Source: Pseudothermotoga hypogea DSM 11164 = NBRC 106472 | GTDB lineage: Bacteria; Thermotogota; Thermotogae; Thermotogales; DSM-5069 | Length of the DNA: 64,000 bases | NCBI RefSeq assembly: GCF_000816145.1 | Contig: NZ_CP007141.1 | Location: forward strand, 496,001 to 560,000 | Direction: 5' to 3' | Translations under genes and position numbers: made by a program | Shown here: positions 1 through 64,000 of the stretch, piece after piece | Numbering within the stretch: position 1 is the stretch's first letter | Layout: the number at the start of each line of letters is the position of its first letter | Notes under the pieces: model-generated | The model's input: the letters and a program-made list of their open reading frames with translations, nothing else | Database searches by the model: none | What the model was told of the DNA's origin: nothing

Positions 1-31
1 AGACTGCCACCAACACCACCAGTTTCCTCAT
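1..31 (-). CDS. 5' end of an exported protein gene (partial)
   Basis: Only the first ten codons are in the window (MRKLVVLVAV). A Lys/Arg pair followed by a hydrophobic run looks like the start of a signal peptide. The ATG at 31 is preceded by GAGGGGG at a spacing of about 7 and by a good promoter further upstream, which is why I call it although it is tiny. It is divergent from the gene at 171. Function cannot be judged. Confidence 0.6.
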   Translation of the reverse strand, partial: MRKLVVLVAV

Positions 32-61
32 AAACACACCCCCTCGAAGTGGTCTGAATTT

Positions 62-90
62 ATTATATCAAAAAGACAATTTGAGTACAA
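62..90 (-). promoter_or_regulatory. sigma-70-type promoter of the leftmost gene
   Basis: On the minus strand TTGTAC (85-90) and TATAAT (62-67) are separated by exactly 17 bases. Both hexamers are close to consensus and the implied start lies about 25 bases before the ATG at 31. Confidence 0.65.
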
Positions 91-142
91 TGCGTATATC
101 AAAAAGGCTCGAGGACCTCGCAAAGAACTGCTGGTGCTGTTT

Positions 143-148
143 TATAAT
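143..148 (+). promoter_or_regulatory. -10 element for the outer-membrane protein gene
   Basis: TATAAT lies 23 bases before the GTG start at 171. No convincing -35 hexamer is found 16-18 bases upstream, so this is a weak call. Confidence 0.4.
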
Positions 149-170
149 TTACTAAGGATGGTGTGAGAAC

Positions 171-1427
171 GTGAGGGGAACTCTCGTCGCGCTGTTCGTT
201 TTCTCCGCGGTTTTATTCGGTGCGACTTTTCAAATTGAAACAGAGCTCGAGTACGATTTCAAGCAGGTTTTCGATTCCATCAAATTCCGTCTCATAGTGC
301 CGCTCATGGGAACTGAATTCATCGCGAGCGGTGGTTTCAGAAAAGACAACATCGTCACTCCACCATATGGCGACTTTCTCAGGGGACATTATTGGTATTG
401 GGATGAGGGTTATTTCAAGTATCGAGGGCAAAACATCGAAGTCGACGTGGGCGTGAAGAAGAACACGGTCGGGCCGGGAGAGTTTTACAACCTTTTCCTC
501 TCAGAGAAGGATTTTTCTTACCCCACTGTGAGAGTAACGTGGTTCTATCTTTCCCGAAAAATATCTGTGGAAACCCTTTGGGCAGTTTTGAGAACCTTTT
601 CGACTGAAGACAAGCCTGCGAAAGGTTTGGTGTACAGAAGACTGTTACTGTTACCCCTGGAAGGTCTGGAGATCGGTTATCAGGAATCGGTACTTTTTCT
701 GAACAGATATTTCGATCCGTACTATTATTTTGTCCCGATACCTATTCCAGGAATTCAAGAGTTCTGGCATCTTTCAGCTCCTTGGGGTGTTAGGCCTGCC
801 CAGTTGGATGACAACTCCATGGTCGGAGCGTACGCTGTTCTCCACGGTGGTTCGTGGCGCACTTACGCTGAACTCCTCATTGACGACATAAACATGAACA
901 GGTTCCTTTCACCGGAAAGCTATCAAAATCCTGACAAGATCGCGTTCTTGATAGGTTTTTCGGGGCGAAGAGATCCCGTGAGGTTCACGATAGAGGTGGC
1001 AGGTGCGACCGCTTACACGTTCGAAAGAACGAGAGCCGACAAACCTTACGAGTACGTGTTCTTCGAAGGAACGAGTTATCCCATCGAGAAGAACATGATC
1101 GGTTACAAGTACGGCGAGAACAACATAGCTTGCGTGATCGATTTCGAGTATCGTTTTGCAAATTGGACCTTCAGCTTGGGATGGGAATCTGTCATTTTCG
1201 GAACCAGAACACCCCATCTACCCTGGCACGGTGGGAGCATGCCCAGCGGTACGAGATGGTTGATCGGAGAGATCTCATCGCTGAACACGTTGAGAGCCAC
1301 GATCAGTTACCGATCGCAAGAGGTGTACGCGTTCAATCTCGAAGACGTGTTCTTCGCCGGAACGCTTGGCGTGAGAAATTCACAACCTTTCGTTGGATTT
1401 TCCTTCAGTTTGTCTATAAACATGTGA
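171..1427 (+). CDS. predicted outer-membrane beta-barrel protein, Wzi-like pattern
   Basis: A 418-residue protein with a signal peptide in about residues 1-18 and no membrane helix afterwards. The mature part is rich in aromatic residues and short alternating strands and ends FSFSLSINM, the aromatic beta-strand ending usual for outer-membrane barrels. A segment near residues 90-120 (VGVKKNTVGPGEFYNLFLS, then a Pro and a strand) resembles the conserved WGPG...LLLS region of Wzi-type capsule-assembly barrels. That resemblance is from memory. The GTG start follows AAGGATG. The gene precedes a sugar-nucleotide pyrophosphorylase by 12 bases, which would suit a surface-polysaccharide role. It could equally be a porin-like toga protein. 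Confidence 0.6.
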   Translation: MRGTLVALFVFSAVLFGATFQIETELEYDFKQVFDSIKFRLIVPLMGTEFIASGGFRKDNIVTPPYGDFLRGHYWYWDEGYFKYRGQNIEVDVGVKKNTVGPGEFYNLFLSEKDFSYPTVRVTWFYLSRKISVETLWAVLRTFSTEDKPAKGLVYRRLLLLPLEGLEIGYQESVLFLNRYFDPYYYFVPIPIPGIQEFWHLSAPWGVRPAQLDDNSMVGAYAVLHGGSWRTYAELLIDDINMNRFLSPESYQNPDKIAFLIGFSGRRDPVRFTIEVAGATAYTFERTRADKPYEYVFFEGTSYPIEKNMIGYKYGENNIACVIDFEYRFANWTFSLGWESVIFGTRTPHLPWHGGSMPSGTRWLIGEISSLNTLRATISYRSQEVYAFNLEDVFFAGTLGVRNSQPFVGFSFSLSINM

Positions 1428-1439
1428 GGAGGTTTGCAA

Positions 1440-2507
1440 ATGAAGGGTTTGGTTCTGTGTGCGGGTAAGGGAACGAGGCTCAGGCCTTTGACGTACACGA
1501 CGGCGAAGCATTTGATACCTGTGGCCAACAAACCTGTGATCTTCTACACACTCGAGTTCATGAAAAAGGCTAATGTGAACGAGATCGCGATCGTGGTGAG
1601 CCCAGAAAACGAAGCGTTGTTCAAAGAGACTCTGAAAGACGGTGCGCAGCTTGGAATGCACATCGAGTACGTCGTTCAGCCTCAACCCAAAGGCATAGCG
1701 CACGCAGTGTTCATTTCCAGGGAATTTTTAAAAGACGAGCCCTTCCTCTTGGTGCTCGGAGACAACTTGGTGTTCGAGGATACCTCGAGCGTGGTGAAAA
1801 GCTTCGAATCGGAAAACATCGACGCTTACGTGTTGCTCGCGCGCGTGAAGGATCCGAGAGCTTACGGTGTCGCAGTGCTAGAAGATGGAAGGATCGTTCA
1901 CGTGGAGGAAAAACCCAAAGAGCCGAAGAGTGATCTGGCGATCGTGGGGGTTTATCTGTTCAGAAAGAGCGTCTTCGAGGCCATAGAGAACATCAAACCG
2001 TCGTGGAGGGGAGAGCTAGAGATCACAGATGCCATAGGCTATTTGGTCCAGAAAGGCTACGTCGTGAGGGCGCACGTGATACAAGGTTGGTGGAAGGATA
2101 CGGGAAAACCTGAAGATCTACTCGAAGCGAACAGACGCATACTCGATGCCATGGAAGATGGCGAATGCGCTGGAAAGATCGATGACAGCACGATTGTTCA
2201 AGGCAGAGTCTGTGTCGCGAAAGGATCGATCATAGCTGGTTCACTCATAAGAGGACCGGTCGTGATCGGGGAAAACTGTAGGATCGTGAACTCCTACGTG
2301 GGACCTTACACGTCCATAGGTAACGGGGTCATCTTGGAAAACTGCGAGGTGGAAAACTCCATACTGATGGACGAGAGCAAGCTGAGCAATTTGTCTGCGA
2401 GAATAGATTCATCGCTGATCGGCAAGGGTGTTAGTATAAGTCAAAACGGGAAATTACCAAAAGCGATGAAGTTCGTCGTTGGAGACCTCAGCTCTTTGGA
2501 ATTATGA
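1440..2507 (+). CDS. rmlA: glucose-1-phosphate thymidylyltransferase, long form
   Basis: A 355-residue nucleotidyltransferase that couples glucose-1-phosphate with dTTP (or a related nucleotide) to make an activated sugar for surface polysaccharide. The N-terminus holds the signature GKGTRLRPLTYTTAKHLIPV near residues 8-27, followed by the GDN metal-binding site. After about residue 245 the sequence becomes hexapeptide repeats of a left-handed beta-helix (GSLIRGPVVIG and similar), which marks the long RmlA/StrD subtype of about 350 residues. The ATG at 1440 has AGGAGG at 1427-1432, a better start than the TTG six bases earlier. It follows the barrel-protein gene closely and is probably cotranscribed with it. 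Confidence 0.85.
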   Translation: MKGLVLCAGKGTRLRPLTYTTAKHLIPVANKPVIFYTLEFMKKANVNEIAIVVSPENEALFKETLKDGAQLGMHIEYVVQPQPKGIAHAVFISREFLKDEPFLLVLGDNLVFEDTSSVVKSFESENIDAYVLLARVKDPRAYGVAVLEDGRIVHVEEKPKEPKSDLAIVGVYLFRKSVFEAIENIKPSWRGELEITDAIGYLVQKGYVVRAHVIQGWWKDTGKPEDLLEANRRILDAMEDGECAGKIDDSTIVQGRVCVAKGSIIAGSLIRGPVVIGENCRIVNSYVGPYTSIGNGVILENCEVENSILMDESKLSNLSARIDSSLIGKGVSISQNGKLPKAMKFVVGDLSSLEL

Positions 2508-2511
2508 AAAA

Positions 2512-2530
2512 CCCCCAGCGTGGCTGGGGG
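2512..2530 (-). terminator. intrinsic terminator after secF
   Basis: CCCCCAGC (2512-2519) and GCTGGGGG (2523-2530) form an 8-bp stem with a 3-base loop. The five-base T run follows in the minus direction, so it ends the sec operon. It also sits just after the rmlA stop and may serve both strands. Confidence 0.85.
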
Positions 2531-3424
2531 TCATCTGTACCTCACCCACCTCATCACCAAAGGTGCTGCGACGAAGAGGGATGAATAAGTTCCCACGATC
2601 ACACCTACGCTCATGCCGAAGGCGAACGGCTTGATGGTGTTACCCGCGAACAACAGCAGGACAAAGACGAGTATGAAGGTTGTCAAGGAAGTGTTTATTG
2701 TTCTCGTCAAAATTTGACTCACACTTTCGTTTATCAACGTCGGGATATCTCTACCTCTAAACTTTTTCATGTTCTCCCTGATCCTGTCGTAGACGATGAT
2801 CGTGTTGTTCAGCGAGTAACCTATGAGCGTGAGCAAGGCAGCAACGGCTGGGACGTTGATCTCGTATTTGAAAATGGAGAAGAATCCCAAAGTCACCAAA
2901 ACATCGTGTGTGAGGGCTGCTATGGCTCCAACACCAAAGATGAAGTTGAAACGCAGAGTTATGTAAGCCAGAATCGCGACCAGTGTGATCAAAATTGCCC
3001 TCCAAGTGAGCCTTCTGATCTCTTCTGCGGCGCTACCACCCGTCTCGTTGAAGGATACGACCTCCGCTTTGAAACCTTTAACTTCGAGTTTCTTTTCGAG
3101 CTCTTCCACGATCTTGAATTTCTCTTCCGCGTCGAAGGTCTTCGAAACGGTGACTGAGAACTTCACAACCCCGGCTGGATCACCCACGGATCTGACCCTC
3201 GTGACGCGTGCGGCGGCAAAATCAGGCGAGATCTCACTCAGAACCTGGCGCAGGTCCTGTTCGACCATGTTTCCCTCGGCGCGAACGAGGATTTCGCTTC
3301 CACCGACGAACTCGACGCCGAGGTTGAAACCGCGCGTGAAGATGAAGAGCAAAGAGAGCACAACGAAGAAGGCTGCTATACCAAGCCAAACCGTTCTCTT
3401 GCTCACAACGTCGATCTTTTTCAT
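2531..3424 (-). CDS. secF: protein translocase subunit SecF
   Basis: A 297-residue polytopic membrane protein. SecF works with SecD and YajC at the SecYEG channel and uses the proton-motive force to pull secreted proteins through late in export. There is one N-terminal helix (about residues 12-30), a periplasmic domain containing GVEFVGGSEI, then five helices with the conserved GYSLNNTIIVYDRIREN segment near residue 205. Its ATG overlaps the secD stop as ATGA, implying translational coupling. It is the last gene of the unit, with a terminator directly after it. Confidence 0.95.
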   Translation of the reverse strand: MKKIDVVSKRTVWLGIAAFFVVLSLLFIFTRGFNLGVEFVGGSEILVRAEGNMVEQDLRQVLSEISPDFAAARVTRVRSVGDPAGVVKFSVTVSKTFDAEEKFKIVEELEKKLEVKGFKAEVVSFNETGGSAAEEIRRLTWRAILITLVAILAYITLRFNFIFGVGAIAALTHDVLVTLGFFSIFKYEINVPAVAALLTLIGYSLNNTIIVYDRIRENMKKFRGRDIPTLINESVSQILTRTINTSLTTFILVFVLLLFAGNTIKPFAFGMSVGVIVGTYSSLFVAAPLVMRWVRYR

Positions 3425-4845
3425 GGCTCGACTCCCCTTTCTACAGCCTTAGGAATACGGATGAAGCTGTGGAAAGCATCGGTGAGCAACCTCGAAAGGA
3501 CCATGTTCACAAAGAAGCTGCCAGCGACACCTATGATCAGAGTGATCGCAAAGCCCTTCACAGTGCCTGTACCGAAGTAATAGAGCACTAAACCAGCGAT
3601 GATCGTGGTCAAGTTTGCGTCGAAGAGCGTGATGAAGCTTCTTTCGAAACCCGCACTGATCGCGGCCCTGACGGACTTACCTGCTTTGAGCTCTTCTTTT
3701 ATTCTCTCGGCTATGATGATGTTTCCGTCCACCGTTGTACCTATGGTGAAGAAAATACCGGCGATACCGGGCAGGGTCAAAATGGAACGTGTAGCCGCCA
3801 TCACGCCGAGTAGAAGGATAGTGTTGTAGATGAGTGCGATGTCCGCCACGACACCTTGGATACCGTAGAAGACGATCATGTATATCATGACGAGGACAAG
3901 ACCTATGAATCCAGCTATGAGCGAGCTTTTGATGATGTCAGATCCGAGCAACGGTGCGACCCATCCCGCGGAGACTTTTTCCAATCTGGCGGGCAGTGCA
4001 CCGCTTCTGAGTATCGCGGCGAGCTGTTTCGCCTCTTCGAGCGAGAAATTTCCAGTGATTTCGGCCTTACCATCCGGAATGACTGAAATCACATAACCTG
4101 CAAACTGAACGACGTCGTCGAGCACGATCGCGAGCCTCTTTTCCTTAGCAGCCGCCGTACCTATGGCGGATTCTGGAACAACCAATTGTTGCGTGATGCG
4201 TTTGAAGATCTCGGCGTCTTTACTCGCCAGCTCGAAGGTCACTTTGTAGCCGAAACGTCCGACACGTGTTTCTGGAACAGGGCTGGCTGCGACGATGCGC
4301 GGTGAAACGAGTTTGAGATCTTTGACGAGCATGATCTCTTCCCTCACCAGATACCACGCTTTGCCTTCTCGCGAGGGAAGCCAGCGTGCTTTCTTTATCC
4401 TCGCAAGGTCCATCAACCTGGGATCGGTGGTTGGATCGGACGAACTCTCATCGAGCACCTGTCCGAAGTACATGATACCCACCGAGCCAAGAAGCTTTTC
4501 AGCCTTGGTCGTGTCCGTGACGTCCGGGATCTCGACTATGATGAAAGAATGATCCTCTCTGAAGCTCTTTCTGAGCGTTGCCTCGGTGTAGCCTGCAGAG
4601 TCGAGCCTGTTCCTCAGAACGGTCCAGACGTCGTCCACCACTTGGCTGGGATTCTCAACGCCGGGTTCGACGTCGACCCTGTACTCGAGTCTCGCTCCAC
4701 CCCTTATGTCGAGTCCAAGCCTCACACGCTGGAAGAGCCGTGCCAGGCCGCTGTAACTCTTGTCCGTCGTCGGCCAGAGCAGTGCCAGCAAAGCCAAGAC
4801 GAACACTGAGAGCACAATGACCAGTCTCACGCGTTCTGTTTTCAT
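3421..4845 (-). CDS. secD: protein translocase subunit SecD
   Basis: A 474-residue export-accessory membrane protein of the RND fold. It has an N-terminal helix (residues 7-24), the GLDIRGGARLEY motif that opens the periplasmic P1 domain, and five C-terminal helices with GTTVDGNIIIAERIKEE. The length is typical for a short SecD without large P1 insertions. A GAGGGGG site precedes the ATG at 4845. It lies between yajC and secF, the classical yajC-secD-secF order. Confidence 0.95.
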   Translation of the reverse strand: MKTERVRLVIVLSVFVLALLALLWPTTDKSYSGLARLFQRVRLGLDIRGGARLEYRVDVEPGVENPSQVVDDVWTVLRNRLDSAGYTEATLRKSFREDHSFIIVEIPDVTDTTKAEKLLGSVGIMYFGQVLDESSSDPTTDPRLMDLARIKKARWLPSREGKAWYLVREEIMLVKDLKLVSPRIVAASPVPETRVGRFGYKVTFELASKDAEIFKRITQQLVVPESAIGTAAAKEKRLAIVLDDVVQFAGYVISVIPDGKAEITGNFSLEEAKQLAAILRSGALPARLEKVSAGWVAPLLGSDIIKSSLIAGFIGLVLVMIYMIVFYGIQGVVADIALIYNTILLLGVMAATRSILTLPGIAGIFFTIGTTVDGNIIIAERIKEELKAGKSVRAAISAGFERSFITLFDANLTTIIAGLVLYYFGTGTVKGFAITLIIGVAGSFFVNMVLSRLLTDAFHSFIRIPKAVERGVEP

Positions 4846-4863
4846 GTCTCAAGCCCCCTCTTT

Positions 4864-5223
4864 TTATTCTTGCTTTTCCTGTTCCTTCTGCTCCTCTTCC
4901 CTTTCCCTGAACACGGAAGCTATGGAGCGTTTCGTGACCTCGAGTTCGGTGGTCATTGCGGTTTTGATCTTCACTGTATCTTTCTTGATATCGATGACCT
5001 TACCCACGATGCCGCCGACCGTAACGACCGTATCGCCACGTTTCAGCTGCGAGATCATCTGCTGGAACTGTTTTTCTCTCCTCCTCTGTGGGAGGATGAT
5101 GAGAAAGTAGAACATCGCGAAGAGCATGACGAGAAGGAAGATGAAACTGAAACCTGAGCCCGTTGCCGTACTGGTTCCACTCGGTGCAGTCGCACCTGGT
5201 GCAGCACTGTAGAGTATGTTCAT
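4864..5223 (-). CDS. yajC: preprotein translocase accessory subunit YajC
   Basis: A small bitopic membrane protein of the SecDF-YajC complex, 119 residues. A flexible Ala/Gly/Ser/Thr-rich stretch is followed by one membrane helix and the hallmark FLIILPQRRREKQFQQMI, then a soluble domain with the family motif GDTVVTVGGIVGKV. The C-terminal tail is unusually rich in Glu, Lys and Gln. AAAGGAGGT sits 7 bases before the ATG at 5223. A GTG six bases upstream is in frame but too close to that site. Confidence 0.92.
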   Translation of the reverse strand: MNILYSAAPGATAPSGTSTATGSGFSFIFLLVMLFAMFYFLIILPQRRREKQFQQMISQLKRGDTVVTVGGIVGKVIDIKKDTVKIKTAMTTELEVTKRSIASVFREREEEQKEQEKQE

Positions 5224-5228
5224 CCTCA

Positions 5229-5705
5229 CTACCTCCTTTCGAATCCATTCGATTTTACCAGAAGTTTTTTAACCTCGGGTAGCAAAAAAATGTTCAACGC
5301 CAATCCCACCAGAAAAAATGAAAGCTGCCGCAGGTCGATCGAACGGAAAAAGATATGCTCAACGGTTCGTGAAACCGCCCAGGTGATGACAAAAGAAAAC
5401 AGGACGGACATTTTCTGTTTCATACGACGATCGAGAACTGAAAGAACGAAGGCCAGAAACGCAAGTTCGAACATGTGCAGAGCCAGCAGCGATGGCGCGA
5501 ACGATCTCAGAGCGACATAACAGAGATTTGGCAAAATCAGCGCGACGAAAAGACCTGTTGAGAAACCGTGACAAAGAACACTTAGCGCTGTGACAAAGTG
5601 GCTCGGAAGAAAGAAAAGCTTTAGCCAGTCAGGACCGAGCCAGACCAGATAGTTCAAGGCGATGCCGAGTGAAAGCCAGAGACACAGTGCAACGATTTTC
5701 TTCAT
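5229..5705 (-). CDS. small polytopic membrane protein of unknown function
   Basis: I do not recognise this protein. It is 158 residues long, with about five hydrophobic segments separated by short basic loops such as DRRMKQK and an amphipathic C-terminus (KKLLVKS). Size and topology recall S-components of ECF transporters or MreD-like proteins, but no diagnostic motif is visible. The ATG at 5705 lies 4 bases after the stop of the upstream oxidoreductase gene and the stop runs into the yajC ribosome-binding site, so it is translated within the operon. A longer in-frame start at 5735 would overlap the upstream gene and has no better site. Confidence 0.7.
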   Translation of the reverse strand: MKKIVALCLWLSLGIALNYLVWLGPDWLKLFFLPSHFVTALSVLCHGFSTGLFVALILPNLCYVALRSFAPSLLALHMFELAFLAFVLSVLDRRMKQKMSVLFSFVITWAVSRTVEHIFFRSIDLRQLSFFLVGLALNIFLLPEVKKLLVKSNGFERR

Positions 5706-5709
5706 GCCA

Positions 5710-6849
5710 TCACACCACGTTCGTCTCTCTGACAATGGATTTTTCGAACCTGTCGACGTTCAGTTCTGTGATGCTGACGTGCTTCGTTTCACCGAAGAGT
5801 ATCTTCTCCGCCAGAGCTTCGCCGACGGCCGGTGCGAGCATGAAACCATGGCCACTGAAACCGACGGCATAATAGAAGTTCGCCAGTTCAGCAGACTCAC
5901 CAATGATGGGTTGAGCGTCCGGAGACATGTTGTAGTGTCCCGACCAATGACGCACTATGCGAAGTTTTCGCAAGAATGGGAGCAACCAGCAAATCTTTCT
6001 TGCCAAATCTTTCTCGAATCTGAACGTCACGTTGTAGTTCAACCCAGGCCTTTCATCTTTATCACCTTGGCCCATGATGAAGTGGCCGTGCTTCGTCTGT
6101 CTGATGTAAAAATTGCCGGAGAAACTTATGAGCATGGGATCGAAAAAGTTCCTTACAGGTTCAGTGACCAAAATCTGGTGTCTGTAGCTCTCGACTGGGA
6201 GTTTCACGTTCAGCATGGAGGCAACTTGACCGGCGTACGCTCCTGCGGCGTTCACAAGGATCTTCGATTCGAACCGACCCCTGCTGGTGTGAACTTTGAA
6301 CTTTGAACCCGTCGGTTCGATCGCAAGGACCTCCGTGTGCGTGAGGATCGTCACACCCAACCTCTTTGCAGCGTGTGCGTAGGCGAAGTTAGCCAGATGA
6401 GGGTTGGCATGACCGTCAGTCGGACAGAAGGTGGCGAGCAGAACCTTTTCCACGTTCACGTATTCGAACCGTCGTTTGACTTGATTCGGCGTGAGCAGTT
6501 CCACGTTCAAGCCAAGATTTTTCTGCATCTTCACGTTTTCTTCGAACTGTGAGGCTTCCCGTTCATCGTAGGAAAGTACGAGATAGCCTCCCTGTTTGTA
6601 TTCGATGTCAAAGCCCGTTTCTTCACTCATTCTTTCGAACAGCTTCACGCTCCTCATGGCGAGCAGAACGTTGTGTGGAGAGCTCCACTGTTGTCTGATC
6701 CCACCAGCGCACCTGCCCGTGGAACCTGAACTTATGTAGTTCTTCTCGAGGACCAAAACATCGCTCTCGCCGAACTTGGCCAGATGGTATGCGATGGAAC
6801 AGCCCACGATGCCAGCGCCCACAACGATTATTCTGTACTCAGTTTTCAT
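5710..6849 (-). CDS. FAD-dependent amine/imino-acid dehydrogenase, beta-subunit-like (DAO family)
   Basis: A 379-residue flavoprotein of the D-amino-acid oxidase/glycine oxidase fold. The N-terminal dinucleotide-binding motif IVVGAGIVGCSIAYHLAKFG is followed by the family signature SSGSTGRCAGGIRQQWS, and the C-terminus has the FAD-contacting YYAVGFSGHGFMLAPAVGE. Relatives are sarcosine oxidase beta, the beta subunit of dye-linked L-proline dehydrogenase and HcnC, all of which oxidise a secondary amine or amino acid. The next two genes upstream encode partner subunits, so this is probably the catalytic subunit of a membrane-associated or soluble complex. The substrate cannot be assigned. GAGGGG precedes the ATG at 6849 and the gene overlaps its upstream neighbour by 11 bases. 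Confidence 0.85.
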   Translation of the reverse strand: MKTEYRIIVVGAGIVGCSIAYHLAKFGESDVLVLEKNYISSGSTGRCAGGIRQQWSSPHNVLLAMRSVKLFERMSEETGFDIEYKQGGYLVLSYDEREASQFEENVKMQKNLGLNVELLTPNQVKRRFEYVNVEKVLLATFCPTDGHANPHLANFAYAHAAKRLGVTILTHTEVLAIEPTGSKFKVHTSRGRFESKILVNAAGAYAGQVASMLNVKLPVESYRHQILVTEPVRNFFDPMLISFSGNFYIRQTKHGHFIMGQGDKDERPGLNYNVTFRFEKDLARKICWLLPFLRKLRIVRHWSGHYNMSPDAQPIIGESAELANFYYAVGFSGHGFMLAPAVGEALAEKILFGETKHVSITELNVDRFEKSIVRETNVV

Positions 6850-8638
6850 TCGATTCACCCCTCAGGATCGATTCGAATTTGGTGGGCATCACGGGAGGCC
6901 TGAAATGACCCTTCAAAAGTTCCTCGGGCGATTTACCCAACCTTCGGGACAGAATCGACAGGACCGAGGCCCGGCACGTTCTGCCACCACACATGCCCAT
7001 ACCGACGCGCAAATACCGTCTCAGCTCTTCGTAATCTGTGAATCCCAAATCTATAGCCTTTTCGATCTCTTCGAGTGTCACCTCTTCGCACTTGCACACG
7101 AAGACGCTCTCTCGCTTCTTCACACGAAAGTTTCTGACCTGTGCGGCAAAACCTGCAGGCACTTTGAGATGGACCAGATTGGTCTTGTGCGGGAAGCGAA
7201 CGATCTTGATCACTTGTGCCTCGCAAACATATTTTCCGTCTCTGTCCAGTGCGATGACTCGTTCTCCTTTCTCTGGCAACGGGAGCATCTCGTAAGGAAC
7301 GATCACGAGATCGAAACCCGGTTCAACGTTCTCCTGAACCATGAAGATCGCAAGACCAGGACATTTGGAAACACAGATACCACAACCGGTGCACTTTTCG
7401 TAGTCTATCCTCGGAAGGCTGTTTATGTTCTTCGGCACCTCGATGGCACCTGTCGGACAGGAGGTTTGACAGGGATTACACGGGATGTTTTCGTAGCATT
7501 CTATGACGGGTCTGAGTTTTCCAATTGGACCTGTGTCGGTCTGTGGCTCACGTGAGTACTCGACAACCCTTTGAGGGAAGAATTTCGCAAGACCTCTTCG
7601 CACCTTTTCCGAGAAAGGACCGGATCTGAACTCGATGAGTTCTTTTTGGAGTGACTCTATCTCTTTGGACAAATCTATTTCTTTTATCAACTGAGCGATC
7701 GTCAAACCCGCGATCCGCCCTTCGATCATCGCCGTCGTTGCTTCCTCGATTCCTGCAAGATCTCCAGCGATGAAGACGTGCTCGACGTTGGTCCTCATGT
7801 TCTGGTCCCTGTACGGAACGAAGCCTCCAAGCTCTGGAACGTATTCGATCTTCACATTCGCCATCGCTGCGAGTTCCACGGAGGGAACCAGACCCGTGGC
7901 GATACATATCGCGTCCACCGCGAACTCTTTTTCAGTTCCTTCGATGGGTTGAAAGTTCTCATCGACCTGAACGACGACGGCTCCAGTGACTCTCTCCTGT
8001 CCGAGCGCTTTCTTGATCGTGTGTCTCAACAGGATAGGTATGCCGAACCTCTTCACTTTGCGCAGATGAACGTCGTAGCCTCCGACCTTGTCGGCTATCT
8101 CGACGATCGCGGCAACCTCTGCGCCGGCTTGCAGCAGTTGGTAAGAAACGATCAAACCTATGTTCCCAGAACCAACCATGAGAAACCTTTTGCCAGGCAA
8201 AACCATGAACTGGTTCATGAGCGTCTGAACCGCACCCGCACCGTAGACACCTGGAAGGTGGTTATTTTCAAACTGTATGAATCTCTCCGACGCACCCGTG
8301 GCGAGCAGGATGTAATCGGCCTGCACCTCGAGGGTCACGTCGTTCTGCCGATCATACAGTACCACGACGTCTTCGTAGATGCCGGTCACGGTGGTCTGTA
8401 GCATGATCTTGACGTGTTCGTTCAGCTGGTCCTTCAACTTCTTGGCTATTTCGAAACCTCTCACCGAGGCGTAGAAACCTTCATGACCGAAAAACTTGTG
8501 TGTTTGTTTGACCAGCTGTCCTCCAAGTTCGACGCCCTCGTCTACGATGAGGGTCTCAACACCACGCTTTGAAGCCTCTATCGCTCCGCAGAGACCCGCG
8601 GGTCCACCACCCACGACGAGCAACTGTGTTCTCACCAC
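6839..8638 (-). CDS. FAD/NAD(P)-binding iron-sulfur oxidoreductase, alpha-subunit-like with ferredoxin insert
   Basis: A 599-residue electron-transfer subunit. Order of parts: FAD-binding GGGPAGLCGAIEASKRG near residue 10; a second dinucleotide fold (VGSGNIGLIVSYQLLQAGA, near 155); the Cys residues of a 2[4Fe-4S] ferredoxin module (CNPCQTSCPTGAIEV, then CTGCGICVSKCPGLAIF, about 385-435); and a BFD-like [2Fe-2S] domain with CKC and CGGRTC near 525-570. In proline dehydrogenase complexes the ferredoxin is often a separate subunit; here it is inside the alpha chain. The GTG start follows GGAG and overlaps the upstream gene by 7 bases. Electrons probably run from the DAO subunit through this chain to an unknown acceptor. 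Confidence 0.85.
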   Translation of the reverse strand: MVRTQLLVVGGGPAGLCGAIEASKRGVETLIVDEGVELGGQLVKQTHKFFGHEGFYASVRGFEIAKKLKDQLNEHVKIMLQTTVTGIYEDVVVLYDRQNDVTLEVQADYILLATGASERFIQFENNHLPGVYGAGAVQTLMNQFMVLPGKRFLMVGSGNIGLIVSYQLLQAGAEVAAIVEIADKVGGYDVHLRKVKRFGIPILLRHTIKKALGQERVTGAVVVQVDENFQPIEGTEKEFAVDAICIATGLVPSVELAAMANVKIEYVPELGGFVPYRDQNMRTNVEHVFIAGDLAGIEEATTAMIEGRIAGLTIAQLIKEIDLSKEIESLQKELIEFRSGPFSEKVRRGLAKFFPQRVVEYSREPQTDTGPIGKLRPVIECYENIPCNPCQTSCPTGAIEVPKNINSLPRIDYEKCTGCGICVSKCPGLAIFMVQENVEPGFDLVIVPYEMLPLPEKGERVIALDRDGKYVCEAQVIKIVRFPHKTNLVHLKVPAGFAAQVRNFRVKKRESVFVCKCEEVTLEEIEKAIDLGFTDYEELRRYLRVGMGMCGGRTCRASVLSILSRRLGKSPEELLKGHFRPPVMPTKFESILRGESNEN

Positions 8639-8940
8639 GACACATCACTCCGACCGAACTGCCTTTGAACCTTCATGCCTTCTTTCACTGGTGTGATACA
8701 CACCCTCACGTTGGGTTCACCGTCGACGACCATCAAGCACGAAGAGCATTTGCCGATCGCACAGAAAAAGCCCCTCGGTCTTGCATGCTCAGTCTCACCA
8801 AACACGTCTATCCCATTGGCGATCAGCGCAGCCGCAACGGTTTCACCTTCCAGAGCTTCGAGTTCTCTGCCTTCGAAGTAAAACCTCACCGTACGCGCCG
8901 TTTCTCTCTTGAGAATTGGATGCTCGAAGATGCGTCTCAA
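8632..8940 (-). CDS. (2Fe-2S)-binding subunit, HcnA/sarcosine-oxidase-like
   Basis: A small ferredoxin-like protein of about 102 residues. It carries the plant-type cluster pattern CAIGKCSSC followed by a fourth Cys in VRVCITPV, as in HcnA and the small subunits of proline dehydrogenases. I place the start at a TTG (8940) because AAAGGAG lies 8 bases before it. The GTG at 8958 has no upstream site, since AAAGGAG would then be inside the coding region. It overlaps the following alpha-subunit gene, so the three subunits are made together. Confidence 0.8.
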   Translation of the reverse strand: MRRIFEHPILKRETARTVRFYFEGRELEALEGETVAAALIANGIDVFGETEHARPRGFFCAIGKCSSCLMVVDGEPNVRVCITPVKEGMKVQRQFGRSDVSW

Positions 8941-8954
8941 GTTCTCAACTCCTT

Positions 8955-10310
8955 TCACAGATGAATCGGTCTGTCGACGACACCTTCGATTGCGCCGAGC
9001 AAGGTTTCGCTGAGCGTCGGATGCGGATGGATGGTCCTCTCAAGCTGTTCCGCCGTTAAGCCGTTTCTGACCGCGATCGTGGCTTCCATTATGAGCTCCG
9101 TAGCGTAGGGTCCAACTATGGTCGCACCGAGTATTTTTCCCGTCTTCGCATCCGCTATGAACTTGGCAAAACCCTCTTTTTCGAGCATGGTCCTGGCACG
9201 ACCGTTGGCCATCAGTGGATACGAAAAGACTTTGACCGTCGAAGGATCGACGTCCTTCTCCTTGACTCCCACGCTCGCCACTTCCGGTTCGCTGAATATA
9301 ACACTGGGTACGGCTGAATAGTCCATCTTCGTTGGTTTTCCACAGATGTTTTCCGCTGCCACGACGGCTTCGTACATTGCCACATGAGCGAGCATGATCT
9401 GGCCCCTCACGTCGCCAACTGCGTATATGTTTGGAAGGTTCGTGAGCATCGTCTCATCCGTTTTGATACCTCTCTCTATGGCAAGTCCGATGGACTTCAG
9501 ATCGTCACTGATCTTTGGCTTTCTTCCCACGGCGACGATGACCTTCTCGGTGGTCTTCTCGAGCTGACCTTCCTTGGTCTCGATGATCGAGCTGTAGCCG
9601 TTCTCGATAGGTTGAACGGACGTCACTTTAGACGATTCGTAGATCTCAGCGCCTCTTTTTTTCAGAGTCTTCGCGACGAGTTGCGCTGCGTCAGCATCTT
9701 CGTTGGGAAGTATGTGGTCCAAAAGTTCCACGACGATGACCTTCACGTTCAAGCTCGAGAAGAATGTTGCGAGTTCCACTCCGATGACCCCTCCGCCGAC
9801 TATGAGAACACTTTCTGGAAGACGTTCCATCCTGAAAACATCGTCGCTGGTCCAGATCCCAGGAACTTCGTTGAACGGAGGAAAGAGCGTGGGCACCGAA
9901 CCTGTGGCGATCAGGAGGTGCTTGGCCTCGAGCTTTTTATCCTGCACCCTCACGGAATTGGGAGACTCCACGATTGCCTCTCCGTTGATCAGCTCGACTC
10001 CATTTTTCTTGAAGAGATACTCTATGCCCCTTCTCGAGGCCACCACGACCTTGTTCATGTGGCTCCTAATCTTCGAAAAGTCAAAGGACACGTTCTCTGC
10101 CAGAACTCCAAGTTCAGCACCCTTCTCGACTATGCTTCTCAGCAAGTGGGCTGAGGTCAGCAAAGCCTTGGTGGGAATACAGCCCCAGTTCGTACACGTG
10201 CCTCCGACGAACGATTTTTCAACGACCGCCACGCGTTTTCCATGCTGAGCGAGCTTTATTGCAGCAACATAACCACCAGGTCCTGCACCGATGATCAGCG
10301 CATCGTACAT
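8955..10310 (-). CDS. lpdA: dihydrolipoamide dehydrogenase-like flavoprotein
   Basis: A 451-residue pyridine nucleotide-disulfide oxidoreductase. It has the FAD motif IGAGPGGYVAAIKLAQHG at the N-terminus, the redox disulfide in GGTCTNWGCIPTKALL, an NAD-binding GGGVIGVELATFF, and the C-terminal active-site HPHPTLSE. This is E3 of 2-oxoacid dehydrogenases or the L-protein of glycine cleavage. No lipoyl or decarboxylase partner is in the window; instead it is first in an operon with an amine dehydrogenase-like complex. If that complex makes glycine from an N-methyl amino acid, L-protein would be a logical partner; this is inference. GGAGGTGATC precedes the ATG at 10310. Confidence 0.85.
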   Translation of the reverse strand: MYDALIIGAGPGGYVAAIKLAQHGKRVAVVEKSFVGGTCTNWGCIPTKALLTSAHLLRSIVEKGAELGVLAENVSFDFSKIRSHMNKVVVASRRGIEYLFKKNGVELINGEAIVESPNSVRVQDKKLEAKHLLIATGSVPTLFPPFNEVPGIWTSDDVFRMERLPESVLIVGGGVIGVELATFFSSLNVKVIVVELLDHILPNEDADAAQLVAKTLKKRGAEIYESSKVTSVQPIENGYSSIIETKEGQLEKTTEKVIVAVGRKPKISDDLKSIGLAIERGIKTDETMLTNLPNIYAVGDVRGQIMLAHVAMYEAVVAAENICGKPTKMDYSAVPSVIFSEPEVASVGVKEKDVDPSTVKVFSYPLMANGRARTMLEKEGFAKFIADAKTGKILGATIVGPYATELIMEATIAVRNGLTAEQLERTIHPHPTLSETLLGAIEGVVDRPIHL

Positions 10311-10343
10311 GAGATCACCTCCAACCAAGTCTCAGCCAAGACG

Positions 10344-10372
10344 ATTTTACCAAGTTTGCTCTTGAGTGCCAA
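10344..10372 (-). promoter_or_regulatory. promoter of the lpd-to-secF operon
   Basis: Minus strand: TTGGCA (10367-10372), 17-base spacer, TAAAAT (10344-10349). The implied start is about 25 bases before the lpd ATG. It lies downstream of two terminators that close the preceding transcript, so it is the natural entry point for the eight-gene unit. Confidence 0.7.
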
Positions 10373-10387
10373 AACACAAAGAGAAAA

Positions 10388-10407
10388 GCCGACCCAATCG
10401 GGCCGGC
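10388..10407 (-). terminator. second of two tandem intrinsic terminators
   Basis: On the minus strand GCCGGCCC and GGGTCGGC pair around GATT, with one G-U pair that would be A-C on the plus strand, followed by TTTT. Orientation is therefore minus. It backs up the hairpin at 10426-10445. Confidence 0.7.
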
Positions 10408-10425
10408 AAAGCGTTCACAAACAAA

Positions 10426-10445
10426 AAGGCCCCACTCGGGGCCTT
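10426..10445 (-). terminator. first of two tandem intrinsic terminators
   Basis: AAGGCCCC and GGGGCCTT form an 8-bp stem around a 4-base loop, with further T residues on the minus-strand 3' side. It begins 4 bases beyond the stop of the 41-codon ORF, as expected for the end of a short transcript. Confidence 0.8.
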
Positions 10446-10449
10446 GTTT

Positions 10450-10575
10450 TCACAGAACCGTTGATTTTTTCTCCATCGCTGGGCTCGATGATTTGAAGGA
10501 GCAATTTTGTACTTTTTCAACCGTTTGGATCAATTGAACTTGATTCCATGACAATTTTCTTCGGTGTGGCTTCAT
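10450..10575 (-). CDS. candidate 41-residue basic protein
   Basis: Unrecognised. The ATG at 10575 has AAGGAAAG five bases upstream, and the stop is followed at once by a terminator. The product starts MKPHRRKLSWNQVQLIQTVE and is Lys/Arg/Ser-rich with one Cys; there is no membrane segment. It lies downstream of a GC-rich hairpin element and between terminators, forming a self-contained unit. Within 10311-10795 this ORF, the hairpin at 10602-10688, the terminators and the lpd promoter are all I can find. It may be only the low-GC tail of a non-coding transcript. Confidence 0.35.
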   Translation of the reverse strand: MKPHRRKLSWNQVQLIQTVEKVQNCSFKSSSPAMEKKSTVL

Positions 10576-10601
10576 CACTTTCCTTTTTATTCGTTGGTTT
10601 T

Positions 10602-10688
10602 GGGAGCGCCCACGAAACCTTAGAATGAGGGCCATCTACGAGACATCGTGTCCCTTTCAAACCTCTATCGTCCCTTTGGAGCGCTCCC
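10602..10688 (-). ncRNA. GC-rich structured RNA or leader of unknown class
   Basis: An 87-base segment closed by a perfect 8-bp helix, GGGAGCGC (10602-10609) with GCGCTCCC (10681-10688). Inside, the minus-strand transcript can form GGGACA-CGA-TGTCTC, which uses a G-U pair and so favours the minus strand. The sequence AAAGGGAC(AC)GAT occurs twice. It is much richer in GC than its flanks. A possible -10 (TATACA) lies just upstream in the minus direction, without a clear -35. I could not match it to tRNA, SRP RNA, 6S, T-box, purine, SAM, THF or c-di-GMP consensus sequences. It may be a riboswitch-like leader of the small ORF at 10450. Confidence 0.45.
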
Positions 10689-10752
10689 ATTAATATGTAT
10701 ACGGACGAGGTCACTGATGAAATGAAACAGGATAATGACTTTCTCATGAAAA

Positions 10753-10775
10753 ACGCCAGGCCCTACGCCTGGCGT
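10753..10775 (-). terminator. intrinsic terminator after flgG
   Basis: ACGCCAGGC (10753-10761) pairs with GCCTGGCGT (10767-10775), a perfect 9-bp stem with a 5-base loop, followed on the minus strand by five T. It ends the recJ-to-flgG transcript. Confidence 0.9.
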
Positions 10776-10795
10776 CATTCAAACCTCACTCAAGA

Positions 10796-11581
10796 TCATC
10801 TCTTCAAGGTGGAGACGGTTCTGAGCATGTCGTCAGCAGTCTGAATGGTCCTCGCGTTGAGTTCGTAGGCACGCTGGGCGATGATCATGTCGACCATTTC
10901 CTTGACGACGTCCACGTTGGATTTTTCGAGGAAACCTTGTTGGATCGCACCGAAGCCATCTTGGTTCGGCGTACCTTCGATCGGATCACCGGAAGAAGCG
11001 GTCTGTAGGTACAGATTGTCACCTATGGCCTTCAAACCCGCAGGATTGACGAAGCGCACCAAGGTGATGGTCCCAAGGTTCTCGATAGTCCCATCCTGCA
11101 TCTCCGCCGACACGATGCCGTCTGGAGAGACGTTTATCGAAACGGCGTCCGCAGGAATCACGATGTTCGGAACCAGCGTGAGCCCGTTGGCGGTGACGAC
11201 CCTACCATCGCTGTCTATCTTGAAGCTTCCGTCACGGGTGTACGCGATCCTCCCATCTTGAAGCTGAATCTGGAAAAAGCCATCTCCCGCGATTGCAAGA
11301 TCGAGCGCGTTGCCCGTCTGTTCAAGGTTACCTATGGTGAAGATCCTGTTCGTTGCGCTCAATCTGACGCCGTGTCCGACATAGATTCCCGTTGGGATCG
11401 TCGAGTTCTGAGCGGTCGGAGTTCCCGCGTTCTTGTAGTACTGATAGACCAAGTCTTGAAATTCGGCGCGGATCTTTTTGTAACCGGTTGTGTCAACGTT
11501 CGCGAGGTTGTTAGAAACTGTATCGAGTTTGTACTGCTGGGCCCACATCCCCGTTGCCGCAGAGTACAGCGAGACCATCAT
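10796..11581 (-). CDS. flgG: flagellar basal-body distal rod protein FlgG
   Basis: A 261-residue axial protein that builds the distal rod of the flagellum through the outer layers. The N-terminus has the rod signature SLYSAATGMWAQQYKLDTVS followed by NNLANVDTTGYKK; the middle has GDGFFQIQLQDG; the C-terminus has the conserved EMVDMIIAQRAYELNARTIQ, a coiled segment. Length fits FlgG. GGAGG precedes the tandem ATG at 11581/11578. It follows flgF by 15 bases in the mreB-flgF-flgG unit and ends at a strong terminator. Confidence 0.92.
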   Translation of the reverse strand: MMVSLYSAATGMWAQQYKLDTVSNNLANVDTTGYKKIRAEFQDLVYQYYKNAGTPTAQNSTIPTGIYVGHGVRLSATNRIFTIGNLEQTGNALDLAIAGDGFFQIQLQDGRIAYTRDGSFKIDSDGRVVTANGLTLVPNIVIPADAVSINVSPDGIVSAEMQDGTIENLGTITLVRFVNPAGLKAIGDNLYLQTASSGDPIEGTPNQDGFGAIQQGFLEKSNVDVVKEMVDMIIAQRAYELNARTIQTADDMLRTVSTLKR

Positions 11582-11596
11582 GGTTCAACACCTCCG

Positions 11597-12346
11597 TCAT
11601 CTGAGCGTGGCGAGCTGGGAGAACAGTTTTGCCAGCATTTCATCTTCGGCGAGTACGATTTTCTGCGTGATCTCGAAATGTCTCTGCAGCTCGACCATCT
11701 TGACCAACTCCGCCACCGCGTTCACATTTGATAGTTCGACGTATCCGGGAAGAATCCTAAAATCTTCTACGGCAACTGCTGGGCCACTCTCTTCGGTTGG
11801 CAAAAAGAGTGTATAGCCAACCTTTTTCAAGTTCTGCTGTGAGGCGAAACCGTACACGGCGATCCTGCTCACCACGTTACCCGCGTGATCTCTCACGTAA
11901 CCTTCCGCGTCGATCGAAAAACCATCTTCGAAACGTATCGGTTCGTTGTTCACATCGAGCAGTCTGAAACCGTCAGCGTTGACGATGAAACCTTCCGCGT
12001 CGAGCTTGAAGTTACCCGCGCGCGTGTAGAGAACTTCGTTGTTCCTCTGAACTGAGAAATATCCGTTCCCAACGATCGCAAGATCGAGAGGATTGCCCGT
12101 GTACTGCAACGATCCTTCCGTGGCGTCGAGGTACACTCTGTCCACCACAACGCTGTAAGGTAAGTTGCCTATGGGAACTTTCCTGTTCAGCGAAGAGTAA
12201 ACATGGCGTTCATCGTAAACGCTGAAAGTGGGAATGTCTTTTTTGTAACCGACCGTGTCCACATTCGCCAGGTTGTTCGCCGTCGAATCGAGCTTGAACC
12301 AATCGACAAGCATCCCCATTGCGGCCGTGTAGATACCCCTTACCAT
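11597..12346 (-). CDS. flgF: flagellar basal-body rod protein FlgF-like
   Basis: A 249-residue proximal-rod protein. It shares the family N-terminus (GIYTAAMGMLVDWFKLDSTA, then NNLANVDTVGYKK), the central GNPLDLAIVGNGYFSVQR and the C-terminal NVNAVAELVKMVELQRHFEI. It is shorter and more divergent than the neighbouring FlgG, which suggests FlgF. GAGGTGATCG precedes the ATG, which lies 4 bases after the mreB stop, so translation is likely coupled to MreB synthesis. Confidence 0.85.
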   Translation of the reverse strand: MVRGIYTAAMGMLVDWFKLDSTANNLANVDTVGYKKDIPTFSVYDERHVYSSLNRKVPIGNLPYSVVVDRVYLDATEGSLQYTGNPLDLAIVGNGYFSVQRNNEVLYTRAGNFKLDAEGFIVNADGFRLLDVNNEPIRFEDGFSIDAEGYVRDHAGNVVSRIAVYGFASQQNLKKVGYTLFLPTEESGPAVAVEDFRILPGYVELSNVNAVAELVKMVELQRHFEITQKIVLAEDEMLAKLFSQLATLR

Positions 12347-12350
12347 TCGA

Positions 12351-13361
12351 TCACCTCGCGTAGGACACCGCGACGGCCTTCAAAAGGTTCGGATCTTCGA
12401 GCAAGATTCCTGTTCCCTTCGCAACGCAAGTGATCGGATCTTCCGCAACGACGGTTTTCACACCGAGCTCCTCGGCCATCAACATGTCCAGGCCTCTCAA
12501 GAGTGCTCCTCCACCCGTTAGCACGATGCCGCGCTCTATTATGTCTGCCGCGAGCTCGGGTGGGGTCTTCTCGAGCACCATCTTTATCCTTGCAATGAGC
12601 GTTTCAACTAAAGGCTTCAGCGTTTCCATAACATCTTCGCTCGTGATCAGATCGGTCCTCGGCAAGCCCGTCACGGCGTCCCTCCCTTTGATCTCCATTT
12701 CATACGATTCTAAGCTCGCGTGCACTTTTCCTATTTTTATCTTTACCTGCTCAGCGGTTGGCTCACCGATGACCAGACCGTGTTTCCTTCTCACGAATCT
12801 CACGATAGCTTCATCCATCACATTACCAGCGAGTTTGATGGAATCTCCCACCACGACGCCTCCAAGGCTTATGACGGCTATGTCCGTGGTGCCACCACCT
12901 ATGTCCACGATCATGCTACCCTGAGACTTCATCACATCGATTCCAGCACCTATAGCGGCGGCTATGGGTTCGGTGACGACGTGCACCTGCCTCGCGCCGG
13001 CGTTCAGGGCCGCTTCAAACACGGCCCTCCGCTCAACGCTCGTGGCCTTCGTTGGAATGCCTATCACGAGTTCAGGCTTGAAGAAGAGAGATTTTTTCAC
13101 CGTCCTGTTTATGAATTCCCTGATCACCGCCTCTATCACTTTGTAATCGGCGATCACCCCATCCTTCATCGGCTTAACTGCTTTGAAAGACTCTGGGGTC
13201 CTGCCGAGCATCTTCTTGGCTTCCTCGCCGATGGCCACGATCTCGCCGGTCTTCTCGGATATGGCGACCACTGATGGTTCGAATATCACGATGCCTTTCC
13301 CTCGTTGGTACACTATGAAACTTGCAGTGCCAAGATCTATTCCAAGATCACCCTTGGGCAA
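12351..13361 (-). CDS. mreB: rod shape-determining protein MreB
   Basis: A 336-residue bacterial actin that forms membrane-bound filaments and guides elongation of the cell wall. Nucleotide-binding motifs are visible: GIDLGTASFIVYQRG at the N-terminus, DIGGGTTDIAVISLGG near residue 160, and GIVLTGGGALLRGLD near 280. I start it at TTG (13361) because AGGAGG lies 8 bases upstream; the GTG at 13370 overlaps that site. The usual mreC and mreD do not follow; instead flgF and flgG do. The gene lies directly downstream of a tRNA-Arg. Confidence 0.93.
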   Translation of the reverse strand: MPKGDLGIDLGTASFIVYQRGKGIVIFEPSVVAISEKTGEIVAIGEEAKKMLGRTPESFKAVKPMKDGVIADYKVIEAVIREFINRTVKKSLFFKPELVIGIPTKATSVERRAVFEAALNAGARQVHVVTEPIAAAIGAGIDVMKSQGSMIVDIGGGTTDIAVISLGGVVVGDSIKLAGNVMDEAIVRFVRRKHGLVIGEPTAEQVKIKIGKVHASLESYEMEIKGRDAVTGLPRTDLITSEDVMETLKPLVETLIARIKMVLEKTPPELAADIIERGIVLTGGGALLRGLDMLMAEELGVKTVVAEDPITCVAKGTGILLEDPNLLKAVAVSYAR

Positions 13362-13394
13362 AGGGCACACCTCCTATCGTTCTCAAAAAATCTC

Positions 13395-13471
13395 TGGCGT
13401 GCCTGGCGGGAGTCGAACCCGCAACCTCTGGATCCGGAGTCCAGCGCTCTATCCGTTTGAGCTACAGGCAC
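13395..13471 (-). tRNA. tRNA-Arg, anticodon CCG
   Basis: A 77-base cloverleaf with encoded CCA. The acceptor stem GTGCCTG pairs with CAGGCAC, discriminator G. The anticodon arm is CTGGA-CTCCGGA-TCCAG, giving anticodon CCG; the T arm contains GGGTTCGACTCCC. It reads Arg CGG codons. Its first 10 bases overlap the 3' end of ruvX on the same strand, and the mreB start codon is about 33 bases beyond its 3' end, so it must be cut out of a longer mRNA. Confidence 0.95.
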
Positions 13472-14106
13472 ACCATTCGTCCACCAGATTTCAGGAACCT
13501 TTCCAGGTTTGATCCTCGCCTCGTAACAATGATATCAAAAGGTGCAAATTGTTCCAAGAACCTTTCGTCACGTTCGACGTGACAGCCTCTTTTGTGAAAA
13601 AGATAAGCGTGATATGGTTCTTCCTGGAGCACAACACAGTTCTCCCTGCAGAGTCTCGTGTCGGACAGATGTGCGATGAGCAACTTACCTGGACATCTAT
13701 GGACTTCTTCGATCGTTTCATCGTATACCTTCTCTGGCTCACGAAGCTTGTATATACCCGTGCCATGTGCGACAAACCTTTCAAAGATCTCGGCCGCGCT
13801 CAGACCGTCCACGTTTTCCCTTCCCTGGAACATTCTACTCGACAGACGCTCGTCCACGAGGAAGACTTCCTTGCGAAATTTCTTTTTGATCTTCTCCGCA
13901 AAGGCGATACATTCGAAAGTTTGCCGAGAGTATCGACCGCTCATGGACAGAGGCATCCCCACGACGACGGTCGAAGCATCGTATCGGGTCAGCACCTCGA
14001 AGACTTTCGATCTCTCCACGGTGAAGATCCTCGATGGGACGTTTCCTCCCAGAGCGATGCCACACCTTTTTTCCCCGTAGTCTATGGCGATGAGATTCAC
14101 ACTCAT
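13462..14106 (-). CDS. ruvX: RuvX/YqgF-type nuclease domain with a C-terminal extension
   Basis: A 214-residue protein. Residues 1-118 are a typical YqgF RNase H-like domain: IAIDYGEKRCGIALGG, VVVGMPLSMSG, FLVDERLSS and a late acidic residue in NVDGLSAAEI. YqgF acts as a Holliday-junction resolvase or in 16S rRNA 5' end maturation. Typical family members are about 140 residues; here about 90 more follow, with a Cys pair region and an ending FDIIVTRRGSNLERFLKSGG that resembles the last strand-helix of NifX/NifB-type domains. That resemblance is only a suggestion. ATG overlaps the recJ stop (ATGA). The stop codon lies inside the downstream tRNA-Arg. Confidence 0.85.
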   Translation of the reverse strand: MSVNLIAIDYGEKRCGIALGGNVPSRIFTVERSKVFEVLTRYDASTVVVGMPLSMSGRYSRQTFECIAFAEKIKKKFRKEVFLVDERLSSRMFQGRENVDGLSAAEIFERFVAHGTGIYKLREPEKVYDETIEEVHRCPGKLLIAHLSDTRLCRENCVVLQEEPYHAYLFHKRGCHVERDERFLEQFAPFDIIVTRRGSNLERFLKSGGRMVCL

Positions 14107-17027
14107 ATCACTACCCGCGGGTTGGATAAAGCCTTGTAGATACCTTTGGCTCTCTGGAGAAGGAATTTTTCGACGAATCGTTCGAAGTATTGCCTCTCCA
14201 GTTTGCCCTCACCGATTCTCAGTGAATTTCTCTGCGTGTCGATACCGGACAGATCCAGATTTCCATTCTGTTGACGGGCACCAAGCTCTTCGAGCACATG
14301 GAGCATTATCTTTGCGTAAGAGCCATTCCTCGCATAGTTTCGCTCAACCAGAAGATCCAGAAATTCCGCAATCTGTACCCTCGGACCGATATCACGAACG
14401 ATCTTCTCGATGAAATCGACGTCAGGAAACAGTTCTTCTATTTCCAGCTTTCTTCTGACAACATCGTCCCGTGAGAAGGTCAGATTCAAAATCTGGAACG
14501 TACCATCGAAGGAAACGGCGTCGAGCAACTCGAAGAGAGTCAGAGGACTGTCCGAAACAGTTATCTGGGCTTCTTCTCCAAGCAAATTGGGAATACCGTC
14601 GGTGTTCGTGGAGCTCAGCAAGAGTTTAGGTTTTTTCTTCCTGATAACACTCAAAGCCGAGAGTCTCTGGTTCAGCTTCATGCTGTGAGAATAAACCACC
14701 ACACTCTGGTTCATGCCAGAAATATCCCTGTAGAACCTGGCGAGGTTCTTGTTGTCCGAGAAGAGAAAACAGTTTGACTCGTTCAGGGCGTCCTCTATCT
14801 GGCCGGCAGAATCGAGCAAACCGTACGTCGGCCTGCAGAGCCTTTCGTAAGCGGGCGAAAGGTTCAGAACCATGGCAAGATCGTACAACCAGTCGGGCCT
14901 CTTCACACTGACCGCTAAGAACCTGTCAGACATCCTGCTGACCACGTCAAAGAAAGAGAGGATCTCTGGCTCTTCTCTGAGTTCTCCGAATACCGCGAGC
15001 TCGTTGATGATGAACAGATCGTACCTTCTGAGCACCTCATCCAAGTTCGCCAGGAAGTAACTGAGCGTCATCAGAGCATGATTGTTCTTGACTTGCTGGT
15101 TCAGAGAGTTGAGATAATCTATCGAGCGATCAAAGTATCTGAGAAGTGTATGGTAGAGCTGTGTCGAGAGAATGTTGTTCAGTGAAATCACGGCACATCT
15201 TTCCTTCCTCGTCGTGAACAGCCAGTAGAAGAACGCATTCCTCATCCTCAAATCGAAAACGAACAGGTTTCTTGTCAACGGCTCTTCCAAGATCTGTTCC
15301 AGCTGATTGAGTCTGTGTCTGAGCTCCGGTTCCTGAGGAGTGACACGTCCCAGTGACAGCTTTCTCTCGTTCACCTCGGCGTCAACAACGTACAGTGTCG
15401 GTACCCTGCCCCTGATGGTGAACACGACGTCCATTCCAGTGGGCTCGTACAGACTCATTTCGAACAGATGTCCCACACCGAAGCCTGTTGCCTCGAACCT
15501 CTTCCCGTTCGAACTCACAATCAATCTGACGTTCGATTGATTCTGCCCAAAAAGCTTCGCCGCTTCAATTTTCACTCCCTCGCACAAGAACAGTGGTTCT
15601 GGATTCCCATGACCAAAAGGTTCGAGCCTCTGAAGCTCTCTAATCAGGTTCTCGTTTATGTCTTCGAGCCTCAGAATCGCATCGACCTCGAGCACGGCCG
15701 ATTGATCGTCCAGGGGGATATCGTAACTTCTCAGAGCTTCTATGAAACGATCAACACTCTCAGGTTCGAGACTGAATCCAACTGCGAGGGGATGACCCCC
15801 AAACTCTTCGAAGTATTCCAAGAAAGGCTGAAGGACGTCTATCAGGTTCACTCCAGAGACGCTTCGAGCGGAGGCCCTGGCGCCTTCGTCACCTTCGGAT
15901 ATGACTATCACAGGCTTGTTGTACCTGTGGCACAGACGTGCCGCAACAATTCCAATGACTCCAACGTGCCAGTCCCTCCCACGCACCACGATGATGGGGT
16001 GTTTGTCGAGGTTTCCACGCTCGATCTGTTCCACCGCTTTCTCGAAGATCTGAGATTCGATCTCCTGTCTGGTCGCGTTGTATTCGAACAAAACATCGAT
16101 CAGCTGTGATGCGAGCGTGGGATCTCGCGTCGTCAAAAGGTCGAAGGCGTCGTGCGCGGCATCGAGCCTACCCGCGGCGTTGATCTTGGGAGCGACGCGA
16201 AAACCTATGTCTCTGGAATCAGGATCGACTATCTGAAGCCTCGACAGCAGCAGCGCAAGACCCGGTCTATCGGTTTTCCTCATACGTTCCAAACCTTCTT
16301 TGACTATGAACCTGTTCTCATCGATCAGCTTCACCATGTCCGCCACGGTTCCGAGCGCGACCAGGTCCAGATACCGAAAGACCTCTTCCTCATCGAGAGA
16401 CAATTGCAAAGCCACGGCGCTTATGAGCTTGAAGGCCACTCCAACACCGGCGAGGTCTTTGAAGGGATATTCGTCGTCTTTTCGCTTCGGATCGAGTATG
16501 GCATCCGCCAATGGCAGAGTCTCTGCCGTTTCGTGATGATCGCTGATCACGACGTCGTAGCCCATCGCCTTGGCGATCTGTACGGCGTCAATGGCTGTGA
16601 CTCCACAATCGACCGTGACGAGTACTTTCGCTCCTTCGTTTCTGAAAGCTTCCAGCACCTGAGGTTGCAATCCATAGCCTTCATCTATGCGTTTTGGAAT
16701 GTAGTGGACAACCTTCCAGCCATGCCTCTGAAGAAACTCTTTGAGCACGGCAGCACCGGTGATACCATCGACATCGTAGTCACCGTACACAAGGACGATT
16801 TCGCTTTGTTCTCTCGCACGCAAAAGAATTTGAACCGCCCGGTCCATGTCCTTCAGGAGAAATGGATCGTGTAGATCATGCTTGGATGGGTCGAGGAATT
16901 TGATCGCCTTTTCGGGGTCCTTGATCCCGCGATTGATCAACAATCTGGCTATGAATTCACTGATGCCCAACTCCGAAACGAGTCTCTTCAACTCGTCCTG
17001 GTCTATTCGCTTTACTACCCACCTCAC
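14103..17027 (-). CDS. recJ: single-stranded-DNA-specific exonuclease RecJ, long form
   Basis: A 974-residue DHH-family 5'-3' exonuclease of recombination and repair. Core motifs in order: VYGDYDVDGITGA, VTVDCGVTAID, ISDHHETAETLP, PKINAAGRLDAAHDAFDLL, and DHHA1-type GGHPLAVGFSL, covering about residues 1-560. The remaining 400 residues are a separate C-terminal region without helicase motifs that I can see; long RecJ proteins of Firmicutes have a region in the same position. The start is uncertain: the GTG at 17027 gives VRWVVKRID, but its AAAGG site is about 12 bases away. It is divergent from the beta-CASP gene, separated by about 100 bases. Confidence 0.88.
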   Translation of the reverse strand: MRWVVKRIDQDELKRLVSELGISEFIARLLINRGIKDPEKAIKFLDPSKHDLHDPFLLKDMDRAVQILLRAREQSEIVLVYGDYDVDGITGAAVLKEFLQRHGWKVVHYIPKRIDEGYGLQPQVLEAFRNEGAKVLVTVDCGVTAIDAVQIAKAMGYDVVISDHHETAETLPLADAILDPKRKDDEYPFKDLAGVGVAFKLISAVALQLSLDEEEVFRYLDLVALGTVADMVKLIDENRFIVKEGLERMRKTDRPGLALLLSRLQIVDPDSRDIGFRVAPKINAAGRLDAAHDAFDLLTTRDPTLASQLIDVLFEYNATRQEIESQIFEKAVEQIERGNLDKHPIIVVRGRDWHVGVIGIVAARLCHRYNKPVIVISEGDEGARASARSVSGVNLIDVLQPFLEYFEEFGGHPLAVGFSLEPESVDRFIEALRSYDIPLDDQSAVLEVDAILRLEDINENLIRELQRLEPFGHGNPEPLFLCEGVKIEAAKLFGQNQSNVRLIVSSNGKRFEATGFGVGHLFEMSLYEPTGMDVVFTIRGRVPTLYVVDAEVNERKLSLGRVTPQEPELRHRLNQLEQILEEPLTRNLFVFDLRMRNAFFYWLFTTRKERCAVISLNNILSTQLYHTLLRYFDRSIDYLNSLNQQVKNNHALMTLSYFLANLDEVLRRYDLFIINELAVFGELREEPEILSFFDVVSRMSDRFLAVSVKRPDWLYDLAMVLNLSPAYERLCRPTYGLLDSAGQIEDALNESNCFLFSDNKNLARFYRDISGMNQSVVVYSHSMKLNQRLSALSVIRKKKPKLLLSSTNTDGIPNLLGEEAQITVSDSPLTLFELLDAVSFDGTFQILNLTFSRDDVVRRKLEIEELFPDVDFIEKIVRDIGPRVQIAEFLDLLVERNYARNGSYAKIMLHVLEELGARQQNGNLDLSGIDTQRNSLRIGEGKLERQYFERFVEKFLLQRAKGIYKALSNPRVVI

Positions 17028-17127
17028 GTTCGTCAACTGCCTTTTTCTGGTCTTCTTATTCCATTCTATTAAACCACAAAACCGCCGAAAAGTTCGAAGT
17101 GTTAGAATCTTTCGTGGAGGTCCTGAG

Positions 17128-18681
17128 ATGCACATAAGAATTATAGATGGTCATGATTGTATAGGAGGAAACAAGATACTGGTGTGTTCGGAGAACGGAG
17201 AAGGATTCTTGCTCGACTTCGGTGTTAATTTTAAGAAATGGTCGCTTTACTTTGAAGAATACTTGAAGCCCAGAACGGGTAAGATACTGCACGATCTGCT
17301 CAAACTCGATTTGATACCACGGCTCAACGTCTACAGATCGGACCTTCTTGCCCCAGATTTTGACAGCAACGAGTGCGTGAAGTTCGTATTTGTGAGTCAC
17401 GCACACGCCGACCACTGCGGTCTGATAGGTCTTCTGAGTGAGCAGATTCCTTTACTCATGACGAAGGAAACCTTCGCGCTGTTGAGTGTGATGGACCAGC
17501 TGAAACCCTCAATTTGGGAACAGCTGACGATCCGGACCAGAACGAGGAGCGAGGATGAACACATTCGCACGGACGTGCTGGTGAACGACAGAAAGAAAAA
17601 GAATAGGAAGATTTGCCTCGAAAACGTTGAAGACCAACTCGAGGACGAATTCGAACCTGTCGACATACATCAATGCTGGCCCAACCGCGTCGAGATCCTT
17701 CCCGTGTACCATTCGGTGCTCGGTGCGGCAGCGCTGTGCGTTGAGGTCGACGATGCGATCGTGATCTACACAGGTGATTTGAGGGCGAGTCCGACGAAAG
17801 AGGAGGAAGAATTCTGGCGCTCGAAACTCGGTGAGAAAAGACTGGCGCTCTCGAAGAGGACCGAACAGTTCGCAAGAGAGATCAAGGATTACAGAGATTC
17901 ACTGAAAAAACCGCTGGTTCTCATTGTCGAAGGAACAAGGGTGAGCAGGAAAGCCGATACAACCAATGACGAGCGGACGGTTTTTCAAAACGTGCTCGAC
18001 GCAGTCTCAAGAACGAACACGCTGGTCATAGCCGATTTTCCAACCAAACACTTGGAGAGGCTCATGAGTTTCCTCAAGGTTGCACAGATGTGCGGAAGAT
18101 ATCTCGCCCTGACACCGAAAGACTTTGCGCTTTTGCAGTACATGGAAAAGATCGATCCAACCTGGCAACTTTCGGAGCAAGAGATACAGTGCTTGCGCGT
18201 TTACCACATAGGAAAAGTGGAGTTCTCAAAGCTCGAGAAGGAAGCGATCCACTTCGCTAAGTCCAGTGGTCTGCTCGTTGGACCAGAAGAGGTCAACAAA
18301 AGCCCTGCAAAATACATCGTGGCCGCCGGATACTTCGACATGCCACAGATGCTCGACATCGATGAAACGGTTTTGAACGGTTCGATCTACATACATTCGA
18401 CGAGCGAGGCTTACACGGAGGAGCAACAGATGGACTACAAGAGGTTCAAGAACTGGTTGACGAGGTTCGGAATAAAACCCCGCGGTTTGGCCTTCGAGAA
18501 CGACGAGATCGTCTTCACAAATGAGTTCCATGCTTCAGGACATGTATCCGCGCAGGAACTGGAGAAGCTCATCGAGACACTCCAACCAGACGTCATAATA
18601 CCAGTCCATACCGAGGAAAAATTCTGGTTTGTGGAGAGATGGGGTACAAAAGTTTTGACACAAGAAGAAGTATACTTATGA
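17128..18681 (+). CDS. MBL-fold beta-CASP hydrolase, RNase J-like
   Basis: A 517-residue metallo-beta-lactamase-fold protein. The zinc motif is HAHADH at residues 91-96. Further hallmarks of beta-CASP nucleases follow: IYTGDLRASPT (motif 4 Asp), LIVEGTRVSRK (motif A acidic residue), FHASGHVS (motif B) and IIPVHTEEK (motif C). RNase J and related enzymes cut or trim RNA; this one lacks an obvious RNase J C-terminal domain and has an insertion of charged residues near 150-190 (RKKKNRK region). GGAGGTCC precedes the ATG at 17128. It could be an RNA or DNA nuclease; the family alone does not decide. Confidence 0.8.
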   Translation: MHIRIIDGHDCIGGNKILVCSENGEGFLLDFGVNFKKWSLYFEEYLKPRTGKILHDLLKLDLIPRLNVYRSDLLAPDFDSNECVKFVFVSHAHADHCGLIGLLSEQIPLLMTKETFALLSVMDQLKPSIWEQLTIRTRTRSEDEHIRTDVLVNDRKKKNRKICLENVEDQLEDEFEPVDIHQCWPNRVEILPVYHSVLGAAALCVEVDDAIVIYTGDLRASPTKEEEEFWRSKLGEKRLALSKRTEQFAREIKDYRDSLKKPLVLIVEGTRVSRKADTTNDERTVFQNVLDAVSRTNTLVIADFPTKHLERLMSFLKVAQMCGRYLALTPKDFALLQYMEKIDPTWQLSEQEIQCLRVYHIGKVEFSKLEKEAIHFAKSSGLLVGPEEVNKSPAKYIVAAGYFDMPQMLDIDETVLNGSIYIHSTSEAYTEEQQMDYKRFKNWLTRFGIKPRGLAFENDEIVFTNEFHASGHVSAQELEKLIETLQPDVIIPVHTEEKFWFVERWGTKVLTQEEVYL

Positions 18682-18706
18682 TTATTCGAACTTCAACTTT
18701 TCGGTG

Positions 18707-18712
18707 TAAAAT
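18707..18712 (+). promoter_or_regulatory. possible -10 for the metS-to-HDAC run
   Basis: TAAAAT lies 28 bases before the metS TTG and 25 bases past the preceding stop. No clear -35 is visible, so readthrough from the beta-CASP gene is equally possible. Confidence 0.35.
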
Positions 18713-18740
18713 GTGAGTGGATCGATTGGAGGTGGAGTGG

Positions 18741-20627
18741 TTGAAGTTTTACATCACGACGCCAATATACTATGTGAATTCCGAACCACATGTCGGAAGC
18801 GCCTACACAACGATAATTGCCGACATAATCGCACGTTACAAACGAATGATGAACTATAAGGTCTTCTTTCTCACCGGGACCGATGAGCATGGGCAGAAAG
18901 TCTTCCAGGCGGCGCGTGCCGCGGGGAAAGATCCGCAACAGTTCTGTGATGAACTCGCACAGAAGTTCGAACAACTCTGGGAGAAGCTACAGATCACCAA
19001 CGACGGTTTCATCAGGACAACGGATCCAAAGCACATGGCGGTGGTCCAGTACTTCGTAAAGAAAATGCTCGAGAACGGTGACGTTTACAAGGGCGTGTAC
19101 CAAGGCTGGTACTGTGTCCCGTGTGAGAGTTATTGGAGCGAAGAAGAGCTCGGGCCGAACCACACGTGTCCGAGTTGCGGCAGAGAAGTGAGATTCATCG
19201 AGGAAGAAAACTACTTTTTCAGACTCTCGAAGTACCGCGATGCGCTCTTGGAACACTACAGGAAACATCCAGAGTTCGTTCAACCAGACTTCAGAAGAAA
19301 CGAGATGATCAAGATACTCGAATCCGGTCTGAAGGATCTGAGCATAACCAGAACCACCTTCAGCTGGGGTGTGCCGATGCCGGACGACCCGAAACACGTC
19401 ATATACGTGTGGGTGGATGCGCTCATAAACTACGTCTCAGCGATCGGTTATCCCACGGATCCAGAGAGGTTCAACGAGTATTGGCCCGCAGATCTGCACC
19501 TGATAGGCAAGGAAATAAACAGGTTCCACTCGATCATATGGCCCGCGATGCTGATGTCCGTTGGCCTACCGCTTCCGAAGACGGTGTTCGCCCACGGCTG
19601 GCTAACCGTCGATGGCCAGAAGATCTCGAAGTCTCTCGGCAACGCAATAGATCCGAAGTATTTTGTGGATAAGTACGGGAACGACGTGCTGAGGTTTTAT
19701 CTTGTGAGAGAGATCGTCTTCGGCAAGGACGGCGATTTCTCCGAGAAGGGTCTGGTGAACAGACTCAACTCTGATTTGGCCAACGATTATGGAAACTTGT
19801 TGCACAGAACACTCGCGATGCTTGAAAAACATTTTGCCTCGAGTATCCCAGAACCGGGTCCGTTTGAACAAGAGGACGAAAGCTTTGTTCAGCAAGTGCT
19901 TGACAAGGTCGAGCGATACCTGGCCCAAATGGACAGCTACCAACTCACTGATGCCATTGAGACCGTTATGGCGATACTCACTTTGGCGAACAAGTACTTC
20001 GACGAACGCAAGCCATGGCTTCTGGCGAAGCAAGGTGAGATGAAGAAACTGGGCACAGTCCTTTACAACGTGTGTGAAACCGTCAAGAAGGTCGCGATCA
20101 TGTTCTATCCCATAATGCCGAACTCATCGCTGGAAGTGCTGCGCCGCCTCGGTGAGGAAACACAGCCAAACGCGCAGCATTTGAGGCAGTGGAGGACTCT
20201 GCGTTCCGGACAGAAGATCATCCATGGTGCGCCTCTGTTCCAGAAGGTCGAACTGAAGAGCGAGCAGAAAGTACCGCAGGAAACAGTCGCTTCTCAAGTC
20301 CAACTTTTGGACATCAACGAGTTCAGGAAGGTCGACCTGAGGGTGGCGAAAGTTCTCTCCGCAGAGAGAATAAAGGGTTCCGAGAAATTGCTGAGACTCA
20401 CGATAGATCTTGGGGAGCTCGGAACGAGACAGATCGTTGCAGGTATCGCGAAGTATTACGAACCAGAACAGCTCGTCGGTAAGTGTATAGTGGTCGTCGC
20501 GAACCTGAAACCTGCCAAACTCATGGGTGTGGAGTCTCAGGGAATGCTCCTGGCAGCCCACGACAACGATCAAGTCAAGTTGATCATAGTCGACGGTGGA
20601 GCGGCCCCGGGCTCGAAGATCTCTTAG
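18741..20627 (+). CDS. metG: methionyl-tRNA synthetase with C-terminal tRNA-binding domain
   Basis: A 628-residue class I synthetase that charges tRNA-Met. It opens [20 protein letters not shown] (HIGH-type motif HVGS), carries a zinc knuckle built from CVPC and CPSC near residues 125-145, and the KMSKS loop as [10 protein letters not shown] near 295. The last 110 residues form an EMAP/Trbp111-type OB fold ([14 protein letters not shown], then [14 protein letters not shown]) that dimerises and binds tRNA. A TTG start at 18741 is chosen because GGAGG lies 8 bases upstream; the in-frame ATG at 18717 precedes that site. gyrA follows after 11 bases. Confidence 0.94.
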
Positions 20628-20638
20628 GAGGTAAGATG

Positions 20639-23065
20639 ATGTCCGAGATATTCACAAAGAATATAGAAGACGAACTCGTACAGCAATACATGAACTATTC
20701 GATGAGCGTCATCATAGGACGCGCGATTCCGGACGTGCGAGACGGGTTGAAACCCGTGCAAAGGCGAATCCTCTACGTGATGCACGAGCTCGGACTGACA
20801 CACAACGCTCAGTCGAAGAAGTCCGCAAGGATCGTCGGTGAAGTGCTCGGTAAGTACCATCCACACGGAGACATGGCCGTGTACGATGCGCTGGTGAGGC
20901 TGGCACAACCGTTTTCGATGCGATATCCTCTGATCATCGGTCAGGGTAACTTCGGTTCCATCGACAGAGATCCCCCGGCGGCGATGAGGTACACCGAAGC
21001 CAAGCTCTCAAGGATTGCCGAGGAGATGCTCCAAGATCTGGACAAAGACACCGTTCAAATGCAAGACAATTTCGACGGCACGCTGAAAGAACCAACGGTC
21101 TTGCCCTCGAAGGTTCCAAACCTACTGCTCAATGGTTCTTCAGGTATCGCCGTCGGCATGGCGACCAACATCCCACCCCACAACCTTGTTGAGACCATCA
21201 ACGCCATACAGTTCTTCATAAAGAATCCACAGTGCAGTGTCGAAGACCTCCTGCAGCATCTGAAAGGTCCAGATTTTCCTACAGGTGGCATCATCGTCAA
21301 CGCGACCAGCCTGAGAGAGATATACGCCACGGGTAGGGGCAGGATCGTCGTCCGAAGCAAAGTGCACTTCGAGGAAGGTAAGAAACACGATCAGATCGTC
21401 GTGACAGAAATCCCATACGGGGTCAGCAAGGCTGCCCTCATCGAAGAGATCGTTAGATATGCGGAGAAGAACCCGAAGATCCCGATAAAGAATGTCAGGG
21501 ATGAGTCGGACAAGAAGGGTCTGAGGATCGTCATAGAGATTCCCAAGAACGGCAACTACAAACTCGTTCTGAACAACCTTTACAAGCACACGTCGTTACA
21601 GACGAGCTTCAACGTTCAGATGCTCGTCATAGACAACAACCGTCCGAAGCTCATGAACTTGCTACAGCTGGTACGTGCCTTCGTTCAGCACAGATTCAAC
21701 GTGATCAGAAAAAGGGCTGAGTACGAGTTGAAGGTCTATTCGAAGAGGGCACACGTTCTGGAAGGAATCATGAAAGCCGCGCGGGTCATAGGAAGCGTCG
21801 TGGACATCGTGCGGAGTAGCAAGAGCAACGAGGATGCAATGAAAAATCTGATGAATCTTCTGAGCGTTACTGAAGAACAGGCGAAAGCGATCCTCGACAT
21901 GCGATTGGGCAGGCTCACGAGTCTGGAGATTGAAAAGCTGAAGGCAGAGTATTCTGATCTGATCAAGAAGATCGACTTCGTCAAGGACATCATTTCGAAC
22001 GATTCGAGAGTCTACGAGGTCATGTACGAGGAACTCGAGGAGTTGAAGCGCAAATACGGCGATGAGAGAAGAACTCAGATCACCAACGCCGAAGAGGACC
22101 TCGACTACACACCTGAAGATCTCATACCGGATGAAGATATCGTCTTCGTGCTTACGGAGAAAGGCTACATAAAGGCGACGAGTCTGAACGATTACAGGAG
22201 TCAGAGGCGCGGTGGAAAGGGAATAATAGGCGCGCGGATCGCCGAAGACGATGAAATCGCCATAGTATGTGCGAGCCGTGTGCACTCCAAAACCATCTTC
22301 GTCAGTTCCCACGGTAGAGCGTTCGTTCTGAAAAACCACGAGATCGAGCTGAGCAACAGGGACAGCAAGGGTAAGCCAATCAGGGCTTATCTGAACCTCG
22401 AGGAGGACGAGTCCGTCCTCACAATGATTCCCTTCAACGAGTGGCATGGAGACCTCGTCTTGGTCACGAAAAAGGGTAAAATCAAGAGAACGCCCCTGTC
22501 GGAGTTTGAAAACGCAACCGCAAGGGGTATCAAAGCCATAAATTTCGATGACGGAGATTCTGTCGTCGCAGCGAGCGTCTGTGATGAGAAGGACAAGGAG
22601 ATTCTGATCATCACGAAAAACGGAATGTCGATAAGGTTTCCCATCGACGAGGTACGACAGATGGGACGTTCCGCGATGGGTGTCACAGCGATTTCACTGA
22701 GGGATGGTGACGAGGTCGTTGGAATGGTCGTGCTTTCCGACAACGAAGGTGACATCTTGACGATCACCACCAAAGGCTTTGGAAAGCGCACGCCATTGAG
22801 CGAGTACAGAATTCAGAGCCGTGGCGGAGTCGGTGTGAAGACGATGCCGAGCGTCGAAAAGGTCGGTTTTCTCTGCGGTGCTGAACTCATCAGTAATCCC
22901 GAATCCGACGTCATCGTACTCACGAAGAACGGACACTCGATACGCTTCAAAGTTTCGGCCGTAAGCGTCGTCGGGCGGACCGCGAAAGGGGTCAAGATAC
23001 TGGAGCTGAATGAAGGCGACGAAGTTTCACACTTTGCGGTGGTGGAAACGTGTACAGACAGTTGA
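20639..23065 (+). CDS. gyrA: DNA gyrase subunit A
   Basis: An 808-residue type II topoisomerase subunit that cuts and rejoins DNA. The active-site Tyr is at about residue 118 in [10 protein letters not shown]. The C-terminal beta-pinwheel begins with the GyrA box QRRGGKG (in [16 protein letters not shown]), which separates gyrase from ParC. AGGAGGT precedes two adjacent ATG codons at 20636 and 20639; the second has the better spacing. No gyrB is in the window. The 3' end overlaps the archease gene by 16 bases. Confidence 0.94.
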
Positions 23066-23427
23066 ACCACACGGCGGACGTACGTTACGAGATAGTTTGC
23101 GATAGCGAAGAGGAGGTCTTCAAAGAGCTCGTCAGGATCTTCAAGGATCACTACTCTGTAAGACTGAAAGAACAGGAGACGAAGCTCGAGTACGATCTGT
23201 CTAAGAACCTTGAAGATGCCGTCTTCGACATCGTGAACGACTGGATCTACCTAATCGAATCGAGAAAGCTCTTTCCGTACGATTGTCACATCCAGAACGA
23301 CAAACTGGTTTGCACGTTCAGGGAATTTGAAGAGATCGAAGGTACCGAGCTCAAAGCTCTCACGTACCATGGTCTGGGTGTTGAAAGGTCAGACAAAATC
23401 GTTTTGAGGGTGGTGTTTGACACGTGA
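23050..23427 (+). CDS. archease
   Basis: A 125-residue protein of the archease family, which activates RtcB-type RNA ligases by helping their guanylylation and can act as a chaperone. The N-terminal signature HTADV (with the metal-binding Asp), the central acidic strand and the C-terminal YHGLGV followed by a short strand fit the family. The GTG start overlaps gyrA by 16 bases and the stop overlaps the lexA GTG, so it is tightly embedded. This gyrA-archease-lexA order is what I recall for TM1084-TM1082. No rtcB is in the window. Confidence 0.85.
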
Positions 23428-24023
23428 GGCAACTGACAGAGAGGCAAAAAAAGGTTTTGGAATTCATCATTTCCTACATGGAGAGACACGGCTATTCTCC
23501 GAGCATCAGAGATATAGCCAAAGCCTTTCGCATAACACCTCGTGGAGCCATGATGCATCTGGTCGCGCTCGAGAAGAAAGGTTACATATCCCGCTCGAAG
23601 AAGGCCAGAAGCATAAAGCTCTTGAACATGGCTGAGGCCGTCAAACTTCCTGTGGTCGGGATCATAGCTGCGGGGAACGCGATCGAAGCCATAGAACGTG
23701 TCGTCGAGGCGATCGAGGTACCGAAACAAATGTTGAAGAGCGGTTTCGAGCACTACGTGCTCAAGGTGAAAGGTGACAGCATGGTGAACGAACACATCGT
23801 CGAGAACGACTACGTCGTGCTGAGGAAGCAGAACACCGCGGAGAACGGCGACATCGTGTCCGTACTCGTCGATAACGGAGAGACAACCCTCAAGAAGATA
23901 TACTTCGAGCCGGACAAGATCATACTGAAACCCGCAAACCCTTCTTTGAAACCCATGGAACTTGAACCATCTCGCGTCAAGATAACGGGCAAAGTTGTTG
24001 GGGTGATCCGCATCTATGAGTGA
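23424..24023 (+). CDS. lexA: SOS repressor LexA
   Basis: A 199-residue self-cleaving repressor of DNA-damage genes. The N-terminal winged helix reads LTERQKKVLEFIISYMERHG then YSPSIRDIAKAF. The cleavage site is Ala83-Gly84 in IIAAGNAIEA; the catalytic Ser is about residue 119 (GDSMVNEHI) and the Lys about 157 (TTLKKIYF). All parts needed for RecA-stimulated cleavage are present. It starts at a GTG overlapping the archease stop. I looked for but cannot define its operator from this window alone. Confidence 0.93.
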   Translation: MRQLTERQKKVLEFIISYMERHGYSPSIRDIAKAFRITPRGAMMHLVALEKKGYISRSKKARSIKLLNMAEAVKLPVVGIIAAGNAIEAIERVVEAIEVPKQMLKSGFEHYVLKVKGDSMVNEHIVENDYVVLRKQNTAENGDIVSVLVDNGETTLKKIYFEPDKIILKPANPSLKPMELEPSRVKITGKVVGVIRIYE

Positions 24024-24372
24024 GCAGAACTGGACGGCGATTGAACTCAAGAACGTGGTCGTTGTCAAGCCGCACGGCGAACTGGACATGAACAACTCTT
24101 TCCAGTTCAAAAGTTTCGTCAAGGATAAATACATAAGTGCAGGCAAAAGCAACGTGATTGTGGATCTGTCGGAAGTCGAGTACATGGACAGCTCAGCGCT
24201 TGGAGTTTTGCTCGGTTTACAGCGCGCTGCACGCTTGAATGGAGGTTCCCTCGCGCTGTGCGGTCTCCACGAGAACCTCGCCAGGATTTTGAAGATAACC
24301 TCTCTGGAGGGCGTTTTCAAGATCTATCCAGCGGTTGAAGAAGCTTTAAAATTCTTTCTGGAGGGTAACTGA
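24016..24372 (+). CDS. STAS-domain anti-sigma factor antagonist
   Basis: A 118-residue single STAS domain of the SpoIIAA/RsbV type. The conserved MDSSALGVL (Ser59/Ser60) carries the phosphorylatable Ser that a partner kinase/anti-sigma factor would target. GELDMNN near residue 21 is the usual first-strand turn. It overlaps the lexA stop by 8 bases. No serine kinase or alternative sigma factor is nearby, so its partner must be elsewhere. Confidence 0.88.
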   Translation: MSEQNWTAIELKNVVVVKPHGELDMNNSFQFKSFVKDKYISAGKSNVIVDLSEVEYMDSSALGVLLGLQRAARLNGGSLALCGLHENLARILKITSLEGVFKIYPAVEEALKFFLEGN

Positions 24373-24813
24373 ATGAGAATCGCACTCGGTTGTGACCACG
24401 CAGGGTTCCGATTGAAAGAAGCCATCAAAGCTTATTTAGCTTCGAAAGGCTTCAGAGTCCTCGACGAAGGGACGTACTCCGAAGATGCGGTGGACTATCC
24501 TGATCTCGCCAAGAAGGTCGTACACGATATCAAGCAGAACCGCGCCGACTTCGGCATATTGATCTGCGGCACGGGCGTAGGTATGAGCATATCGGCCAAC
24601 AGGGTAAAAGGTATAAGGGCGGCTCTTTGTCTGTTTCCAGAAATGGCCAAGTTGGCCAGGGAGCATAACAATGCCAACGTGCTCGTCCTTCCGGGTCGGT
24701 TTCTCGGAGTGGAACTTGCCCAGTGGATCGTGGACGCCTTTCTCTCATCGAATTTCGAGGGTGGCAGGCACAGCCAAAGAATTGAGAAGATAGAAAGGAT
24801 GATGGAAGATTGA
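24373..24813 (+). CDS. rpiB: ribose-5-phosphate isomerase B
   Basis: A 146-residue isomerase that interconverts ribose-5-phosphate and ribulose-5-phosphate in the non-oxidative pentose phosphate pathway. Family motifs: GCDHAGF at residues 6-12, the catalytic Cys65 in LICGTGVGMSI, and AREHNNANVLVLPGR. Length is typical. It begins directly after the STAS stop and its own stop overlaps the next gene's TTG start. Confidence 0.95.
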   Translation: MRIALGCDHAGFRLKEAIKAYLASKGFRVLDEGTYSEDAVDYPDLAKKVVHDIKQNRADFGILICGTGVGMSISANRVKGIRAALCLFPEMAKLAREHNNANVLVLPGRFLGVELAQWIVDAFLSSNFEGGRHSQRIEKIERMMED

Positions 24814-25778
24814 AGATCGTCTACGATCCAAAACACGTCCTCCACAGGCCGACGAAGGAGATAGACAGGGGCAAATTCATAGAGAACCCCGAAAAACCCG
24901 AACGCATCGAAGCGATAAAGGACGCGTTGATCATGAACGGTTTCGACAACATACACTCTCCGAACAGTTTTCCCATGAGTTACGTGTATCTGGTTCACGA
25001 CGAACGGTACGTCAAGTGGTTGAAAAACAAATGCGTATCCCTTGAGCCTGATGAGGAGTACATAACCGAGCTGTTCGGGTACGATCTGTGTTTCGACACC
25101 GGAACTCCGATCAGCAATTGGACCTTCGACGCAGCGAAGCGTGCAGTCGACGTAACACTGACAGCGGCGAGTTTGCTGAGCGGAAGGACGAATCTGGTCT
25201 ACGCACTTGTCAGGCCACCCGGACATCACGCAACTCGAGGTGCCTGTGGAGGGTACTGCTATTTCAACAACGCGGCGGTCGCGGCCATGTACTTTCTCTC
25301 CAGAGGAAACGCTGATGGTGTTGCGATACTGGATCTCGACTTTCATCATGGCAACGGTACTCAGGACATATTCTACGAGACGGACGAGGTCCTGTACGTT
25401 TCGATACACGGAGATCCGGATATCTTTTATCCATGGGTCAGTGGCAGGGAGAGTGAGACGGGTCAGGGACCCGGCGAGGGTTTCAACATCAATTTGCCAT
25501 TGCCCCCAAAGTCTGACTGGCGAAAGTATTCAGAAGCGCTGGAACAGGCTTTGAGGGAAATCAGAAATTACTATCCCGATGTGCTCATAGTGTCGCTGGG
25601 TTTCGACACGCACGCGGACGATCCAGTCGGTGGATTTTCCCTCAAAGACGACGATTACGGGCTCATGGGAAAAGCCATAAGCAAACTCAAGATTCCCACG
25701 CTGGTCGTGCAGGAGGGTGGATACAACCCGCGGGCGAATGCGTCGGCCGCTGTGAAGTTCTTCTCGGCACTCGTCTGA
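24810..25778 (+). CDS. HDAC-superfamily deacetylase (acetylpolyamine amidohydrolase-like)
   Basis: A 322-residue zinc hydrolase of the histone-deacetylase fold, acting on acetylated amines in bacteria. Active-site motifs are intact: RPPGHHATRG (paired His), GYCYFNNAAVAAMYF, LDLDFHHGNGTQDIFY (zinc Asp and His) and SLGFDTHADDP (zinc Asp). The size fits acetylpolyamine amidohydrolases and acetoin-utilisation-type enzymes; the true substrate is open. The TTG start overlaps the rpiB stop. Its stop codon abuts the stop of the convergent FGGY kinase with no base between them. Confidence 0.88.
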   Translation: MKIVYDPKHVLHRPTKEIDRGKFIENPEKPERIEAIKDALIMNGFDNIHSPNSFPMSYVYLVHDERYVKWLKNKCVSLEPDEEYITELFGYDLCFDTGTPISNWTFDAAKRAVDVTLTAASLLSGRTNLVYALVRPPGHHATRGACGGYCYFNNAAVAAMYFLSRGNADGVAILDLDFHHGNGTQDIFYETDEVLYVSIHGDPDIFYPWVSGRESETGQGPGEGFNINLPLPPKSDWRKYSEALEQALREIRNYYPDVLIVSLGFDTHADDPVGGFSLKDDDYGLMGKAISKLKIPTLVVQEGGYNPRANASAAVKFFSALV

Positions 25779-27182
25779 TCAGCCTTCGAGTCTTTCGAAC
25801 AGATCGAGGTTTCTCTCGTGCAACTCGAGATAAATCTCGTAAAACTTGTTGTAGAGTTTGTGCCTCTCGGGATCAGGTGTAAAGCGTTTTTTCACACTCG
25901 CGAGTCTTTCTGCAACTTGTGTGAAAGATTCTCCATTCAAACAGGATATCGCCAGTATGGCACAGCCGAACAACTCCGCGTCAGGCCTTACGAGTTCCAC
26001 GTTCATTCCGAGCACATCAGCCTTTATCTGATTCCACAGTTCGTTGGTCGCTTGTCCTCCTGTGGTCCTGATGGTTTCGACCCTCGCCCCGGCTTTCCTC
26101 ATCTCGTCAACGATATGCCTCACGGCGAAGGCGACTCCTTCCGCAGCGGAGACAATCAAGCTTTTGGAGTTGCTCTCCAGGTCCAGACCGAAGAGAATTC
26201 CTCTCAGTTTTGGACTCCAATACGGGCTCCTTTCTCCCACTAAGTGTGGCAGGAAGATCACACCCGTGGGCCTCTTGACGTTCGAGAGTGAAAGACCCTT
26301 CACGCTTCTGTATCGAGCCACACGGCTTGCCATCCATTCGATGGCCTTCCCCGAAGTTGTCAGTAAACCGCTTATTTTCCACAGTCCATCGATGAAGAAA
26401 GGTGTGGTTATCAAACCCGGTGCGTGAACTTCAACATCACTGCACAGTGTGATACCTTCAGAGGTTCCAGCACGATCACACGCGACGCCTGGCCTGAGTG
26501 TGTTCGTCCCCAGGAGCGCAGCCGCAAAATCGGGAGCGCCAGCCACGACGATCACATCTTCTGGTAACCCAAGTCTTCGAGCCACATTTTGAAGTAACTT
26601 GCCAATGACATTCGAAGGTTCCACAAGTTCCGGAACGATGAAGGTTTGCGAGAGATCGAACCTGTCAAGAATCTCCTTGTACCAGGGAGAATATCCGTAC
26701 TGCGGAAAGGTGGCGTTAACGATTCTACCTGTCAATCTCATGATCAAATAGTCGGCAGGTTGAAGCAGATAGGCGTTATCGTTCAAAACCTTTTTTAGTT
26801 CAATCAGCTTGGCCACGGCCGAGGCCGTCTGTTCATCGATGCTTTGCATTCTCAAAGACTGCAAGTGCTGCTGGCCCCTGTTGTCAAGCCAGCCAATCGC
26901 CTTACCAACGAGTCGGCCTTCCCGATCGACCAGCACGATGGTTGGCCCCTGACTGCTGATGCAGATGGCCCGAACTCTCTTTCTAAGTTCTTCGTTTGCC
27001 GCGTGCACACCGCGGACGAAGGCTGTCCACCATTTTTGCGGATCTATTTCGTGTCTCCCGTTGGAAACGTCTTCTCTGCATTGTCTTTCGAAATGGAAGA
27101 GCTTTCTTCCTTCCGTATCGAACAACGCCAACTTGACGTTGGTGGTGCCGATATCAACTGCCATGACCAGGTCAGAAGACAC
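25779..27182 (-). CDS. FGGY-family carbohydrate kinase
   Basis: A 467-residue sugar kinase, probably of the xylulokinase/gluconokinase branch. The N-terminal phosphate loop is AVDIGTTNVKLALFDTEG; the middle has AGAPDFAAALLGTNT; the C-terminus has the ATP-contacting RTTGGQATNELWNQIKADVL. The substrate cannot be set from sequence. It is the last gene of a BMP-type importer operon that also encodes an RpiR regulator, so the imported compound or its sugar part is the likely substrate. The GTG start overlaps rpiR by 11 bases. Confidence 0.85.
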   Translation of the reverse strand: MSSDLVMAVDIGTTNVKLALFDTEGRKLFHFERQCREDVSNGRHEIDPQKWWTAFVRGVHAANEELRKRVRAICISSQGPTIVLVDREGRLVGKAIGWLDNRGQQHLQSLRMQSIDEQTASAVAKLIELKKVLNDNAYLLQPADYLIMRLTGRIVNATFPQYGYSPWYKEILDRFDLSQTFIVPELVEPSNVIGKLLQNVARRLGLPEDVIVVAGAPDFAAALLGTNTLRPGVACDRAGTSEGITLCSDVEVHAPGLITTPFFIDGLWKISGLLTTSGKAIEWMASRVARYRSVKGLSLSNVKRPTGVIFLPHLVGERSPYWSPKLRGILFGLDLESNSKSLIVSAAEGVAFAVRHIVDEMRKAGARVETIRTTGGQATNELWNQIKADVLGMNVELVRPDAELFGCAILAISCLNGESFTQVAERLASVKKRFTPDPERHKLYNKFYEIYLELHERNLDLFERLEG

Positions 27183-28020
27183 CTCGATCTCCCCTCCTCT
27201 TGTACCTCAACACCTCTTCGAAGTGTGTGTAAGCGCTCCTGAACCTTTCTTTATCCAATTCGAACATCTTCAGAAGCAACATGTCGATCACGAATAACTG
27301 CAAGAACCTCGTCAGAAAACCACCCTCTGGAAACACCTCCGTCTTAACGTACACTGCCAGGAACACGTCTGCCAAGTCAGACACCGCACTGCTCGGCGGT
27401 GCTATCGCTACCACGGTTGCCTTGGCCCTCTTGGCGTAACTGACCGCATCGAGCAGATCACGCGAGGAATGACTGCTCGAGATCGCAACCAGACAAGAGT
27501 TCTCGTTCAGAAACGAGGCAGAAATGCTCTGCAAGAATGGGTTCTCGAAGAAATTCACCTGAAATCCGAACTGCTTCAGCTTCAAGAAAAGATCTCGCGC
27601 AGCGACGGTGTCGAAACCGTACGCCGCTATTTCCACCACGTTGCTTTTCATCAGTGCGTTCGTGGCTTTCGTGAGATCGTCGTCGCCAACCAGTTTCAAC
27701 GATTCTTTGACTTCTTCGATGATGAAGTTGATGTAATCACGTGACACTTCAGATATTTTCTCAACGTCGGGCTTCATCGATTCGAGCAAGCTTATCTCCT
27801 GTGCCAAAGCGAGACGAAACTCCTTGAAACCGCTGAAACCCAGCTTTTTGCAGAAATCCACGAGAGAAGCTGGCGAAGCGTTTATTTTCTTGGCAAAATC
27901 GGTTATTTTCATTTCCAGCACCGAGCTTGGGTCTTCTATCACGTGTCGGGCGATCTCACCGTGTACACCTCTCAGCTGGGGAAGAAGGTCCCTGAGTCTG
28001 TGATAGACACTCCTTTTCAC
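27172..28020 (-). CDS. RpiR-family transcriptional regulator
   Basis: A 282-residue regulator with an N-terminal HTH_6 domain (about residues 1-77; ITDFAKKINASPASLVDFCK is the helix-turn-helix) and a C-terminal SIS sugar-phosphate-binding domain (about 120-255, with AAYGFDTVAARD and AISSSHSSRDLLDAV). RpiR proteins sense phosphosugars and usually control neighbouring uptake and catabolic genes. It is encoded inside the importer operon, overlapping both neighbours. Tandem palindromes upstream of the first gene (32438-32468) are natural candidates for its operator. Confidence 0.88.
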   Translation of the reverse strand: MKRSVYHRLRDLLPQLRGVHGEIARHVIEDPSSVLEMKITDFAKKINASPASLVDFCKKLGFSGFKEFRLALAQEISLLESMKPDVEKISEVSRDYINFIIEEVKESLKLVGDDDLTKATNALMKSNVVEIAAYGFDTVAARDLFLKLKQFGFQVNFFENPFLQSISASFLNENSCLVAISSSHSSRDLLDAVSYAKRAKATVVAIAPPSSAVSDLADVFLAVYVKTEVFPEGGFLTRFLQLFVIDMLLLKMFELDKERFRSAYTHFEEVLRYKRRGDRGVF

Positions 28021-28910
28021 GGCGATCGACCCCTTTCTCCAGTTTTCAATATACTGTAGATCAAAACCACACAGAGCGTCAGTATCAAGGGAATGGAGAG
28101 CACGATTTCGGCCGGCAACGCTGTGAAAAGCTGCAGCCTGTTGGACAGGGCCACAGAAAAGCCGAGCACCATAGACACACCGAGAACGCCGAGGGGGTTA
28201 TCGCCTCCAAGAACGGCAGCCACCAACGCGAGCCATCCTCTATTGTTCGTCATGCCCGAGACGAACAGGCTGAGTGGCAACGAGAGCATAGAACCTGCCA
28301 GACCGCAGAAGAGCCCACAGAAGATGAAGGACGAAATCCTGATCCCGTCGATGTTCAAGCCGAGCTGTCTCGCCACGGATTCGTTCTTACCAACCGCCTT
28401 CATTCTCAATCCCAATGGAGTTTTCGTGATGAGCCAGGAAACAAACACCAAAAGCATCGCCGTGAGTTCCAGCACGTTGTAATCGGACAGCAAAGTGAGA
28501 AGTGTCTCGTTGTGCTCAAAAACTTCGAGTCGAAGTGCTGGGATCCTCGGCATTTCTTCGAAGAAGATGGTGCCTTTTGAGCCTAAGAGTGTTGAAGACA
28601 AGAGAACAACCAGGCCTGAAGCGGCAAGGTTTACGCCAAGACCAACGACGAAGATGTTCGCACCCAAATATCTGTGGACGAGCCAAACGAACAACGAGAG
28701 GAGGCATGACAAGGCCATGGCAGCAGTGACACCCAAAAGCCAGCTGTTCGAACCAACCGCCACGTAAACGGAGACAAAACATGAGACCAGCATCGTCCCC
28801 TCGATCGCTATGTTCAACTTTCCAACTGTCTGCGTGAAACTCGCACCGATCGCCGCCACAGTTATCGGAAGGGCCGAGGAGATGGACGATCTAAGCAATT
28901 GAGTCAGCAT
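28017..28910 (-). CDS. ABC transporter permease, BMP/nucleoside type (second permease)
   Basis: A 297-residue inner-membrane permease with about eight to nine helices of the branched-chain/RbsC superfamily. It carries the segment TPLGLRMKAVGKNESVARQLG, the coupling loop of the YufQ/NupQ subgroup that pairs with BMP-family binding proteins. GAGGTG stands 6 bases before the ATG at 28910, preferred over a GTG nine bases upstream. It overlaps the first permease gene by 20 bases. Confidence 0.88.
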   Translation of the reverse strand: MLTQLLRSSISSALPITVAAIGASFTQTVGKLNIAIEGTMLVSCFVSVYVAVGSNSWLLGVTAAMALSCLLSLFVWLVHRYLGANIFVVGLGVNLAASGLVVLLSSTLLGSKGTIFFEEMPRIPALRLEVFEHNETLLTLLSDYNVLELTAMLLVFVSWLITKTPLGLRMKAVGKNESVARQLGLNIDGIRISSFIFCGLFCGLAGSMLSLPLSLFVSGMTNNRGWLALVAAVLGGDNPLGVLGVSMVLGFSVALSNRLQLFTALPAEIVLSIPLILTLCVVLIYSILKTGERGRSP

Positions 28911-29916
28911 CCCGTTCACCTCGACTGAAAAGAAACTCCGCAGTTACCAGGCAGAAGACGATGCCCTGAACCAGCCTGACGATTTCTGCCGGCGTTTGCA
29001 CCATCAGCGAAGCGATCTCAGCGCCACTCTCCAGATACGCGAAGAACAGTGCGGAAAGAAATATCAGCGCAGGATCGTTTCTGACCAAAAGAGAAACAGC
29101 TATGCCGTTGAATCCATTACCGTGAGAAAAACCTCTCACCGCACGGCCATAAACGCCGAGAATCTCGACCATCCCTCCAAGGGCGGCAACTCCACCGCTC
29201 AAGATCATCGCGAGCAACCAGATTCTCTCCACATTCATCCCGTAAATCTTTGCAAAACGTGGGTTTCCTCTCACCATTTTGAACTCGTATCCCATAACGG
29301 AGCGTCTGCGAACGAAGGCGAACATTAAACACAGCGCTATTGCAATCAAGTAGCCGGCATGAAGGTTCGAAGGTGGCAAGATTTTTGCCAACACAACCGT
29401 CTCGTCGAGATACCTTGTGGCAGCCAAGGCTGCCTCTGGATCTCTGAAAGGACCGTTGAGAAGAAAATCCCCAACATAGATGAAGACCTGTCCGATCATG
29501 AACGAACTTATGAGCTCGCTGAAGCCTAACTTCACCCTGAGCAACATCGGAACCAATGCCAACAACGCGCCCACTAAGAAAGAAACTGCGAGAGCAAGAA
29601 CCATCGAGGATACCTTGGATGTGGGAACGTTCAGAACGACGATGGTCCCGATTATCGCACCGAAATAGTGCTGACCCTCGAGTCCTAAATTGAACACACC
29701 GGCTGAAAAAGCGAGGCAAGCGGCGAGTCCTGTGAAAATGAGAGGTATCGACGTAGCCAGCATGTTTCCAAGAAAGTAGAGGTTCGAAAACGGACCGAGG
29801 AAGAACCAGCGTAGAGTCTCTCGCGGCTGGTGAGAGGTGATGCCAAGGATGGCAGCACTCACAAGAAAGGCTATGGCGACGGTGAGAACCGGTGAAAGGA
29901 TCTTTCGTTGCGTCAT
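28891..29916 (-). CDS. ABC transporter permease, BMP/nucleoside type (first permease)
   Basis: A 341-residue permease, YufP/NupP-like, with about ten hydrophobic helices. FNLGLEGQHYFGAIIGTIV and MGYEFKMVRGNPRFAKIYGM are typical of this subgroup. It forms a heterodimer with the second permease. The ATG overlaps the ATPase stop (ATGA), and the upstream Shine-Dalgarno (GGTGAAG) is modest, which fits translational coupling. Confidence 0.88.
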   Translation of the reverse strand: MTQRKILSPVLTVAIAFLVSAAILGITSHQPRETLRWFFLGPFSNLYFLGNMLATSIPLIFTGLAACLAFSAGVFNLGLEGQHYFGAIIGTIVVLNVPTSKVSSMVLALAVSFLVGALLALVPMLLRVKLGFSELISSFMIGQVFIYVGDFLLNGPFRDPEAALAATRYLDETVVLAKILPPSNLHAGYLIAIALCLMFAFVRRRSVMGYEFKMVRGNPRFAKIYGMNVERIWLLAMILSGGVAALGGMVEILGVYGRAVRGFSHGNGFNGIAVSLLVRNDPALIFLSALFFAYLESGAEIASLMVQTPAEIVRLVQGIVFCLVTAEFLFSRGERDADSIA

Positions 29917-31418
29917 GTTTCTTCACCAACCAACGAGACGAGTACGCTGGGTCCAGTCAGCTGCTCTCTGTACAGCGTTTTCTTCAACTTACCTTTGGAA
30001 AAGACCAGCACCCTGTCACAGAGACCAAAAGCCTCCTCGGCATCGTTAGTGGCTATCAACGCACAGCCCCAGGATCTTAACTGCTGTAATCTCTCGGCTA
30101 CATAATATTGCACCTGAGCATCCAGGCCGGATGTGGGCCGACAGGCAAGAAGCAACTTCGGTCTTTGAAAGAGCTCTCTGGCAAGGATCAAACGTTGCAG
30201 ATTCCCACCAGAGAGCGTTTTGACGGGTTGTGCGAGCGAGGCAGTTTTCACCTGGAACTCTTTCAACATGTCGTGAATGTGACGTTGTAAGAGTGTCCAG
30301 TTCAGGAGCCCGAATTTCGCGAACGGAATCTCGCGGTAAACGTTCACCATGGCGTTCTCCAAGATTGACCCTTCCAGGTTCAAAGCTTCCCTCAAACGAT
30401 CTTTTGGCACGTACGCTATTCCGAGCCTTCTTCTCTCGCGGATCGGAAGATGTGTTATATCACGAGACTGGAAGAAAATTCGCCCTGAGACAGGTTTTTT
30501 CAAACCGATGAGCACCTCGAGCAGATCGAACTGACCATCGTTCCCGAGGCCAAAGAGGCCGACCGCTTCGCCCTGTCTCACAGAAAGAGACACGCGATCG
30601 AGAACGAGCCTCTTTCCAGACTTGAACGTGAGGTCCGAGATTCTCAAGAGCTCCTCACCGATCTTTACGCGCGCGCGAGGAGATTCTGAGGAACGAAAAC
30701 CCATCGCCTCGATCACTCGTTGAACGTTCAGCTTTGAAGTCTCCTCGCTCAGAACCGTTTCTCCCTCCCTCAGCACGGTCACCCTGTCAGCGATCTTCAG
30801 AGCCTGATTCACATCGTGCGTTATGAACAGGATGGCGCACTGGGATTTTTTCAGGCCCACGAGTAATTCGAACAGTCTCTCCTCTTCATTCTCGCTGAGA
30901 TAAGCTGTGGGTTCATCGAGCAACAGCACGCGTGCACCAAACATCAAAGCGCGCACTATCTCTATTTTCTGTCTTTCTGACATGCTCAGATCGGCAACTC
31001 TCTTGTTGAGCTCGATCAGAGAGAGTCTTTCGGAAAGATCCTTCACCCTTCGCTCGGCCTTCTTCTTGTCCAGAAAGAAGAGTCTGCGAGGTTCCCTTCC
31101 AAGGAACAGGTTTTCGAGGACGGTCAGCTCCTCCACGAGAGAAAGGTTCTGATGCACCAGAGCAATGCCCTGACGCATCGCGTCCTTCGGTGTTCTGAAA
31201 TTCACAGCTCTGCCGTCTACGAAGATTTCACCGGCGTCCGGTTGTATTTCACCAGCGAGGATCCGCACTAACGTAGTTTTTCCAGCTCCGTTCGCACCGA
31301 GGAGCGCGTGCACGCTCCCGGCCTCGAGAAACAGGTTAACCCCCTTTAACGCTTTTACGCCGGAAGGATAAAACGTTTTTTGAACGTTCAGAAGCTGTAC
31401 GATAGTCTTGCCTCTCAT
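29913..31418 (-). CDS. ABC transporter ATPase with two nucleotide-binding domains
   Basis: A 501-residue double ATPase of the RbsA/YufO type. The first half is canonical: Walker A GANGAGKTT at 41-49, signature LSMSERQKIEIVRAL, and Walker B RVLLLDEPTAYLS. The second half has a degenerate P-loop (GLFGLGNDGQFD, lacking the Lys) but a good LSGGNLQRLILARELF signature, as usual for this subfamily. It energises import of the ligand bound by the BMP protein. It overlaps its neighbours by 4 bases on both sides. Confidence 0.93.
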   Translation of the reverse strand: MRGKTIVQLLNVQKTFYPSGVKALKGVNLFLEAGSVHALLGANGAGKTTLVRILAGEIQPDAGEIFVDGRAVNFRTPKDAMRQGIALVHQNLSLVEELTVLENLFLGREPRRLFFLDKKKAERRVKDLSERLSLIELNKRVADLSMSERQKIEIVRALMFGARVLLLDEPTAYLSENEEERLFELLVGLKKSQCAILFITHDVNQALKIADRVTVLREGETVLSEETSKLNVQRVIEAMGFRSSESPRARVKIGEELLRISDLTFKSGKRLVLDRVSLSVRQGEAVGLFGLGNDGQFDLLEVLIGLKKPVSGRIFFQSRDITHLPIRERRRLGIAYVPKDRLREALNLEGSILENAMVNVYREIPFAKFGLLNWTLLQRHIHDMLKEFQVKTASLAQPVKTLSGGNLQRLILARELFQRPKLLLACRPTSGLDAQVQYYVAERLQQLRSWGCALIATNDAEEAFGLCDRVLVFSKGKLKKTLYREQLTGPSVLVSLVGEET

Positions 31419-32392
31419 GGCAGAGGTTGGATGGAGCCTTCCTTCAGTTTTTCGTAAACTCTGAGCATCTCGCTTCTAATCTCCTGAGGCACGTTCTCGA
31501 TGTAGTTCGGATCATCGAAAGTGAAACCTATCATACCTTCCCTGACACCCCACACCTCTCTCGTGCCAAACTTCAACTCGTTTCTGACAGCCTTCGAGAG
31601 GACCTCGTAGATGGCTTTATCCGCATGTTTCAAAGCGCAGGCGAGGATGACTTCAGGATCTTTCTCGATGTAGTTAGAATCGACTCCTATCACGTACCTT
31701 CCCATCTCCCGCGCCTTTCTGACCGCGCCCATGCCAGAGCCACCGGCAACCAGAAAGATGACGTCCACTCCCTGTTCGTACTGAACTTGGGCCAGCTCGG
31801 CACCTTTGCTCGGATCAGCCCAGCTCCCGACGACGGAGAAGAACACTTGAATGTTCGGCTCGACATCTCTTGCACCTTTTTCGTATGCCGGTTTCATCTT
31901 CTCCATCATGGCGGGATAAACGTCACCTGCGATCATACCGATCTTCAACTGTTCGTTTGCACGTGGCATTCTACTCTTCGTGACGAGTGCGGCGAAGTAA
32001 CCTGCCAGATAAGCCATCTCTTCATCCTTGAAGGCGACTGAATAAACGTTCGGCAGAACTGGTGCCAGTGCATCCATGAGAATGAACTTTTGGTTTGGGA
32101 AGGCTTTAGCGGTGTTCTCGACGTTCTTCGGCATACCTTCGGTGAAGGTGACAATCAGATCGTAGCTCTTGGATGCTGCGAGACTCGTGAGAAGGGTTGC
32201 CCAGCGCGCGGGATTGTAACCGCCTTCGATGATCTTGACATCGAACCCAAAATCTTGCGATGCTCTGCGCGCACCGGCCACCATCATTTCGTAGATCGCG
32301 TTGCCCGCAACTTCACCCGTGATGAGCAGCGCCACGGAATAGGCATGAACAAGGGTGGTTACGCATATCAAGAAGAATACCAACGATTTCAC
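31415..32392 (-). CDS. BMP-family periplasmic binding protein
   Basis: A 325-residue solute-binding protein of the basic membrane protein/PnrA family, whose characterised members bind nucleosides. It starts with a cleavable signal peptide (KSLVFFLICVTTLVHAYS) and lacks a lipobox Cys at the right place, so it is probably soluble in the periplasm. ALLITGEVAGNAIYEMMVAG and GGSGMGAVRKAREMG are family-typical. The GTG at 32392 has AGGAGG 8 bases upstream; an in-frame ORF extends further but includes that site. It is the first gene of the importer operon. Confidence 0.88.
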   Translation of the reverse strand: MKSLVFFLICVTTLVHAYSVALLITGEVAGNAIYEMMVAGARRASQDFGFDVKIIEGGYNPARWATLLTSLAASKSYDLIVTFTEGMPKNVENTAKAFPNQKFILMDALAPVLPNVYSVAFKDEEMAYLAGYFAALVTKSRMPRANEQLKIGMIAGDVYPAMMEKMKPAYEKGARDVEPNIQVFFSVVGSWADPSKGAELAQVQYEQGVDVIFLVAGGSGMGAVRKAREMGRYVIGVDSNYIEKDPEVILACALKHADKAIYEVLSKAVRNELKFGTREVWGVREGMIGFTFDDPNYIENVPQEIRSEMLRVYEKLKEGSIQPLP

Positions 32393-32416
32393 AGCATCCA
32401 CCTCCTCTGGTATAAT
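32388..32416 (+). promoter_or_regulatory. plus-strand promoter facing the BMP promoter
   Basis: TTCACA (32388-32393), 17 bases, then TATAAT (32411-32416) with an extended -10 TGG. It overlaps the 5' end of the BMP gene and points toward the DUF1292 gene at 32598, giving a leader of about 175 bases. Its transcript would run through the tandem palindromes. Confidence 0.5.
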
Positions 32417-32437
32417 CAATGGGGAAACGTGTGTCTC

Positions 32438-32468
32438 GAAATCATTTCACATATTCCGAAATCATTTT
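32438..32468. promoter_or_regulatory. tandem palindromes, candidate RpiR operators
   Basis: GAAATCATTTC (32438-32448) and GAAATCATTTT (32458-32468) are 5-1-5 palindromes exactly 20 bp apart, so they lie on the same DNA face. The second overlaps a minus-strand extended -10 (TGGTAAAAT, 32464-32472), and the first falls near +10 to +20 of the BMP operon. This is where a repressor would sit. Confidence 0.55.
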
Positions 32469-32472
32469 ACCA
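32464..32472 (-). promoter_or_regulatory. extended -10 promoter of the BMP importer operon
   Basis: Minus strand TGG-TAAAAT. There is no good -35 hexamer, but the TG extension can compensate. It overlaps the upstream palindrome of the pair. Confidence 0.45.
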
Positions 32473-32554
32473 CAAATGCCATCCTACTGTGTGTTGTACC
32501 TTTCCTTAACTCAAACTTCATCTTATTTTGCCCTGAGACTTCTTGCGAAAAGTG

Positions 32555-32563
32555 TGGTATGAT
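32555..32563 (+). promoter_or_regulatory. extended -10 element before the DUF1292 gene
   Basis: TGG-TATGAT lies 35 bases before the ATG at 32598. No clear -35 is present. This is the nearer of two possible promoters for that gene. Confidence 0.4.
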
Positions 32564-32597
32564 CTATTCACCATTCGGTTCGAAGGGAGTTGGTATC

Positions 32598-32921
32598 ATG
32601 GGTCAAGAGGATCTCGATGTCTTCGTGTTGACGGACGAGGAAGGTCACGAACATCACTTCGTTATCCTGGCGGAGATCGAAGATGGGATGAAGAAATACT
32701 GGATTTGCGAAGAGATCATGATGAACGAAGAAGGACAGATCGAACAGTTCGGCGACATTTACCCGTTCGAAGTGAAGGAAGCGGAAGATGGTGGACTCTA
32801 CATAGATTCGGTGCAATCCGAAGAGGAGTTCGAACGGGTGTCGAAGGCGTGGGAAGAGCTTTTGACAAAGGATGAAGAGTTGAGGAAACTTGTTGAGCCC
32901 GAAGATCAACAACACGAGTGA
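32598..32921 (+). CDS. DUF1292 family protein
   Basis: A 107-residue acidic protein with the DUF1292 (YrzB-like) pattern: a strand with FVLTDEEGHEHHFVILAEIE, then KYWICEEI, YPFEV and VQSEEEFERVSKAWEELL near the end. The function of the family is unknown. GGGAG stands 8 bases before the ATG at 32598; the frame is open upstream but lacks a start with a site. It is a single-gene unit bounded by a terminator. Confidence 0.8.
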   Translation: MGQEDLDVFVLTDEEGHEHHFVILAEIEDGMKKYWICEEIMMNEEGQIEQFGDIYPFEVKEAEDGGLYIDSVQSEEEFERVSKAWEELLTKDEELRKLVEPEDQQHE

Positions 32922-32938
32922 TGCTCAGAAGGCGAACA

Positions 32939-32960
32939 AAGCCGGCCGAAAGGCCGGCTT
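32939..32960. terminator. bidirectional terminator between DUF1292 and nrdJ
   Basis: AAGCCGGCC (32939-32947) and GGCCGGCTT (32952-32960) form a perfect 9-bp stem with a GAAA tetraloop. T-rich DNA follows on the plus side and an A/T run on the other, and the nrdJ stop is 6 bases away, so it serves both convergent genes. Confidence 0.88.
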
Positions 32961-32965
32961 CGTCT

Positions 32966-35467
32966 TTAACTACACTTTGACCAACCACAGTTTCTACAGG
33001 CGATACATCCTTCCTGTTTGAACAGAGAATTCTTGCTCAAACACGACGGACAGTAAACATTCCCGCTGGAATCAACGTAATAACCTTCCTGCCATTCGAG
33101 CTTGTTCGCCTGGACAAACCTTTCGATCTCTTCGGCGCTCTTAACGGTTCCATCCCAAGAGTCGTTCTGTTGGGTCGAAGACCAGAGCGAAGAGAAGTCC
33201 TCGATCGCTTTCTTGATCTCCAGCCCAACGTTCCTGACATATTCTCCCTTCACCTTCGTCAGCTGTTCGATGATCTCGTCCGGCGAAACGCCCGCACGCA
33301 AGGCGATGGAACAGAGTCTTCCTATGGCTTCGGCCGTCTCCGTCCCGTTGGAGAGAAAGATCTCTATTGCCTCACCATTGTCGTCGAAAGAAACAGTTAT
33401 GTAGGTCGTGCCATCGGAGGTCCTGTACTTTCTGGTCACACTCCTCAACGTTTCTTTCCTCGGCCTGGGTCTCAGCTTGTGTTTTTCGTCCACGATGAAG
33501 AACTGCAGCTTTGCTTCCTTCTTGTGCGCGGATCTGGCCGTGGTGAGAACCTGGGTCCTCAACGAGCCGTCACGATAGACGGTCAAACCCCGAATTTTGT
33601 GCTTCAACGCTTCCACGTAGATGTCCAGCACGTCATCAACGCTCGCCGAGTTCGGCATGTTGATCGTCTTGGAAATGTTGTTGTCGACATAACATTGAAA
33701 AGCCTCCTGCATCAAGAGATGGTCCATAGGACTTATATCGAGTGCGACCACGAAGATCCGCTTCCACTTCTCATCGACGTCCAGATTCTTCAGGCTCCCC
33801 TTCTCTATCAACTCGCTTTCAATCCTCTTCAGATCCTCGGCTGGCATCTTCTTTCTGAGAACTTCGTTGACGTACAGAAGTGGCTCCCGTTCACCGCTGC
33901 TTTGTTTGTTCACATACCTGACGTAAGCCAGCAGGAAGTTGGGCTCGAGGCCGGAAGAAGTGTCGGCGATGTTCGATATGGAACCGGTCGGCGCTATGGC
34001 GAGCACCGCAACGTTTCTCTTGTGTTTCTTGGCCCGCGTTTTGAAGTGTTGCTTGATTTCGTCATCGTAATCGCTCACGTCCATGGAGAATGGCACGAAG
34101 TTTTCTTCTTTGGCATACCTGCTCTGTGAAAAGAGCGGGAAGTTTCCTTTTTCCTCACCGAGATCCGAAGAAGCTTCGTGCGCGTGCAGAGAGATGAAAG
34201 CCATCAGGTTTCTGGCAAAACGTCTTGCCTCTTCGCTGTCATAGGGTATTTCCATCTGGTACAGTAGGTCCGCAAAACCCATGATACCCAGGCCGAGTCG
34301 CCTGGACTCTTTCACGGCCCACTCGATCTTGTCTATGGGAAACACGTTCACATCGATGACGTTGTCCAGAAAGCGAACTGCAACTCGCACGATCTTTTCG
34401 AGTGCATCCCACGCGAATTTTCCTCCATCGTAGAGTTTCGCCACATCTATCGAACCGAGGTTGCATGCCTCGTAAGGTCCAAGCCCGATCTCGCCACAGG
34501 GGTTCGTCGAGATGATCTGTCTCACCGGATATAGTGCGTAGTACTTGTTCATCTCTCCAAGGAACACCATGCCCGGATCGCCCGTCTCCCAAGCGTTCTG
34601 CGCCATCAACTGGAATATTTCTCTGACCCTGACCTGCTTCTTACCAACCCACTTTGGATGGTGCAGCTCGATCTGGCCATCTTGCTCGTACAATTTCAAG
34701 ATCTCTTCACGCTGCATCGGAATGCCAACGGAGATGTTGAAGAATCTGAGCACGCGTTCTCCGTCGTTACCGCGCTTTGCCTGGATGAAGTCAACGATGT
34801 CTGGATGATCGATGTTCAGAATGCCCATCAACGCACCGCGCCTCCTGTAACCCTGCTCAACCACGGAGACTGCGGAGTTGAAAACGTGCATGAAGCTTAT
34901 GGGGCCCGATGCCTTGCCGTGGGTACCGGCAACGAAGCTTCCGTTCGGTCTGAGCGCGCTGAAGTTGCTCCCTATACCGCCACCGACCTTGGTTATCATT
35001 GCGTACTCTTTCACCGCCGTGAAGATGCCGTCTATGCTGTCGTCGACGGGTACGACAAAGCAAGCTGAAAGCATGTGAAGGTGGTTCCTTTGCTGGACGA
35101 TCTTCTCGTAATCTTCGAGCTTCATATTTTCCAGAGGCTTGTACAGCAGCTCGAAATCCACACCCATGCCCGCGTTGAACAGCGTGGGACTGTTCGGAAT
35201 GAAGATGCGACTCGAGATCAGCTCGTAGAAGGCCTCCTCCCAGCTTTTGATGTGATCCAGACGTTCCGCAGGTGTCATCTGTTGCAGGCGAGGATTGTTC
35301 AACAATTCCGCGGCAGCGATCACACGCGCTACTCTTCTTGAAAGCTCGTTCCAGCTGTTTTCCAGATACTCCCCTTCGCGATTTTTCAGATAATACCTCT
35401 CTCTCAAAATCTTCTCAGCGTTTTGAGAAGGAGCTACGTTTTGCCACTTCTTCACGAGCTCGTGCAT
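32966..35467 (-). CDS. nrdJ: adenosylcobalamin-dependent ribonucleotide reductase (class II)
   Basis: An 833-residue enzyme that makes deoxyribonucleotides with a B12-derived radical, so it needs no oxygen. Features: NSPTLFNAG substrate-site region, CFVVPVDDSIDGIF with the first redox Cys, NPCGEIGLGPYEACNLGSID with the active-site Cys and Glu, and a Cys-rich C-terminus (CPSC, then CIACRNCGW and a final KCS) that shuttles reducing power. Length matches the Thermotoga enzyme as I recall it. The ATG at 35467 has an AAGGGGG site that is part of a terminator hairpin (see 35475-35520). It follows rex, an apt pairing of redox sensing with nucleotide reduction. Confidence 0.94.
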   Translation of the reverse strand: MHELVKKWQNVAPSQNAEKILRERYYLKNREGEYLENSWNELSRRVARVIAAAELLNNPRLQQMTPAERLDHIKSWEEAFYELISSRIFIPNSPTLFNAGMGVDFELLYKPLENMKLEDYEKIVQQRNHLHMLSACFVVPVDDSIDGIFTAVKEYAMITKVGGGIGSNFSALRPNGSFVAGTHGKASGPISFMHVFNSAVSVVEQGYRRRGALMGILNIDHPDIVDFIQAKRGNDGERVLRFFNISVGIPMQREEILKLYEQDGQIELHHPKWVGKKQVRVREIFQLMAQNAWETGDPGMVFLGEMNKYYALYPVRQIISTNPCGEIGLGPYEACNLGSIDVAKLYDGGKFAWDALEKIVRVAVRFLDNVIDVNVFPIDKIEWAVKESRRLGLGIMGFADLLYQMEIPYDSEEARRFARNLMAFISLHAHEASSDLGEEKGNFPLFSQSRYAKEENFVPFSMDVSDYDDEIKQHFKTRAKKHKRNVAVLAIAPTGSISNIADTSSGLEPNFLLAYVRYVNKQSSGEREPLLYVNEVLRKKMPAEDLKRIESELIEKGSLKNLDVDEKWKRIFVVALDISPMDHLLMQEAFQCYVDNNISKTINMPNSASVDDVLDIYVEALKHKIRGLTVYRDGSLRTQVLTTARSAHKKEAKLQFFIVDEKHKLRPRPRKETLRSVTRKYRTSDGTTYITVSFDDNGEAIEIFLSNGTETAEAIGRLCSIALRAGVSPDEIIEQLTKVKGEYVRNVGLEIKKAIEDFSSLWSSTQQNDSWDGTVKSAEEIERFVQANKLEWQEGYYVDSSGNVYCPSCLSKNSLFKQEGCIACRNCGWSKCS

Positions 35468-35468
35468 G

Positions 35469-35490
35469 AAAAAACCCCCTTTCCGGGGGT
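35469..35490 (-). terminator. rex terminator whose 3' arm is the nrdJ ribosome-binding site
   Basis: Minus strand ACCCCC-GGAAA-GGGGGT followed by T residues to six in all, then C and the nrdJ ATG. The second arm supplies the GGGGG Shine-Dalgarno of nrdJ. It would stop transcripts arriving from rex. Confidence 0.75.
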
Positions 35491-35491
35491 G

Positions 35492-35520
35492 ATTATACTA
35501 CCTCTTGTGTCTTTGTTCAA
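35492..35520 (-). promoter_or_regulatory. strong promoter of nrdJ
   Basis: TTGAAC (35515-35520), exactly 17 bases, TATAAT (35492-35497). The predicted start falls about at 35484-35486, inside the hairpin, so transcripts from this promoter lack the left arm and leave the ribosome-binding site free. Confidence 0.8.
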
Positions 35521-35527
35521 TAGTATA

Positions 35528-36157
35528 CTATATGTTGTATGAACTGTTCACGATGCTGTGAGCCAGGGTCTTGAAGAACACAGTTATGTCGACGTACTCC
35601 ACGGGGATCCTGCAGGTCAAAGTCGTCGGTGCAAAACAAACGATACCCTTCACTCCTGCCTTCTCAAGTTCACACGCCAGATCGTTTGCCACGGAAGCGG
35701 GTACGGCAAGCACCGCTATGTCCACTCCATGTTCCTTCACGAACTGCTGCAGCTCGGAAACATTCCTAACTTTTAAGCCCGGAGCGATCTGTTTGTTGAT
35801 CTTGCGCTCGTCCGAGTCGAAGACTGCGACGATTTTGAAGTTGTTCTGCTCCAGACGCTTGTGGTTCGCGAGCGCTTTGCCTATGTTGCCTGCACCCAGT
35901 ATTATCACAGACCACATTTTGTAGAGACCGAGCACTTCACGTATCTTCTCTGACAGCTTTTTCACATCGTAACCAAGGCCCCTTTGACCGAGGTTACCAA
36001 AATAGGATAGGTCCTTTCGAACCTGTGAGTCCTTTATCTGCAACATCGAAGCGAGTTGTTTGGAGGAGACCACCTTTATCCCCTTTTCTTCCAAGTTAGA
36101 GAGACAGCGCAAATACACTGCAAGTCTGCGTATGACAGGTCTTGGGACCTTCTCCAA
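35528..36157 (-). CDS. rex: redox-sensing transcriptional repressor Rex
   Basis: A 209-residue repressor that senses the NADH/NAD+ ratio. The N-terminal winged helix contains ISSKQLASML-type sequence (here VVSSKQLASMLQIKDSQVRK) and DLSYFGNLGQRGLGYDV; the Rossmann domain has ILGAGNIGKALANH near residue 85; the C-terminal helix ends FFKTLAHSIVN, the dimer swap segment. A TTG start at 36157 has GGAGGGG five bases upstream; the longer frame includes that site. It probably controls hydrogenase, fermentation and perhaps nrdJ genes; I see no clear Rex box at its own promoter. Confidence 0.93.
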   Translation of the reverse strand: MEKVPRPVIRRLAVYLRCLSNLEEKGIKVVSSKQLASMLQIKDSQVRKDLSYFGNLGQRGLGYDVKKLSEKIREVLGLYKMWSVIILGAGNIGKALANHKRLEQNNFKIVAVFDSDERKINKQIAPGLKVRNVSELQQFVKEHGVDIAVLAVPASVANDLACELEKAGVKGIVCFAPTTLTCRIPVEYVDITVFFKTLAHSIVNSSYNI

Positions 36158-36192
36158 CGTTACCCCTCCATAGTGCAATTTTTCTCAAGGGT

Positions 36193-36198
36193 ATTATA
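36193..36198 (-). promoter_or_regulatory. -10 element of rex, overlapping the iadA stop
   Basis: TATAAT on the minus strand shares bases with the TAA stop of the isoaspartyl dipeptidase gene, 35 bases before the rex start. The -35 region is poor, so the promoter may be weak or activated. Confidence 0.4.
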
Positions 36199-37357
36199 GC
36201 TCAATTCCTGCCTCGAACGTCCCTTTCACAATTTGTTCTTTGTTCAGCATGAGAATTTTGCCTTTCGCTACCACTGTGTCTATTTTGAGATCTTGATCCA
36301 AGAGCACGATGTCCGCATCCATTCCAACGGAAAGAGTGCCCTTGCTCACGAGCTTCAAGATCTTAGCCACGTTTTTCGTGATAGGCAGCAAAGCCTTTTC
36401 CAGCGGTGTTCCATGTTCAGCGGCCATCCTCACTTGTTCGTACAAGGACAAGACCCTGCCGACGTCCAGTCCCACAAAGTTTCCCTTTTCGTCGAAGCGC
36501 GGCAAACTTCCTTGTCCGTCGGAACTGAACGTGATCTGCCCTTCGAATCCCTCGTTTGAGAGTTCTCTGAATACACGCCACGGCAACAGCTCCTCATCAA
36601 GAAGGCCACCGATGCTCGTCGTGAGATCGATGAATCCTCCCATCGACAACCATTCTATCGATGAATGCAGCAACTTCGAATTCCTGTTGATGTGTGTGGG
36701 CAAGAACTGCGTGATCGGTATCTCGCTCGTTTTCACCACGTTTGTGAGTGGTTCCAGCATCGTTGGTCCGTCACCCACATGAACGTTGACCACCCCAGCC
36801 TTACCACTGAGCATGCCTCCGATGCGTGCATCGGCTGCAAGCCTCTTCAATTCGTCCAAAGTCGGTTGCGAAGATCTGTGATCGCTGATTGCCACCTCTC
36901 CGACCCCGATGACTTTGTCGATCAAAACGATGTCTTTGATGATGCTTCCAGTCAGCGTTACGGGCGGTACACGGTAGGAACCAACGTAGATGTAACTCGA
37001 AACACCTTCCTCTTCGAGCGCTTTGGCCTTCGCGTACAACGACTCCAAGCTCCTCGTCACCCCGTCGGTTCCCAAACAGCCCACCACCGTGGTGATACCG
37101 GCGCGTACGAGGTCCGAAAAGGAAAGTTCGTAGGTACGTGTCCTGAAGCCTCCCTCGCCACCACCACCCAAGATGTGGACGTGACTGTCGATGAATCCGG
37201 GAACAGCAATCTTACCCGAGCAATCGATGACTGAGAGATTCGGCAGGCACACCGTCAGTTGTTCTTCAATCGCGACGATTCTGTCAACGGCAAGGAGGAT
37301 GTCTCTGACGCCGAGAGGCTCTGGCGAGTAGACTGTGGCATTTTTCAAGAGTATCAT
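36194..37357 (-). CDS. iadA: isoaspartyl dipeptidase (beta-aspartyl peptidase)
   Basis: A 387-residue amidohydrolase that splits beta-Asp-X dipeptides formed by protein ageing. Metal-site motifs: GFIDSHVHILGGGGEGGF (HxH), ISDHRSS, VVNVHVGDGP, LPTHINRN and TFSSDGQGSLP (Asp). By my memory of the E. coli enzyme the bridging carbamylated Lys lies just before AISDHRS; here that place seems to be Glu154 (IGVGEVAISDH). GAGGTG precedes the ATG at 37357. It follows a zinc-ribbon gene by 9 bases. With pcm at 58869 the genome has two routes for isoaspartate. Confidence 0.88.
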   Translation of the reverse strand: MILLKNATVYSPEPLGVRDILLAVDRIVAIEEQLTVCLPNLSVIDCSGKIAVPGFIDSHVHILGGGGEGGFRTRTYELSFSDLVRAGITTVVGCLGTDGVTRSLESLYAKAKALEEEGVSSYIYVGSYRVPPVTLTGSIIKDIVLIDKVIGVGEVAISDHRSSQPTLDELKRLAADARIGGMLSGKAGVVNVHVGDGPTMLEPLTNVVKTSEIPITQFLPTHINRNSKLLHSSIEWLSMGGFIDLTTSIGGLLDEELLPWRVFRELSNEGFEGQITFSSDGQGSLPRFDEKGNFVGLDVGRVLSLYEQVRMAAEHGTPLEKALLPITKNVAKILKLVSKGTLSVGMDADIVLLDQDLKIDTVVAKGKILMLNKEQIVKGTFEAGIEL

Positions 37358-37366
37358 AGCAACACC

Positions 37367-37621
37367 TCAATCTTCGTCTTCATAATCGGACAGATCGTGA
37401 AAATCCTCGAGATCTTCGTAATCATAATCTTCGTCACGCTCGTCGAAGAATTCATCAGAGAAGAGCCAACCGCAGATGGGGCATTCGTCGATATCGTCGT
37501 CGATGACGGCGCCACAGTCTGGACATTCTTTTTTCTCAAAGACGTAGCCACAAGAAGGGCACTTTCTCACGTTGTTCCTGCATTTCTCTCCACATTGCGG
37601 ACATCTCTTCCATCCACCCAT
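37367..37621 (-). CDS. small zinc-ribbon protein with acidic tail
   Basis: An 84-residue protein with four zinc-knuckle pairs: CPQC, CPSC, CPDC and CPIC, enough for two zinc ribbons in residues 6-55. The last 25 residues are almost all Asp, Glu, Tyr and Phe (ending LSDYEDED). No catalytic feature is visible; such double ribbons often bind protein or nucleic-acid partners. The ATG at 37621 has GGAGGGAGG upstream; the longer frame has no site. It is the first gene of the iadA-rex-nrdJ run. Confidence 0.75.
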   Translation of the reverse strand: MGGWKRCPQCGEKCRNNVRKCPSCGYVFEKKECPDCGAVIDDDIDECPICGWLFSDEFFDERDEDYDYEDLEDFHDLSDYEDED

Positions 37622-37688
37622 GCTCTTACCTCCCTCCACAAACGTCCCACAATTCGACTCCGCGTTCAAACGACACGTTCTAAGATGT

Positions 37689-37711
37689 GGAAAATCACGT
37701 TTTCCATTATA
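37689..37711 (-). promoter_or_regulatory. -10 element with adjoining inverted repeat
   Basis: TATAAT (37706-37711) of the zinc-ribbon operon is followed directly by the palindrome GGAAAA-TCACG-TTTTCC (37689-37705), which covers the likely transcription start. This position suits an operator. The -35 is weak (TGTCGG, 17-base spacing). Confidence 0.5.
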
Positions 37712-37812
37712 GCTCACCCCGCTCAGGTCCGACATCGGCGCGATATATGTAACGATTTAATTCCACCAAGATGTTTTTCTCGCTCTTCGGCACTTTCTTC
37801 CCCAACACGTGT

Positions 37813-37818
37813 TATATT
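37813..37818 (+). promoter_or_regulatory. -10 element of the cold-shock gene
   Basis: TATATT lies 46 bases before the csp ATG, in front of the leader hairpin. No -35 hexamer stands out. Confidence 0.4.
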
Positions 37819-37828
37819 AAATCATCAC

Positions 37829-37843
37829 GGTGCGGAAGGCACC
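37829..37843 (+). promoter_or_regulatory. leader hairpin of the cold-shock gene
   Basis: GGTGC-GGAAG-GCACC, a 5-bp hairpin near the expected 5' end of the csp mRNA, 13 bases before its AGGAGG. Cold-shock mRNAs often have structured leaders; here it probably stabilises the transcript. Confidence 0.4.
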
Positions 37844-37864
37844 AAGGATTAGGAGGTTAGAAGC

Positions 37865-38068
37865 ATGTACAACGGTACAGTGAAGTGGTTCGACTCTAAG
37901 AAAGGCTACGGATTCATCACCAGAGACAACGGAGAGGACGTCTTCGTGCACTTCTCCGCGATCAAGGTCGACGGATTCAAGACGCTCAGGGAAGGCCAGA
38001 AAGTCCAGTTCGAAATCCAGCAGGGCAGTAAAGGACCCCAAGCTGTCAATGTGACTCCCATAAACTGA
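37865..38068 (+). CDS. csp: cold-shock-domain RNA chaperone
   Basis: A 67-residue OB-fold protein that binds single-stranded RNA and DNA. RNP1 is KGYGFITR and RNP2 is DVFVHFSAI, both intact, with the N-terminal GTVKWFD. Length is typical of CspA-type proteins. AGGAGG precedes the ATG. It is monocistronic, with its own promoter and a strong terminator. Confidence 0.95.
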
Positions 38069-38087
38069 GAGTCGAGCTGAAGAGAAG

Positions 38088-38113
38088 GCGGAGCCGAAAG
38101 GCTCCGCTTTTTT
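38088..38113 (+). terminator. csp terminator
   Basis: GCGGAGCC-GAAA-GGCTCCGC (38088-38107), an 8-bp stem with a GAAA loop, followed by six T. The T run touches the stop codon of the convergent argF. Confidence 0.93.
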
Positions 38114-39053
38114 ATAGTAAAGTTGCGATCATGAGTGCCTTTATCGTGTGTTTTCTGTTCTCGGCTTCGTCCCAGACTTTACTCTGCTTTCCTTCGATGA
38201 CCTCGAAGGTGACTTCTTGTCCCTTGACGGCGGGCAGGCAGTGGAGGAAGATCGTTTCGCTCTTGCCCGTTTTCTTCATGAGCTGCTCGTTCACCTGGTA
38301 TGGCCTCAGTAGTCTCTCGCGCTCTGCTTGTTTGTCTTCCTCACCCATCGAGGCCCACACATCCGTGTAAATCACATCGGCTCCCTCTACGGCCTTTTCC
38401 GGATCTTCCTCTATCTGAATGGTCCCACCCGTCTCTTTGGCAACCTCAAGACAAGTCTTGAACAGTTTCTCGTCAGGCCTGAGCTCTTTCGGGGAGCACA
38501 CGACATAATGCATGCCCATCTTCGCACAGCCTATCATGAGTGAGTTGGCCATGTTGTTTCTTCCATCACCCATGAACACGAGCTTGATACCTTTCAATCT
38601 TCCAAAGACTTCTTGAACGGTCATGAGGTCCGCGAGTACCTGCGTCGGGTGGAAAACGTCGGTGAGTCCATTGTAGACGGGAACTCCCGAATACTTCGCC
38701 AAGGCTTCCACTGTCTCCTGTTTGAAACCCCTGAACATGATCGCATCGACCATCCTGCCGAGTACTCTTGCGGTATCCTCTACAGATTCCTTCGCTCCGA
38801 GTTGAATATCCTGGATCGAAAGAAAGATGGGATGGCCACCTTCTTCCGCGAAAGCTGTTTCGAAAGCGAGCCTCGTCCTCGTGGACCTCTTCTCGAATAT
38901 CATCGCCAAGGTTTTTCCAACGAACCTTCTGTGAACGACCTTCGCCCTGCTTTCTCTCTTCACCTGGAACGAGAGATCGAGCAGATAGCTTATCTCTTCG
39001 GGTGTGTACTCCAAGAGCGTCAGCAGCGATCTTCCTGTAAGGTTCACCGCCAT
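38112..39053 (-). CDS. argF: ornithine carbamoyltransferase
   Basis: A 313-residue enzyme that joins carbamoyl phosphate and ornithine to citrulline in arginine synthesis. Motifs: KRSTRTR at residues 55-61 (carbamoyl-phosphate loop), FHPTQVLADL, VYTDVWASMGEE and LHCLPAVKG with the catalytic Cys. GGGAGG precedes the ATG. It is last in the phosphoesterase-argS-purB-purA-nitroreductase-argF run, 13 bases after its neighbour. Confidence 0.94.
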   Translation of the reverse strand: MAVNLTGRSLLTLLEYTPEEISYLLDLSFQVKRESRAKVVHRRFVGKTLAMIFEKRSTRTRLAFETAFAEEGGHPIFLSIQDIQLGAKESVEDTARVLGRMVDAIMFRGFKQETVEALAKYSGVPVYNGLTDVFHPTQVLADLMTVQEVFGRLKGIKLVFMGDGRNNMANSLMIGCAKMGMHYVVCSPKELRPDEKLFKTCLEVAKETGGTIQIEEDPEKAVEGADVIYTDVWASMGEEDKQAERERLLRPYQVNEQLMKKTGKSETIFLHCLPAVKGQEVTFEVIEGKQSKVWDEAENRKHTIKALMIATLL

Positions 39054-39066
39054 CTTTCAAACCTCC

Positions 39067-39588
39067 CTACTCGTGGTATGTGAGGATCTCTCTCAAAGGT
39101 TTCCTTGGCCGGTTTTTTCTCGGTTCAGCCGCATGACCGATCGGCAACATCGCAACGCATCTCTGACCCGCCGGCAGACCCAAGATCTTGTTCGCTTTCT
39201 CTTCGTCGAAGGCGCCAATCCAGCACGTGTCCAGGCCAAATTCTCGTGCGATCAACATGATGTAAGTGATCAGCGCAGCCGTGTCTTGAATGCAGTAAAG
39301 GTTTCTTCCCCTGTCGCCATAACGTGAGCCACTCTCCTCGGGTACAGCGACGACACAAATGACCCATGGCGCCTCTTCGATGTAGGTCTGTCCGAACGCA
39401 GCCTCACAGAGCGCTTTCTTCAAGGATGGATTCCTCACCACATGCAATCGCCACGGTTGTCTGTTCCCTGCGCTGGGTGCGTTGAGGGCAAGCTCAAGGA
39501 TTTCCTCGATGGTTTGCTTTGGAACGTCCCTGCTTGAGTCGTACTTCCGAATGCTCCTTCTGGTTCTTATCGCTTCTATGAGTTCCAT
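39067..39588 (-). CDS. nitroreductase-family FMN oxidoreductase
   Basis: A 173-residue flavoprotein that transfers electrons from NAD(P)H to nitro compounds, quinones or flavins. The family opening is RTRRSIRKYDSSRDVPKQTI, followed by ALNAPSAGNRQPWRLHVV (FMN contacts) and the C-terminal LPIGHAAE. GGGGGG stands 6 bases before the ATG at 39588, preferred over an ATG two codons upstream that overlaps the site. The metabolic role is unknown; it is lodged between purA and argF. Confidence 0.88.
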   Translation of the reverse strand: MELIEAIRTRRSIRKYDSSRDVPKQTIEEILELALNAPSAGNRQPWRLHVVRNPSLKKALCEAAFGQTYIEEAPWVICVVAVPEESGSRYGDRGRNLYCIQDTAALITYIMLIAREFGLDTCWIGAFDEEKANKILGLPAGQRCVAMLPIGHAAEPRKNRPRKPLREILTYHE

Positions 39589-39599
39589 CCACATCCCCC

Positions 39600-40802
39600 C
39601 TACAGCACGACGATGTCTTCCACCTTGGAGCCCGTGGAAACGTGGGAGATTCTCACGCCGGTTTCCTGCTCGATTCTCCTCAGAAACTTTTCAAAGGAAG
39701 GCGAGTTCAAATCTTTCCATCCTTCGATTTCTTCGTACACTGGCTCAGCTTTGTGAATGTTCCTCAGATTCTTCACATCTCGGACTTTCACCCCGTCAAC
39801 GTTGTAAGCGACGCACACGGCCAACCTTTCCAGTCCGTTCAGCACGTCAGCTTTGGTGAGGATCAATTCGTCACACCCGCTCACTTTCACAGCGTATCTG
39901 AGCAGCACGAAGTCGAGCCAGCCACACCTTCTGGGCCTACCCGTTGTCGCACCGTACTCATCACCGAGTCTTCTGATCTTCTCACCCATTTCGTTCTTCA
40001 GTTCCGTTGGGAATGGGCCTTCACCCACTCTGGTGGTGTAGGCCTTCGTCACACCGATCACCTTGTCCAGCTTGATGGGAAAACCGAAACCTGCTTGAAC
40101 ACCGCTACTCGAACAGTTCGTCGAAGTGACGTAAGGATACGTCCCCGCGTCCACGTCGAGCAAGACACCCTGGGTGGCCTCAAACAAGAGGTCTTTGCCT
40201 TTCAGTCTTTCGAAAGCCTCAACGTTGTCGATCAAGTGATGAGAGAGACTGTGGTAAATTTCGAGCATCTGCTTCAGAATCGAGTTCGCATCGATGTCGA
40301 GATTCCACACTCTCACAAGCTCTGCGAGTTTTCTTTCGAGCAACACCTCGTCTTCAAAATCTTCAAGTCTCACTCCAAAACGCAACGCTCGATTGGCATA
40401 GCACAAGCCTATACCTCTTCGAGTGGTGCCAACGGGTTCACTGCGTGCCGCATCGATCTTTCCATCGAGTTCTCTATAGAAAGGTATGACAACGTGCGCT
40501 TGTTTGGACACCTGGAGCGCCTCACCGCTGCCTGGAAAGAATTGCTCCAGCTGTTCGATCTCTTGCGAAAGCACGTTCAAATCCACCGCAACTCCCGTGG
40601 CTATGTACATACCCTTGCGAAGCCTCAAATCGGCAGAAGGAACCAGATGGTGCACGAGCTTGAACTGACCGTAGTCCACGGTGTGACCTGCGTTGCTCCC
40701 GCCACTGTAACGAACGACACAATCGTAATTCCTCGAAAGGTACGTGACCACCTTTCCTTTTCCTTCGTCTCCCCATTGAAGACCAACCACCACAGTGTTC
40801 AA
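39600..40802 (-). CDS. purA: adenylosuccinate synthetase
   Basis: A 400-residue GTP-dependent enzyme that converts IMP and aspartate to adenylosuccinate in AMP synthesis. GLQWGDEGKGKVV (P-loop with catalytic Asp), SGGSNAGHTVDYG (catalytic His), GTTRRGIG and GATTGRPRRCGWLD are present. It is a little shorter than the usual 425-430 residues. The start is a TTG (40802), 6 bases after the purB stop, with AAGGAG slightly further away than usual. purB, the next step of the pathway, is directly upstream. Confidence 0.94.
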   Translation of the reverse strand: MNTVVVGLQWGDEGKGKVVTYLSRNYDCVVRYSGGSNAGHTVDYGQFKLVHHLVPSADLRLRKGMYIATGVAVDLNVLSQEIEQLEQFFPGSGEALQVSKQAHVVIPFYRELDGKIDAARSEPVGTTRRGIGLCYANRALRFGVRLEDFEDEVLLERKLAELVRVWNLDIDANSILKQMLEIYHSLSHHLIDNVEAFERLKGKDLLFEATQGVLLDVDAGTYPYVTSTNCSSSGVQAGFGFPIKLDKVIGVTKAYTTRVGEGPFPTELKNEMGEKIRRLGDEYGATTGRPRRCGWLDFVLLRYAVKVSGCDELILTKADVLNGLERLAVCVAYNVDGVKVRDVKNLRNIHKAEPVYEEIEGWKDLNSPSFEKFLRRIEQETGVRISHVSTGSKVEDIVVL

Positions 40803-40808
40803 CTGAAT

Positions 40809-42095
40809 TCACTCTCCTTCGAACCGTGAGAAGATTCGATCAACTTGTTTCAAAAACTGGGTTGGATCGAAGATAGATTCCAGCTCTTCTTCATTCAAAA
40901 ACGGCACGTTCTGAGCCACGAGGGTTTTGAAATCTTCTTGCGTTTTCCAACATCTGAGCGCGAGAGACTGCACAAGATCGTAAGCTTCACTTCGGCTCAT
41001 GCCCTTCTCAACGAGTTTGAGCATCACTTTCTCCGAATAAACGAGCCCGCGGGTCAGATTCAGATTCTTCAGCATCCTGTCTTCGTACACGGTGAGATTT
41101 TCTATCAGATGGTTCGTCTTGACGAGCATGTAGTGGAGCGTCTGCGTGGCATCTGGGAAGATGTAGCGTTCTGCCGAAGAGTGCGATATATCCCTCTCGT
41201 GCCAGAGGTTGTTGTTCTCTAAGGATGTGCTCACGAAAGAACGCATGATCCTCGCAAGACCGCAGAGCCTCTCGCACAGGATCGGGTTCTGTTTGTGCGG
41301 CATGGCACTGGAGCCTTTCTGACCTTCTTTGAAAGGTTCTTGAGCTTCCAGAACTTCCGTTCTTTGCAGGTGCCTCACCTCGGTTGCGATCCTCTCCACG
41401 CCACTTGCCGTCAACGCGAGGACCATGACGAAGAACGCATGATGATCCCTGCCAACGACTTGACTCGAGATCGGTGTTGGCTTCAGACCCAGCTTGGTCA
41501 GCGCGAGTTCCTCAACCTCGGGTGGAACGTTCGCGTAGTTTCCAACCGCACCGCTGATCTTGCCAACCCTCACCTGTTCCCGAGCGATCCTCAACCTTTC
41601 TTGGTTTCGTTTCATCTCCGCATACCAGTTCAACACCTTGAGACCGAAACTCGTTGGTTCGGCGTGTACCCCATGTGTCCTTCCGATCGTGACGGTGTAT
41701 CTGTGCCTGTTGGCGAGAACCCAGAGAGACTTCAAGAGCTTCGACAGCGCCTCGAGCAGGATGTCGCTGCTCTCGACCAGCGCAAGGGACAGCGCAGTAT
41801 CTATGACATCCGAGGACGTCAGTCCGTAGTGGAAATACCTCGCCTCATCCTGCATGTTCTTCGTCGCCATCTTGATGAACGCGATCACTTCATGGTCCGT
41901 TTCACGTTCGTAACTCTCGAACAATGAAAGATCGATCATTGCATTCTTTCTCGCCTTTTCACTCACACCAAGAGGGATCAGACCGAGTTGCTCGTAAGCT
42001 TCCATGACGGCGAGTTCCACTGAGAGCCACCTACGAAGACTGGCTTGAACACTCCAGAGTTCTTTCATCGGTGATAGTGCGTACCTTTCGACCAC
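40809..42095 (-). CDS. purB: adenylosuccinate lyase
   Basis: A 428-residue fumarase-superfamily lyase acting twice in purine synthesis. Signature KGSSAMPHKQNPI, with TSSDVIDTALSLALVE and IGRTHGVHAEPTSFGLKV. I choose the GTG at 42095 because it yields MVERYALSPMKELW, matching the N-terminus of the Thermotoga enzyme as I recall it. The GTG at 42104, which overlaps the argS stop, is an alternative. It lies between argS and purA. Confidence 0.94.
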   Translation of the reverse strand: MVERYALSPMKELWSVQASLRRWLSVELAVMEAYEQLGLIPLGVSEKARKNAMIDLSLFESYERETDHEVIAFIKMATKNMQDEARYFHYGLTSSDVIDTALSLALVESSDILLEALSKLLKSLWVLANRHRYTVTIGRTHGVHAEPTSFGLKVLNWYAEMKRNQERLRIAREQVRVGKISGAVGNYANVPPEVEELALTKLGLKPTPISSQVVGRDHHAFFVMVLALTASGVERIATEVRHLQRTEVLEAQEPFKEGQKGSSAMPHKQNPILCERLCGLARIMRSFVSTSLENNNLWHERDISHSSAERYIFPDATQTLHYMLVKTNHLIENLTVYEDRMLKNLNLTRGLVYSEKVMLKLVEKGMSRSEAYDLVQSLALRCWKTQEDFKTLVAQNVPFLNEEELESIFDPTQFLKQVDRIFSRFEGE

Positions 42096-42100
42096 ACGGT

Positions 42101-43738
42101 TCACATCCTTTCCGGCGCGCTGACCTTCAACAGGGACAAACCTTTCTTGAGCACGAGCAACGTCGCGTAGGCGAGGTTCAATCTGGCGTTTGACAAACGT
42201 GGATTGTTTGGATCGAGGATGAGACACTTGGTGTAGAAGCTGTGAAAGTCGTAGGCGAGAGCTTCAAGATACTGGGTCAGCTTGTTGGGTGAAAGGGTTT
42301 TTTCAACCTCGTGCAGGGCATCTTCGAACATGTCAAGTCTCCTTATCACAGCGAACTCGGCTGGATCGTCGAGTAATTCGAGGTCTGAGTTCCTGTTGAA
42401 GGTTATGGACTTGCTCTTTGCTTGCTCGAAGAGACTGCAGATCCTCGCGTGCGCGTACTGAACGTAGTAAACGGGATTATCCATGCTTCTCGTCTTTGCG
42501 AGTTCCAAATCGAAAACCATGTGTGTGTTTGGATCTATCATGGCGAAAAAGTATCTCGCGGCGTCTTTGCCCACTTCTTCGATCAGCTGTCGTAACGTGA
42601 CAAATTCGCCCGCACGTGTCGACATGCGTACGATCTCCTCACCACGCTTGAGCGTCACGAACTGATGGAGTATCACATTGAAAAATCCATCTTCGATACC
42701 CAAAGCCCTCATGGCGGCCACCATTCTGGGTATGTGCCCATGATGATCGCTGCCCCATATGTCGTAAACCTTGTGGAAACCTCTACTGTACTTGTTGAAA
42801 TGGTAGGCGATGTCGGTCAAGAAATACGTGTGACTCCCATCGCTCTTGACAAGTACTTTGTCGTTGTCTTCTACGAACTGTGAAACTTTAAGCCAGACGG
42901 CACCATCCTTTTCGTAGATGAACCCCTTCTCCCTGAGAAACTCGAGTACCTTCTGCACAGTCCCGTCTTCGATCAGGCTCGTCTCGGAAAAGTACACGTC
43001 AAACTCGCACTCGAGAGAGTTGAGATCTTCTTTCATGTTAGCCAGTATGTTTTCCACGGCATAACGCTTGAAGAACCTTTCCGTTTCAGAGTCCCATCGG
43101 TCTTTGTAAACATCTCCAACTTCTTTCAAGAGTTTCTTGGCGATGTCTATGAGGTATTCTCCTCTGTAACCGTCTTCGGGTATGTCGAGATCCTGTGAAC
43201 CGAGCAACTGGTTGTACCTCACCCACAGAGATTTGGCCAGCAGGCTTATTTGCCTTCCCGCATCGTTGATGTACATCTCTCGGGTAACTTCGTAGCCAAG
43301 CTCCTTGAAAACGTTTGAAAGCACATCTCCGATGACGAGCTGCCTGCCGTGCCCCACCGTGAACGGACCCGTTGGGTTGGCACTACCGTACTCGAACTGG
43401 ATTTTCATCGGCTCGGATTTGCGTACGGGATAAGCTTCGTTGACTATTATCTGTCTCAAAACGTCAACGTAGGCTTTCCTGCTCAGTCTAAAGTTGATGA
43501 ACCCAGGTCTCGCAACCTCCACCGAGTCAAAAACATCCTCACCCTTCAACTTTTCGGCTATTCTTTCTGCGAGTTCCATAGGCTGACGCTTCGCGTGCCT
43601 GGCACCTGTCAAGGCTGCATTTGTTGAAAAATCGCCAAAGCCTTCGGGTGGGACTTCGACTTCGAAGTGGTACGAAAGACCGAACTCGCTGAGCGCTTTC
43701 TGCACCAGATCATGAACGAGTCTCCTGAGCAACAACAT
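42101..43738 (-). CDS. argS: arginyl-tRNA synthetase
   Basis: A 545-residue class Ia synthetase. The N-terminal additional domain is followed by [19 protein letters not shown] (HIGH-type motif) and a degenerate KMSKS loop [10 protein letters not shown], normal for ArgRS; the C-terminal anticodon domain ends [11 protein letters not shown]. Start choice among GTG 43741, ATG 43738 and the following TTG codons is uncertain; GAGG lies just upstream. It is 4 bases downstream of the phosphoesterase gene. Confidence 0.93.
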
Positions 43739-43742
43739 CACC

Positions 43743-44930
43743 TCACAGGAATTTGCTCTTACTGGTCTTGTTCTTCACGTTCGTCGTGATATCCAGATCT
43801 CCGCTCCTCGGAACCGAAACGATCGCGTAGAAGAGCTCCGCCTTTTTCTGAAAGCCATACTTCTTTCTGCCATTGACCTTCTCGACAACTGGCCTCCAGG
43901 TACCGCAGTTTATGTAGAATTTGTTCTGTCCTTTCACTGGAACCACACGAAAGGCGTGATGGTGTATGTGACCAAAAACTACGACGTTCAACTCTGGCAA
44001 ACGGAGTTCCCCATCGGTATAACCTATTAGCTCGTCGGCCGTCAAAGCTTTTTCCCTGAACAACCTCTTCGCTTTTCTGAAGAGATAATCGCTACGACGC
44101 ATTCCTCGAATTTTCATGACAGCCCTGACCAAGAGAGAACCGAGCGTTATTCCACCCCATTTGTTCAGAAAAACCTTCGAAAGACACCTCAGGCGCGGGA
44201 AATTCTTCTTCATCCAAATGCGTGCCTCGGCGGTCTGCATCATCTTGAGGAACGCACCTACCCACAGTTCGAGAATGTCCACTCCCAGATCGTAAACTTC
44301 CTGCACCCGTTCGAACCAGTGGAACACGTCGAGGCTTGGCCTGACGTTGTCGTAGTCTGATAGGATCTCGGCTGGAACCAAAGATTCGAGGTACTCGTCG
44401 AAGTGGAACATCATGTACCTGGTCATGTAATCACCAAGCGGAGGAACAATGGTCCCATCGCCGTCCTTCGAAAACTTGTTGATGAGATCGAACTGGTTTC
44501 CATGCATTGCGAGAAGCCCAGCGTCTTCGTTGTAATAGTAAGGCATCACCTCGCATCTGAGCAAGTTTCGCAGCTCATCTTTCAGTCTCTGATTGCCGAG
44601 CACATAGTAATCGTGGTTTCCCACGACGTAGATGATCCTGTGCTGTTTTGAAAACTTTCTGAAGCTTTCAAAGAGCCTTGGATGCCTACTCTCTATGTTC
44701 GATAGAACCGTTCCATCCAGCGAAGAGACCAGAACATCGAACGATGTCAGGCCAAAATCCTTGACCGCACGGCTCTCGAGCAGTTCCAACCCGTCTCCAA
44801 CGATGATCAACTCGACGTCTGGTTGCGTTGAGAAGTGTTCAAGTAGATCGATGAGTTCCTCGTCGAACTCGAAATCATCTTTTGCCGAACCATCACCTAT
44901 GTGTAGGTCACTGATGAAGATCTGCCTCAT
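43743..44930 (-). CDS. calcineurin-like metallophosphoesterase
   Basis: A 395-residue two-metal phosphoesterase. Motifs: [44 protein letters not shown] and [12 protein letters not shown], all metal ligands intact. The pattern recalls UDP-diacylglucosamine hydrolases (LpxH-like) but the protein is longer, with an inserted helical region at about residues 180-300. The substrate is unknown. It heads the argS-purB-purA unit; a TATAAT at 44969-44974 is its likely -10. Confidence 0.8.
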
Positions 44931-44968
44931 TCGGTCAATCCCCAGTTCCCAACTCTTCTCACATGCGA

Positions 44969-44974
44969 ATTATA
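44969..44974 (-). promoter_or_regulatory. -10 element of the phosphoesterase-to-argF operon
   Basis: TATAAT on the minus strand, 39 bases before the ATG at 44930. The -35 region (AGTTTT) is poor. Confidence 0.45.
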
Positions 44975-45035
44975 CTATAGTCATCGCTTAAAAACTGGTA
45001 TTTCAATGCGAAGATCATCAAACCGAAAAAATGCA

Positions 45036-45059
45036 AAAGCGCCGCAGTCGCGGCGCTTT
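45036..45059 (-). terminator. chemoreceptor gene terminator
   Basis: AAAGCGCCGC (45036-45045) and GCGGCGCTTT (45050-45059) form a perfect 10-bp stem with a 4-base loop, followed on the minus strand by a T-rich stretch. It separates mcp from the phosphoesterase operon. Confidence 0.9.
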
Positions 45060-45077
45060 CGTACAAGAATTCTATCA

Positions 45078-47117
45078 TCAAAGCTTGAACTTCTCGAGCG
45101 ATTCCAGAAGTTTGTGCGATATCTGCTTGAGTTCATCGCCTATCTGACGATTCTGAACCACCAGCTCTGCCTGTCTCTTGACGCCTTTCACCATCTCTTC
45201 GAGCCTCGCCGCTATGTCAGCGATCGCCTTCGTGGCACCGTCGACAGCGCTGGCCATTTCCTCGGCCGCCGCACTCTGTTCCTGTGCACTCGCGGCGGTC
45301 GATTCCACCATGCTGGCCATCGATTCGACCTCTGAGAGTATGTCCTTCAACTTCCCACCGACTGCCGTTGCTTGGTTCGCGGCTTCGTCCACAACTTTTG
45401 CCGTTTCACTCGTTTTCTCGTCCGCTTCCTTCGCACCCTGCTGGATCTTCTTGAGTATGTTGGCTATGTTACCTGTTGCCTCTTTACTCTGTTCTGCGAG
45501 CTTTCTTATCTCGTCGGCGACCACGGCAAAACCTCTTCCTGCCTCACCGGCTCTGGCAGCTTCGATCGCTGCGTTCAGCGCCAGCAAGTTCGTCTGTTCG
45601 GCGATCGCGTTTATGGTCTCGACAACCATTGCGACGTTCTGCGCATCTTCGGCGAGCTTACCAACAGTTTGTACCGTGGAACTCGCCATCTGCTTTGCGG
45701 AATTCACTATTTGAACTATTTTCTCGACGGCTTGCTCGCCTTCTTTTGCGGCTTTGGAAACTCTCTCTGATCTTTCACTCAGCTGTTGCGCCGATTTCGA
45801 AACGTTCTGTGCGCTCGCCGCAACTTCTTCAACGCCTGAGCCTACTTGTTGCATGGAAGCAGACACGTTTTGAACGTTCTTGTTGAGTTGATCCGCCTGC
45901 TCACTCAACATGGTTGCGAGTCGTTCACTCTCCTTGGCGACGCTCTCGAGCATGCTGGAGAATCTATCCAGTTCCGACGCGGAACTCTTGGTGAGATTGA
46001 GAGAACTCCTCAAAGACTGAGCCATGTCCTTGAGCGCCGAAGCCATTTGTGAAGTCTCGTCCCTCGCTTTAACGGAGAACTCGACTGTGAGATCGCCGGA
46101 ACCGAACTTCTGAACGGACTGTGCTAAAGATTTGATCGGCTTGGATATGCTCTGGCCAACGATGAACGACACCAGAACGATCATACCGACGATGATCAGC
46201 AAAACTATCAGGACCATGAAGATCATTCTATTTGCCCTTGCGAACAGTTCCGATTCCGCTATCGCCAATCCCAACGTCCAGTTGGGTGTAGCTGGGATGG
46301 GTGTGAAGGCGAGGAACAGTCTTTTGCCATCAGGTGCGAGAATAGTTCCAAAACCCTGCTGACCCTTCACCATCTTCGACGCGAGTTCTTCCAATCCCTT
46401 GTACCCAGCCTGGGAGCTATTCAAGACGTTGAATTGACCCACCATGGAGCGCTCAGGGTGTGCCAACACTAAGCCTGTACCATCCACTATCCAGCCGTAA
46501 CCTACCTCACCCATCGCGATGCGCGAGACCATCTTGGACAAACTCTCCAACGGAATCGTCGCACCGAAGACACCCACGACGTCACCAAAAGAGTCGACGA
46601 CCTTGTGTGCGATGATGAAGACGGGCCGTTTCGTTAACTCAGACACGCGCAGCTCACCCATGAAGGAATCCTGCGCTTCTTCGATGATCTTTTTGTAGAA
46701 TTCCCTTTCTTTCGCACTCGAGGAGACCACGCTCGCTCCGTCAGTTTCGTAGAGCAATCCCTCACGGTAATCCGCCACGAAATAAGTGTCGAACACATCT
46801 TTTCTTTCCTTGAGCTTGCTCGACAGTTGCAGAGCTATCGAGTAGAGAGTACCAGCTACCACATCTTTTTGCTGCAATATCTTTATCGCCACCATGCTTT
46901 CCAGTCCCATCGCGATCGACTTAAGCTCGAACGAACGACCGCTCAACCATTCTGAGACCATGCGAGCGTTCCCATCCACAACCTGCAAGGCCAACTCCTG
47001 AGTGAGTGGGAGCACGGTGTTCTGCGTTTGAAAATAAATAAACAAACCCAAAATTGCGAGAAGCACCAGAGTCGTTGTTAGGAACCAAAATAAAATTCTT
47101 CCTCTAATGGATTTCAT
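45078..47117 (-). CDS. mcp: methyl-accepting chemotaxis protein
   Basis: A 679-residue transmembrane chemoreceptor. It has an N-terminal helix (residues 7-30), a large extracytoplasmic sensor of the double-Cache type (about 35-295, with [18 protein letters not shown] and [20 protein letters not shown]), a second membrane helix (about 300-325), a HAMP domain, and a long signalling coiled coil whose tip reads [20 protein letters not shown]. dCache receptors usually bind amino acids or small organic acids. GGAGG stands 7 bases before the ATG at 47117. It is monocistronic. Confidence 0.94.
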
Positions 47118-47163
47118 ACACACACCTCCAAAATGATCTTCTCATGATTTTGTTTTCCATAAA

Positions 47164-47169
47164 ATTATA
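47164..47169 (-). promoter_or_regulatory. -10 element of mcp
   Basis: TATAAT on the minus strand, about 47 bases before the mcp ATG. No good -35 hexamer; an inverted repeat lies 28-48 bases upstream of it. Confidence 0.45.
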
Positions 47170-47196
47170 GCATCGTCTTTCCTTCGAGATTGGTTT

Positions 47197-47217
47197 CACA
47201 ACAGTTAAACTGTGGTG
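47197..47217. promoter_or_regulatory. long palindrome between mcp and tRNA-Val
   Basis: CACAACAGTT-A-AACTGTGGTG: two 10-base arms about one centre base, with one mismatch and a perfect ACAGTT-A-AACTGT core. It lies upstream of the mcp -10 and 28 bases before the tRNA-Val -35, so a protein bound here could touch either promoter. The regulator is unknown. Confidence 0.5.
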
Positions 47218-47244
47218 CAAAAACGGTCTTGATGAAAAAGGTAC

Positions 47245-47273
47245 TTGCATCTTCAACTTCGCTGTGGTAATAT
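47245..47273 (+). promoter_or_regulatory. promoter of tRNA-Val
   Basis: TTGCAT (47245-47250), exactly 17 bases, TAATAT (47268-47273) with an extended TGG before the -10. The tRNA 5' end is 11 bases downstream. Confidence 0.8.
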
Positions 47274-47283
47274 TTAAATGCGT

Positions 47284-47358
47284 GGGTGCGTAGCTCAGTG
47301 GGAGAGCGCTTCCTTGACGAGGAAGAGGTCGTAGGTTCAATCCCTGCCGCACCCACCA
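47284..47358 (+). tRNA. tRNA-Val, anticodon GAC
   Basis: A 75-base cloverleaf with encoded CCA. Acceptor GGGTGCG pairs with CGCACCC, discriminator A. The anticodon arm is CTTCC-TTGACGA-GGAAG, giving anticodon GAC (reads GUC and GUU). The T arm contains GGTTCAATCCC. Confidence 0.95.
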
Positions 47359-47360
47359 AC

Positions 47361-47378
47361 GGGGTCCTAACGGACCCC
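47361..47378 (+). terminator. hairpin after tRNA-Val
   Basis: GGGGTCC-TAAC-GGACCCC, 7-bp stem, followed by TTATTCTTT. It looks like a terminator, but the suhB ribosome-binding site starts only 13 bases later, so suhB and its followers depend on leakage or an unseen promoter. Confidence 0.75.
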
Positions 47379-47404
47379 TTATTCTTTCGTGGGAGGCGGT
47401 TTTT

Positions 47405-48163
47405 TTGGACAGGCTTGATTTCGCGATAAAACTTGCCCGAAGAGTGGGGTTCTATCTGTTGCAACACTGGGGCAACGCATTGAACGTGAAGGAAAAGAGT
47501 TCTTTTCAGGATATTGTTAGTGACTGCGACAAACACGCTCAGCAGATGATCTTGAGCGAGATCGAAAGACATTTTCCAAAAGAGGCTGTACTTGCCGAAG
47601 AAGATCACTTTGAGACGGGTCAGAAGCTCTGGATAGTCGATCCCATAGACGGAACGATGAACTTCGTGCATGGTTTGCCTTCTTTCGCAGTAGGTATAGC
47701 GTATTCTGAAGGTGGCAACATTTTGCTTGGTGTCGTTCACGACCCTGTTCTGAACGAAACTTTTTATGCCGTCAGAAACGGAGGGGCGTACAAAAATGGT
47801 GAGAGGATCAGCGTCTCAGAGAAAACCACACTCAAAGAATCGATAGGAAACGTTGGTTTTTACGTTGGCTTCACGGGACACTTCATAAACGCCATAGAGA
47901 AACACGTGCGGAGGATGCGCATGGTTGGAAGTGCTGTTCTCGCGGCATCTTACGTAGCGTGTGGACGGTTCGACTTCTTCGTCGCAAAACGAGCCAACCC
48001 TTGGGATGTGGCACCCGTGTTGTTGATTGTTCCAGAAGCCGGTGGGTGCGTCAGTGATCTGCAGGGTAGACCCGCGAACCTGTCGAGCGGGGAGTATCTC
48101 TTCAGCAACGGCAAAGTTCACTCGAGTGTGCTCAAAATAATCGAGAAGGTTGCGAAAACTTAG
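47405..48163 (+). CDS. suhB: inositol monophosphatase family protein (SuhB/IMPase)
   Basis: A 252-residue metal-dependent phosphatase. Li+-sensitive family motifs: EAVLAEEDHF (metal Glu pair), WIVDPIDGTMNFVHG and ANPWDVAPVLLIVPEAGG (metal Asp). Thermophilic members hydrolyse inositol phosphate and often fructose-1,6-bisphosphate. The TTG start has GGGAGG 8 bases upstream. It is the first gene of suhB-tsaE-lon-engB, directly after the tRNA terminator. Confidence 0.9.
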   Translation: MDRLDFAIKLARRVGFYLLQHWGNALNVKEKSSFQDIVSDCDKHAQQMILSEIERHFPKEAVLAEEDHFETGQKLWIVDPIDGTMNFVHGLPSFAVGIAYSEGGNILLGVVHDPVLNETFYAVRNGGAYKNGERISVSEKTTLKESIGNVGFYVGFTGHFINAIEKHVRRMRMVGSAVLAASYVACGRFDFFVAKRANPWDVAPVLLIVPEAGGCVSDLQGRPANLSSGEYLFSNGKVHSSVLKIIEKVAKT

Positions 48164-48637
48164 ATGAGGCGAATCTTCGGCTGTCTCGAGAAAAAGGCTT
48201 TCGCCAAGTTGGCGGAAGTTTTTGCCGATCTTCTTGAGCCTGGTGTGGTCGTCTTGCTCGTCGGAGAGCTTGGTTCTGGCAAGACGAGCTTCGTCAAGCA
48301 CTGTTCATCGAAGTTGGGGTTGGACCCAACACAGGTGCGTAGCCCGACGTTTTCCCTCGTGAACGTTTACGAAGGGAGGGTGAGGGTCTATCACATCGAT
48401 CTGTACAGGATAGACAGAGATGTCGAAGTGCTGATGGAGTTGGAAGAGATCTTGGAGAAAAGAGACGGGATTGTTTTCGTCGAATGGGCAGACAGGATCG
48501 ATACGTTTTGGAGTGGTGAAGAGATCAAGATCACTTTCGATTTCTGTGAGAATGGAAGGATCGTTTCAGTAGAGGCACAAAACGAAAGCTTGTTGGCAGA
48601 ACTATCAAAGAGGTGGTTAGAAGTTGCGCAAGTTTGA
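48164..48637 (+). CDS. tsaE: tRNA threonylcarbamoyladenosine biosynthesis ATPase TsaE
   Basis: A 157-residue P-loop ATPase that drives the TsaB-TsaD-TsaE complex making t6A37 on tRNAs that read ANN codons. Walker A is GELGSGKTS near residues 34-42, followed by [12 protein letters not shown] and HIDLYRI, and the conserved FVEWADRI. It starts immediately after the suhB stop. tsaB and tsaD are not in the window. Confidence 0.93.
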
Positions 48638-50978
48638 GAAACTCGAAAGACTGGCCAAGGAAACCACTGGTGAGAAATCCATACCGAAGATCGTGCCGTT
48701 CGTCAGGCTCATTGGCGGGCCGGTAGTTTTTCCACAGACCGTCGTACCCGTGCATGTGACGTCTGAAGAAATGCTGAGCGCACTTGAAGTCTCGATTGAA
48801 TCGTACAACAAATACGTCCTCATCGCTTACCAGAAGGACGCTTCGATGGAAATTCAAGCCACGTTGTCGAACACCGCCACCGTGTGCACTGTACTTCAGG
48901 CTGTGCATCTGCCCGATGGAAGTTTCAGAGTCTTGCTTGAGGGAAAGGTACGCGCACGCGTAAAGAACATCGCTCAGGAACAGCCACTCCTGGTGGAGAT
49001 AGAACTGCGGAGGAGCAAATACAGGAAGAGCAAAAAGATTGAAGCGTTGATCAGGAGCGTTCGTGACAACTTCCTGAAGTACGCTCGCTACACTCAGAGA
49101 TACTCCCCTGAGATGATCGAGGGCATACTTCGCGTGGACGATGCGGACAAACTCTCAGACCTCGTTGCTTCGCTACTAACGATCTCCAACGACGAGAAAC
49201 AACTCTTGCTGGAAGAGATTCACCCCACTAAGAGACTGGAAAAGATTCTGGAAATCTTGATAAGAGAGAACGAACTGCTCGAAATCGAACACCAGCTCGA
49301 TAGCAAGGTCAGAAAACGTATAGAGGAAACACAGAAAGAATTCTTTTTGAGAGAAAAGCTCAGAGCGATCAGCGAGGAACTCGGCGAAAAGGACAGCGAG
49401 GCAACACAGTTGAGACAGAAACTCGCCTCCCTCAAGCTTCCAGATCACGTTCATCAGAAGGCTCTTCTGGAGATTCAAAGGCTGGAAAGAATGTCACCGT
49501 ATTCTGCCGAAGCAACGGTCGTGAGATCCTATTTGGACTGGATCTTGAACCTGCCCTGGGAGACTGTGGTGCAAGAGAACGACGATTTTCGTTACGCCCA
49601 ACGGGTGCTCGAGGAGAGTCATTTTGGATTAACCGAGCCGAAACAGAGGATCCTCGAGTTCCTCGCTGTGAGAAAGAGAAGCAAGAACGCGAAAGCTCCC
49701 ATACTGTGTCTGGTCGGCCCACCCGGTGTCGGTAAAACTTCCTTGGGCCGTGCAGTGGCACAGGCTTTGAACAGAAAATTCGTGAGAATGTCGCTCGGAG
49801 GCTTGAGAGACGAAGCCGAGATCAAGGGCCACAGACGCACCTATGTTGGTGCCATGCCAGGTCGAATCATTCAACTCATCAGGTCTGCACAGTGTAAGAA
49901 CCCCGTGATGCTGCTCGACGAGATAGATAAACTTGCGGTGAGCTTTCAGGGCGATCCCGCAGCCGCGCTCTTGGAAATCCTCGACCCAGAGCAGAACAAA
50001 GAGTTCGTCGATCACTACATCGAGTTGCCCTTCGACCTGTCACAGGTTCTCTTCATCACCACGGCGAATATGACATACACGATACCACCTGCACTCCTGG
50101 ACAGGATGGAAATCATAGAGATCGAGAGCTACACCGAGCAGGAGAAGTTCGTGATAGGGGAAAATTACATCCTTCCGAAGATTCTTTCGGAGCACAACGT
50201 CGATGAGAAAGTATTCAAGATGAGCGATGCAGCGATAATGAAGATCATCCGTTCCTACACAAGAGAAGCTGGTGTGAGGCAGCTCACAAGAAATCTGGAA
50301 AAAGTGGTCAGGACGGCGGTGTTGGGCCTGGAACAGGGGCGAGACAGATTCGTTGTGAACGTGCGCGGCCTGAGCAAGATACTCGGTCCGGAAAGAAACA
50401 TGGATCTTCACGCTCTCTCAGAACCGGAGGTTGGTGCCGTTCAAGGTCTTGCTTGGACCGAGTACGGAGGTGCACTCGTGCTGGTCGAGTGCGCTTTGAT
50501 GCCAGGGAAAGGAAATCTCATACTCACTGGAAGACTCGGAGAAACGATGAAGGAATCCGCCAGGATCGCACTGAGCGTTGCGAGAGCCTTCTGTGGACCG
50601 GACGCAAAAGACATCTTCGAAAACAGCGACATTCATATAAACGTTCCTGAAGGTGCGGTACCGAAGGATGGTCCTTCGGCCGGGGTGACGATGAGTGTCG
50701 CAATCATCTCGAGTGTGCTCAGGAAAAAGGTGAGAAGCGATACTGCAATGACGGGAGAGATCACTCTCAGGGGAAAAGTTCTGGGAGTCGGAGGTGTGAA
50801 AGAAAAAATACTGGCAGCGCACAGGCACAACATCCAACGCGTGTTACTCCCAAAGTCGAACGAGAAAGATTTGGTGAAGCTTCCGAAGGGAGTTTTGAGG
50901 AACGTTGAGATAATACTCATAGACAACATCGAGCAGGCGGTGAGAGATTCGTGCTTGTGGGATCGGCAAGATTTTTGA
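48624..50978 (+). CDS. lon: ATP-dependent protease Lon
   Basis: A 784-residue LonA protease: N-terminal substrate-recognition domain (about 1-300, with a coiled-coil part), AAA+ module with [18 protein letters not shown] and LLDEIDKLA, and C-terminal peptidase with catalytic Ser in [11 protein letters not shown] and Lys in [19 protein letters not shown]. It degrades misfolded and regulatory proteins. The TTG start overlaps the tsaE stop by 14 bases with GAGGTGG upstream; engB overlaps its 3' end by 28. Confidence 0.95.
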
Positions 50979-51523
50979 TTGCAGCTCGCAGCGTTGAACA
51001 GTTTCCGCAGCCGCTCGAGGGCGAGGTGTGTTTCGCCGGAAGGTCGAACGTTGGAAAATCGACGCTTCTGAACATCCTTTTCAACCAGAAGCTCGCCAAG
51101 GTGAGTAAGACTCCTGGCAAAACCAGAACGATCAATTTTTATTTGGTCAACGAACGATATTACTTCGTGGACCTGCCCGGATACGGTTACGCGGCAGTCT
51201 CGAAGGCGGAAAGACAGCAATGGAAGAAACTGATCGAGAATTACTTCTCGCTCAGAAAGGATGAGATCAAGCTCAGCGTTTTGCTCGTTGACAGTAGACT
51301 CACGGCTCAGGAAAGTGATAAGATTTTCGTAGAATACTGTGAGTACTATGGTTTGAATCTGCTCATCGTTCTGAGTAAGACAGATAAGTTGAGTGAAGCT
51401 CAATTGAAAAAAGTGGTACAATACTTTTCAGACGAGTTTGGTAGCGAAGTGATTCCTTATTCTGCGTTGACAAGAAGAGGGGTTAAAGAGATCGTCAACA
51501 GGTTAGCACAGGCTTTGGAATGA
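50951..51523 (+). CDS. engB: ribosome-biogenesis GTPase EngB/YsxC
   Basis: A 190-residue GTPase needed for large-subunit assembly. G1 is [13 protein letters not shown] (about 29-41), then [16 protein letters not shown] (G2), DLPGYGYA (G3) and LSKTDK (G4). The GTG at 50951 overlaps lon by 28 bases; another GTG six bases later is possible. Its stop is followed by the structured element at 51527. Confidence 0.93.
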
Positions 51524-51526
51524 AAA

Positions 51527-51713
51527 TTCCTGCCGGGGCTGTCCCCTCAGCGGAGGGAAAGCGGAGCCGGTCAAAAAAGACTGGGTGAGGGGGGATGGCC
51601 ATGAAGAAACTGTGGAGAATTCTGCTCATCGCAGGAAGCTTCTTGGCGATGTTGATCTCTGCGGTTGGTAACATCGAGGTCTGGTGACGATTTGAGAGGC
51701 TCCCCGGCAGGAA
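51527..51713 (+). promoter_or_regulatory. structured mRNA element enclosing a tiny ORF
   Basis: The ends form a perfect 12-bp inverted repeat, TTCCTGCCGGGG (51527-51538) with CCCCGGCAGGAA (51702-51713). Between them: hairpin CCCTC-AGCG-GAGGG (51544-51557), hairpin CCGGTC-AAAAAA-GACTGG (51567-51584), and an alternative 7-bp helix CCCCTCA (51543-51549) with TGAGGGG (51586-51592) that would cover the ribosome-binding site of the ORF at 51601. The first hairpin and the last helix exclude each other. It lies inside an operon, with no terminator T run. I do not recognise it as a known riboswitch. Confidence 0.6.
51601..51687 (+). CDS. 28-residue hydrophobic peptide
   Basis: Unrecognised. ATG at 51601 has GAGGGGGG ending 6 bases upstream; an ATG at 51595 is in frame but abuts that site. 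The product starts MKKLWRILLIAGSFLAMLIS and ends GNIEVW: a short basic N-terminus, one membrane-spanning stretch and a polar C-terminus. It could be a small membrane protein or an exported signal peptide-like molecule. It is enclosed by the inverted repeat at 51527/51702 and stands 43 bases before the HD-GYP start. Confidence 0.6.
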   Translation: MKKLWRILLIAGSFLAMLISAVGNIEVW

Positions 51714-51730
51714 CAAGCGGAGTTGATGGT

Positions 51731-52990
51731 GTGAAGAAGGCTTTTCTGTATTATTCGACGTCGCTGTTCGCGCTCTATGTTCTCTCGATTACGGTCCTTT
51801 ATCTGAACCGTCCCGCGCAGTTCGGTTGGAGCTTCCTGTTGTTCCTCGCCTTTGGGCTCGCCTCAGAAGCGATCGGTTTTTGGATAAACACTAACGTGAA
51901 ATCCCAGGTGAGGATCACTGGCGGTATGTTGATCAACGTTTTAGCAGCGGTCGTTCTTGAAAACGCTTCAGCCATGCTGATAGCCACAGCCTCAGTGATC
52001 TTCGCAGGATTGTTTCTTGTGAAGAGCAAACGGCTGACGAGTTATCTTTTCAACGTCTCTCAGATAGGTCTGAGCACGTTCGTTGCACTGGTGACCTACG
52101 AAACGTTGAAGACTGAAAGCTTGATAACGAACATGTGGCTCGTGTTGCTGGCCGGATCAGTCTACATGCTTCTGAACGCAATTCAATCAACCTTTGCTGT
52201 GTATTTTACTGGGAACGTCGGTATCTTGACCAGTTTGAAACTCGCAACGAAAAGTCCGCTCTTGAGCGCCTCACTCATGCTTCCTCTCGTCGCCGTCTCT
52301 TACCTGTTGTACGAATTGGTCGGTATCTCAGCGATCCCATTAGTGTTTGCCATACTCACCGCGATACAAGTTGGAAACATGTTCAGAAACGAGTATGAGC
52401 AGTCCAAGCTGGACAAGCTCAAGCTCATGGCAAAAAGCCTCGAGATGAGAGATTCTTACACGAGTGGTCACAGCGAGCGGGCCGCGGAACTGGCTTACAG
52501 AATAGCCAAAGCTCTGGGTTTGAGCGAGAAGCTCTGTGAGAGGATAAAGATGGCGTGCACACTTCACGATGTGGGCAAGATAGGTATTCCCGATTACATC
52601 CTCGGAAAACCTGAAAAATTGTCAGATTCCGAGTTTGAGGTCATCAAGACTCACCCAACGAAATCGGAACAGTTGCTCAAGAGCGTCAAAGGCTTGCGCG
52701 AAGAGGCTAAGTGGGTTCGGCATCATCACGAACGGTGGGATGGACTGGGTTATCCGGACGGTCTTTCGGGTGAACAGATTCCTCTACCTTCAAGGATCAT
52801 AGCAATAGCGGACATCTATGAGGCCCTGACCAGCGATAGGCCCTACCGAAAGGCTTACAGCAAAGAAGAGGCCATCGAAATGATCGAGCAGATGAGCGGA
52901 ACGGTCCTTGATCCGAGAGTTGTTGATGCTTTCCTCAAGGTCATTGGTATGAATCACTCCGGAAACGGAAAAGCGAAAGAACGAGATTGA
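51731..52990 (+). CDS. membrane-anchored HD-GYP domain protein
   Basis: A 419-residue protein. The first 210 residues hold about six membrane helices; the last 190 form an HD-GYP domain with the metal and signature residues GHSERAAELAYRIAKALG, CTLHDVGKIGIPD, IKTHPTKSEQLL, RHHHERWDGLGYPDGL and IAIADIYEALTSDRPYR. Such domains hydrolyse cyclic di-GMP or related dinucleotides. I start it at GTG 51731, 8 bases after GGAG. The membrane part may sense a ligand, possibly the small peptide encoded just upstream. The 3' end overlaps the convergent gene by 50 bases. Confidence 0.87.
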   Translation: MKKAFLYYSTSLFALYVLSITVLYLNRPAQFGWSFLLFLAFGLASEAIGFWINTNVKSQVRITGGMLINVLAAVVLENASAMLIATASVIFAGLFLVKSKRLTSYLFNVSQIGLSTFVALVTYETLKTESLITNMWLVLLAGSVYMLLNAIQSTFAVYFTGNVGILTSLKLATKSPLLSASLMLPLVAVSYLLYELVGISAIPLVFAILTAIQVGNMFRNEYEQSKLDKLKLMAKSLEMRDSYTSGHSERAAELAYRIAKALGLSEKLCERIKMACTLHDVGKIGIPDYILGKPEKLSDSEFEVIKTHPTKSEQLLKSVKGLREEAKWVRHHHERWDGLGYPDGLSGEQIPLPSRIIAIADIYEALTSDRPYRKAYSKEEAIEMIEQMSGTVLDPRVVDAFLKVIGMNHSGNGKAKERD

Positions 52991-53483
52991 CCTCGCCTAC
53001 CCCCATGTTCAGTTCCTTCGCGATTTGATGCTCGTCCTTACCTTCCTGATACATGAGCAAGATTTTTCGCTCGATGGAAAGGTCTGAATCTTCCTGGCTG
53101 TTCTCGACCCGTCTGACTTCTTTCACAGGTTCGGGTTCCTTGTGTGGCTGCTTCGTTTCAACTGGGTTTTCGACTCGCTCTTGATCAACATTGCCGAAAG
53201 AGTTCATCAGCTCTGTTTCACGAACGCACAGTTGACTGTACAGCGAATTGGCCTGTTTGATGAGTTTTCTCAGTTCTTCTACTTTCCGATCGAGCATCTG
53301 TAACCTCACAGCGGACATGTGACGGAACTGGCCCATCAACTCGAGGATCCGCTCTTCAAACTTTTCGTACTCTTCGTCCAACTTCGTTCGTTTGTGCAAC
53401 ACTTGGTTGAGGAAAACTCCCCACGCGAATGTGACCGTGCCGACCGTACATAGAACAACCAACCAATACACGATGTCTGACAA
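52941..53483 (-). CDS. membrane-anchored coiled-coil protein with C-terminal helix-turn-helix-like segment
   Basis: A 180-residue protein of unknown function. One N-terminal membrane helix (about 3-25), a long charged coiled coil (about 32-95), a Pro/Glu/Lys linker, and a C-terminal segment ERKILLMYQEGKDEHQIAKE that looks like a helix-turn-helix of the DUF6115/YvrJ-like kind. TTG start with GGAGG 7 bases upstream. Its 3' end is antisense to the last 50 bases of the HD-GYP gene. It is monocistronic and divergent from the aldo/keto reductase gene. Confidence 0.75.
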   Translation of the reverse strand: MSDIVYWLVVLCTVGTVTFAWGVFLNQVLHKRTKLDEEYEKFEERILELMGQFRHMSAVRLQMLDRKVEELRKLIKQANSLYSQLCVRETELMNSFGNVDQERVENPVETKQPHKEPEPVKEVRRVENSQEDSDLSIERKILLMYQEGKDEHQIAKELNMGVGEVNLVLSLFRFRSDSYQ

Positions 53484-53502
53484 GTCTCCACCTCCAGCAC
53501 GT

Positions 53503-53531
53503 TTAGATTCTACAATTAGATATTGTATAAT
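53503..53531 (+). promoter_or_regulatory. promoter of the aldo/keto reductase gene
   Basis: TTAGAT (53503-53508), 17 bases, TATAAT (53526-53531), 38 bases before the ATG. Confidence 0.55.
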
Positions 53532-53569
53532 TGTTTTGAACCGATTGCCAGTTGAAGGAGGTTTTTCAC

Positions 53570-54529
53570 ATGGAATACAGAAAGGTTGGAAAATGGGGCA
53601 TCAAAATCAGCGAACTTTCTCTTGGAAGCTGGATCACCTTTGGAAATCAGCTCGATCTGGACTCTGCAAAGATACTGGTGAAAAAAGCCTTCGATGCCGG
53701 CATCAACTTCTTCGACACCGCTGAGGCTTATGCGGGTGGAATTGCTGAAGCCATGCTCGGTGAAATATTGAAGGATTTCAGAAGATCTGACCTTGTCGTG
53801 TCCACGAAAATCTTTTGGGGTGGAAACGGACCGAACGATCGCGGACTCTCCAGGAAGCATCTACTGGAGGGCACGTGGGCCTCACTCAAGAGATTGCAAA
53901 TGGACTACGTTGACATACTTTATTGTCACAGACCGGATCCGGAAGTGCCCATGGAAGAGATCGTCTGGACGATGGATCAGATACTGAGAAGTGGACTGGC
54001 TCTGTACTGGGGAACATCCGAATGGAGTGCCCAGCAGATAGAAGAGGCACATGAAACCGCAAAAAAGCTGAACTGTATTCCCCCCATCGTGGAACAACCT
54101 CAGTACAACTTGCTCGTGAGGGAGAGAGTGGAGAAAGAGTACGCACCCCTGTACGAAAAATATGGCATGGGCCTGACGACGTTCAGTCCCCTTGCGTCTG
54201 GACTGCTGAGCGGCAAGTATCTTGAGGGCATACCGACTGATTCACGACTCGCAAGGTACGAATTTTTGAGGAAGAGGTTCGAGGAAACTGGACTTCTCAG
54301 TGAAAAGACTTTCTCGAAACTGTTGAAACTCAGAGACCTTGCGAAAGAGTTGGATTGTACACTCGCGCAGCTTTCGATCGCGTGGATTTTGAAGAACAAG
54401 AACGTTTCGAGCGTCATACTCGGTGTTTCGAAACTGGAGCAGTTCGAAGAAAATATCAAGGCTGTAGAGGTGAAAGAGAAACTCAGTGAAGATGTGACGA
54501 GACAGATCGAAACTATCCTTGCTTCTTGA
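53570..54529 (+). CDS. aldo/keto reductase
   Basis: A 319-residue NADPH-dependent oxidoreductase of the AKR superfamily, closest in pattern to the voltage-gated K+ channel beta-subunit/YghZ group. The catalytic tetrad is visible: Asp and Tyr in FFDTAEAYAGG, Lys in STKIFWGG and His in YCHRPDP. NADP-binding residues lie in LGVSKLEQFEENI near the end. AAGGAGGT precedes the ATG. Substrate unknown. Its last 17 bases overlap hydF on the opposite strand. Confidence 0.9.
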   Translation: MEYRKVGKWGIKISELSLGSWITFGNQLDLDSAKILVKKAFDAGINFFDTAEAYAGGIAEAMLGEILKDFRRSDLVVSTKIFWGGNGPNDRGLSRKHLLEGTWASLKRLQMDYVDILYCHRPDPEVPMEEIVWTMDQILRSGLALYWGTSEWSAQQIEEAHETAKKLNCIPPIVEQPQYNLLVRERVEKEYAPLYEKYGMGLTTFSPLASGLLSGKYLEGIPTDSRLARYEFLRKRFEETGLLSEKTFSKLLKLRDLAKELDCTLAQLSIAWILKNKNVSSVILGVSKLEQFEENIKAVEVKEKLSEDVTRQIETILAS

Positions 54530-55709
54530 GGATTGGTTCTACGACTCTCTCCAGCACGCCGTGAAGGTGGGATATGAGCATGCCGTAGTTCACGACAGGA
54601 ATGTTCAGTCTCTTTGCCAGCCTCATACGTCTCATGAATGCTGTTCTGTTCAGCACACACCCACCACAATGTATCATCAGCTTGCAGTTTGAAAGTTGCT
54701 CGACCTCTGGAAATTCCTTGCCAGCGAAAAACCTGTATTCAAGCTCGAGCTTGACTTTTTCGGAGATCCAACGGGGGATCTTGACTCTACCTATGTCGTC
54801 GCACGTCGGAACGTGTGAGCACGCCTCAACGATGGCTACCGTGTCACCGTCTTTCAGATTCTTGAGGGCATCGATTCCTTCCAAAAACTGCTTCACATCG
54901 CCTTTGCTTGCGGATTCGAGAATTGAAAACGTGGTGAGTGGGATCTGCTTTGGCACGATCTTTTCAACCCTCATTATCGCCTGTGAGTCGGTCACCACCA
55001 GATCGACTTTGAAGTTCACTTTTTCCAGAGTTTGCGCAAGCTCCGTGTCCCTTGTAACCACTGCCGTCGCGGCATGATCGATCGTTTCCCTTATCGCTTC
55101 AACCTGCGGCATGATGAGTCTTCCTTTCGGTGCAGCGGTGTCTATGGGCACTACAAGCACGACTGTTCTGTATTCGCCGATGAGGTGAGCGAGCATTGGT
55201 CTGGGCTCTTCCTCCGGCAAGATATCGCAAACGGTTTTGATGAGAGTTTCTATGTTCGTTTTCGTTTTGGCAGAGACTTCGACGATCGGCACGCCAAAAT
55301 CAATGTATGCGTCTCTTAAATTGTTCTTCAGATCCAATTTGTTGATGGCGATGATGAATGGTATCTCGAGTTGCCTCAGCAGATTTACGGCGAAACGTTC
55401 ATGTTCGGTTGGCACATCGTCAACAACGAGAATGGCGGCGTCCGCGCGGTACAGGCTTCTCTTGGCCCTTTCAACTCTCTTTTCACCGAGAAAACCTTCG
55501 TCGTCCAGACCCGGTGTGTCGATGAGCGTCACCGGACCCAAAGGGTGCAACTCGAGAGTTTTGTAAACGGGATCTGTGGTTGTTCCTGGAACATCGCTGA
55601 CGATCGCCACGTCTTGACCAACGATCGCGTTGATCAAAGACGATTTCCCAACGTTCCTCCTACCAACGATCGCTATGTATTTCCTAAAGCCTGCATGAGG
55701 TACGTTCAT
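54513..55709 (-). CDS. hydF: [FeFe]-hydrogenase maturation GTPase HydF
   Basis: A 398-residue scaffold on which the H-cluster 2Fe subcluster is assembled before transfer to the hydrogenase. N-terminal GTPase domain: GRRNVGKSS at about 16-24, VPGTTTDPVYK and IDTPGLDDEG. The C-terminal cluster-binding pattern CSHVPTC plus MIHCGGC gives the CxH...HCxxC ligands. The ATG at 55709 has AGGAGG upstream; a longer frame includes that site. It follows hydE with a 26-base overlap and is last in the maturation operon. Confidence 0.94.
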   Translation of the reverse strand: MNVPHAGFRKYIAIVGRRNVGKSSLINAIVGQDVAIVSDVPGTTTDPVYKTLELHPLGPVTLIDTPGLDDEGFLGEKRVERAKRSLYRADAAILVVDDVPTEHERFAVNLLRQLEIPFIIAINKLDLKNNLRDAYIDFGVPIVEVSAKTKTNIETLIKTVCDILPEEEPRPMLAHLIGEYRTVVLVVPIDTAAPKGRLIMPQVEAIRETIDHAATAVVTRDTELAQTLEKVNFKVDLVVTDSQAIMRVEKIVPKQIPLTTFSILESASKGDVKQFLEGIDALKNLKDGDTVAIVEACSHVPTCDDIGRVKIPRWISEKVKLELEYRFFAGKEFPEVEQLSNCKLMIHCGGCVLNRTAFMRRMRLAKRLNIPVVNYGMLISHLHGVLERVVEPILKKQG

Positions 55710-56736
55710 GAGCCTTCCTCCTGTATCCAAAATCTTCGCTGACCTCGTAACCAACTGATCTGACTAAGTTTTTCGTGCACTCGCCACACGCGACATCGTT
55801 CTCGAAGATGCATATCTTGTTGGGATAGAGTGCATACTGTGCCCGGTAGGGTGAGGGAGTGAAGTTCGGCATGATCACGTTCGCACCACACTTCAGTGCG
55901 AGTTGCCTACCGAAGGGGTGGATGGTTCCCAGCGCCGTGGTGGCAGGAATGTTTGCATCCGGTAAGAACAGTCTCGTGAGTGCAATGAGTTTGAGCGTTT
56001 TCGTCAGTTCGCCCGCTTTACATTCGGCCAAAGGTGTGTCAGGATGGGGTATGAACGGACCGATACCCACCATGTCCGCATCGAGCTGGTACACAAACAA
56101 AACGTCTTTCGCTAAGGAGAAATCGTCCTGACCGGGAAGTCCCACCATGGAACCTGCGCCAGTTTCGTAGCCGAGCTGCTTGAGTTTCAGCAAGTGTGCC
56201 TTGCGGTTCTCAAAAGAATCGTTTGGATGCAGTTTTCTGTAGAGCTCTTCGTCCGCCGTCTCGTGGCGCATCAGGTAGCGATCTGCTCCAAGTTCTTTCC
56301 AGTACGCATACTCATCGAACTCTCTCTCTCCAACGGAAAGCGTTATCGCGACGTTGAATTTCTTGATCCTCGTTACCATTTCACCGATCATTTCTCTCGT
56401 GTAATAAGGATCCTCCCCGGACTGGAGCACCACGGTTTTTATACCCATCTGCGCAATAAGCCTCGCACGTTCGACGATCTCCTCGACGCTCATTCTATAA
56501 CGTTTGACGTTCTTGTTGGACGATCTGATGCCACAGTACAAACAATCGTTCCTGCAGTAATTGGAAAACTCTATGATGCCACGAAGATATACCTCTTTGC
56601 CCAAATATTTTCGTCTGACTTCGTCGGCAACTGCGAAAAGTTGCTCATTCAGCTCGTCGTTTGCCAGTATCCAAGCGATCTCTTCAAGAGTCACCTTTTC
56701 GGGGTGGTGTACGATCTTTTCGATCACTCCGTACAC
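55684..56736 (-). CDS. hydE: [FeFe]-hydrogenase maturation radical SAM protein HydE
   Basis: A 350-residue radical SAM enzyme of H-cluster synthesis. The SAM cluster ligands are Cys61, Cys65 and Cys68 in CRNDCLYC; VLQSGEDPYY and GSMVGLPGQ are family-typical. A second, non-essential cluster site is also present near the C-terminus (CIFENDVACGEC), as in the Thermotoga enzyme. The GTG start at 56736 follows AAGGTGAT and overlaps the small upstream gene by 53 bases. Confidence 0.94.
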   Translation of the reverse strand: MYGVIEKIVHHPEKVTLEEIAWILANDELNEQLFAVADEVRRKYLGKEVYLRGIIEFSNYCRNDCLYCGIRSSNKNVKRYRMSVEEIVERARLIAQMGIKTVVLQSGEDPYYTREMIGEMVTRIKKFNVAITLSVGEREFDEYAYWKELGADRYLMRHETADEELYRKLHPNDSFENRKAHLLKLKQLGYETGAGSMVGLPGQDDFSLAKDVLFVYQLDADMVGIGPFIPHPDTPLAECKAGELTKTLKLIALTRLFLPDANIPATTALGTIHPFGRQLALKCGANVIMPNFTPSPYRAQYALYPNKICIFENDVACGECTKNLVRSVGYEVSEDFGYRRKAHERTSCRL

Positions 56737-56965
56737 ACTCGATCACCTTCTCACACATGTCTTTGAGTTGATCGCTCATTTCGTCTGCCTGAACGAACAC
56801 GACGTACTTTTCATCTTCAAACCCCACCATCGGTGGAAGAAACCTTTCCTCTCCTGCTTTCAGGCCTGGAATGTGAGAGATCCTTTTTCCAATCTTCTCA
56901 CACACCCAGACTTTGCACCCGAAACGTTCCGCGATCTTCTCCAGAAGTTTTTCACAGTCTGACAT
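56684..56965 (-). CDS. TM1268-like small protein of the hydrogenase-maturation operon
   Basis: A 93-residue protein between hydG and hydE. It has a Cys-containing N-terminus (SDCEKLLEKIAERFGCKVWV), a beta-rich middle with PPMVGFEDEKYVVFVQ, and a C-terminal helix with another Cys pair (CEKVIECVR). I recall a hypothetical gene (TM1268) in the same place in T. maritima; no function is known to me. GGAG stands 6 bases before the ATG at 56965. It overlaps hydG by 14 and hydE by 53 bases. Confidence 0.7.
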   Translation of the reverse strand: MSDCEKLLEKIAERFGCKVWVCEKIGKRISHIPGLKAGEERFLPPMVGFEDEKYVVFVQADEMSDQLKDMCEKVIECVRSDRKDRTPPRKGDS

Positions 56966-58376
56966 CCCTTTCTCCCGCCTCCAGTTTTTGCAAAAGCTTT
57001 TCCACAACCTTTCTTCTTTCCTCCGGCATCTTCTTGAGTTCGCTTTCGATGAGCCTTTCCCCTATCCTTTTTGTCTCCTCCGAAGCGTAATCGATCAGAT
57101 ACTCTTTGAACGTCAACAAGGCATTCGGTGTGCAGAACTCCTTCACGAAACCTGGTATCGCGAACTCCATGAAGTGTTGACCCGTTCTGCCGGCCCTGTA
57201 ACACGCTGTACAGAAGGACGGTATGTAACCGTTTTGAGCGAGCTCTCTCATCACCTCGTCCAGAGATCTGGTGTCACCCAAGATGAACTGGCTCTTTTTG
57301 ATCGTTTCTGGATCCTGATTCGAATAGGAACCAACACCTATGCTCGAACCGGCATCTATCTGAGATACCCCGAGCCTCAGACCTTCTCGTCTTATGTCAG
57401 GGCTTTCTCTGGCGGTCAGAATCATGCCGGTGTAGGGAACGGACAGCCTTATGATCGCTATCAAACGTTTGAATTCTTCATCGCTCACGGGTTTGGGTGG
57501 CCTCTGGGCGAGAGGTGTGTTCACTGCTGGCTCGATCCTCGGAAAGGAGATGGTGTGTGGTCCTACGCCGAACCTTTCTTCTAAATGTTTTGTGTGGTAC
57601 ATGAGCCCCATCACTTCGAATTTCCAATCGTAGAGTCCGAAAAGAGCACCTATACCCACATCGTCTATGCCGGCAAGCATGGCTCTGTCCAGACCAAAGA
57701 GCCTGTACATATAGGAAGCCTTCGGACCTTTCAGATGGTACTTCTTGTAGGTGGGCAGATGATAAGTCTCTTGGAAGATCTGGAAGGTGCCTATACCCAC
57801 CTGCTTTATGATCCTGTAACCTTCAATCGTCTGAGGTGCGGCGTTCACGTTCACACGCCTTATCTCACCATGTCCATTCTTGTAACTGTATATCTTCTCG
57901 ATCGTCTTGGCTATGAAGGTCGGTGAATACATGGGATGTTCTCCAAAGACAACGATCAGCCTCTTGTGGCCCTTTGAGGTGAGCGCGTGAAGTTCTGCTT
58001 CGAGCTCTTCTTCGCTCAATGTCTTTCTGATCACCTGCGTGTTCTCGGCCCTGAAACCGCAGTACGAACAGTTGTTGATGCACTGATTCCCAATGTAAAG
58101 CGGTGCGAAGAGAACGATCCTGTTGCCGTAGATCTCCTCTTTCAACTTTCTCGCCGCTTGAAATATGAGTTCGATCTGCTCTGGCTTTTCTGCGTTCAAG
58201 AGCGTGGCTGTCTCTTTGGGTGTGAGTCGTTCCTTTTGCAACGATTTCTCAACGATTTCTCGTATCAGTTCTGTGTCAGGATTCTTCGTCTCATTCAACA
58301 GTTGTTCTATCTCGCCATGCGGGATGAAACTCTCTCGGTCCTCGATACTTTCGATCCTCCTCAGTAACGTCAACAC
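56952..58376 (-). CDS. hydG: [FeFe]-hydrogenase maturation radical SAM protein HydG
   Basis: A 474-residue enzyme that cleaves tyrosine to supply CO and CN- ligands of the H-cluster. The SAM cluster is bound by Cys99, Cys103 and Cys106 (CINNCSYC). The C-terminal auxiliary cluster site, CTACYRAGRTGQ with a third Cys 23 residues on (FVKEFC), distinguishes it from the thiamine enzyme ThiH. GAGGTGAGACT precedes the GTG start. It follows the TM1266-like regulator gene by 9 bases. Confidence 0.95.
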   Translation of the reverse strand: MLTLLRRIESIEDRESFIPHGEIEQLLNETKNPDTELIREIVEKSLQKERLTPKETATLLNAEKPEQIELIFQAARKLKEEIYGNRIVLFAPLYIGNQCINNCSYCGFRAENTQVIRKTLSEEELEAELHALTSKGHKRLIVVFGEHPMYSPTFIAKTIEKIYSYKNGHGEIRRVNVNAAPQTIEGYRIIKQVGIGTFQIFQETYHLPTYKKYHLKGPKASYMYRLFGLDRAMLAGIDDVGIGALFGLYDWKFEVMGLMYHTKHLEERFGVGPHTISFPRIEPAVNTPLAQRPPKPVSDEEFKRLIAIIRLSVPYTGMILTARESPDIRREGLRLGVSQIDAGSSIGVGSYSNQDPETIKKSQFILGDTRSLDEVMRELAQNGYIPSFCTACYRAGRTGQHFMEFAIPGFVKEFCTPNALLTFKEYLIDYASEETKRIGERLIESELKKMPEERRKVVEKLLQKLEAGERDVRL

Positions 58377-58385
58377 AGTCTCACC

Positions 58386-58628
58386 TCACTTCAAAGGCAT
58401 CGTCTTCACCTTGACACTCTTCACCTGGCCGAGTTTCCCGCTCAGGCTTCCGATCACATCGTTACTGGTTTTCACGATCAAGAGTATGATCGCCATGTTC
58501 TCGTCAGGTACGGGATAGCCGATTCTGAGTTTTATCACGTCCGCAAAATCGTGCAGAAGCTCGTTCACCTGTTTGTACGCACTCTGCCGGTCCTCCACGA
58601 TGATGTTCACGATGTAGAACCTCTCCAA
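58386..58628 (-). CDS. TM1266-type iron-only hydrogenase system regulator
   Basis: An 80-residue protein with an ACT-like ferredoxin fold: RFYIVNIIVEDRQSAYKQVN, IKLRIGYPVPDENMAIILLI and a final strand VKSVKVKTMPLK. The family is associated with [FeFe]-hydrogenase maturation genes and called a putative regulator; its ligand is unknown. The start is TTG 58628. Its ribosome-binding site GAGGAAGGGGG is the 3' arm of an 11-bp hairpin, so translation of this first gene is the likely point of control. Confidence 0.85.
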   Translation of the reverse strand: MERFYIVNIIVEDRQSAYKQVNELLHDFADVIKLRIGYPVPDENMAIILLIVKTSNDVIGSLSGKLGQVKSVKVKTMPLK

Positions 58629-58636
58629 AATGAAAA

Positions 58637-58696
58637 CCCCCTTCCTCTCGCCGAGGAAGGGGGCAAATTGGATGCTGCTTCACCTCCCTTCCTCGG
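58637..58696 (-). promoter_or_regulatory. three-segment attenuator leader of the hydrogenase-maturation operon
   Basis: In transcript order: segment 1 CCGAGGAAGGG (58686-58696), segment 2 CCCCCTTCCTC(GG) (58651-58663), segment 3 GAGGAAGGGGG (58637-58647). Segments 1 and 2 pair over 11 bp (58686-58696 with 58651-58661); segments 2 and 3 pair over 11 bp with a 5-base loop. The 2:3 hairpin is followed by TTTTCATTTTG and contains the ribosome-binding site. The two foldings exclude each other, the layout of an attenuator or switch. Confidence 0.7.
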
Positions 58697-58734
58697 TGTC
58701 AGATTCCTCCTCCACCTCAGAAGGTTCCAAGTGA

Positions 58735-58763
58735 ATTATATCACATTCCTCGGTGCGGGTCAA
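58735..58763 (-). promoter_or_regulatory. consensus promoter of the hydrogenase-maturation operon
   Basis: TTGACC (58758-58763), exactly 17 bases, TATAAT (58735-58740). One of the best promoters in the window. The implied leader is about 100 bases. Confidence 0.85.
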
Positions 58764-58823
58764 CCCATTTAGAATCTACTGAGAAGTTTGGTCCCAATTT
58801 GACGAAACGTGTGTCCCGTTCGG

Positions 58824-58832
58824 TGGTAAAAT
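58824..58832 (+). promoter_or_regulatory. extended -10 promoter of pcm
   Basis: TGG-TAAAAT, 36 bases before the ATG at 58869. A TTGACG lies 22 bases upstream of the -10, too far for normal spacing. Confidence 0.45.
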
Positions 58833-58868
58833 GTATTTAACAGAACTTTCATCCAGAGAGGGTAGAAC

Positions 58869-59861
58869 ATGACCCGATCCTGGCAGGAATGGCTGGTCAG
58901 ACAGATCTCGCTTGCCGGTGATTTCGACGAGAGGATTCTCAACGCGTTTCTTAAAGTACCCAGAGAGGTCTTCAGCGAGTTTCACTACGATCTGGACGTT
59001 GTTTACAGCGACAACGTGATCGTAACGGCGAGGGACGGAAACAGTTACTCTACCTCGAGTCAGCCTTCGCTCATGGCCCTTTTCATGAGCGTGGTCGGCT
59101 TGAGAGAGGGCATGAAGGTTTTGGAGATCGGCTCGGGTACAGGCTACAACGCCTGCGTCATGGCCCATGTCGTCGGAGAGGATGGTCTCGTCGTCGGAAT
59201 CGAATCCAACCAAAGGTTCTTCAAGAGGAGCGTTGAGGTGGCTTCGAAGTTGGGCATTGAAAACGTTATCTTCGTGAACGGCGACGGATTCTATGGCTAT
59301 GAAAAACTTTCACCGTACGATGCGATAGTGATCACCGTGGCCGTGGACAAGGTCTCACGGCATTGGGTAGATCAGCTGAAAATAGGAGGAAGAGTTGTTG
59401 GTCCCATCGATGTTTACACGATCGATAGACAACCGGCATTCGTGTTCGAAAAGACAAGCGACAGCATCGTGGCAAAACACCTTGTGGAGACCAAGTTCAT
59501 AAAGGCTGGCGGATTACTTGGAAACCTCAACGAAACCAATCTCGAGAGACTGTCGAAAATAGAGAAGAGGTTCTCAACGCCGGTAGAGTTCTTGAGCATT
59601 CCAGTTGGCAGCTACGAAGCCGTTGGAGTGTTTCACCTGGCCAGCTGGTCACTGTGTGAGAAAAGTGGCTGGATTTACTTTGTCGAAGATGAAGGTTTTG
59701 CACGTTGGAAAGGTGGCTGGGAAGTGTTTGGAAAAATGGAACTGATCAAACGCATCGCTGAAGAATGGGCGAAGACTGGATTCACTCCTATGATGCTTTT
59801 GAGGTTTGGCTACGACCACAGGATGAATTTCGAAAGATTGGAAAGGTGGGATGAAACATGA
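58869..59861 (+). CDS. pcm: protein-L-isoaspartate O-methyltransferase
   Basis: A 330-residue repair enzyme that methylates isoaspartyl residues so that they can revert to aspartate. SAM-binding motif I is VLEIGSGTGYNACVMAHVVG, preceded by the substrate motif SSQPSLMA. The C-terminal 120 residues are an extension beyond the usual 210-residue core, as in the Thermotoga enzyme (about 317 residues). GAGAGGG stands 6 bases before the ATG. Its stop overlaps the ATG of the alpha-2-macroglobulin gene. Confidence 0.92.
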   Translation: MTRSWQEWLVRQISLAGDFDERILNAFLKVPREVFSEFHYDLDVVYSDNVIVTARDGNSYSTSSQPSLMALFMSVVGLREGMKVLEIGSGTGYNACVMAHVVGEDGLVVGIESNQRFFKRSVEVASKLGIENVIFVNGDGFYGYEKLSPYDAIVITVAVDKVSRHWVDQLKIGGRVVGPIDVYTIDRQPAFVFEKTSDSIVAKHLVETKFIKAGGLLGNLNETNLERLSKIEKRFSTPVEFLSIPVGSYEAVGVFHLASWSLCEKSGWIYFVEDEGFARWKGGWEVFGKMELIKRIAEEWAKTGFTPMMLLRFGYDHRMNFERLERWDET

Positions 59862-62800
59862 GGGAAAAGATCCTCGTGAGTCTTTTGGTTCTGCTCTCGA
59901 TACTCAGTGTGGCGAACTATGCGTATTTCAGCCAAGCCGGGTTGTTGACGAAGGGGCAGGATTTGGGGTTTGTCGTCTATGGAAAAGACCTCAGCAGTGT
60001 GGAGCTCACAATCTGGGAAGTCAGGAATGACGAGGCTCTGCTTTCGAAACTGCTTCACGGACAGACGGATCTCGAGCAAGTACTCGGTAGAGTTGTCCTG
60101 AGGAGAAGGTTCACACCAGTGAAGGACTGGGAAACGTTCTCATTGAAGTTCGAAAGGTTAGGAACGTACTACGCCACTCTGACAGGCCGTGATGAAAAGG
60201 GAGGTAAGACTTTGCTGGACGAAACGTTCCTTCTCGTCACGGACATGGAGGCGATCCATTTCAGTGATGGTGAGAGAACTATCCTGTACGTGATGAACAA
60301 AGACGGGGGATTTGTCAGCAACGCGGAGGTGAACTTCTACAATGATTCGAAACTCGTCTTGAAGGCGAAGACCGATACCAACGGAATAGCAATATGTGAA
60401 AATGCATGCGATTTCTTCTACGTCAAGAAAGAAAACACATCAATCTTCGGTGAGATCTACTTCCCCTACAAGAAGGAATACGCCGATGAAAAACTGTTTC
60501 TGATCACGGATCGTCCCATATACAAACCGAACGATGTGGTCAAGTTTCGAGGCCAGCTGTTCAGCAAACGCGACAATCTCTACGAAGCATGCGGTGCGAG
60601 CTCGGTGAAAGTGATCGTCAAGGATCCGAAGGACAACGATGTGTACACAGAGGACCTCACCACCGATGAGCTCGGAGGTTTCTTTGACGAGTTCAAACTT
60701 CCAGACACTGCGTCCGTCGGCGTGTACGAGATCAACGTCCTTCACAAAGGCAAAACCTACTACGACTCTTTCATGGTGGAAGAGTATAGAAAACCCGAAT
60801 ACAAGATCTCGATCGACACTCCAGAAGAACCGATCTTCTCTGGCCAAACGCTGAAGTTCACCATCCACGTTACTTATTTCAACGATCAGCCCGTCCCGAA
60901 CGCTCGAGTCGCTTACTACGTCCACGCAGAGCCATACTATAAGGAGTCCTTCTTAGCTTACAGGGGGCTCGAAGTGACGGACGAGACTGGCAGTTTCACC
61001 GTCGAAGTCAAAACTGATGAAGGTTTTGATGGCTACTACACGATAGAGGTCATCGCTACGGATGAGAGCCAACGTCAGGTTGAAGAGACAAAGTCCGTTC
61101 GCGTCTGGGCAGACGACGTGAACATCCAGCTGGAAGATGAGTACATCTGGACGAGTCCAGGTCAAGAGTTGAAGATACCTCTTGCCATCACAAATGTGGC
61201 TGGTGAGCCACTCGATGGAACGTTGATCGTGAACGTGGAGGGTACAATCCAAAAGGTCTTGGTCGTGAATGGAAAAGCTGAGCTCGTTTTCCTTCCAGAA
61301 AGAGCCAAAGAGTACCGAATCGAACTCACGTTTGGAAAGGTGAAAAAACAACTTCACGTCTACGCCTTTGCTGAGGGCTACAGACCGAGTGAACTGACAC
61401 TGCTGGTGGATCAGAAGAAAGTACAATCGGGTCAAACGATACGAGTAAACCTGGCCTCTGCGTACCGAATCACTGGTGTGCTGGCACTGCTCGCCGACAA
61501 GATCTACGAAACGGTGGCGATAGACGCATCGCAGCAAATTTCCATCAGTTTGAAGGTGCCCGAGAACTTTGCTGAAAGGAACCTGTTCGTGGTGTTTTTG
61601 GGGCTCGAGGGTGGAAGACGAGTGGAAAAACAATCGATGGTTTCCGTTGAGCGGGAACTGAACCTTTCCACTTTGAAGATAACGTTCGACAAGGAAAGGT
61701 ACGAACCGGGTGAAACTGCGACTGTGAGAATCGAGGCCGACGCCAACAACGTGTGTCTGATGCTCGTCGATGAAGCCATATACGCGATGGTTAGGAGAGA
61801 TCCACCCAGCTTGGAAAGTTTCCTGTATCCTGAAAACGACTATCCCAACGTCAGTTACGATTTCGCTTACACCTGGAGGCTTTACTCGGCGACACGAGTG
61901 ATGTTTGCAGAGCTGGCGTCGAAAGAAACCAGCTTCGAAGACTTCAAGAAGAGCGCGGTGATGGAGAAGATCAACGTGAGAGAATACTTCCCGGACACGG
62001 CGCTCTGGATACCATCTTTGTCGCTCGAAGGATGCGTCGCAACGATCCGTTTCAAAGTACCAGACAGCATCACCACGTTTCGAGCCACGGCCTACGGATT
62101 CTCTCGCTCGCTCTTTTCTCAAGGCTTTGGTTCCATGACCGTGACCAAACCTTTCTACGTTCGACCGCATTTGCCCAGCTTCTTCAGAGAAGGCGACGTG
62201 GTGCGCATCGGCGCAACGATCTTCAATCAGACTGAAGAACCTCTGAAAACCAACTACTGGGTTGAACTGCCCGACTCGGTGAAAGCCATGCAAGGTGTGG
62301 CAGGTGAAACGATCGTCCAGCCGAACTCTTCGTTCACGCAATCTTATCTCGTTCGAGCGGTTCGACCTCTGGATCCATCCACGCTCACCTTCTATGCGGT
62401 ATCGAATCTGACAGACGCAGTTGCCCTGAACGTACCCGTCAAGCCTTTTGCCTTCGAGAGGGAGTTCTATTTCCTCGAAAAAATCGATGGAAAGAGAAAG
62501 CTCACATTGCCTGAGGGAGAGTACGTTCAAGCGAGGCTGAGGATCCTGACGAGCGTCATGCCTATCCTTAATCAGAGCATTCAAAAGCTCATCCACTATC
62601 CCTATGGGTGCACCGAGCAGACGATGAGTAGCTTTCTGCCGGCGGTCGTTGCCACTAAGATGGGACTAAAGATTGCAGATCTGGATGACATCGTTCAGAA
62701 AGGCTTGTTCAGACTTTACGATCATCAGCATTCAGATGGAGGATGGGGCTGGTGGAAGACGGATGAAAGTCATCCGTTGATGAGCGCCTACGTGATGGAA

Positions 62801-64000
62801 GGGCTGTACCACGCGATCAAGGCAGGTTACCATGTGCCGGATGCCGTCGTTCGGAGGGGCATAGACTATCTCTCGAATAACATGTCTGGTTATGGTGTTC
62901 ACGTTCTCGCACTGTATGGACTCAACGTCGAAAGTTTTGAACCTCAGAGCGATGTGGATCTCATTTTCAGCGCAATGGTATCGGCTGAGGCTTTGCAGAA
63001 AGCACTCAAGTTGGTCGAAGAGAGCGAAAGGTTTGCGCATGTGAAGATCAAACCCGAAGATCATTTTCTGAGCGAGGTTCAACTGTCTGCCGTTCTGCTC
63101 AGGTCACTGCTGAAATGGCAAAAAGATTCTTCCCTCATCTCGAAGCTGATCAACTATCTGCTGACCAGAAAAGACGGATACTTCTGGTACTCGACGAAGG
63201 ATACCTCCTACTCCGTGCTCGCGCTCCTCGAGGCTCTGCCGACGTATGACAGACCACAAATTTCGATCAGAAACAACGACAAAGAATTCTTCCTCAACAC
63301 AGAAGGAGAGATATCGTTGGAAAAGGGTTTCCTCGAAATCGAAGGTGATGGACTCGTCGAGGTACACGTGGTTTATCTGGAACGTCCCGTCGGACCGGTC
63401 AGTGAAGGCTTGAAGATAGAGAGGCAAATCTACAAGAGATACGAACTTTATCTGGAAAAAGACAAACAAGTCGTTGATGCGTTCATACCGCTCGGGACAG
63501 ATCTGGTACCGGTCAAAATTGAGCGGGCTGAAGTAACGGACGAAATGCTCCGTGCGTACGCTTATGAGTACCGGAAAGCGAAGAACTTCGAGTACAACAA
63601 AGTCAGATTCTCAGTGATTGACAACTTTCTCACGCTGTTCGATGTGAACTACAATTTCGAAAAGCTCACCGCAGGCTCGGGACTGATCGTCGTAAAACTT
63701 GAAGGCAACGCTGCTCTGGTATGCGATACGGGAAGCAAAAGGATCGTTATTCACCAAGGCGTGAGAGACATCGCGCTGCTCGGTCCGAACGTTTTGATCT
63801 TGAAAGAAAACACACTTTGGCTGAACGAGGCTCCCTTCACAACCATTCCAGACGATGTCGAAGAGATAACCTGCACCGAGCGGGAAATTCTCCTGAAAGC
63901 ACGCGACAAAACGTACTGGTTGAAGGATGGAAAATTCATTGCGCTTCCTTTCACTGCGCGGAACATCTATCACTGGGATGGAGAGAACCTTCTGGCAAGT
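59858..64000 (+). CDS. alpha-2-macroglobulin family protein (3' end beyond the window)
   Basis: An open frame of 1381 codons without stop up to the window end. A signal peptide (MREKILVSLLVLLSILSVA) without lipobox Cys is followed by repeated macroglobulin beta-sandwich domains (for example FLITDRPIYKPNDVVKFRGQ and SFMVEEYRKPEYKISIDTP). The reactive thioester motif GCTEQ lies at residues 917-921 in YPYGCTEQTMSSFLP, followed by GGWGWWK of the thioester domain. Bacterial relatives trap proteases at the cell surface and are often paired with penicillin-binding protein PbpC, which would be beyond this window. The ATG overlaps the pcm stop (ATGA). About 250-300 residues are probably missing. Confidence 0.9.
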   Translation, partial: MREKILVSLLVLLSILSVANYAYFSQAGLLTKGQDLGFVVYGKDLSSVELTIWEVRNDEALLSKLLHGQTDLEQVLGRVVLRRRFTPVKDWETFSLKFERLGTYYATLTGRDEKGGKTLLDETFLLVTDMEAIHFSDGERTILYVMNKDGGFVSNAEVNFYNDSKLVLKAKTDTNGIAICENACDFFYVKKENTSIFGEIYFPYKKEYADEKLFLITDRPIYKPNDVVKFRGQLFSKRDNLYEACGASSVKVIVKDPKDNDVYTEDLTTDELGGFFDEFKLPDTASVGVYEINVLHKGKTYYDSFMVEEYRKPEYKISIDTPEEPIFSGQTLKFTIHVTYFNDQPVPNARVAYYVHAEPYYKESFLAYRGLEVTDETGSFTVEVKTDEGFDGYYTIEVIATDESQRQVEETKSVRVWADDVNIQLEDEYIWTSPGQELKIPLAITNVAGEPLDGTLIVNVEGTIQKVLVVNGKAELVFLPERAKEYRIELTFGKVKKQLHVYAFAEGYRPSELTLLVDQKKVQSGQTIRVNLASAYRITGVLALLADKIYETVAIDASQQISISLKVPENFAERNLFVVFLGLEGGRRVEKQSMVSVERELNLSTLKITFDKERYEPGETATVRIEADANNVCLMLVDEAIYAMVRRDPPSLESFLYPENDYPNVSYDFAYTWRLYSATRVMFAELASKETSFEDFKKSAVMEKINVREYFPDTALWIPSLSLEGCVATIRFKVPDSITTFRATAYGFSRSLFSQGFGSMTVTKPFYVRPHLPSFFREGDVVRIGATIFNQTEEPLKTNYWVELPDSVKAMQGVAGETIVQPNSSFTQSYLVRAVRPLDPSTLTFYAVSNLTDAVALNVPVKPFAFEREFYFLEKIDGKRKLTLPEGEYVQARLRILTSVMPILNQSIQKLIHYPYGCTEQTMSSFLPAVVATKMGLKIADLDDIVQKGLFRLYDHQHSDGGWGWWKTDESHPLMSAYVMEGLYHAIKAGYHVPDAVVRRGIDYLSNNMSGYGVHVLALYGLNVESFEPQSDVDLIFSAMVSAEALQKALKLVEESERFAHVKIKPEDHFLSEVQLSAVLLRSLLKWQKDSSLISKLINYLLTRKDGYFWYSTKDTSYSVLALLEALPTYDRPQISIRNNDKEFFLNTEGEISLEKGFLEIEGDGLVEVHVVYLERPVGPVSEGLKIERQIYKRYELYLEKDKQVVDAFIPLGTDLVPVKIERAEVTDEMLRAYAYEYRKAKNFEYNKVRFSVIDNFLTLFDVNYNFEKLTAGSGLIVVKLEGNAALVCDTGSKRIVIHQGVRDIALLGPNVLILKENTLWLNEAPFTTIPDDVEEITCTEREILLKARDKTYWLKDGKFIALPFTARNIYHWDGENLLAS

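Follow-up and report, generated by a model that had tools for sequence, protein, structure and literature searches.

MgrB is a short single-helix peptide with a basic N-terminus that regulates the membrane sensor PhoQ and is not encoded beside it. The ComS/XIP and SHP pheromones have cytosolic Rgg-type regulators as their receptors. In known type I toxin mRNAs, a long-range 5'-3' stem and a masked Shine-Dalgarno sequence (SD) accompany a hydrophobic basic peptide. To our knowledge, no ligand is known for the majority of the membrane sensor domains found in c-di-GMP enzymes, and c-di-GMP signalling has been little studied in Thermotoga-type hyperthermophiles. In cobalt uptake, the small membrane protein CbiN acts transiently on CbiM, with a loop over the metal pocket (PMC7689651).

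The locus described here also places a very small gene beside that of a membrane protein. It lies in a 64-kb stretch of DNA, analysed as a whole (the window), from a genome of 2,165,416 bases. Judged by its conservation, the locus is a three-part module comprising a structured RNA leader, a microprotein and a predicted MASE9-HD-GYP phosphodiesterase.

Organization of the locus

The 207-base stretch between engB and the MASE9-HD-GYP gene contains a 28-codon open reading frame (ORF). DNA of the region matched that of six relatives at the same place (91-70%). The features are as follows, with coordinates of the window.

51523: end of engB, the upstream neighbour of the 207-base stretch
51527..51538, + strand: P1 5' arm TTCCTGCCGGGG of a long-range stem enclosing the peptide gene (exact reverse-complement match)
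51539..51603, + strand: leader covariance model match (R1 13.1 bits, R2 23.1 bits)
51543..51549, + strand: anti-SD strand CCCCTCA of helix P2, pairing with 51586-51592
51549..51555, + strand: AGCGRAG motif, copy 1 (motif recurrence in leaders)
51560..51566, + strand: AGCGRAG motif, copy 2 (motif recurrence in leaders)
51567..51584, + strand: local hairpin CCGGTC-AAAAAA-GACTGG (sequence, minimum-energy fold)
51586..51594, + strand: ribosome-binding site GGGGGG of the peptide and P2' strand TGAGGGG (51586-51592)
51601..51687, + strand: peptide gene, 28 aa, MKKLWRILLIAGSFLAMLISAVGNIEVW (dN/dS, profile matches, always upstream of MASE9-HD-GYP)
51702..51713, + strand: P1' 3' arm CCCCGGCAGGAA (compensatory changes, exact match to the P1 5' arm)
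51716..51722, + strand: AGCGGAG, copy 3, overlapping the HD-GYP ribosome-binding site (same place in L008-L017)
51731..52990, + strand: predicted MASE9-HD-GYP phosphodiesterase gene, 419 aa, GTG start (PF20972, HD_5)

A convergent DUF6115 gene (window 52941-53483, - strand) follows the HD-GYP gene, and flanking DNA suggests that its place is kept in Thermotogaceae relatives.

The downstream gene encodes a MASE9-HD-GYP protein

The earlier note on this DNA had described the next gene as a membrane HD-GYP protein, and the domain searches agree. The protein contains a MASE9 domain (PF20972, E 7.4e-77, 258 bits against a cut-off of 24.3) and an HD-GYP domain (HD_5, E 1.6e-43), the latter also matching 9rbz (Z 24.7) and 4mcw (Z 24.2) in fold. 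The catalytic signature (HD, HH, GYP) was intact and invariant in 40 aligned relatives, and over part of its length the enzyme was 95% identical to a protein of a Pseudothermotoga MAG. It is predicted to be a membrane phosphodiesterase that degrades c-di-GMP.

The AlphaFold model of the MASE9 domain had a pLDDT of 91.6. When it was compared with known structures, the top 24 matches were all ECF S-components (Z 16.0-8.4), and the next entry had a Z of 7.4. The best matches were of the nickel/cobalt type (4m5b, Z 16.0; 5x3x_M, CbiM, Z 14.1). As modelled, MASE9 (window 51731-52390) has the fold of an ECF S-component, a resemblance of fold only. Because of this fold, the ligand of MASE9 may be a vitamin or a metal. 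No transporter genes were seen beside MASE9 in the loci read; MASE9 is fused to HD-GYP instead.

The 28-codon ORF is conserved as a protein-coding gene

Among relatives of the same genus, the peptide was 86-97% identical while synonymous sites were near saturation, with a dN/dS of 0.01-0.05 (0.08-0.33 within Thermotoga). By these measures of conservation, the ORF at 51601-51687 is a real gene, and its low dN/dS agrees with a protein that is kept in relatives. A strong ribosome-binding site had been ascribed to the ORF from the window alone; its G6 SD is strong in relatives too, and a strong purine-rich SD precedes nearly every peptide copy read, whichever gene lies upstream. We rejected a start at the in-frame ATG at 51595, which abuts the G-run, lacks SD spacing and is not conserved.

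Across loci the microprotein was 19-36 aa long; its N-terminus is basic, a hydrophobic segment follows, and small residues and an aromatic one are conserved in its tail, A-V/G-G-x-x-x-W. The conserved residues fall in the last nine codons, beside the stop, and conservation extends to the hydrophobic and basic character of the N-terminal part. Tail types were NIEVW, ANFRW and SSKWW, and peptides of family f3 extend beyond the W (WPxKGGK). Each peptide of 19-36 aa had at most one hydrophobic stretch, in place of the two helices and extracytoplasmic loop of CbiN. The shortest members (L179-L182; 19-20 aa, with several basic residues) seem too short to span a membrane, and a plain transmembrane subunit therefore misfits some members.

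Ten representatives gave no match above the curated cut-offs of Pfam and NCBIfam. We looked for natural fusions of the peptide and HD-GYP and saw none. Further, in the open-access literature we found no paper on this peptide/MASE9-HD-GYP system. These searches point to an apparently undescribed unit of peptide and RNA, with no Pfam, NCBIfam or Rfam counterpart.

The peptide is co-inherited with MASE9-HD-GYP in Thermotogota

Among 103 Thermotogota genomes, MASE9 was present in 42, the peptide in 42 and both in 41; the two mismatches (G010 and G049) lie at contig ends. The peptide was counted with profile A2, two further matches of which (E ~0.04) were taken as chance. A single MASE9 protein used as the query of genome contigs gave 5 loci. 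Wherever the contig continued, the downstream gene was always MASE9-HD-GYP. The gene upstream of the peptide varied, being engB in some families and others elsewhere. Two to three tandem copies of the peptide were present in five genomes (G013, G030, G033, G035 and G039).

In three groups (f3, which we infer to be Thermosipho-like, and two further genera, g7 and g13), the AGCGRAG motifs of the leader were gone, and the peptide was kept and often duplicated (L018, L025, L030, L035 and L037). No enclosing stem stood out in these groups, one candidate in L037 excepted. Because the peptide persists and duplicates where the RNA motifs are lost, its role would not rest on the RNA alone, and the loss of the RNA with the peptide kept therefore argues against a peptide translated purely in cis. 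The f3 pair seemingly has its own sigma-70-like promoter upstream of the peptide (L020, L026, L030, L031, L033 and L035), and a palindrome, TGGAANNTTCCA, lies directly before the f3 -35 region as a possible operator.

Sister peptides precede MASE9-HD-GYP genes in Bacillota and Armatimonadota

MASE9 was common in 299 Bacillota genomes, and MASE9 genes of the HD-GYP type were preceded there by a peptide of 23-28 aa of the form (basic)-(hydrophobic)-LAGGAxxxW. The sister form ..LVLAGGANFRW was found before MASE9-HD-GYP genes of Bacillota and some Armatimonadota, and the Thermotogota and Bacillota peptide profiles align with an hhalign probability of 90%.

Profile A3 gave 71 matches in Bacillota, 61 of them adjoining MASE9. 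Three non-adjacent matches (L171-L173) adjoin HD-GYP genes in which MASE9 has diverged too far to score; of the others, several are truncated where a contig stops, and two weak ones fall within long frames. An A3 match was present at 59 of the 82 Bacillota MASE9 genes of HD-GYP size. Among the approximately 23 without one, the peptide was nonetheless present at L122, L130, L180 and L181, and apparently no peptide precedes the genes at L127, L135 and L138. MASE9 genes of GGDEF size had a match in 1 of 31 cases, and that one is actually an HD-GYP gene; the peptide was thus found at about 0 of 30 MASE9-GGDEF genes. The same LAGGA peptide was present in Armatimonadota (L167 and L170). MASE9 also occurs in Thermus composti, of the Deinococcota.

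The earlier note had suggested that the peptide is tied to the membrane HD-GYP protein. Gene conservation argues strongly for such a tie, in at least three phyla: the association is near one-to-one in Thermotogota, the gene order is the same in Bacillota and Armatimonadota, and the peptide is absent at MASE9-GGDEF genes.

Several neighbouring features were observed in these phyla. Other Armatimonadota loci (L156-L165) carry a variant peptide, MKYWLTMLLLLVVWATTYGAKLEIYPPPKPPPPPSATY, with a proline-rich tail. A gene of ~220-250 aa with the C-terminus GSAxxxxDxxxAxxxAxLDAxNRR precedes the peptide at most Bacillota and several Armatimonadota loci (L088-L173); two examples of its product had no Pfam match. 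At L171-L173, HD-GYP is followed by DUF5317 and a SecA-like gene.

The leader is a conserved structured RNA

Most Thermotogota leaders contain three near-fixed copies of AGCGRAG, at about -82, -58 and -40, against a chance expectation of 0.04 per leader. The motif was also present in 32 of the 41 Bacillota and Armatimonadota leaders read. We rejected the idea that AGCGRAG is a regulatory motif of wide use; pairs of it were not enriched in the window's own genome (8 vs 7 for a reversed-pattern control).

Bacillota leaders form a P3 hairpin with a UAGCGG loop, the place of which is occupied by the hairpin at 51567-51584 in the window. P3 covaries: on a hand-anchored subset of Bacillota leaders we counted 18 double-change cells vs 6.1 after shuffling (0/500). 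RNAalifold found no structure in the plain alignment of Bacillota leaders, in which the hairpin is misaligned. The anti-SD strand of Bacillota leaders lies just before AGCGRAG and pairs with the SD, the equivalent in the window being 51543-51549/51586-51592; this pairing was visible in L068 and L079.

Two mutually exclusive helices had been proposed to expose or cover the ribosome-binding site. The covering helix, 51543-51549/51586-51592, is the part that recurs. The short hairpin 51544-51548/51553-51557 exists in the window and was broken or reduced to ~3 bp in L009-L012 (it fails in L009, L010 and L012). With the short hairpin missing from sister species, the exclusive switch is not conserved as drawn, and we rejected it in that form.

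We then searched with a covariance model, R1, built from 13 Bacillota leaders; the window was not in its training set. Across 55 loci, R1 gave 29 matches with E<=1, every one of them where it was expected; both Kosmotogales loci and the window (51539-51603, E 0.61) were among them. The match in the window ends exactly at the peptide start codon. In the 299 Bacillota genomes, all 31 matches at E<1e-3 were at this locus or at contig-end remnants of it and ended at the start of such a peptide gene; 18 of the 31 had been held out of training. Further, R1 exposed four peptides of 19-20 aa that were unseen by the protein profile (L179-L181, followed by HD-GYP, and L182, at a contig end).

A refined model, R2, whose training included the window's own sequence, gave 27 matches, many of them weak, of which 26 ended on a peptide start codon. 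The leaders concerned included those of Thermotoga and Petrotogales, and most had been held out of training. The genome-wide search of Thermotogota with R2 was too weak to be used by itself and found the locus only in G002, G003 and G021; two better-scoring genome-wide matches of the RNA models in Thermotogota are due to chance. Three other R2 sites (L188-L190), two of them inside coding frames, look like chance matches and were rejected. Rfam gave no match for the window and eight loci at gathering and permissive thresholds. On the strength of these alignments, the leader is a conserved structured RNA, which in the 299 Bacillota genomes is specific to the peptide/HD-GYP locus.

A long-range stem encloses the peptide gene

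The perfect 12-bp repeat that the earlier note had seen is present, its arms (51527-51538/51702-51713, 163 nt apart) being exact complements. Two further perfect 12-bp inverted repeats with comparable spacing occur in the 64-kb window, at 9554-9763 (spacer 186 bases) and 25549-25647 (spacer 75 bases). The repeat by itself is not rare, and a chance inverted repeat was rejected through its conservation. In Thermotogaceae, 6 of 14 P1 pairs showed compensatory changes, with 13 double-change cells vs 6.9 after shuffling (4/500). In Thermotoga together with L023, 6 of 14 pairs did so, with 8 double-change cells vs 3.2 (0/500); the arms were chosen by pairing, and paired-cell counts lean to structure, double changes being the fairer measure. 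Absence of the ORF, or of compensating changes in the repeat arms, from close relatives had been named as what would speak against the locus; both the ORF and the changes were found.

An enclosing stem was also found in Kosmotogales and Bacillota, with unrelated arm sequences; in the Armatimonadota locus L156 it reaches 24 bp. The stem's 3' arm sits 4-33 nt past the peptide stop, and a terminator-like U-run follows the stem in 23 of the 36 Bacillota and Armatimonadota loci checked. The fold of the whole region was better than 199 of 200 shuffles (z -2.5). The locus stands above chance because of the DNA matches, the low dN/dS, the compensatory changes and the co-inheritance across phyla.

Discussion

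Our preferred explanation, to which we give a probability of roughly 0.56, is that the peptide works in trans, as a membrane partner or ligand dedicated to MASE9-HD-GYP, and that its production is gated by RNA. The microprotein would associate with MASE9 at the membrane and set the activity of the phosphodiesterase, a job that may be likened to that of CbiN serving CbiM, on a MASE9 domain of S-component fold. The leader would mask the ribosome-binding site of the peptide and close a stem around the whole ORF. Masking and stem together could allow far more peptide than enzyme to be made and could gate peptide production. Co-inheritance implies shared function, not contact; we infer physical contact, the effect on activity and the role of the RNA. 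The interpretation in the earlier note is supported in part, in that gene conservation strongly ties the peptide to HD-GYP and the two-helix switch as drawn did not hold. The wider claim seems to us evenly balanced, namely that Thermotogota, Bacillota and Armatimonadota share a class of microproteins that directly control a phosphodiesterase via an S-component-like sensor and have a dedicated leader.

The strong conservation of the tail might also reflect a pheromone, in which an N-terminal export signal would lead to release of the short C-terminal tail and MASE9 would sense it outside the cell, in an autocrine manner or from cell to cell. The signal-peptide-like shape with small residues before a short tail, the tandem copies, as found at some pheromone loci, and the fold of MASE9, that of a small-ligand-binding protein, are all consistent with this. 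We nevertheless consider it unlikely: the tail hardly varies between phyla, whereas pheromones are typically species-specific; in the loci read, no dedicated gene for a protease or exporter adjoins the pair; and no export signal is evident in the shortest peptides. The same conserved residues, lying within the last nine codons beside the stop, could instead belong to a leader peptide acting in cis, with no role in trans. Its translation, or a ribosome arrested where the ORF ends, would then control folding of the stem and thereby HD-GYP expression. The position of the stem's 3' arm 4-33 nt after the stop, the U-run after the stem (23/36 Bacillota and Armatimonadota loci) and the confinement of the RNA to this locus would suit such a peptide. 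However, the Thermosipho-like and related lineages without the motifs or stem keep and duplicate the peptide, f3 peptides continue past the W (WPxKGGK), and the N-terminal part has conserved hydrophobic and basic features too, which makes control in cis quite improbable as the whole explanation.

The RNA could also be the point of the locus, as a new class of riboswitch for a cyclic dinucleotide or cofactor to which the peptide is secondary. The leader is structured across phyla, has a near-invariant AGCGRAG and a masked SD, and matches no Rfam family. It was found only before this gene pair in 299 Bacillota genomes, however, whereas most riboswitch classes serve several genes, and lineages without the RNA still keep the peptide; we therefore doubt strongly that the RNA alone accounts for the locus. 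A sensing RNA is compatible with a peptide that is the partner of MASE9. Least probable, to the point of being hardly credible, is a type I toxin-like system, in which 5'-3' pairing and a masked SD would lock the mRNA of a hydrophobic peptide and an antisense RNA would be the antidote. The long-range 5'-3' stem, the masked SD and the hydrophobic basic peptide resemble known toxin mRNAs, but type I systems are mobile and patchy in distribution, unlike a peptide whose deep co-inheritance with a single enzyme is close to one-to-one across phyla.

For MASE9, a concrete and testable input is offered by a microprotein that is passed on with a single sensor-enzyme pair in several phyla, and the S-component fold hints at a way for a small partner to gate this domain. 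The leader is a new conserved RNA element and would add a second layer of control. The ORFs are so short that annotation easily misses this gene family, and the locus names genes to test for c-di-GMP signalling in Thermotoga-type hyperthermophiles.

Comparison with known systems

As in CbiN-CbiM and NikN-NikM, a small membrane protein is encoded beside a protein of S-component fold and is proposed to serve that protein. CbiN, in contrast, has two helices and functions in transport, whereas the peptide described here has 19-36 aa, at most one helix and an HD-GYP partner. The parallel is an analogy of arrangement and fold, and we claim no kinship for the peptide. MgrB is likewise a short single-helix peptide with a basic N-terminus, although regulation of a membrane sensor is only proposed for the present peptide. 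The two differ in sequence and in class of partner, and the gene described here adjoins that of its partner. ComS/XIP and SHP resemble the peptide as short hydrophobic precursors with an aromatic or glycine-rich C-terminal tail, encoded beside the receptor gene (here a proposed one); unlike theirs, the partner here is a membrane enzyme and the tails are conserved across phyla. Finally, the c-di-GMP riboswitches (GEMM and c-di-GMP-II) also form a structured leader before a gene of c-di-GMP turnover, whereas the present leader matches neither these nor any other Rfam family.

Follow-up and report, generated by a model that had tools for sequence, protein, structure and literature searches.

A symmetric leader hairpin linked to TM1266 and its possible role in controlling [FeFe]-hydrogenase maturation genes

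We analyzed a DNA stretch of 64,000 nucleotides (henceforth the window), from a Pseudothermotoga-related member of the Thermotogaceae, in which the [FeFe]-hydrogenase maturation operon is preceded by a leader built around a symmetric hairpin (58687-58724, minus strand). This hairpin, which the first-pass annotation had not noticed, shows the strongest conservation in the leader. The element is real, conserved and undescribed in the libraries and papers that we searched. What is new is the symmetric sensor hairpin itself, a regulon that extends over several phyla and the tie to the TM1266 protein family. Comparative sequence data make it nearly certain that the leader is a real cis-regulatory RNA, and we propose that it would act as an OFF-type transcription attenuator governing synthesis of the maturation machinery, with the hairpin as the site of a trans-acting regulator.

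The operon is encoded on the minus strand in the order TM1266-HydG-ORF107-HydE-HydF, and NCBIfam models matched TM1266, HydG, HydE and HydF above their cut-offs. The first gene is the TM1266-family gene (58386-58628, TTG start at 58628; TIGR03959, PF21699), whose product is the proposed RNA-binding partner of the leader. It is followed by HydG (56952-58376; TIGR03955), a conserved open reading frame of 107 amino acids (56684-57007), HydE (55684-56736; TIGR03956) and HydF (54513-55754; TIGR03918). ORF107 overlaps the ends of HydG and HydE and occurs at the same place in many relatives with 26-90% identity. It matched no Pfam or NCBIfam family and is possibly an unrecognized maturation-operon protein. 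On the plus strand, a divergent gene resembling protein-L-isoaspartate methyltransferase, with an extra C-terminal part (58869-59861), has its upstream region in common with the hyd operon.

The leader is about 100 nt long and lies upstream of TM1266. A promoter of the form TTGACC-17-TATAAT had been read there, and the sequence contains it: the -35 hexamer TTGACC (58758-58763) and the -10 hexamer TATAAT (58735-58740) are separated by a 17-nt spacer. The -10 assignment draws on the sequence and on relatives; TGTGA lies just 5' of the hexamer, and most near relatives retain TGTGATATAATT at this region. Fold and alignment place the sensor hairpin, CCUUCU-GA-GGUG-GA-GGA-GGAA-UCU-GA-CACC-GA-GGAAGG, at 58687-58724. 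Segment 1 (CCGAGGAAGGG, 58686-58696) is both the 3' strand of this hairpin and the 5' strand of an antiterminator. Segment 2 (CCCCCTTCCTCGG, 58651-58663) is the 5' arm of the terminator and, with positions 58651-58661, the 3' strand of the antiterminator, whereas segment 3 (GAGGAAGGGGG, 58637-58647) pairs with segment 2. The intrinsic terminator hairpin (58637-58663) has 11-12 bp and is followed by TTTTCATTTT; its 3' arm, AGGAAGGGGG, likely doubles as the TM1266 ribosome-binding site.

The first-pass annotation had interpreted this region as an attenuator-type switch ahead of the HydG/E/F maturation operon, in which segment 2 pairs with either segment 1 or segment 3. Both pairings are indeed perfect across 11 bp, and an 11-bp pairing of the segment-1 and segment-2 regions was reached in none of 2000 dinucleotide shuffles. 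The leader fold had a z-score of -5.6 relative to shuffled sequences, with 0 of 200 shuffles as stable. Both features, the structure and the pairing of segments 1 and 2, are conserved among relatives. The complementarity of the two segments is conserved and covarying across the Thermotogota, so the attenuator reading passes the check that the first-pass annotation had set for it, and the mutually exclusive terminator and antiterminator of the leader are retained there as co-varying alternatives.

In the minimum-energy fold, the hairpin contains two tandem G.A internal loops and has near-perfect two-fold symmetry. It was the best-conserved segment of the leader already among the first ten relatives. 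We built a covariance model from 11 sequences and refined it to 72 (R2) and then 93 sequences (R3). In the 93-sequence alignment, each strand of the hairpin reads YCUGA-N4-RAGGR, a repeat that suits a dyad-symmetric protein. In the internal loops, GA on one side usually faces GA or AA on the other, and the two-fold symmetry of the strands extends to the variable positions. The GGA triplets pair with UCU, and these pairs co-vary, with A-U or G-C at the third position. The 4-bp center shows compensatory variation (GGUG/CACC, GAUG/CAUC and others) and tolerates many sequences, including GGUG, GAUG, GAUC and GGCU. Among 72 leaders, 96.9% of the pair cells were standard, 8 of the 13 pairs were doubly changed and 111 double-change cells were counted, compared with 28 ± 10 in shuffles (0 of 500); among 93 leaders, 94.6% were paired and 170 double-change cells compared with 43 ± 17 in shuffles and at most 58 in slid controls, although all these counts lean towards the model because alignments A4 and A5 were fitted to its structure. 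The un-fitted MAFFT alignment A2 pointed in the same direction with fewer sequences.

We compared the hairpin with known RNA elements. A k-turn, suggested by the tandem G.A pairs, was ruled out by eye as the 3-nt bulge is absent. A cmscan search of the window leader and 12 relatives against Rfam 15 at permissive E-values gave nothing above gathering thresholds and no T-box match. The best chance matches had E-values of 0.39 and 0.053, and L10_leader scored 34.8 against a gathering threshold of 44 in a single relative. The leader had no match among plasmid sequences. Neither this leader RNA nor any control of HydE/F/G synthesis was described in the literature searched; the leader comparison covered PMC3636130, PMC8632094, PMC11109978 and PMC2864571.

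The R2 model detected 80 copies of the hairpin (E ≤ 1.9e-4) in 64 of 103 Thermotogota genomes, the next match having an E-value of 0.009. Downstream genes, assigned by translated search and coordinates, were TM1266 for 52 copies, HydF for 14, HydG for 8, HydE for 1, the [FeFe] hydrogenase for 3 and others for 2. The 14 HydF-linked copies are unlinked second copies; in one genus (G090-G096), the hairpin precedes TM1266 and also HydF. The three hydrogenase-linked copies are followed by the [FeFe] structural gene (Fe_hyd_lg_C, E 3e-98) and then by TM1266 and HydG. One of the two "other" copies, L096, lies directly 3' of a hydrogenase gene. The second, L093 (G021:C38:17879-17920), is the counterpart of the HydF leader of a sister species, on a contig that ends without HydF; it is followed by what resembles an IS200/IS605-type end.

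Beyond the Thermotogota, at least two other lineages and Coprothermobacter carry the hairpin. It lies upstream of TM1266 in Coprothermobacter, G149 and G229, at 7 of 11 TM1266 loci in the class of G222 and, by R2, at about 19 of the 28 TM1266 loci examined in the class of G381, where most of the remaining loci have it by eye. Divergent hairpins, of which CCGAUCGCAAGG..CCCGAGCGAGAGGG and CCUGCGGUGAGGA..UCUGAAACCAAGGG are examples, precede TM1266 or HydG in additional phyla (L159, L162, L163, L166, L167, L178, L179, L199 and L263) and probably represent this element with a different core sequence. A relaxed regular-expression descriptor also picks divergent copies in G119, G266, G362 and G167 and is too loose to serve as proof. 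Weak R1 matches at L099, L100, L101, L112, L113 and L115-L118 were discarded, since they lie in unrelated sequence or inside other genes and R2 scores them weakly or not at all.

The distribution of the hairpin follows that of TM1266. In the Thermotogota, TM1266 scored above the family cut-off in 67 genomes, 64 of which have the hairpin. Conversely, all 64 hairpin-bearing genomes encode TM1266, and there was no confident match in a genome without it. TM1266 is present and the hairpin was not found in G014 and G032. In one genus, five HydG-positive genomes (G057-G061) lack both TM1266 and the hairpin, and their congener G062 has both; a single loss event may have removed leader and gene together. 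We searched 77 further HydG-positive genomes, mostly from other phyla, and obtained five whole-genome R3 matches below 0.01, all just upstream of TM1266 (Fisher p = 0.0026 for the association), although the numbers are low and the sampling is uneven. In 53 genomes lacking TM1266, R3 gave no match upstream of HydG up to E = 1, and at nine TM1266-positive loci outside the training set it matched at the expected place and strand. Part of the co-occurrence is phylogenetic. It is not just adjacency, as in G018-G021, G029-G031 and G101 the hairpin precedes HydG or HydF and TM1266 is elsewhere in the genome; G245 and G382, from other lineages, are weaker cases of the same separation. For 52 of the 80 Thermotogota copies, the gene directly behind the hairpin is that of the candidate binder itself.

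The antiterminator co-evolves with each leader, as judged from pairing energies in sequence. In 48 distinct terminator-bearing leaders, the 3' strand of the hairpin pairs with the 5' arm of its own terminator at a mean of -27.3 kcal/mol, compared with -19.9 kcal/mol when terminators are swapped, and none of 10,000 permutations reached the own-pair mean. Minimum-energy folds of growing window transcripts, counted from 58730, gave the order of events. Up to a length of about 72 nt the transcript folds into the sensor hairpin, and between about 78 and 88 nt the antiterminator has the lowest energy; once the 3' arm of the terminator is complete, the combination of hairpin and terminator is favored, at 37 °C as well as at 65 °C. 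Because the antiterminator is best only in this short interval, an occupant of the hairpin during it would decide for termination.

Not all copies use a terminator in this way. Several groups have the ribosome-binding site GGAGG within the 3' strand of the hairpin, a few bases before the start of TM1266 or HydF, and this platform also occurs in other lineages. In L088, L090, L092 and L094, the GGAGG in the hairpin drives a short leader ORF, which extends into a terminator upstream of HydG. Together with L096, these belong to one Thermotogota group and suggest translation-coupled antitermination. The leader ORFs of the five comprise 13-37 codons and run into an intrinsic terminator, that of L096 lying 3' of the hydrogenase gene rather than before HydG. 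Since the hairpin sequesters segment 1 and so lets the terminator form, its formed state would be OFF in the window, and sequence comparison suggests very strongly that the same polarity applies to every platform type.

Several properties make TM1266 the best candidate for the occupant: the RNA site is symmetric, the protein is a symmetric sensor without another known target, and the two co-occur strictly. TM1266 has been labeled a putative regulator, and its crystal structure 2nzc has been available since 2006; we know of no target for it. Our AlphaFold model (mean pLDDT 96) has the NikR C-terminal/ACT-like fold, with Foldseek TM-scores of 0.97 to 2nzc and about 0.85 to NikR, and contains no DNA-binding domain. 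R35 and K75 are invariant in the family, and residue 65 is basic (K/R) in nearly all members. From these data, we consider it somewhat more probable than its opposite that TM1266 binds the hairpin. A TM1266 paralogue (NF052672/CPF_0552-like), likewise a small ACT-like protein but with weak similarity to TM1266 and a score below the cut-off, is encoded at G000:C1:851938-852156 (L328) and at similar places in about 50 genomes. Six of its loci were checked, and the hairpin was absent nearby; this protein is possibly another regulator. Two TM1266-like genes per genome were seen in G429 (L281) and G229:C20, in tandem in G229.

In the mechanism that we propose, a hairpin that is occupied and stable would lock segment 1, segments 2 and 3 would form the terminator, and transcription would stop ahead of TM1266-HydG-HydE-HydF. 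With the hairpin left free, segments 1 and 2 would pair as the polymerase passes, no terminator would form and the operon would be read. TM1266 would be the most likely occupant. By binding RNA it would repress its own operon and the rest of the hyd regulon, with a ligand tuning the effect; conceivable signals are an H-cluster precursor, iron or the redox state. The conserved hairpin, the exclusivity of terminator and antiterminator, the common polarity, the association with hyd genes and the co-occurrence with TM1266 form the sequence basis of this attenuator model, with TM1266 as the hairpin-bound repressor, and on this basis we hold it to be reasonably likely. Of the triggers offered by the first-pass annotation, the TM1266-type protein fits the comparative evidence.

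TM1266 may also be merely one of the regulated genes. A true riboswitch, in which a small molecule or metal ion (such as iron, SAM, an H-cluster precursor or a tyrosine-derived product) is the direct ligand of the hairpin and TM1266 is only a controlled gene, would leave the downstream switch unchanged. The leader does combine a conserved, co-varying sensor domain with an expression platform, its conservation is strong around the tandem G.A loops, and the use of both terminator and ribosome-binding-site platforms on a one-pathway regulon is typical of riboswitches. However, the element is nothing but a very small helix of strict two-fold symmetry, its 4-bp core accepts many sequences, and HydG-positive genomes without TM1266 give no match, so that we regard a riboswitch as rather unlikely. 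Recognition by another RNA-binding protein, for example CsrA or a general RNA chaperone, appears highly improbable. CsrA occurs in Thermotogae; its homodimer recognizes two GGA motifs, and with GGR/GGA on each strand the symmetry of the hairpin would fit a dimer. CsrA requires these motifs in loops, whereas the GGA triplets of the hairpin are paired with UCU and co-vary; the regulon is limited to hyd genes, and the co-occurrence with TM1266 would be left unexplained.

Control by ribosome position on a leader peptide, whose translation would pick the helix, was another trigger proposed before. The 16-codon TTG frame (LEPSEVEEESDTEEGR, 58680-58730, minus strand) exists as read and stops just past segment 1, and a different ORF runs into the terminator in four to five distant relatives. 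In nearly all relatives, however, the frame is missing or ends after 1-10 codons, and L008 lacks a start codon altogether. Even within the genus, near relatives show frames of 3, 4 or 16 codons that encode other residues, and what is conserved is the pairing and the G.A loops and no reading frame. We consequently judge this ORF to lie outside the system and give leader-peptide control next to no credence. Constitutive read-through of an ordinary terminator in an unregulated leader would agree with a literature search that gave no direct expression data on this leader. It is very hard to reconcile with independent copies before unlinked HydF, HydG, HydE and hydrogenase genes, with several platform types and with a co-evolving antiterminator, and we consider it most unlikely.

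Expression data from a related organism bear on the attenuator model with TM1266. In RNA-seq of T. neapolitana under CO2, TM1266 was up 5.98-fold, HydG 6.39-fold and HydE 7.52-fold, with HydF at only 1.28-fold (PMC7039931), which indicates that an operon behind such a leader is strongly regulated. The weak response of HydF speaks against the model and implies that promoter or leader-specific differences also matter. As Thermotoga-type HydF has its own copy of the hairpin, either a promoter signal is at work there or the two leaders differ in their response.

The leader resembles several known systems in parts. As in OFF riboswitches such as those for guanine and SAM-I, a sensor hairpin sequesters the antiterminator strand and its stabilization leads to termination, and relatives of the window leader include variants that sequester the ribosome-binding site; unlike them, the hyd leader has no Rfam match, consists of a simple symmetric helix with two tandem G.A loops and is tied to a protein, TM1266. 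Like PyrR-type and L10 or L20 leaders, it precedes an operon whose first gene encodes the likely binder, and separate copies control further operons; a protein-stabilized hairpin that serves as anti-antiterminator follows the logic of PyrR, with the binding in the hyd case proposed from sequence. It differs from PyrR and ribosomal-protein leaders in the unrelated protein, the RNA consensus and the pathway, H-cluster assembly. TM1266 has the fold of the C-terminal sensing domain of NikR and lacks its ribbon-helix-helix DNA-binding domain, and its proposed target is RNA. Target leaders of CsrA/RsmE likewise offer a dimer-type symmetric site with two GGA motifs, but in the hyd hairpin GGA is paired and co-varying and the regulon is confined to hyd genes.

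[FeFe] hydrogenases rank with the fastest enzymatic producers of hydrogen, and the assembly pathway of HydE, HydF and HydG is intensively studied. A hairpin found only with TM1266 gives this protein a concrete, testable target. Over 79 residues, the TM1266 of G090 and that of G092 do not differ from the T. maritima protein in crystal structure 2nzc, so two copies of the hairpin sit in genomes whose TM1266 has the sequence of that structure. There is an even chance, in our estimation, that TM1266-type proteins represent a new class of RNA-binding sensors, in which a NikR-sensor/ACT fold would bind a symmetric tandem-G.A hairpin and feed the state of H-cluster assembly back on gene expression in several phyla. 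The hairpin offers the field a hyd regulon and a candidate for the sensing of H-cluster assembly.
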